Shown here piece after piece: positions 1 through 21,445 of a stretch of 21,445 bases of DNA (position 1 is the first letter of the stretch; every line of letters starts with the position of its first letter). The notes under the pieces are model-generated. The model did not search any database. It saw only the letters and a program-made list of their open reading frames with translations, and had not been told where the DNA came from. Both the position numbers and the translations under genes were made by a program. Source of the stretch: a virus; the IMG/VR virus record IMGVR_UViG_3300042475_000993, positions 1 to 21,445 of that record; one strand, given 5' to 3'.

Positions 1-611
1 CCGCCGTGCCTATCGTATTTGAGCGTTCAGACGATAACGTGACGTGGGTCACGATCCAATCTGAGACGCCAACCGCGACCGCAGGCCAGTGGACTTGGTA
101 CGATCTGGAAAGCAGCGTGGCGTCTCGCTACTTCCGCATCCGCGCGACGTCAGGCACGCTCGGCTTCAGCCAAATCTATCTGGCAAACACGCCGACCGAA
201 ATTCCGTTGGCGCGCATGAACCGCGACGACTACACGAATTTGCCAAATAAGGCGTTTCAGTCGAACCGCCCGCTGCAATTTTGGTTCGATCGTCAGGTCA
301 ACAACCCAATTATGCACATGTGGCCGGTGCCAAACTTGGCTGCGACCGTCTGCCAGATCGTCGTGTGGCGTCAGCGCTACATTATGGACGTCGGCACCAT
401 GACGCAGGACGTTGAAGTGCCTCAGCGCTGGCTTGAGGCTATCGTTTCGGGTCTGGCGGCCAAAATGGCGCTTGAATTGGTCGAAGTTGACGTCAATTTA
501 ATCCCGATTTTGGACCAAAAGGCGGCGATTTCACTGAATATCGCGCAAATGGAAGAGCGCGACAACAGTCCGATGATGATCGCCCCCAATATTTCACCGT
601 ACACGAGGTAA
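1..611 (+). CDS. Phage virion structural protein, connector/adaptor-like (5'-truncated)
   Basis: The reading frame is open to the left edge, so this is the 3' part of a longer gene; the GTG at 6 is just a codon in frame, not a convincing start. The visible ~201 residues begin with a beta-rich stretch (DDNVTWVTI, then YFRIRATSG) that recalls discoidin/F5-8-type domains. The pattern IPLARMNRDDYTNLPNK, RPLQFWFDRQ and WPVPN follows, then a helical C-terminus starting at VPQRWLEAIVSGLAAKMALEL. Beta core followed by helices is the general layout of phage head-tail connector/adaptor proteins, and I have the impression that this WFDRQ...WPVP family is common in podovirus structural clusters. The exact role (connector, head completion or stopper) is inferred. 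The next gene starts 4 bp after its stop, so the two are probably co-transcribed. Confidence 0.85.
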   Translation, partial: AVPIVFERSDDNVTWVTIQSETPTATAGQWTWYDLESSVASRYFRIRATSGTLGFSQIYLANTPTEIPLARMNRDDYTNLPNKAFQSNRPLQFWFDRQVNNPIMHMWPVPNLAATVCQIVVWRQRYIMDVGTMTQDVEVPQRWLEAIVSGLAAKMALELVEVDVNLIPILDQKAAISLNIAQMEERDNSPMMIAPNISPYTR

Positions 612-615
612 AATC

Positions 616-849
616 ATGGCTGTTGAGGGCTACATCAACACCATCGGGCGAAATCACCTTGGCATCGGCATTTGTGACCGCTGCAAGCGTAAATTTCCCA
701 TTGATGACCTATACAGCGACCGGAATATCCCGACGCTGAAGGTCTGCATCGACGACGTGGACGATTACGACCCGTGGCGCGAGCCTGCGCGGCAGCCAGA
801 GGACATCACACTGCGCTTTCCGCGCCCAGACGTGGCACTGGACGGCTGA
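616..849 (+). CDS. Small CxxC (zinc-ribbon-like) phage protein, copy 1
   Basis: This is a 77-aa protein of unknown function. C20-x2-C23 and C44 could ligate a metal together with a nearby acidic residue, giving a minimal or degenerate zinc ribbon. The second half is acidic, then has the signature YDPWREPARQPEDITLRFPRPDV. A GAGG ribosome-binding site lies about 7 bp before the ATG. Its stop codon overlaps the next start by one base (TGATG), and the next gene is a clear paralogue: the C-x2-C-x20-C spacing is identical, as are the NxP.L.VC, YDP.R.PARQP and RPDV positions. Its place between a structural gene and the large fiber suggests a virion or assembly role, but that is context only; nothing catalytic is visible. 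Confidence 0.85.
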   Translation: MAVEGYINTIGRNHLGIGICDRCKRKFPIDDLYSDRNIPTLKVCIDDVDDYDPWREPARQPEDITLRFPRPDVALDG

Positions 850-1169
850 TGCCCCGTTATCTCAACACACGCGGCAATACGACGCTGGCAATCGGCATAT
901 GCGGACGTTGCTCCATCAAGATGCCGCTGGGCGACTTGCTGCCCGACCCGAACTATCCGGGCTTGCTGGTCTGCGAACGTGATCGCGACCAATATGACCC
1001 GTATCGTCTTCCCGCTCGCCAGCCGGACAATATTCTGCTACCATTCTTGCGTCCAGATGTACCCCTCGCTACAAATCCGGCGGGCGTCATCGCACAGAAC
1101 AGCGAGCAGTTCCTCATAACTGAGGACAGTGATGATTATCTAATCTTTTTCGAGGATGACGAGTTTTGA
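849..1169 (+). CDS. Small CxxC (zinc-ribbon-like) phage protein, copy 2 with acidic tail
   Basis: This is a 106-aa protein. The frame is open further upstream to 774, but the ATG at 849 overlaps the previous stop (TGATG) and aligns with the start of the preceding paralogue, so I chose it. Residues 1-72 match copy 1: C18-x2-C21, C42, YDPYRLPARQPDNILLPF and RPDV. The remaining ~34 residues are an extension missing from copy 1. They include an Asp/Glu-rich alternating stretch near the end (FLITEDSDDYLIFFEDDEF) that could form an acidic beta strand or hairpin. The function is unknown. The pair looks like a tandem duplication followed by gain of a C-terminal tail. The fiber gene's TTG start lies inside its stop region (TTGA), which indicates translational coupling. 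Confidence 0.85.
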   Translation: MPRYLNTRGNTTLAIGICGRCSIKMPLGDLLPDPNYPGLLVCERDRDQYDPYRLPARQPDNILLPFLRPDVPLATNPAGVIAQNSEQFLITEDSDDYLIFFEDDEF

Positions 1170-4100
1170 GCAACGTCCCTACAAATCTCATCCCCACCCG
1201 CATCACCGGCCTCCCTGAGTATCTGGGGTCGAGCACACTCGGCTACATGCCGTACATCATCGACGGTCGCACGTATAAGGTTCAGTTCGCGAACATCGCC
1301 GCCGTTGGTGCGGTGCCGTCAACGCGTGAAATCAACACAGGCAGCGGTCTGGGTGGCGGCGGAGACCTGTCTGCCAACCGCACGCTCTTCATCTTGCCGG
1401 GCGGCGTTGACGACAGCCGCCTGAGCGTCACGGGCGTCATGGCGGGCACTTACGGTGCAGCCGACAGCGTGCCAGTACTCACAGTCAACGCGCAGGGCCG
1501 CGTCACGGGTGCGACCTCGGCACCTATCGTGCTTGCAAATTACGTCCCCACCAGCCGCACAATCACGGCTGGCGCGGGGTTAACGGGCGGCGGAGATCTT
1601 TCCGCCAACCGTTCCTTCGCTGTAATCTTTTCATCTACAACGCCTGAGCCTCTCGGTCCCGGATCACCCGGTGTCTCGACTGTTGCCGCGCGTGGAGATC
1701 ACGTCCACCCTGCGGTGGACTTGAGCGACACCACGGAAACGCAAGGCGTGCTCCCCTTGTCCCGTGGCGGCACCGGCAACAGTCTGTCTCCTGTTGCTGG
1801 TGCCATCGCATATTCTAGCAACGACAAGCTGTATCTGACCACTGCCGGAAGCATTGGGCAGGTTCTGCGCTCTGGCGGCCCCGGCGGCGTGCCCTTCTGG
1901 ACTGAGGTAGGCGCAGGCACCGTAATCAGCGTTGCCGTCGCGACCGCGAATGGTTTTGCGGGCACCGTTGCCAGCCCGACCCTGTCACCGATTATCACGC
2001 TTTCGACGACCGTGAGCGGCTTGCTTAAAGGCAACGGCACAGAGCTGTCTGCGGCCACCGCAGGCATTGATTACGTTGCGCCGGGCGCATACACCGCCAG
2101 CGGCCTGACATTGGCCTCTGCGCGGCTTCTGGGCCGCACTACGGCATCAGTCGGCGCGGCGCAGGAAATCAGCGTCGGCACAGGCCTTACGCTCTCTACC
2201 GGCTCTCTGGTCAACGCTGCGCCCGATCAGGTGGTCTCGCTGACGGCAGGCACCGCAATTTCGATTACTGGCACATATCCGTCGTTCACGGTCACCAACA
2301 CCGCGCCCGATCAGGTTGTGTCGCTGACAGGCGCGGGCACGACGACCGTTACCGGCACGTATCCATCGTTCACAATCACATCGAACGACAGCACATCGGG
2401 CACCGTGACCAGCGTCAATGCCAGCGGCGGCACAACGGGCATGTCGTTCACTGGCGGCCCAGTCACGTCGGCGGGCACCCTGACCCTCAACGGCACGCTT
2501 GCCGTGTCGAACGGCGGCACTGGCGCGACAGACGCCGTGGCTGCTCTCACGAACTTAGGCGCGTATCCCGCAAGCAACCCTGCCGGATACACGTCGAACG
2601 TAGGTACGGTGACGTCAGTCTCAGGCACCGGCACCGTCAGCGGCCTGAGCCTGAGCGGCACAGTGACGTCCGCAGGTTCGCTGACACTCGGCGGCACGCT
2701 CGTTGTCACGCCATCCGACTTCGCGTCGCAGACGGCCAACACGGTCCTTGCGGCACCGAACGGCTCGGCGGGCGTCCCGACGTTCCGCGCCATCGTTGCG
2801 GCGGACATCCCGACGCTCAACCAGAATACGACCGGAGTGGCCGCAAACGTCACGGGGATTGTCGCTGTAGCCAATGGCGGCACAGGCGCGAGTGTGGCCT
2901 CCACGGCGCGCACGAACCTCGGCGCGGCGGCCTCTGGTGCGAACACCGACATCACGTCGATTGCGCTCACCACAGGCACGATCAGCACGTCGCCAGTTAA
3001 CGGCACGGACATCGTCAACAAGGCGTATGCCGACAGCATCGCGTCGGGCATCAACTTCCACCAGTCCGTGCGCTTGGCGACGGCTGCGGCACTGCCTGCC
3101 AACACCTACAACAACGGCACGGGCGGCGTCGGCGCGACGCTCACGGCCAATGCCAACGGCGCACTTTCGGTCGATGGCGTGGCTGTGGCGGTGGGTAACC
3201 GCATCTTGGTCAAGAACGAGGTGGCGGGGGCCAACAACGGCGTCTACGTTGTCACGGATACCGGCAGCAGCGGCGGCCCCGGCCCCGGTCCGGGTGGCAG
3301 CAACCCATACATCCTGACACGCGCAACGGACTTCGACAGCGCAGGCACTGGTGTTGACCAGATTGACGCGGGCGACTTCTTCCTCGTCACGGCGGGATCG
3401 ACGCTGGCAAACACGTCGTGGGTGCAGCAGACGCCGCTGCCAATCACTGTCGGCACGACGGCGATTGTCTTCTCGCAGTTCGCCGCGCCGGTCCTGTACT
3501 CGGCGGGCACTGGCCTGTCGCTGACCGGTACGGTCTTCAGCATCACGAATACGGGTGTAAGCGCATCGACCTACGGCAGCGCGTCGTCCGTCCCTGTCAT
3601 CGCAGTCAACGCGCAGGGTCAAGTCACGTCTGCATCCAGCTCGTCGATAGCCATAGCGGCCTCGCAAATCACGTCTGGCGCACTTGCCATCGCCAATGGC
3701 GGTACAGGTGCCACGGACGCGTCTGGCGCGCTGTCGAACCTCGGAGCGTATCCTGCGAGCAACCCTGCGGGCTACACGTCCAACACCGGCACCGTCACCA
3801 GCGTCAACCTGACTGCGGGCACAGGCGTCAGCGTCTCTGGCGGCCCTATCACGGCCTCTGGCTCCATCACCGTCACCAACACCGCTCCCGATCAGGTCGT
3901 CAGTCTGACAGGGTCCGGCGCTACGACCGTGACCGGCACATACCCGAACTTCACTATCTCCTCGCCCACGGCGGGGGCAGGCACCGTGACGAGTATCGAC
4001 GTCAGCGGGGGCACCACCGGCCTGACGACATCAGGCGGTCCAGTTACGAGCAGCGGCACAATCACGCTCGCAGGCACGCTGAACGTCGCCAACGGCGGCA

Positions 4101-6964
4101 CAGGAGCCACGACACTGTCTTCGGGCTACGTCCTCAAGGGTAACGGCACGTCGGCTGTCAGTGCGTCGGTTATATACGATACTGGCACGAACGTCGGTGT
4201 GGGAACGACGTCGCCTAACTCAAAGTTTGACGTTCGGGGCACAATCAACGCTTCTGATGGAACCAACGGCAACGTCCGTGCGTATGTTGATGCAACTTCG
4301 GCGTATCTCCAAAGCCTAAACCAAGCCGCCAACGCGTACCAACCACTGCTAATCATGGGTTCAACCGTAGCGTTTGCGAATAACGGCACGACAAGAATGA
4401 CCCTCGATACCTTTGGTACTTTGGGGCTTGGCACGACTACGGGGGGCGGAAAGCTCAACGTCAAGGAAGGCTCTACTAACTTTGAAGTTAACACCAGCGG
4501 CGTCAGCGCGGACCTCCTCGCTTACGACCGTGGGGCGAGTGCATATAAGCAGCTAAAGTTCAGAGGTAGTTTTTTCACTTTTGATCCGGGCGATGTTGAG
4601 AAAATCCGCATCGACACCGTTGGCAATCTTGGCGTCAACACAACCACGCCAAGCGAAAAAATAGAAGCCTTTGGGGCAGATGCTTCAATCATCGTCCACT
4701 ACAGCGGACAATCTCGTGGGGGTATATCCGCCCTTTCTGGGGCGCGCATTGCGCTCACCACTACCACAAGCGGTGATGACTTAGTATTCGGCTACGCTGG
4801 CTCACCAATTACCTCTGCCGGTTTTGTACCCCGCATGACGATTGATAACGGTACAGGCAGTATTACCGCAGGTGTCGATTTCCGTGCGCCGATCTTCTAC
4901 GATAGCAATAACACTGCATATTACGTTGACCCTGCCAGTGGCTCCAACCTAGTAGGGCAAGTCCAGATTAACGGCGGCACTACGATGTCGGGTGGCTGGA
5001 ACAGGGCGTTATATCTTGCATCCCAATACCCCGTTATTGTGATGAACTCAGGAAGCGTCAAGTATTCAGGCATTGGCGTCGATTACACCGAAGCTCAGAG
5101 CGGCATGGTGTTTTGGGTTAACGGCAACAGCGCCGACATAACCAACGGCTCTGCGACAGCAGCGTTGCGGATAAACACCGGAAACTTCGTCGTAGCCAAT
5201 GACGTTCGTGCGACTATCTTTTACGACAGCAACAACAGCGCGTTCTTCGTAGACCCTAGCAGCACGTCGGTTTTGAACGTCATGCGGGCGAATAGGGTTC
5301 AGTTTTCTAGCGGTGTTAACGCCGTTACGCTGGACAATGGTAGCTACCAAATACTTTACGATCCAGCGGGAAATGCCGCCCTTTACCTCGGCGGCGCAGA
5401 CCCAGCCAACTACTACGACAACACCACACACTGGTTCCGAACCCGTGGTGGTAGCAATATGGCGGTCATGAATATCAACGGTATTCAGGCTCCCATCTTC
5501 TACGATATTAGCAACACGGGGTATTACGGCGACTTTGCCGGTACCTCTAACATTTTTAACCTCACCATTAGCGGCGGGGGTAACAAGTACCTTCAAATCC
5601 AATCGACCGATAGCGGTGAGGCTATGGTGCGCTATCTCGGCGCTACTGGTCCCTCTTGGTATGTGGGTAAGCGGACGACATCGCAACTTGTCGATACCGC
5701 GTCCTTCCATTTTTACTCTGAGAGCGCCGGAGCTACGGTTGCCGGTATTGATGTATCCGGTAATATGCTTGCTTCCGGCTCAATGCGCGCACCTATCTTC
5801 TACGACAGCGCAAACACCGGATATTACGTCGATCCGGCGAGCACTTCTCGCCTTGGAAATATCCAAATGGGTAACGTCCTCAACCTGAATGGTTGGCAGG
5901 AAAGTGTCGCAACGACATCGTTCAGGGGTATCGAGTTCCACGACCCCGGAAACCGTGACTACTACATCGGCAAACCCGCTGGTGCTTGGACGCAACCTTT
6001 AGCCGTCACCTTCTATACCGGCATCCATTATCGTGCCAGCCAAGACTATGGTGGTAGTAAGTTCTACAACGCCAATAACGGCTCAATGCTTTTTAGTATT
6101 GGTGATGGTGACGGCAGCGTCCGAGTAACTAACGATATACGTTCACCGCTTTACTACGACAGCAACGACACCGGATATTACCTCGACCTCAACAGTACGA
6201 GCGAGGCCGCTATGCGGATACGTGGCGGCACGTTAATTGGCCCTAATACGAGTTATGGGGCGTATCTGCGTATAGGGGCGAGCGGTTGGACTGGCGACCA
6301 TTCTTCAGTCTTTGCAACGAACGGCAACCTGCACCTCGACGCGCAGCCGGGTTTTGACCTCTACCTCAACTGGTACAACGCCCGCCCAGTTTGGAGCGAA
6401 GGTGGCGCGTATTTCCCGATTTATTACGACCGGAACAACACCGCATATTACCTCGATCCGGCAAGCACTTCAGCGTTATCTACTGTTACGTTTGGGTCAT
6501 CCCCCAATGGCGGAGGCGGCGGAGGTCGGATTACCCCGTCTACTGGTTCTCCCTATTCTATCAGACAAGAGTTCGGCTCTGACAACACCGGCTGGCGGTA
6601 TGGTATCGCTAAGAACGTCAGCGGCACAGTTACCATTATGTTCTACGTTCAGGACAACGGTGACTGCGTTGCAACCGGCAACGTCACGGCTTATTCCGAC
6701 GTCCGCCTCAAAGCCAACATTGAGACAATCCCAAGCGCATTGGACAAACTCGACCAGATACGCGGCGTTACATACACTCGCACGGACATGGACGACAAAG
6801 AGCGCCGGTACGCTGGTGTCATCGCGCAGGAGATCGAAGCGGTTCTGCCAGAGGCAGTTGGCGGTGATGAAGACATCAAGACCGTCGATTACAACGCGAC
6901 TATCGCGTTGCTAATTCAGGCTGTAAAAGAACTGCGCGATGAGGTAGAAGCACTAAGGAAATAG
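1166..6964 (+). CDS. Giant modular tail fiber with C-terminal S74 intramolecular chaperone
   Basis: This 1932-aa protein is a probable receptor-binding tail fiber. The start is TTG at 1166, overlapping the upstream TGA; AGGA at 1153-1156 is a plausible RBS. Residues 1-50 (NLIPTRITGLPEYLGS, then GRTYKVQFANIA) look like a virion-anchoring head. Residues 200-980 carry GGTG fiber repeats near 200, 449, 570, 844 and 976, interrupted at about 605-775 by a module containing VNKAYADSI and RILVKNEVAGANNGVYV, with a GPGPGPGG loop near 705. Residues 1000-1240 hold GVGTTSP-type repeats. From 1240 to 1770 there are six FYDSNNTAYYVDPAS-like repeats. The last 89 residues are an S74 (endosialidase-type) chaperone: SDVRLKAN with candidate catalytic Ser1844 and the following Lys, then GVIAQEIEAVLPEAV and a C-terminal coiled coil. 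In this family the chaperone trimerises the shaft and is then self-cleaved just before that Ser. Confidence 0.96.
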   Translation: MSNVPTNLIPTRITGLPEYLGSSTLGYMPYIIDGRTYKVQFANIAAVGAVPSTREINTGSGLGGGGDLSANRTLFILPGGVDDSRLSVTGVMAGTYGAADSVPVLTVNAQGRVTGATSAPIVLANYVPTSRTITAGAGLTGGGDLSANRSFAVIFSSTTPEPLGPGSPGVSTVAARGDHVHPAVDLSDTTETQGVLPLSRGGTGNSLSPVAGAIAYSSNDKLYLTTAGSIGQVLRSGGPGGVPFWTEVGAGTVISVAVATANGFAGTVASPTLSPIITLSTTVSGLLKGNGTELSAATAGIDYVAPGAYTASGLTLASARLLGRTTASVGAAQEISVGTGLTLSTGSLVNAAPDQVVSLTAGTAISITGTYPSFTVTNTAPDQVVSLTGAGTTTVTGTYPSFTITSNDSTSGTVTSVNASGGTTGMSFTGGPVTSAGTLTLNGTLAVSNGGTGATDAVAALTNLGAYPASNPAGYTSNVGTVTSVSGTGTVSGLSLSGTVTSAGSLTLGGTLVVTPSDFASQTANTVLAAPNGSAGVPTFRAIVAADIPTLNQNTTGVAANVTGIVAVANGGTGASVASTARTNLGAAASGANTDITSIALTTGTISTSPVNGTDIVNKAYADSIASGINFHQSVRLATAAALPANTYNNGTGGVGATLTANANGALSVDGVAVAVGNRILVKNEVAGANNGVYVVTDTGSSGGPGPGPGGSNPYILTRATDFDSAGTGVDQIDAGDFFLVTAGSTLANTSWVQQTPLPITVGTTAIVFSQFAAPVLYSAGTGLSLTGTVFSITNTGVSASTYGSASSVPVIAVNAQGQVTSASSSSIAIAASQITSGALAIANGGTGATDASGALSNLGAYPASNPAGYTSNTGTVTSVNLTAGTGVSVSGGPITASGSITVTNTAPDQVVSLTGSGATTVTGTYPNFTISSPTAGAGTVTSIDVSGGTTGLTTSGGPVTSSGTITLAGTLNVANGGTGATTLSSGYVLKGNGTSAVSASVIYDTGTNVGVGTTSPNSKFDVRGTINASDGTNGNVRAYVDATSAYLQSLNQAANAYQPLLIMGSTVAFANNGTTRMTLDTFGTLGLGTTTGGGKLNVKEGSTNFEVNTSGVSADLLAYDRGASAYKQLKFRGSFFTFDPGDVEKIRIDTVGNLGVNTTTPSEKIEAFGADASIIVHYSGQSRGGISALSGARIALTTTTSGDDLVFGYAGSPITSAGFVPRMTIDNGTGSITAGVDFRAPIFYDSNNTAYYVDPASGSNLVGQVQINGGTTMSGGWNRALYLASQYPVIVMNSGSVKYSGIGVDYTEAQSGMVFWVNGNSADITNGSATAALRINTGNFVVANDVRATIFYDSNNSAFFVDPSSTSVLNVMRANRVQFSSGVNAVTLDNGSYQILYDPAGNAALYLGGADPANYYDNTTHWFRTRGGSNMAVMNINGIQAPIFYDISNTGYYGDFAGTSNIFNLTISGGGNKYLQIQSTDSGEAMVRYLGATGPSWYVGKRTTSQLVDTASFHFYSESAGATVAGIDVSGNMLASGSMRAPIFYDSANTGYYVDPASTSRLGNIQMGNVLNLNGWQESVATTSFRGIEFHDPGNRDYYIGKPAGAWTQPLAVTFYTGIHYRASQDYGGSKFYNANNGSMLFSIGDGDGSVRVTNDIRSPLYYDSNDTGYYLDLNSTSEAAMRIRGGTLIGPNTSYGAYLRIGASGWTGDHSSVFATNGNLHLDAQPGFDLYLNWYNARPVWSEGGAYFPIYYDRNNTAYYLDPASTSALSTVTFGSSPNGGGGGGRITPSTGSPYSIRQEFGSDNTGWRYGIAKNVSGTVTIMFYVQDNGDCVATGNVTAYSDVRLKANIETIPSALDKLDQIRGVTYTRTDMDDKERRYAGVIAQEIEAVLPEAVGGDEDIKTVDYNATIALLIQAVKELRDEVEALRK
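1763..4108 (+). repeat. GGTG tail-fiber repeats in fiber 1
   Basis: Five dispersed copies of a (V/I)-x-(N/R)-G-G-T-G-(A/N) motif fall at residues 200, 449, 570, 844 and 976. Several continue into a conserved block (ALTNLGAYPASNPAGYTS, then GTVTSV). They match the phage tail-fiber repeat type that marks shaft turns in side-tail fibers. The DNA is also conserved (AACGGCGGCACAGGCGC-like), and fiber 2 at 13064-16258 carries the same motif. Confidence 0.8.
4886..6475 (+). repeat. Six YDxxNTxYYxDPxxxS repeats in fiber 1
   Basis: Aromatic motifs of the type (A/F)PI(F/Y)YDSNNT(A/G)YY(V/L)DPAST begin near residues 1244, 1352, 1445, 1545, 1663 and 1753, about 90-120 residues apart. Each closes or opens a variable segment of roughly 80-100 residues. 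The third copy is the most degenerate (YYGDFAGTS). The motif also occurs in fibers of other phages and probably marks repeated structural boundaries between domains. Confidence 0.8.
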
Positions 6965-6975
6965 GAGTTAATAAT

Positions 6976-7347
6976 ATGGCACTTACGTACACATGGGCGG
7001 TAACCTCGCTCAAGAAGACCACAGACGGCAGCGTAGATAACTTCGTTGTCCAATCCACATGGACCTGCACCGGCACGGACGAAGACGGCGACAGCGGCAC
7101 CTTCAATGGCGCGACGCCATTCCCGTTGGACAGCCTCGACCCGGCTACGTTCATTCCCTATGAGGACTTGACGGAAGCCGATGTTCTTGGTTGGATACAA
7201 GCCGTTGTTGTTGGTTCTTACAAGGATCACGTTGACGCACAGATCAACAAGCAAATTGCGCTGGTTAAAGACCCCGTCGTGAACGTCCCTGAAGGGGATT
7301 TCCCATGGGAAGAACCAACCCCGACACCAACACCACCCGCTAGTTAA
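6976..7347 (+). CDS. Conserved small phage protein (DUF7936-like), Pro-rich tail
   Basis: This 123-aa protein of unknown function begins with a beta-rich segment (MALTYTWAVTSLKKT, then FVVQSTWTCTGTDEDGD). The signature DPATFIPYEDLTEADVLGWIQAVVVG follows, then a helix with KDHVDAQINKQI. I recognise this as a small protein family widespread in marine and freshwater phages, which I believe is catalogued as DUF7936; the family number is from memory. The tail is proline/threonine-rich (TPTPTPP), suggesting a flexible end. AGGAG at 6963-6967 lies 8 bp before the ATG. It follows the giant fiber by 11 bp and may be a fiber accessory or chaperone, but only position supports that. Confidence 0.88.
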   Translation: MALTYTWAVTSLKKTTDGSVDNFVVQSTWTCTGTDEDGDSGTFNGATPFPLDSLDPATFIPYEDLTEADVLGWIQAVVVGSYKDHVDAQINKQIALVKDPVVNVPEGDFPWEEPTPTPTPPAS

Positions 7348-7364
7348 ATCAAAGGAGACAGACT

Positions 7365-7562
7365 ATGAATAAAGAACTAGACCACCTCGACGTAGACAAT
7401 CAGGCTGCGCCACAGGAGCCAGTTGTAAAGTTGGAACTGGCCGTCAACGATATAAACCTCATCCTCGCCGCATTGCAGGAGCTGCCACACAAGATAGCCG
7501 ACCCGATGCTGCGCAAAATCATGGAGCAGGCAAACACCCAGCTTGCACCAAACGGCGCGTAA
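7365..7562 (+). CDS. Small conserved phage protein of unknown function
   Basis: This is a 65-aa protein with a strong AAAGGAG RBS (7351-7357) 7 bp before the ATG. The N-terminal ~20 residues are acidic and Gln/Pro-containing. The rest has the pattern LELAVNDINLILAALQELP followed by an amphipathic helix with KIMEQANTQL. This resembles short phage proteins with a conserved NLILAAL.ELP core often found next to fiber genes. The predicted fold is two short helices, with no enzymatic motif. The function is unknown, and the next gene starts 1 bp after the stop. Confidence 0.8.
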   Translation: MNKELDHLDVDNQAAPQEPVVKLELAVNDINLILAALQELPHKIADPMLRKIMEQANTQLAPNGA

Positions 7563-7563
7563 C

Positions 7564-7926
7564 ATGATCGAGGAACTCATCAGCCGCGTGTTCTACGCAC
7601 GCAACGTGGCGCACTTTGAGCACTGGCGCGCCAAGGGTGATGGCAGTTTCGCAAAGCACATGGCTTTGGGCGGCTTCTACGACGACGTGATCGACGCAGT
7701 CGACCGTCTCGTAGAGGCCTACCAAGGCGCGTTCAGTCTCATCGGCAACATACCGGCCCCGAAGGTGTCTGAACGCGACGTGCTGAAGCTCCTAGAGGCC
7801 GACGCTGCGTGGATCGAAGAGCACCACGAGGACATCTGCGAGGGCAACCGCGCAGTGGCCAACTTGGTCGATGGCGTCACAGAAGTGTATCTGACCGCCA
7901 TCTACAAGCTGCGGAACCTGAAATAA
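7564..7926 (+). CDS. DUF5856-like helical phage protein (possibly ferritin/Dps-like)
   Basis: This is a 120-aa protein. The frame is open to 7543, but the ATG at 7564, just after the previous stop, is the natural start. The sequence is nearly all helix, with the segment RNVAHFEHWRAKG, then FAKHMALGGFYDDVIDAVDR, then LVEAYQGAF. That arrangement (H17, H20, H32, paired acids at 40, 41, 44 and 47, then E51) resembles the phage family I know as DUF5856, which looks like a reduced Dps/ferritin-type bundle. Further acids and histidines occur at 85-89 (EEHHE). Metal binding is an inference from these residues; no activity is established. Its stop overlaps the next start (TAATG). Confidence 0.82.
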   Translation: MIEELISRVFYARNVAHFEHWRAKGDGSFAKHMALGGFYDDVIDAVDRLVEAYQGAFSLIGNIPAPKVSERDVLKLLEADAAWIEEHHEDICEGNRAVANLVDGVTEVYLTAIYKLRNLK

Positions 7927-8138
7927 TGGAAATCGACATCAACACCATCATTACCGTTATCGGCTTCATCGGGGGCTTGATAACGGTGTGGGTCAATCTC
8001 AACAGCCGTCTAACGCTGCTTGAGGCACGTCTCGGCTTTGGCGATGAGAAGTTCAATGCCATCGACAAGAAGTTTGACGAGGTGATGATGCACCTGCGTC
8101 GCATTGAGGACAAACTGGACAACAAGGCGGATCGGTGA
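7926..8138 (+). CDS. Single-TM coiled-coil small membrane protein
   Basis: This is a 70-aa protein starting at the ATG of a TAATG overlap; the frame extends upstream to 7809, but that part is a shadow of the previous gene. Residues 6-24 are hydrophobic (TIITVIGFIGGLITVWV), giving one N-terminal transmembrane helix. The rest is a charged heptad-like helix (LNSRLTLLEARLG, then KFDEVMMHLRRIEDKLD) predicted to be a coiled coil. Small TM-plus-coil proteins such as XhlA-type holin partners and inner-membrane spanins are common near phage lysis genes; the layout fits, but the sequence is too generic to assign. It overlaps the next start by one base (TGATG). Confidence 0.82.
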   Translation: MEIDINTIITVIGFIGGLITVWVNLNSRLTLLEARLGFGDEKFNAIDKKFDEVMMHLRRIEDKLDNKADR

Positions 8139-9034
8139 TGAAGCAGTTTCTGATAGGTTTCATAGCAGCCACCAGCTCAGTATCTATGGTGTTCGCGCAG
8201 GCGGCTCCGGTGTCTGTGGCTCCAACGGAGTATATCTACAACACGACGACCAATAGCACGTCGAACAACACCAATACCAACAACAATAATAATACATCCG
8301 CCAGCACGTCCACCAGCACGAACGTGAATACGAACACCAACGTGAACCAGAACATCAACTCTGGCACCGTCACGTCGATCAATCAGAACACGTCGAACAA
8401 CACAAACACCAACGTCAACCAGAACATCAACTCTGGGACGCTGACCAATATCAACCAGAATACGATGGTCAGCACGTCCGATAACACCAACCGGAATATC
8501 GACACGAGCAACAGCACAATCAACCAGAGCGTGAACAGTCAGTCCGACAACACGAACCGCAACATAAATACCGACACGTCGAATTCGACAATCAACAGCA
8601 CAGCTTCGACGAACAACGTTAACCAGAACAACAACGTCAACGTGTCCGACAGCAAGAGCTACAGCGAGAGCGTTAATCGGCAGGTTATCGACCAGAACAT
8701 CAAGTCGCCGCCGCCTAGCGCGATTGCGCCGAGCATGATGTCCTACAGCCAAGACCTTTGCACCACCGGTCAGTCTGGTGCAGTGCAGACGCAGATCCTC
8801 GGCATGAGCCTTGGCCGCACTGTGCGCGATCAGAACTGCGAGCGGATGAAGCTGTCGAAGACCCTGTACGACATGGGTATGCGTGTCGCCGCTGTGAGCC
8901 TCCTGTGCCAAGACACTCGCGTCTTTAGGGCTATGGAGATGGCTGGCACCCCGTGTCCGTTCATGGGTAAGATTGGCGAGGAAGCAACAACGGCTTGGGA
9001 CGAAAATGCTGACCGCCGCCCTGACGCAGAATAA
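8138..9034 (+). CDS. Exported Asn/Thr/Ser-rich repeat protein with C-terminal Cys domain
   Basis: This is a 298-aa protein of unknown function. The ATG at 8138 sits in a TGATG overlap; the GTG one codon earlier is an alternative. Residues 1-20 form a clear signal peptide ending VFA before QAAP, so the protein should reach the periplasm. Residues 35-185 are low complexity, almost only N, T, S, V, I and Q, with two 24-residue repeats (from 66 and 90, NTNVNQNINSGT) and two ~22-residue repeats (from 114 and 136, SDNTNRNI). A compact domain with four Cys (208, 234, 257, 273) follows, including GMSLGRTV, AVSLLCQD and AGTPCP. Two disulfides are plausible after export. Alternating N/T/S residues suggest a beta-solenoid, curli-like or adhesive shape, but that is inference. 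The 3' end overlaps the next gene by 29 bp. Confidence 0.88.
   Translation: MKQFLIGFIAATSSVSMVFAQAAPVSVAPTEYIYNTTTNSTSNNTNTNNNNNTSASTSTSTNVNTNTNVNQNINSGTVTSINQNTSNNTNTNVNQNINSGTLTNINQNTMVSTSDNTNRNIDTSNSTINQSVNSQSDNTNRNINTDTSNSTINSTASTNNVNQNNNVNVSDSKSYSESVNRQVIDQNIKSPPPSAIAPSMMSYSQDLCTTGQSGAVQTQILGMSLGRTVRDQNCERMKLSKTLYDMGMRVAAVSLLCQDTRVFRAMEMAGTPCPFMGKIGEEATTAWDENADRRPDAE
8333..8608 (+). repeat. Tandem repeats in the Asn-rich region
   Basis: A 72-bp unit starting at 8333 is repeated imperfectly from 8405 (24 residues each). A second type, 66 bp from 8477, recurs from 8543. Differences are mostly at third codon positions, so the repeats have been kept in frame and under protein-level constraint. 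Confidence 0.8.
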
Positions 9035-10520
9035 GCGCCTCGCCGCCTTACTGGCTGCGTTACTTGTCAGCACATCTGCGTCTGCGCAGACCTACGAACC
9101 TGCCTTAATTCCCCCGCAAATCAACGGCGCGCCTACCACAATGACGCCCCTCAACCTTGGCGATGATAACACGCGGAACGTAGCTCTTGGCTTCGAGTTT
9201 GAATATTGGGGCCAGACCTTCACCGACGCGTGGGTGTCCTCCAACGGCTTCGTGTCATTCCAAAGCGGCGCGCACTTATGCTGCAACGGCCAGCCCATCG
9301 AACTGGCGCAGCGCAATACGATATACGCCTATTGGTCCGACCTGATTAGCTACACCGGCAATCCGTATTATCGCCGCGACGACGGCTCAATCCTCTTCGG
9401 CTGGTACGGCGTGAACGAGTACGGCACGAACAACAGCAGCACCTTCGAGATCGGTCTGTTTGCCGACGGCAAGATACAACTGAACTACGGCAACCTTGGC
9501 TTTTCTGGTCGGCGCGACTTTACCGCAGGCATCACTGGCCCCACTGCGGATGACAACATACCGCTTTTCTACGGTCGCAACGCGCAGTTCCTACAGAACC
9601 AGTCTGGTATCCTGTCGTGGATTGCGCCTGTCCCAGAGGTCGAGGTTGTTGACTGTAACGTGACGCCGATGGACCCAAGCTGTCCGCCAGCCGCTATTGA
9701 CGTTACGCCTGACCCTGTAGCTGACGTTGCCGAGGCTGTTACCGAGGCTGTTGAGCAGAGTGCGGAGCTTGAGCCGGAAGAAGTAGAAGCGGCGGAAGAG
9801 GCAGCCATTGACGCGCTGGAACAGGCGGAGGAGGTCATGGCGGCTATCGAGGCTGAGACATCCGCAGACGAGCCTGATGAGGAAGTCCCTGTGCGTGAGA
9901 CCGACGACGCTAGTTCCGTCGAGCGGCTGGACCCAGATCAAGTGGCCGCGCTGGCCGCAGGCGGCATGGACGTTTTTGAAATGCCCGAACCTGAACAGGC
10001 ACCCACAATATCATCAACTGGCTCAGACGCAGGGAGTGGTGCCCAGCAACAATTTGGCGGCATGCAGGAGACACAAGACGGCTCGGCATCGGCTACGTTC
10101 ACAACCCAAATGCGGTTCGACACCACGTTCGGAGGAGTGTTCGGACAGGGGCCAACTATATCCGTGGCGCAGAGCGCGTCGCCGTTGGACATGGCCGTGG
10201 CGGCAAGCAGCCCGCTGTCTATGGCTAATACGGTCGAAGTTCTGGGTCTTGGGTCGCCTGCGGCCTCGTCATCTGGCGGAAACGCGCCTCCGTCTGACAG
10301 CGGCATGTCCGAGGGAGAGGGCGAAACAATCGCGGCGATGGGGGCCGTGCCCGGCTTCGCTGCGTACACACAGGCATCCTTACAAGATAGGGCTGACTTT
10401 TACGCAATTCGTGATATATACCGCAGGCGCGTGCTGCGGGACGCAAACTTTGAAATGTATCGCATGATGCAGACAAACGACGCCCGTTGGCAACAGATGG
10501 TGGACGAGCAATATGAGTGA
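9006..10520 (+). CDS. Exported protein with nidogen-like beta domain and acidic linker
   Basis: This is a 504-aa protein. The ATG at 9006, with GGGA just upstream, gives an excellent signal peptide (KR, then AALLAALLVS, cleavage after ASA at residue 27); the upstream TTG at 8973 would add 11 charged residues, so I prefer 9006. Residues ~30-207 look like a beta-sandwich: GFEFEYWGQTF at 62-72 and SSNGFVSF at 78-85 resemble the GF.F.YYG..Y...VSSNGF.SF pattern of nidogen-type extracellular domains. A CC pair (92-93) and C217/C226 could form disulfides. Residues ~237-300 are an acidic Ala/Glu helix or linker. Residues 330-450 are low complexity (Ser/Gly/Gln/Met). The last ~40 residues are a charged helix (RDIYRRRVL, then RWQQMVDEQYE). 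The function is unknown; it is exported and perhaps acts on or decorates the envelope. Confidence 0.88.
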   Translation: MLTAALTQNKRLAALLAALLVSTSASAQTYEPALIPPQINGAPTTMTPLNLGDDNTRNVALGFEFEYWGQTFTDAWVSSNGFVSFQSGAHLCCNGQPIELAQRNTIYAYWSDLISYTGNPYYRRDDGSILFGWYGVNEYGTNNSSTFEIGLFADGKIQLNYGNLGFSGRRDFTAGITGPTADDNIPLFYGRNAQFLQNQSGILSWIAPVPEVEVVDCNVTPMDPSCPPAAIDVTPDPVADVAEAVTEAVEQSAELEPEEVEAAEEAAIDALEQAEEVMAAIEAETSADEPDEEVPVRETDDASSVERLDPDQVAALAAGGMDVFEMPEPEQAPTISSTGSDAGSGAQQQFGGMQETQDGSASATFTTQMRFDTTFGGVFGQGPTISVAQSASPLDMAVAASSPLSMANTVEVLGLGSPAASSSGGNAPPSDSGMSEGEGETIAAMGAVPGFAAYTQASLQDRADFYAIRDIYRRRVLRDANFEMYRMMQTNDARWQQMVDEQYE

Positions 10521-11034
10521 CGAGAAAGAAGAACCAAAGGTTTCGTTCGACGAAAGCGGCTTCAGCTTTAACATTGGCGGCCTGAGCAGTGGCAAGATTG
10601 CCATTATCTTTGCTGCATTCTCAACAATCCTTGGCGGCCTGTGGGCTGGCTTCCAAGTGTATCAGCAGTTCTTGACCATGCAGGAAGTCACGGCGGCTTA
10701 TGTGCCGCCAGACCTATCTGGCATCGAGGGCCGCATCTCGGTATTGGACGAGCGCGTCACGAGCGTCGAACGTCTGACCAAGATCAACAGCGAAGCCCTG
10801 AATTACATGACCGGCTCGATCTCCAGCAGCGTCAGCGGTACACGCCAGACGGTTGATGCGGTGTCGAGCAGCGTACGGAACAGCGACGCGCAGAACATGG
10901 CGATGCAGCGCGCTGTCATAGAACAACTGCGCCAGCAGGATCAGGAACAACAGCGCCGGATCAAGGAGCTTGAAACCGAGACTGCTGAACGTATTCAAAA
11001 GACGCTGGCGAACCCGCTGGCAGGGAAGGACTAA
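10513..11034 (+). CDS. Membrane-anchored coiled-coil protein (spanin-like layout)
   Basis: This is a 173-aa protein starting 8 bp inside the previous gene (ATGAGTGA). An acidic N-terminus precedes one transmembrane segment at about 28-48 (KIAIIFAAFSTILGGLWAGF). A long coiled coil runs from about 70 to 165 (GRISVLDERVTSVERL, then QRRIKELETETAERI), with a Ser-rich hinge near 103-122. N-terminal TM plus periplasmic coil is the layout of inner-membrane spanins, and the holin-like and endolysin genes follow directly, so a lysis role is reasonable. However, phage coiled-coil membrane proteins are diverse, and there is no visible outer-membrane spanin lipoprotein partner with a lipobox. The next gene follows 2 bp later. 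Confidence 0.85.
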   Translation: MSDEKEEPKVSFDESGFSFNIGGLSSGKIAIIFAAFSTILGGLWAGFQVYQQFLTMQEVTAAYVPPDLSGIEGRISVLDERVTSVERLTKINSEALNYMTGSISSSVSGTRQTVDAVSSSVRNSDAQNMAMQRAVIEQLRQQDQEQQRRIKELETETAERIQKTLANPLAGKD

Positions 11035-11036
11035 AG

Positions 11037-11534
11037 ATGGAAGATAAACTAATGGACGCGCGCATCAAGGCGCTCCTCATGGCAGCTCGCACGATGGCGT
11101 TTGTCATCTGCACTATCACCGTTGCCATGATTGCTGGCCTGTTCGTATCGAACGAGGTCATCGACAACAAAGACGTATTCGGCTTGCTGTCCTACGTCAT
11201 GACTTCGGTTGTTGGCGCTGTGGCTGGCTCCTACGCCACGCTGATGGGCATGAAGGGCGAACTGGTCCCGCCACCGCCGGAAGACCGCGACGACCCCGAA
11301 CCAGAGGAGCCTGTAGCGCCTGAACCAGATCCGCTGCCGCTTACACCTGACATGGTTGCGCCAAAGACGTATGACGACCCGCAGGCCACCGTCTTCATCG
11401 ACACACCTGAAGATGACGACGATGACGATATGGAGCCTTGGGAGAAATACCGCAACGACCTGCGCTATGATGCGAACGGTGACGGCGTGGTGGACGAGAA
11501 TGACTTTCCAGATTGGCGGAGTGCAGGGAAATGA
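11037..11534 (+). CDS. Two-TM holin-like protein with C-terminal EF-hand loop
   Basis: This is a 165-aa protein. GGAAGGA about 8 bp before the ATG at 11037 supports that start; M6 at 11052 lacks one. Two hydrophobic helices at 18-38 (MAFVICTITVAMIAGLF) and 47-70 (VFGLLSYVMTSVVGAVAG) give a class II-like holin topology immediately upstream of the endolysin. The C-terminal ~95 residues are unusual for a holin: a Pro/Glu/Asp-rich linker (73-130) with a run of six Asp, then DANGDGVVDEND at 145-156. That matches a canonical EF-hand/dockerin calcium loop, with acidic or Asn ligands at positions 1, 3, 5, 9 and 12. A role in membrane permeabilisation is inferred from topology and context. The stop overlaps the endolysin start (ATGA). 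Confidence 0.87.
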   Translation: MEDKLMDARIKALLMAARTMAFVICTITVAMIAGLFVSNEVIDNKDVFGLLSYVMTSVVGAVAGSYATLMGMKGELVPPPPEDRDDPEPEEPVAPEPDPLPLTPDMVAPKTYDDPQATVFIDTPEDDDDDDMEPWEKYRNDLRYDANGDGVVDENDFPDWRSAGK

Positions 11535-12145
11535 GCCTTATAAACCTACAAGATAAATGTGGATGCCATCCAGATGGTGCGTTCGGACCGGGAACACTGA
11601 AGGCCGCCTGCGCGCATTTCAAGCTGAACAAGAACCGCGCCGCGCACTTCTTCGCTCAGACGGCGCATGAAAGCGGAAACTTTAAGGCGTTCAGCGAGAA
11701 CCTGAACTACGGTGCGAAAGGTCTGCGCGGCATCTTCGGGAAGTACTTTCCGACCGACGCGCTGGCCAAGGCTTACGAGCGCCAGCCGCAGAAAATCGCC
11801 AACCGCGTCTATGCCAACCGTATGGGTAATGGTGACGAAGCGTCAGGCGAGGGCTGGAAATACCGGGGCCGGGGTCCGCTCCAGCTCACCGGGAAGAACA
11901 ATTACCGCGCATTCGGTAAGTATATCGGGCGCGAACAAGAGATTTTGGACAATCCAGACCTCGTCGCTACCGAACTCGGCTTTGAAAGCGCCCTGTGGTT
12001 CTTTGACGCAAACAAGCTCTGGTCGATCTGCGACCAAGGCATCAACGACGCTGCGATCCTCGCACTGACGAAGCGGATCAACGGGGGCACACACGGCCTC
12101 GAAGACCGTAAACTGAAGACCAAGAAATATGCTGCTTGGTTGTAA
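11531..12145 (+). CDS. Endolysin, GH19 (chitinase-like) peptidoglycan hydrolase
   Basis: This is a 204-aa protein starting at the ATG of an ATGA overlap; the in-frame codons back to 11513 belong to the upstream gene. It has GH19 hallmarks: QTAHESGNF with E47 as likely catalytic acid, SENLNYGAKGL with E56 as likely second carboxylate, then YANRMGNG, WKYRGRGPLQLTGKNNY, a DNPDL/ALWFF segment and TKRINGGTHG near the end. Phage GH19 enzymes cut the glycan backbone of Gram-negative peptidoglycan in the periplasm. Residues 6-28 (LQDKCGC, DGAFGP, TLKA) resemble half of a peptidoglycan-binding motif. No signal peptide or SAR helix is visible, so release should depend on a holin, which agrees with the two-TM gene directly upstream. 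Confidence 0.95.
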   Translation: MSLINLQDKCGCHPDGAFGPGTLKAACAHFKLNKNRAAHFFAQTAHESGNFKAFSENLNYGAKGLRGIFGKYFPTDALAKAYERQPQKIANRVYANRMGNGDEASGEGWKYRGRGPLQLTGKNNYRAFGKYIGREQEILDNPDLVATELGFESALWFFDANKLWSICDQGINDAAILALTKRINGGTHGLEDRKLKTKKYAAWL

Positions 12146-12149
12146 GGAG
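12144..12149 (+). promoter_or_regulatory. Strong RBS deciding the start of the 61-aa gene
   Basis: AAGGAG, overlapping the endolysin TAA stop, lies 7 bp before the ATG at 12157. It supports that start over the earlier in-frame codon at 12136. Confidence 0.75.
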
Positions 12150-12156
12150 AACGATT

Positions 12157-12342
12157 ATGCTTAATCTGAAGAAACTAATCCAGAAGGAAGCCGAGAAGGC
12201 AATCCTCAAGAAAACTGTAGGCAAAATCCTGCCTATGGACGGCGCAGAGAAGCCCGCCCTCGGCCCCAAGGCTAAGTTGGCTGGTGGTCTGGCGGCTCTC
12301 GGAGCGTTTTTCGCTCTGCTTGCGCAGTTCCTCGCTGGGTAA
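12157..12342 (+). CDS. Small basic protein with C-terminal TM (candidate holin or lysis accessory)
   Basis: This is a 61-aa protein. The N-terminal ~26 residues are a lysine-rich amphipathic helix (LKKLIQKEAEKAILKKTVGK). A short Gly/Pro turn follows, then one hydrophobic segment at about 41-60 (LAGGLAALGAFFALLAQFLAG) up to the stop. Small proteins of this shape occur next to phage endolysins and can be holins, antiholins or virion-associated membrane peptides. I do not recognise the family, and position is the main clue. It closes the second co-directional block: a 65-bp gap follows, one of the few places in the window where genes do not touch. Confidence 0.75.
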   Translation: MLNLKKLIQKEAEKAILKKTVGKILPMDGAEKPALGPKAKLAGGLAALGAFFALLAQFLAG

Positions 12343-12351
12343 ACAATATCT

Positions 12352-12380
12352 TCGACAGTCGCGGCGAAGGCTGTTATTAT
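12352..12380 (+). promoter_or_regulatory. Candidate sigma70-like promoter before the tail gene block
   Basis: TCGACA at 12352-12357 (one mismatch from TTGACA) and TATTAT at 12375-12380 (one mismatch from TATAAT) are separated by exactly 17 bp. They fall in the largest non-coding gap of the window (12343-12407), 28 bp upstream of the adaptor gene's ATG. I see no terminator hairpin in the gap. This is prediction from consensus matching only. Confidence 0.45.
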
Positions 12381-12407
12381 GCGCTAAATCTGATATAGGG
12401 GCACGTT

Positions 12408-13061
12408 ATGGCCACTGCGATGACATTCACGACGTTGAAACAAGACGTGCAGCGCTACCTTGAGCGCGGCAATACGCTTGCGTCCGACCCGATTGTCTTT
12501 GAGCAAATCCCACGTTTAATCAACCTCGCCGAGCGCCGCATCGCCCGCGAGCTAAAGATCGAAGGCTTCATCAACGTCGTGACTGGCACGCTCTCTGCGG
12601 GCCAGTCTGTCTACCCAAAGCCTGATCGCTGGCGCGATACGGTGTCGATGAGCATCGGCATAGGCGCGACGTTGGACAACCGCAAAGTCTTGTTCGCCCG
12701 CGTCTACGAATATCTGCGGTCCTATTGGCCGAACGCGTTGGAGACGGACACGCCTCTGTTCTACAGCGACTATGACTACAGCCACTGGCTGCTTGCGCCG
12801 ACACCAGACGCAGAATACCCATTCGAAATCCTGTATTACGAACTGCCGCCATTGCTCGACGAGAGCGTGCAGACAAACTGGATTACAGAATACGCCCCGC
12901 AGCTCTTGCTTTATGGCACGCTGGTTGAGGCAACGCCGTTCCTCAAGAACGACGAACGCATCCCAGTTTGGCAGAACATGTATGACCGCGCGGCGGCAAT
13001 GTTGAACGGCGAAGACCTCGCCAAAATCTTAGACCGATCCGCCGTGCGCAAGGAGGCGTAA
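12408..13061 (+). CDS. Head-tail adaptor protein (SU10 adaptor-like)
   Basis: This is a 217-aa protein with an AGGGG RBS at 12397-12401. The N-terminal helix pair (MTFTTLKQDVQRYLERG, then FEQIPRLINLAERRIARELKI) is the hallmark of the phage adaptor family named after the SU10 adaptor, related in role to P22 gp4 and T7 gp11. It is followed by a beta region (GFINVVTGTLSAGQSVYPKPDRW, then FEILYYELPPLLD) and a C-terminal helical part (EYAPQLLLYGTLVEATPFL, then YDRAAAMLNGEDL). Such proteins form the ring between the portal and the tail nozzle in short-tailed phages. The nozzle-like protein four genes downstream is its expected partner. The length is normal and the family call is from recognisable motifs. 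Confidence 0.88.
   Translation: MATAMTFTTLKQDVQRYLERGNTLASDPIVFEQIPRLINLAERRIARELKIEGFINVVTGTLSAGQSVYPKPDRWRDTVSMSIGIGATLDNRKVLFARVYEYLRSYWPNALETDTPLFYSDYDYSHWLLAPTPDAEYPFEILYYELPPLLDESVQTNWITEYAPQLLLYGTLVEATPFLKNDERIPVWQNMYDRAAAMLNGEDLAKILDRSAVRKEA
13050..13055 (+). promoter_or_regulatory. Near-consensus RBS of fiber 2
   Basis: AAGGAGG sits 8 bp before the ATG at 13064, inside the end of the adaptor gene. It is among the best Shine-Dalgarno matches in the window, consistent with high expression of a virion protein. Confidence 0.7.
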
Positions 13062-13063
13062 TA

Positions 13064-16000
13064 ATGTCCACGTCATTCACTCAAGTCTTCGGCGGTACGA
13101 CGATTTACCCCTCAGACGTATCGTATCTGGCCCTCGCGCTGACCAGCGACATCACCCTTGAGTGGCCGCTTGAAGCCACCACCGGCAACAATGTCGTCGC
13201 ACGCATCATCGACATCACGCCAACAGGCCCGTTCACGATAGCCCTGCCTGACGCGATGTCAGTTGGCGTCGGCCAGACAATCCTATTCAACAACCTCGGC
13301 CCCGACACAATCACGGTCGATAACGCCGCCGGTAACGCAATCCTGAGCATCGGCGCGGGTGAGCAGTGGCAGTGCTACCTCATCAGCAACACCACCGTCG
13401 GCGGTGTCTGGCGCACGTTCCGCTACGGCGCTGCCGTGGCGCAAGCCCAAGCCGCCGCACTGGCTGGCGCTGGTCTGGTCGCAGACGGGTCGGAACTCGC
13501 ACAGAATTACGAGGTCATCGACTTCTCCATCACACCATACAATCTCACGGCTCCTGACCGCGCACGGGTCTTCGTTTGGGGTGGCGGCCTCGGCACATTG
13601 AACTTGCCCACCGCCGTTGCCGCTGGCGATGGTTGGTTCGTGCAAGTCCGCAACGGCGGTCAAGGCGACTTGACTGTCGATCCGTCTGGCACCGAGCTTA
13701 TCAACGCCGCGTCCACGCTGCGCTTGCAGCCGGGCGACAGCGCCGTAATCGTAAGCGACGGCGTGCAGTGGTACACCATCGGCCTCGGTCAGCAGGCGGT
13801 CTTCGCCTTCGACTACACGACCATCGCCGTCACTGGCGGCACGTATACGCTTGCTGGTTCTGAGCTGAACCGTATCGCGTACAAGTTCACAGGCACACTG
13901 GCGTCTAACGCCAACATCGTTGTGCCTGCGACGGTGCAGCAATACTGGGTCAACAACGCCACGACTGGCGCGTTTACGCTCGGCGTCAAGACGGCCAGTG
14001 GCACGGCCACTCTGGTCGCACAGGGTGAGACTGCTATCCTGTATTGCGACGGCACGGAAATCATCTCCGCGACCACATCCGCCCCGTTTGCGGGCGTCCT
14101 CTCGGTGGCGCAGGGTGGCACAGGTGCGAGTAACGCACCGTCGGCCCTGACCAACCTCGGCGGCACGGGCATCGGCACCGCCGTCTTCACGGCATCCACA
14201 ACGGCTGCGGCGCGTTCCGCCATCGCGGCGGCTGCCTCTGGCGCTAACTCCGACATCACATCGTTGTCTGGCCTCACGACGCCACTGAGCGTTGCGCAGG
14301 GTGGCACGAACGCCACGACGGCTGGCGCTGCGCGCACAAGCCTTGGCGCAGCCGCAAGCGGCTCAAACGCAGACATCACCGCGCTGACCAACGCGGCAGG
14401 CATCCAGATTGGCGCGCCTACCGCTGGAGCGCAGGGCGCGGGCACCATCAATGCCACGGGCCTCTTCATCAACGGCGTGGGCGTCGGCACCGGTTCAGGC
14501 TCGGTGACGAGCGTCGCGATGACCGTCCCCTCGTTCCTGTCCGTAACTGGCTCGCCAGTAACGACTTCAGGCACGCTGGCCGTGTCGCTGTCGGGCACTG
14601 CGCTACCTGTCGCCAACGGCGGCACAGGTCAGACATCCTACACCGACGGGCAGTTGCTCATCGGTAACAGCACAGGCAACACGCTTACGAAGGCGACCCT
14701 GACGGCTGGATCGGGCATCAGCATTACGAACAGTGCGGGTGGCATCACCATCACGTCCACCGCTGGCGGTGGTACAGTTACGTCAGTGGCCGCGTCGGGA
14801 GGCACAACAGGTCTCTCGTTTACCGGCACGCCCATCACCACATCAGGCACACTGACACTCGCGGGCACGCTCGCGATAGCGTCTGGGGGCACTGGCGCGA
14901 CCAGTGCCTCCGGCGCGAGACTTAACCTCGGTGCGGCTGGCTCTGGCGCGAACTCTGACATCACATCACTTGCTGGCCTGACCACCGCTCTGTCCATCGG
15001 ACAAGGCGGTACCGGCGCGACCGACGCAGCCACCGCACGTGCAAACCTCGGCGCGGGGACGGGCAACGGCACCGTCACCTCAGTCAGCGGCACAGGCTCG
15101 GTAAACGGCATCACGCTCACCGGCACCGTCACGTCGTCTGGCTCTCTCACCCTCGGCGGCACGCTGTCTGGCGTCAGCCTCACGACGCAAGTCAGCGGCA
15201 CGTTGCCTATCGGTAACGGCGGTACAGGCGCGACATCCGCAGCGGCGGCCTTGTCATCCCTCGGCGCTTACCCCGCGAGCAACCCGTCAGGCTTTACGAG
15301 CAATACTGGCACGGTCACTTCGGTCTCTGGATCAGGAGGCACAACAGGCCTCACCCTGACTGGCGGCGCAATCACAACGTCGGGAACGCTGACGCTCGGC
15401 GGCACGCTCGCTGTCGCCAACGGCGGTACAGGCGCAACCGATGCGGCAACTGCTCGGTCTAACCTTAGCGTTCCCTCGGCTACTGGTTCTGGTGCGTCGG
15501 GCACTTGGAGCATAAGCATCAACGGCAACGCGGCGACCGCCACCTCGGCTACGACTGCTGGGTCCGCCACCTCGGCAACTACGGCTGGCTCGGTCACCAA
15601 TGCGGTAACTTTCAACAATACCGGCGGGGCAGCGGCGGGCACGACGTTCAACGGGTCGGCAGCACGCACGATTGACTACAGCACCGTTGGTGCTCCTAAA
15701 GCAGACGGCACAGGCGCATCTGGCACTTGGGGTATTAACATCAGCGGCAACGCGGCGACTGCCACATCGGCAACGTCGGCGACCAGCGCGACGTCCGCCA
15801 CTTCAGCGACAACCGCTACAACGGCGACCACCGCAAACGCGCTGAACACAAGCAACAACTATCAGGTCAACAGCCTTGGCGTTGGCACTGCTGGTTCAGG
15901 CACTACCGGTGAAATCCGTGCGACCAACAACGTCACGGCGTTCTATTCGTCCGATGCGCGTCTGAAAGAGAACGTGCGTCCGATTGAGAACGCCCTCGAC

Positions 16001-16258
16001 ATCGTGACGACAGTCGGCGGCAAGACGTTCGATTGGACCGATGCCTACATCGCAGAGCATGGCGGCGAGGACGAATACTTCGTAAAGAAGTCCGACTTCG
16101 GTGTCATCGCGCAGGACGTGGAGGCAATGTTCCCACTTGCTGTCCGCAAGCGCCCAGACGGGACACTGGCCGTTGACTACGAGAGGCTGGTCGCCGTGGC
16201 ATTCGCGGCCATCAAAGAGTTAAAGGCGGAACTGGACGAGCTACGGGGAGCTAAGTAA
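13064..16258 (+). CDS. Second modular tail fiber with C-terminal S74 intramolecular chaperone
   Basis: This 1064-aa protein is the second probable fiber in the window. Residues 1-150 (SFTQVFGGTTIYPSDVSYLA, then LEWPLEATTGNN) match a head module I recognise from many uncultured-phage fibers and probably anchor the fiber to the tail. Residues 150-340 are beta-rich. Residues 350-800 hold seven GGTG/GGTN repeats (350, 412, 518, 607, 647, 718, 786), some followed by NLGAAASGANSDITSL blocks. An Ala/Thr/Ser-rich part (820-930) follows. The last 102 residues are an S74 chaperone: SSDARLKENV with candidate catalytic Ser963 plus its Lys, FGVIAQDVEAMFPLAV, and a final coiled coil. Unlike fiber 1, there are no YDxxNTxYY repeats, so the receptor-binding part should differ. 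Its stop overlaps the next start (TAATG). Confidence 0.96.
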   Translation: MSTSFTQVFGGTTIYPSDVSYLALALTSDITLEWPLEATTGNNVVARIIDITPTGPFTIALPDAMSVGVGQTILFNNLGPDTITVDNAAGNAILSIGAGEQWQCYLISNTTVGGVWRTFRYGAAVAQAQAAALAGAGLVADGSELAQNYEVIDFSITPYNLTAPDRARVFVWGGGLGTLNLPTAVAAGDGWFVQVRNGGQGDLTVDPSGTELINAASTLRLQPGDSAVIVSDGVQWYTIGLGQQAVFAFDYTTIAVTGGTYTLAGSELNRIAYKFTGTLASNANIVVPATVQQYWVNNATTGAFTLGVKTASGTATLVAQGETAILYCDGTEIISATTSAPFAGVLSVAQGGTGASNAPSALTNLGGTGIGTAVFTASTTAAARSAIAAAASGANSDITSLSGLTTPLSVAQGGTNATTAGAARTSLGAAASGSNADITALTNAAGIQIGAPTAGAQGAGTINATGLFINGVGVGTGSGSVTSVAMTVPSFLSVTGSPVTTSGTLAVSLSGTALPVANGGTGQTSYTDGQLLIGNSTGNTLTKATLTAGSGISITNSAGGITITSTAGGGTVTSVAASGGTTGLSFTGTPITTSGTLTLAGTLAIASGGTGATSASGARLNLGAAGSGANSDITSLAGLTTALSIGQGGTGATDAATARANLGAGTGNGTVTSVSGTGSVNGITLTGTVTSSGSLTLGGTLSGVSLTTQVSGTLPIGNGGTGATSAAAALSSLGAYPASNPSGFTSNTGTVTSVSGSGGTTGLTLTGGAITTSGTLTLGGTLAVANGGTGATDAATARSNLSVPSATGSGASGTWSISINGNAATATSATTAGSATSATTAGSVTNAVTFNNTGGAAAGTTFNGSAARTIDYSTVGAPKADGTGASGTWGINISGNAATATSATSATSATSATSATTATTATTANALNTSNNYQVNSLGVGTAGSGTTGEIRATNNVTAFYSSDARLKENVRPIENALDIVTTVGGKTFDWTDAYIAEHGGEDEYFVKKSDFGVIAQDVEAMFPLAVRKRPDGTLAVDYERLVAVAFAAIKELKAELDELRGAK
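14111..15445 (+). repeat. GGTG tail-fiber repeats in fiber 2
   Basis: Seven copies of x-(Q/N/S)-GGT(G/N) start near 14111, 14297, 14615, 14882, 15002, 15215 and 15419. The 15215 copy continues into SLGAYPASNPSGFTSNTGT, almost the same block as two places in fiber 1. Confidence 0.8.
15533..15840 (+). repeat. Ala/Thr/Ser low-complexity segments
   Basis: Two (A/T)ATS-type runs (15533-15600 and about 15760-15838) are built from GCGACC/ACGTCG-like triplet repeats and flank a short non-repetitive block. Both are preceded by the same ISGNAATATSA-like sequence, so this looks like a duplicated unit just before the S74 domain. The number of repeats could change by slippage. Confidence 0.7.
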
Positions 16259-16821
16259 TGACGCTTAACTCTTCAGGCCCAATCAGTCTGGGTGGCAGCA
16301 CTGCGGGGCAGTCCATCAACCTTGAGTTGGGTAAAGCTGCTACCGCCACGGTTTCACTGAACGACACCGACGTCCGCACGCTGGCGGGCGTTGCGTCTGG
16401 CGCTATTGTCATGCCGACCAACTTCTACGGCAAGAGCAATGTCCTTATTACTTTCAGCGATTACGGCGTTTTCGCTGCGGGTTTTGGGTATTCCGAAGCA
16501 GCGTACGCAATTTTCGGTGCTGGTGCCGCCATCGGCCAAGTATATGAGGCGCTTAACGGCGGCTCTTATATGTATGTAGAACAGTGGTGCACACCAACCA
16601 GCCAAGGTGGAAACTACGAAGTTTACGCTAGTGTGACAGCCGGTTCGGTTACTGGCACGGTTAACACTTGGATAGCGACGACTGGTAACCCCGCTTGGCT
16701 CGTAGATATTTCTGGGTCAGGAAACTCTGCGTATGCCCAACTAGCCTTCCAAGTTCGCCGCACTGGCACTGCCACGGTGCTTGATACGTGGACCGTAGAC
16801 CTCAACGCGGAAGCTCTATAA
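16258..16821 (+). CDS. Fiber-associated or short receptor-binding protein with common phage N-terminal module
   Basis: This 187-aa protein starts in a TAATG overlap with fiber 2. Residues 1-60 (SGPISLGGSTAGQSINLELG, then VRTLAGVASGAIVMPTNFYGK) form a module I recognise from many phage fiber-related proteins, probably a virion attachment part. Residues 60-187 are a different beta-rich domain, with aromatic and Gly/Ala content (FSDYGVFAAGFGYSEAAY, then NGGSYMYVEQW) and alternating hydrophobics to the end. It has no S74 domain. The C-terminal part is clearly more AT-rich than the flanking genes (one 60-bp line, 16441-16500, counts to about 48% GC). Position between a fiber and the nozzle gene suggests a short fiber tip, adhesin or connector; the exact role is inferred. 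Confidence 0.87.
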   Translation: MTLNSSGPISLGGSTAGQSINLELGKAATATVSLNDTDVRTLAGVASGAIVMPTNFYGKSNVLITFSDYGVFAAGFGYSEAAYAIFGAGAAIGQVYEALNGGSYMYVEQWCTPTSQGGNYEVYASVTAGSVTGTVNTWIATTGNPAWLVDISGSGNSAYAQLAFQVRRTGTATVLDTWTVDLNAEAL

Positions 16822-18596
16822 TGCCCGAACAAATCGTACAGATACGCTCCGCCCCCGGCATTAAGCGGGACGGAACCAAGTTCGAGGGCGACCAGTACGT
16901 TGACGGCCAGTGGGTCCGCTTCCAGCGTGGGCTGCCACGTAAGATTGGCGGCTACCGCTCGATCAACAAGTTCCTGCGCGGCCTGCCGCGTGCGCTGCAT
17001 GAGTATACGCAGGACTTGCTGACATATGTCCACGCCGGATCGGCTGACCGCCTTGAGCGTTTCTTCATCGACGCCACATTCAACACGAGCGTCATAACTG
17101 ACCGCACACCCTCGTCGGGTTTCACCGTAGACGACGGCAATATGTGGCAGTTCGCCACGGCATACGACACGACCAACGGTAACCAGATTGTCGCGCAAGT
17201 CGCGCCGAACCTCGGCTGCATCTGCAACAGCGACGGCGGCGCGCTCTTCGTCGGCGACCTCCTCGGCACAAGTGTGTTGACGGAAGTTACCACGGTGCCT
17301 GCAAACTTCAGCGTCACTGGCGGCGTCGTCACGCTGCCGCCTTACACGTTCGCCTTCGGTAACGACGGCTACGCGGCGTGGTCCGTGCCCAACGATCCCG
17401 CCGACTTCACAAGCTCTGGCGCGGGCAATGCCTACATCACAGGCCAGAAAATCGTCAAAGGCATGCCACTGCGCGGCGGTCCCGGCAACAGCCCCTCCGG
17501 CCTGTTTTGGTCGGCGGACAGCCTCATTCGTGGCACTTACGTTGGTGGCACGGCGGTGTTCCAGTTCGACACCATCAGCACGCAGTCGTCAATCTTGGCA
17601 GCCAACAGCGTCATCGAGTACGACGGCATCTTCTACTGGATTGGCACCGACCGCTTCCTGATGTTCAACGGCGTCGTGCGCGAGGTCGAGAACAATCTAA
17701 ACCTCAACTTCTTCTTCGACAACCTGAACTATGCGCAGCGCCAGAAGGTGTTCGCGTATAAGGTTCCGCGCTTCGGCGAGATATGGTGGTGCTTCCCGTT
17801 CGGCGACAGCCTCGAACCGAACCATGCCGTCATTTACAACGTCCGTGAGAATACGTGGTACGACACCGAACTGCCCAATGGTGGTCGCGGTGCGGGCCTC
17901 TTCCCCGCCGTGTTCAGCAAGCCGCTCCTGTCTGGCGTCGAGCCACAAGAGGCCGAAGCCGTTACGGCTGCGGTGGTTGCGGGCGGCACAGGCTACGCCG
18001 TGGGCAACACGCTCACCGTTGTAGGGGGTCTGGGTCAAATCGACACGGAGTTGACGGTCACGACCATCGGTGGTGGCGGCGTTATCACTGGCGTCTCTAT
18101 CAGCAACGCAGGGCAGTATGCCGAAATACCGACCAACCCAGTCAGCGTTACTGGCGGAGCGGGTTCCGCCGCGACGTTTAACCTGACGTTCGACAATCCG
18201 TACAAGTTCTGGGTTCACGAGGTGGGCACGGACGAGATTGACGGCCTGACGCTGAACCCAATCCAGTCGTTCTTCGAGACCGCCGACCTGTCGTTGCCTG
18301 TCACAACGCAAGTCAACAAGTCGCTTCAGGCACTGATGATCGAACCAGACTTCGTCCAGAGCGGCGACATGACGGTTCAGGTTATGGGCCGTGCGAACGC
18401 CCGCGCACCTGAAGTCAACGGCATTATCATGACGTTTGTTGAAGACCCGCAGACGCCGCAGGAGCAGGTCGTCTTCCTCAAGACGCAGCGCCGCGAACTG
18501 CGCTTCCGCTTCGAGAGCAACACCCTCGGCGGCGACTATCAAATGGGCCTCGTGCTTGCGCACGTCCAGCCCGGCGATGGCACGACACTGGGATGA
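16821..18596 (+). CDS. Tail nozzle / packaged-DNA stabilisation protein (P22 gp10-like)
   Basis: This is a 591-aa protein starting at the TAATG overlap with GGAAG upstream; codons back to 16788 are in the previous gene. The centre has the family's strongest segment, AANSVIEYDGIFYWIGTDRF followed by MFNGVVREVENNLNLNFFFD, then FGEIWWCFPFG and NHAVIYNVRENTWYDTEL. This fits P22 gp10-type stabilisation proteins and T7 gp12-type nozzles, beta-propeller proteins that close the tail and hold packaged DNA. Residues ~381-457 (VVAGGTGYAVGNTLTVVGG, then ISNAGQYAEIPTNPVSVTGG) are an inserted beta domain seen in many phage structural proteins, which makes this longer than P22 gp10 (about 470 aa). It works with the adaptor at 12408. 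The stop overlaps the next start (ATGA). Confidence 0.88.
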   Translation: MPEQIVQIRSAPGIKRDGTKFEGDQYVDGQWVRFQRGLPRKIGGYRSINKFLRGLPRALHEYTQDLLTYVHAGSADRLERFFIDATFNTSVITDRTPSSGFTVDDGNMWQFATAYDTTNGNQIVAQVAPNLGCICNSDGGALFVGDLLGTSVLTEVTTVPANFSVTGGVVTLPPYTFAFGNDGYAAWSVPNDPADFTSSGAGNAYITGQKIVKGMPLRGGPGNSPSGLFWSADSLIRGTYVGGTAVFQFDTISTQSSILAANSVIEYDGIFYWIGTDRFLMFNGVVREVENNLNLNFFFDNLNYAQRQKVFAYKVPRFGEIWWCFPFGDSLEPNHAVIYNVRENTWYDTELPNGGRGAGLFPAVFSKPLLSGVEPQEAEAVTAAVVAGGTGYAVGNTLTVVGGLGQIDTELTVTTIGGGGVITGVSISNAGQYAEIPTNPVSVTGGAGSAATFNLTFDNPYKFWVHEVGTDEIDGLTLNPIQSFFETADLSLPVTTQVNKSLQALMIEPDFVQSGDMTVQVMGRANARAPEVNGIIMTFVEDPQTPQEQVVFLKTQRRELRFRFESNTLGGDYQMGLVLAHVQPGDGTTLG

Positions 18597-18829
18597 TCGA
18601 CCCTCGCGGCATGACTTGGCAAGACTGGGCCAGTTCGGTTATACTGTCGGTCAACGACGCGTGGGCGTTCGGCACGCCCCCCGCAGAGGCGGAGTGGCAA
18701 GGCTGGGCTATAGGGCTGTTGCGGGCCTCTCCTTTTGCGCAACAAATTATTCCCGATCCATATCAGTTCTCGGATTGGCGTGAGTGGGGAATGCGTGTAT
18801 ATCCAATGCTCGAAGGTAAAAGCTCATGA
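18593..18829 (+). CDS. Small Trp-rich phage protein with three WxxW motifs
   Basis: This 78-aa protein of unknown function begins in an ATGA overlap with the nozzle gene and ends in another with the next gene. It has seven Trp, six of them in three similar units: TWQDWA (9-14), EWQGWA (34-39) and DWREWG (61-66), separated by Pro-containing loops. Similar short Trp-rich proteins occur between tail genes in other podovirus-like phages, as far as I can recall. Even spacing of the units suggests three helix-loop repeats that could pack in a small fold or wrap a partner protein. No catalytic residues or membrane segment are evident. Confidence 0.8.
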   Translation: MIDPRGMTWQDWASSVILSVNDAWAFGTPPAEAEWQGWAIGLLRASPFAQQIIPDPYQFSDWREWGMRVYPMLEGKSS

Positions 18830-21445
18830 ACTACATCCCCGGCTTCAGCAACTATCTGGAAACGTCCGTGCCGCGCTACGCCGTAGGCGGACGTGTGATG
18901 GATGGCGAGCGCATGATGTACGACATGGACCGTTACGGCGAGCCTATGATGTACGACATGGGCGGCTACGGTGACGGTGACACGCGCGGCTACAGCGAGC
19001 CGTATCAGTACGTTAATCCGTATCAATACAACGAGCCGGTCTACAGCGAACCTGTCTACAGCGCGCCGTACGTCGATCCAATTATGTACGGCGCTGCCGC
19101 AGATCAGTACGTCGAGCCTATCATGAACGCGCCACGCGAAGCGGCTGTTATGCCGATGACGACCGAGGCTGCGCCTGTTCCTGCGGCAACGCCTGATTAC
19201 AATTCAGACTTCATGAATACCATGCGCGCTTCAGGTATGTCCGAAGCCGATCTAGCGGGCTTGGCTAACTTTTCCGGTTTCGATAACAGCCTGTACGGGT
19301 TGAACTTTGCTTCCAACTTCGGCGGGGGCGGTGGGGGTAACAACATGTACCCCGAAGACCCCAACTTGCAATACATCAGCGCACCACTATCGAACAAAGG
19401 CAACGCCACCTCGCAGACGGGAGGCAACACCTTCGCGGTGCGGGCCGACCAGCCTGTACGCCTCGTTGACCACCGCACCAACCAGATCGTGTTCGAGGGC
19501 ACAGGTTTCGACGCCGCGCGCAAGGCAACTGAATTAGGTCAAGGCCTGACGAACCAGTTTGGTCGCAAGGCGAACTACAGCATCCAAACCGCAGACCCGA
19601 CTGGTAACTACTCGACCGTCGCGTATGAGAAGAAGAACAAGAGCACGCTGGGCAAGATTGCCAACGTGGCAGGCACCTTGCTGCCGCTGGCGATGATCCC
19701 GCTGACTGCGGGCGCGTCGGCAGGCTCGCTTCTTGCAAGTACTGCGGGTAAAATTGGTCTTGGGACTGCCCTCGGTGCCGCAGGCGCGGGCCTAAAGGGT
19801 GACAACATTCTCAAGGGCGCGGCGATGGGCGGCCTCTCCGCCGCTGGTGGCGCTCTCCTCGGCGGCCCTATAGGCGATATTGGGGCGTCGAACCTCGGTC
19901 TTAAAGCGGGCACCGCGATTGGTACGGGCCTCGGCGCAACAGCAGGCGGCTTGGCCACGGGCCAGAGCCTGAAGAACTCACTTCTTGGTGGCGTCGCTTC
20001 TGGTGCGCTTAGTTACGTCACGCCCGACATAGCTAAAGGACTTGGCATAGGCCAAACGCCTGCCACGAGTGCCAGCACTAGCGGCGGTGGTGTGCCAACC
20101 TCGGATATTGTGGTTAGCGGATACGCCCCAACTAGCATAGGCACCACTCTCGGCGGCTCGCCTAACAAAATTCAAAGAGCATTGGGTCAAGGGACTGAAG
20201 CCCCGTATGACGGCATTACGGCCATCGGCGAGAGGATCGGCAACCCGTTTGGTGTTAACCTTGGTGGCAACCAGTACGGCGCGCCCGGAGAGGACCAATC
20301 CGCGTTCGACCGACTGACCCAACCAGAACCTGCGCCCGAAATGCCAGTCGAAGACATCATCAAGGTTACCGGTCAAGTTCCGGGGGCTGTTACGCCCTAC
20401 GCTCCGATAGCGGGCTTTGACGGTCCGGGTCTTTCGCCGGAAGTAATCAACAAGATTGACCAACCGGCAGCAGACACGCCTACCGAAGAAGAAATCCTTG
20501 TTCAGGCGCGCAAGGGGTTTGACCCCGTAAGCATAACTGCGCCATTACCTACCGACTTTCTGCCAACAGGCGGTTTGCCTAAACCAACGGTTGACGTTAC
20601 TGACACCGTTTCGCCGGAAGAAATCCTTGTCGAGGCACGCAAGCCTCTTGCGCCAATCTCGCCCGGCCTCTCCCCTGAAGTACTTCGCGCGGTTGAAGGG
20701 CCAGTAAGTGAAAAGCCAGCTACTGACGAAATCGTCGTTACCGGACAGCGTCCGGGGGCTGTTACGCCCTACGCTCCGATAGCGGGCGTCGAGACACCTA
20801 TGCCTGACATGGCTGAGACGCCTGAAGAGGCCGAAGCTAAGAGAAAGAAGCTCGGCCTCGAAGAGTACCTGCGCATCGCGGGCCTCATCTCCGGTTTAGT
20901 CGGCGGCGGTGGTGGCGGTGGCTCAGGCCAAACTGGAACATACGGCGGTGGCGGCACAGGCCGCTTGAACCCGATATTCTCGGCCAAGCTGCCATCCGCA
21001 GGCGGCCTTGGCTCTATCGGCGCGACCCGCACAGCGCGTCCGATGGGCGACGTAGATTGGCTGACTTACGGCACGCGGCCTGAGCTTAACTTCTTCGACT
21101 ACGCGGCGCAGAATAACCCTGCGCCTATCACCACACCTATTCCAAACGAGCCGAGAGGCCCGTCGATGTACGCCCCTGACGTTGACAACATGCGTTTCGC
21201 AAAGGGCGGCTCGTCCAAGCGCAGCGAATTTGCAGTCAACGGCCCCGGCACTGGCCGCAGCGACGACATCCCTGCGGTGCTGTCCGACGGCGAATATGTG
21301 ATCGACGCCGAGACTGTTGCCCTGCTGGGTGACGGGTCGAATAAGGCTGGCGCAAAGAAGCTGGACGAGCTTCGAGTTAAAGTTCGTAAACACAAGGGTC
21401 AGAAGTTGGCAAAGGGCCGTTTTAGTGCTAACGCCAAGAAGGCCG
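18826..21445 (+). CDS. Large virion-associated protein with TonB-box-like motifs (3'-truncated)
   Basis: The ATG at 18826 (ATGA overlap) opens a frame I read through without a stop to the window edge, at least 873 codons. Residues 1-25 (GFSNYLETSVPRYAVGGRV) lead into a Tyr/Met/Pro-rich part (28-100) with MMYDM and YSEP units. Residues ~194-272 form a domain (NTFAVRADQPVRLVDHRTNQ, then GRKANYSIQTADP). Residues 276-398 are a long Ala/Gly-rich hydrophobic stretch that could insert in membranes. Residues 426-650 carry five (D/E)-(I/E)-I-(V/L)-V-x-(A/G)-like motifs within repeats. Residues 806-826 (GPGTGRSDDIP, then LSDGEYVI) form a C-terminal signature I know from many aquatic-phage structural proteins. 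The role is inferred as a tail-associated or ejected virion protein. The true C-terminus is outside the window. Confidence 0.93.
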   Translation, partial: MNYIPGFSNYLETSVPRYAVGGRVMDGERMMYDMDRYGEPMMYDMGGYGDGDTRGYSEPYQYVNPYQYNEPVYSEPVYSAPYVDPIMYGAAADQYVEPIMNAPREAAVMPMTTEAAPVPAATPDYNSDFMNTMRASGMSEADLAGLANFSGFDNSLYGLNFASNFGGGGGGNNMYPEDPNLQYISAPLSNKGNATSQTGGNTFAVRADQPVRLVDHRTNQIVFEGTGFDAARKATELGQGLTNQFGRKANYSIQTADPTGNYSTVAYEKKNKSTLGKIANVAGTLLPLAMIPLTAGASAGSLLASTAGKIGLGTALGAAGAGLKGDNILKGAAMGGLSAAGGALLGGPIGDIGASNLGLKAGTAIGTGLGATAGGLATGQSLKNSLLGGVASGALSYVTPDIAKGLGIGQTPATSASTSGGGVPTSDIVVSGYAPTSIGTTLGGSPNKIQRALGQGTEAPYDGITAIGERIGNPFGVNLGGNQYGAPGEDQSAFDRLTQPEPAPEMPVEDIIKVTGQVPGAVTPYAPIAGFDGPGLSPEVINKIDQPAADTPTEEEILVQARKGFDPVSITAPLPTDFLPTGGLPKPTVDVTDTVSPEEILVEARKPLAPISPGLSPEVLRAVEGPVSEKPATDEIVVTGQRPGAVTPYAPIAGVETPMPDMAETPEEAEAKRKKLGLEEYLRIAGLISGLVGGGGGGGSGQTGTYGGGGTGRLNPIFSAKLPSAGGLGSIGATRTARPMGDVDWLTYGTRPELNFFDYAAQNNPAPITTPIPNEPRGPSMYAPDVDNMRFAKGGSSKRSEFAVNGPGTGRSDDIPAVLSDGEYVIDAETVALLGDGSNKAGAKKLDELRVKVRKHKGQKLAKGRFSANAKKA
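18913..18960 (+). repeat. Short direct repeat in the Tyr/Met-rich N-terminus
   Basis: The 15-bp sequence ATGATGTACGACATG occurs exactly at 18913-18927 and 18946-18960, inside an imperfect 33-bp tandem unit encoding E(R/P)MMYDMxxYG. YxEP-type units follow for about 60 more residues. Confidence 0.75.
20379..20415 (+). repeat. 37-bp perfect direct repeat, copy A
   Basis: The 37 bp starting TCCGGGGGCTGTTACGCC is identical to 20751-20787, 372 bp (124 codons) downstream. Both copies are in the same frame and encode PGAVTPYAPIAG. The bases just upstream are also similar (GTTACCGG in each). Confidence 0.9.
20751..20787 (+). repeat. 37-bp perfect direct repeat, copy B
   Basis: Second copy of the 37-bp repeat, following the strongest TonB-box-like motif (DEIVVTGQR). 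Third codon positions are identical to copy A, which suggests a recent duplication or gene conversion. Confidence 0.9.

Follow-up and report, generated by a model that had tools for sequence, protein, structure and literature searches.

The two genes for exported proteins at 8138-10520 of the window (the whole stretch of DNA analysed, 21,445 nt, positions 1 to 21,445 of IMG/VR virus record IMGVR_UViG_3300042475_000993) belong to a three-gene cassette, A-B-C, which is kept as one unit in a fixed order in very different aquatic phages and is apparently undescribed, being annotated mainly as hypothetical proteins. We tentatively propose that its products form a late envelope complex, anchored in the inner membrane, which would act in the release or spread of progeny; this mechanism we infer from the conservation, export signals, location and mobility of the genes described below.

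A conserved three-gene cassette

A tblastn search with A matched 11 phage records (six Pelagibacter, two Roseobacter, a Votkovvirus and two groundwater phages), and the cultured cassette carriers infect SAR11 and Roseobacter. Throughout the phage records examined A is followed by an exported protein, B, and then by a small membrane coiled-coil protein, C. Scanning IMG/VR with the A domain gave at least 597 confirmed A relatives, and 30 further loci were taken from contigs of environmental genome assemblies. Where loci found via A continued for at least 4.5 kb after it (n = 70), C was present in 70/70 and the C-terminal domain of B in 64/70. Because the C model had been seeded from NPL-ending proteins downstream of A, we also ran the reverse test, with three different C proteins as queries and no reference to A: among 126 loci with enough upstream sequence A was present in every one and B in 124. 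An earlier note on this DNA had read A and B as a pair and suggested looking for its conservation as a unit in other phages; the two are indeed adjacent and recur together as expected, but the cassette has three genes and the obligate C had been missed.

The three proteins also diverge together (Mantel correlations of 0.74 for A-B, 0.75 for B-C and 0.56 for A-C, 0/2000 permutations), a pattern by which co-function and co-inheritance are not separable. Median dN/dS in window-type loci was 0.064 for the A domain, 0.142 for the B C-terminus and 0.050 for C, so the cassette is under strong purifying selection (0.05-0.14).

No paper describing the cassette was found among open-access papers, and no functional family for A, B or C in Pfam, PHROGs or NCBIfam, A and C matching none. 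Besides hypothetical, the labels in public records are carbohydrate-binding, OmpA family, tonB and lysozyme; none of these four names was borne out in searches with the tested proteins.

Gene layout of the window

The cassette lies within six consecutive genes on the plus strand (7926-12145), each overlapping or abutting the next: a 70-aa gene, A, B, C, D and a GH19 endolysin. The first (7926..8138, from the sequence and ORF list) encodes a membrane-helix/coil protein directly upstream of A, its stop overlapping the A start (TGATG), and relatives of it precede A in most window-type loci. A (8138..9034) and B (9006..10520, ATG at 9006) share 9006-9034, the 29-bp overlap given in the earlier note along with the same gene boundaries, and B and C (10513..11034) overlap by 8 bp. 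Downstream come D (11037..11534), a 2-TM holin-like neighbour outside the core cassette, and the GH19 endolysin (11531..12145; phrog_181 at E 1.6e-63, PF00182 at E 1.2e-12), so the genes do stand beside lysis genes, as had been noted. A promoter and terminator scan gave no excess over shuffles.

Protein A

A is a 298-aa protein (phrog_20531, E 2e-12) with a predicted signal peptide of ~20 residues (8138..8197), an Asn/Thr/Ser-rich region of variable length (8234..8701) and a conserved domain of ~95 residues (8753..9031). The composition that had been remarked on is pronounced: in residues 33-188 (156 aa), N accounts for 50 positions, T for 30 and S for 26, together 68% of the stretch, and differences in the length of this region accompany total lengths of 261-628 aa in window-type loci. 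The four-Cys domain likewise holds up in alignment, with C208, C234, C257 and C273 invariant in 71 aligned homologues. It is the best conserved part of the cassette, with a mean identity of 65% (77 loci) vs. ~25% for the B C-terminus and for C. The model predicted for it (pLDDT 78) shows a beta-hairpin that leads into helices; it had no match in the PDB, and its significant matches in BFVD were only to uncharacterised or unnamed phage/virus proteins.

Several variants of A were observed. In 19 of 118 homologues (L088, L086, L081, L104 and 15 other loci) the extreme C-terminus is a purely hydrophobic, Leu-rich tail, beyond which there are no basic residues. Two loci have a small lipoprotein-like gene just 5' of A (L003:6558-6818 and L012:886-1101) whose Cys pattern resembles part of the A domain; the L003 copy matches phrog_20531 at E 0.007, and this gene is perhaps a truncated A paralogue. 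The A family extends beyond the cassette, because a distant A-type protein (HMM E 1.3e-6) occurs in Achromobacter phage phiAxp-2, a phage of a different host group (ADP64_000051, L338:44598-45155, minus strand), with B and C absent around it in the part of the genome examined. This protein has a signal peptide, an Asn/Thr/Ser-rich stretch and four matching Cys, and its gene is away from recognised lysis genes and adjoins one for another exported protein, rich in Gly/Ser/Ala (45216-45710).

Protein B

B (504 aa) comprises a predicted signal peptide of ~27 residues (9006..9086), a NIDO-like beta domain (9147..9548), an acidic linker that was correctly picked out before (9690..9945) and a C-terminal domain of ~80 residues conserved among homologues (10278..10517). 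The description of the beta domain as nidogen-like fared less evenly: with an E cutoff of 0.01, PF06119 (NIDO) was detected in 2/56 B homologues (best E 0.0018) and did not match window B itself, but the idea is better served by a match of the B-family profile to the RemA N-terminus (PDB 8gl6 chain D, E 3.9e-9), RemA being a surface adhesin of Flavobacterium. The N-terminal domain is exchangeable: it is NIDO-like in the window and many other loci, several HTVC phages have another kind of beta domain there, and the B of L068 has none, its signal peptide being joined by a Pro/Glu-rich linker to the C-terminal domain. Repeated CxxxxLYxxxCxGY units were seen in other B proteins; those of L091, L081 and L086 carry them as tandem Cys repeats of the form CxxxxLYxxxCxGYxxAYxxQQ, which are seemingly undescribed.

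Export signals

Signal peptides were scored with our own n-h-c/AXA rule, which also fires on the membrane helix of C and so cannot tell a cleaved signal from an anchor. The rule is positive for A and B of the window, as the earlier note had held, and for 99/117 A and 62/81 B among complete homologues at their listed start, against 31/295 in a control of neighbouring genes. That note had named poorly scoring signal peptides on a pair that never co-occurs as grounds for abandoning its reading, and together with the linkage above the result is clearly the opposite.

These signals argue against a structural role of A and B. The cassette often adjoins tail-fibre genes, as virion proteins with misleading N-termini might, but signal-peptide-like N-termini mark most A and B homologues vs. 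~10% of neighbours, phages of unrelated lineages have the cassette in common, and the Cys are invariant as in exported proteins; we regard a place in the virion as very improbable.

Protein C and the holin-like neighbour

C (173 aa) combines a membrane helix at its N-terminus with a coiled coil and carries NPL C-terminally (11011-11019), and in the phage records examined it is a small protein ending in NP[L/M], the NP residues being invariant in the C alignment partly by construction. A search of phages with one C protein gave no match beyond itself.

D ends in an EF-hand loop, and the canonical calcium loop is present in 88/90 of its relatives among the 2-TM holin-like proteins adjoining the cassette. 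A second holin-like type has the loop before the membrane helices in 11/11 cases; 6 of 16,660 background ORFs had it. Examples are window 11037-11534, L011:3870-4226 (CRP-207 gp72) and L109:6752-7084, and these proteins are possibly a calcium-responsive holin-like family.

Mobility and the lysis-gene neighbourhood

Carriers of the cassette include Mosig (Kyanoviridae), S28C10 (Autographiviridae) and HTVC033P, which has been treated among HMO-2011-type phages (PMC9038755). The whole cassette moves between phages with unrelated terminases: Baldr and HTVC202P share 67% identity in A, 60% in B and 44% in C, yet their large terminases share only 21% over 168 residues. A pelagiphage transcriptome paper (PMC12753301) covers HTVC022P and HTVC027P, neither of which was among the tblastn matches for A. 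An empty site is seen in Caulobacter phage GB2A, a relative of the window whose structural protein is 60% identical to that of the window: an orthologue of the window gene at 7564-7926 is followed directly by the endolysin, with no A, B or C.

A lysis gene (holin-like, endolysin or spanin) lies within 4 kb of the cassette in 40/52 loci and none is nearby in 12/52, an association that is suggestive, many of the 52 loci being related. The endolysins are of GH19, GH24, M15 or amidase type; the holin-like calls were made mostly by size and membrane helices, few having family support such as PF11351 for the neighbour in Mosig.

Given this neighbourhood, A-B-C might span the periplasm and disrupt the outer membrane in place of Rz/Rz1. 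The predicted topology of C is i-spanin-like and the cassette sits within the lysis region; only 2/67 C homologues matched a spanin PHROG (best E 6.8e-5). A recognisable nested Rz1 is kept in 1/63 window-type relatives, on the same contig as L014, and GB2A, which lacks the cassette, has nested Rz/Rz1. At that place in L014 and GB2A the window has a 61-aa protein with a C-terminal hydrophobic helix (12157-12342). Two lipobox patterns, which miss some variants such as that of GB2A, found no lipobox ORF on the plus strand of the window, and A, B and C are themselves without a lipobox. Against substitution, A-B-C coexists with Rz/Rz1-type genes in L014, L027, L083 and L068; L014, a close relative of the window, has A-B-C, the GH19 endolysin and nested Rz/Rz1. 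We therefore reject a spanin substitute as a general rule and consider a spanin-equivalent quite unlikely overall, although the single nested Rz1 among 63 window-type relatives makes partial substitution conceivable in the window clade.

Proposed role

Our preferred reading remains a late complex acting at release or spread. A, B and C would be made together with the late and lysis genes of the phage and assemble in the envelope. C would sit in the inner membrane and extend its coiled coil into the periplasm, where it probably holds B by the conserved domain at the B C-terminus. A and B would be exported, long and flexible. B would usually present a beta domain of adhesin type distally, and A would contribute its very well conserved domain, probably stabilised by disulfides; in some A proteins the chain ends in a hydrophobic tail of its own. 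Such a complex may load and remodel the envelope before lysis and, when the cell opens, could aid release or spread, either because the envelope is weakened or because debris is coated and no longer traps virions.

A role in superinfection exclusion or in receptor masking is in our view rather unlikely. Here A and B would occupy or hide envelope receptors or block periplasmic DNA entry, preventing adsorption or injection by other phages or, on debris, by the phage's own progeny. Exported proteins, an exchangeable adhesin-type B domain and mobility between unrelated phages of the same hosts would suit such a role, but classical exclusion proteins are made early, whereas the cassette is positioned beside late lysis genes, a location that speaks slightly against classical exclusion and in favour of action at release. 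No homology of window A, B or C to known exclusion proteins was found in Pfam, PHROGs, NCBIfam or PADLOC; the sole match to exclusion families was marginal and belonged to a spanin lipoprotein, not to A, B or C. A role in defence or anti-defence was also considered and set aside, PADLOC giving one weak match, to the coiled-coil C of Mosig.

The adhesin-type domain of B fits coating, receptor masking or aggregation alike. An adhesive matrix or fibre, in which Asn/Thr-rich A and adhesin-like B would form a sticky substance, on the surface or released, that clumps cells or debris and promotes spread, draws on the low complexity of A and the RemA-like domain of B, and phages of the same hosts carry curli (T8SS) genes proposed to aid aggregation and spread (PMC9599517). 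We think it unlikely: the cassette has no outer-membrane exporter or curli component and no curlin match, and the extended or adhesin parts are nearly absent in L068 and in the shortest A proteins. Identity with curli/T8SS itself is rejected: scans of the cassette proteins and of further window genes against Pfam and PHROG gave no match to a CsgG pore, CsgF or curlin repeat protein.

The broader suggestion of the earlier note, a phage-encoded envelope or surface system, is partly supported by a conserved, exported unit that has an adhesin-type B domain and lies beside lysis genes; of the roles it listed, exclusion, adhesion and release may each apply, release or spread being the one we favour. 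A more ambitious form of our preferred reading, which we put forward as possible but doubtful, is that A-B-C is an undescribed trans-envelope machine of marine phages, built from an inner-membrane anchor and a pair of long exported proteins that include a new domain stabilised by disulfides, and serving a further envelope-level step of lysis and dispersal beside holin, endolysin and spanin. A cassette that stays intact and passes among phages whose terminases are unrelated must bring some benefit in the host envelope, and its presence in very different aquatic phages, usually beside lysis genes, points to a common, unstudied late remodelling of that envelope. SAR11 are the commonest marine bacteria, and the phages that infect SAR11 and Roseobacter influence how highly abundant bacteria of the sea turn over; the cassette offers a way to test how these phages exit their hosts or guard them from rivals.

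Comparison with known systems

Window gene A matches PHROG 20531, a family with no assigned function whose description does not include the A-B-C linkage. Residues 1-203 of RemA of Flavobacterium johnsoniae align with the beta domain at the N-terminus of B-family proteins, but this is a single shared domain, the remainder of B and the cassette being unrelated and other B proteins having a different beta domain. The superinfection-exclusion proteins T4 Imm/Sp and T5 Llp are, like A-B-C, phage-encoded envelope proteins; they are small and made early, and no sequence relation to A, B or C was found. The pelagiphage curli/type VIII secretion cassette (PMC9599517) is likewise a multi-gene exported cassette transferred between unrelated pelagiphages, but it is a different gene set, A, B and C having no match to CsgG, CsgF, curlin repeats, FecR or adenylate cyclase. 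Two-component Rz/Rz1 spanins resemble the cassette in being encoded beside holin and endolysin, in an inner-membrane protein with a periplasmic coiled coil, as predicted for C, and in partners with extended linkers; they differ in their outer-membrane lipoprotein, which the cassette lacks, whereas A and B are much larger and have cleavable-type signal peptides, and in several phages the two systems coexist.
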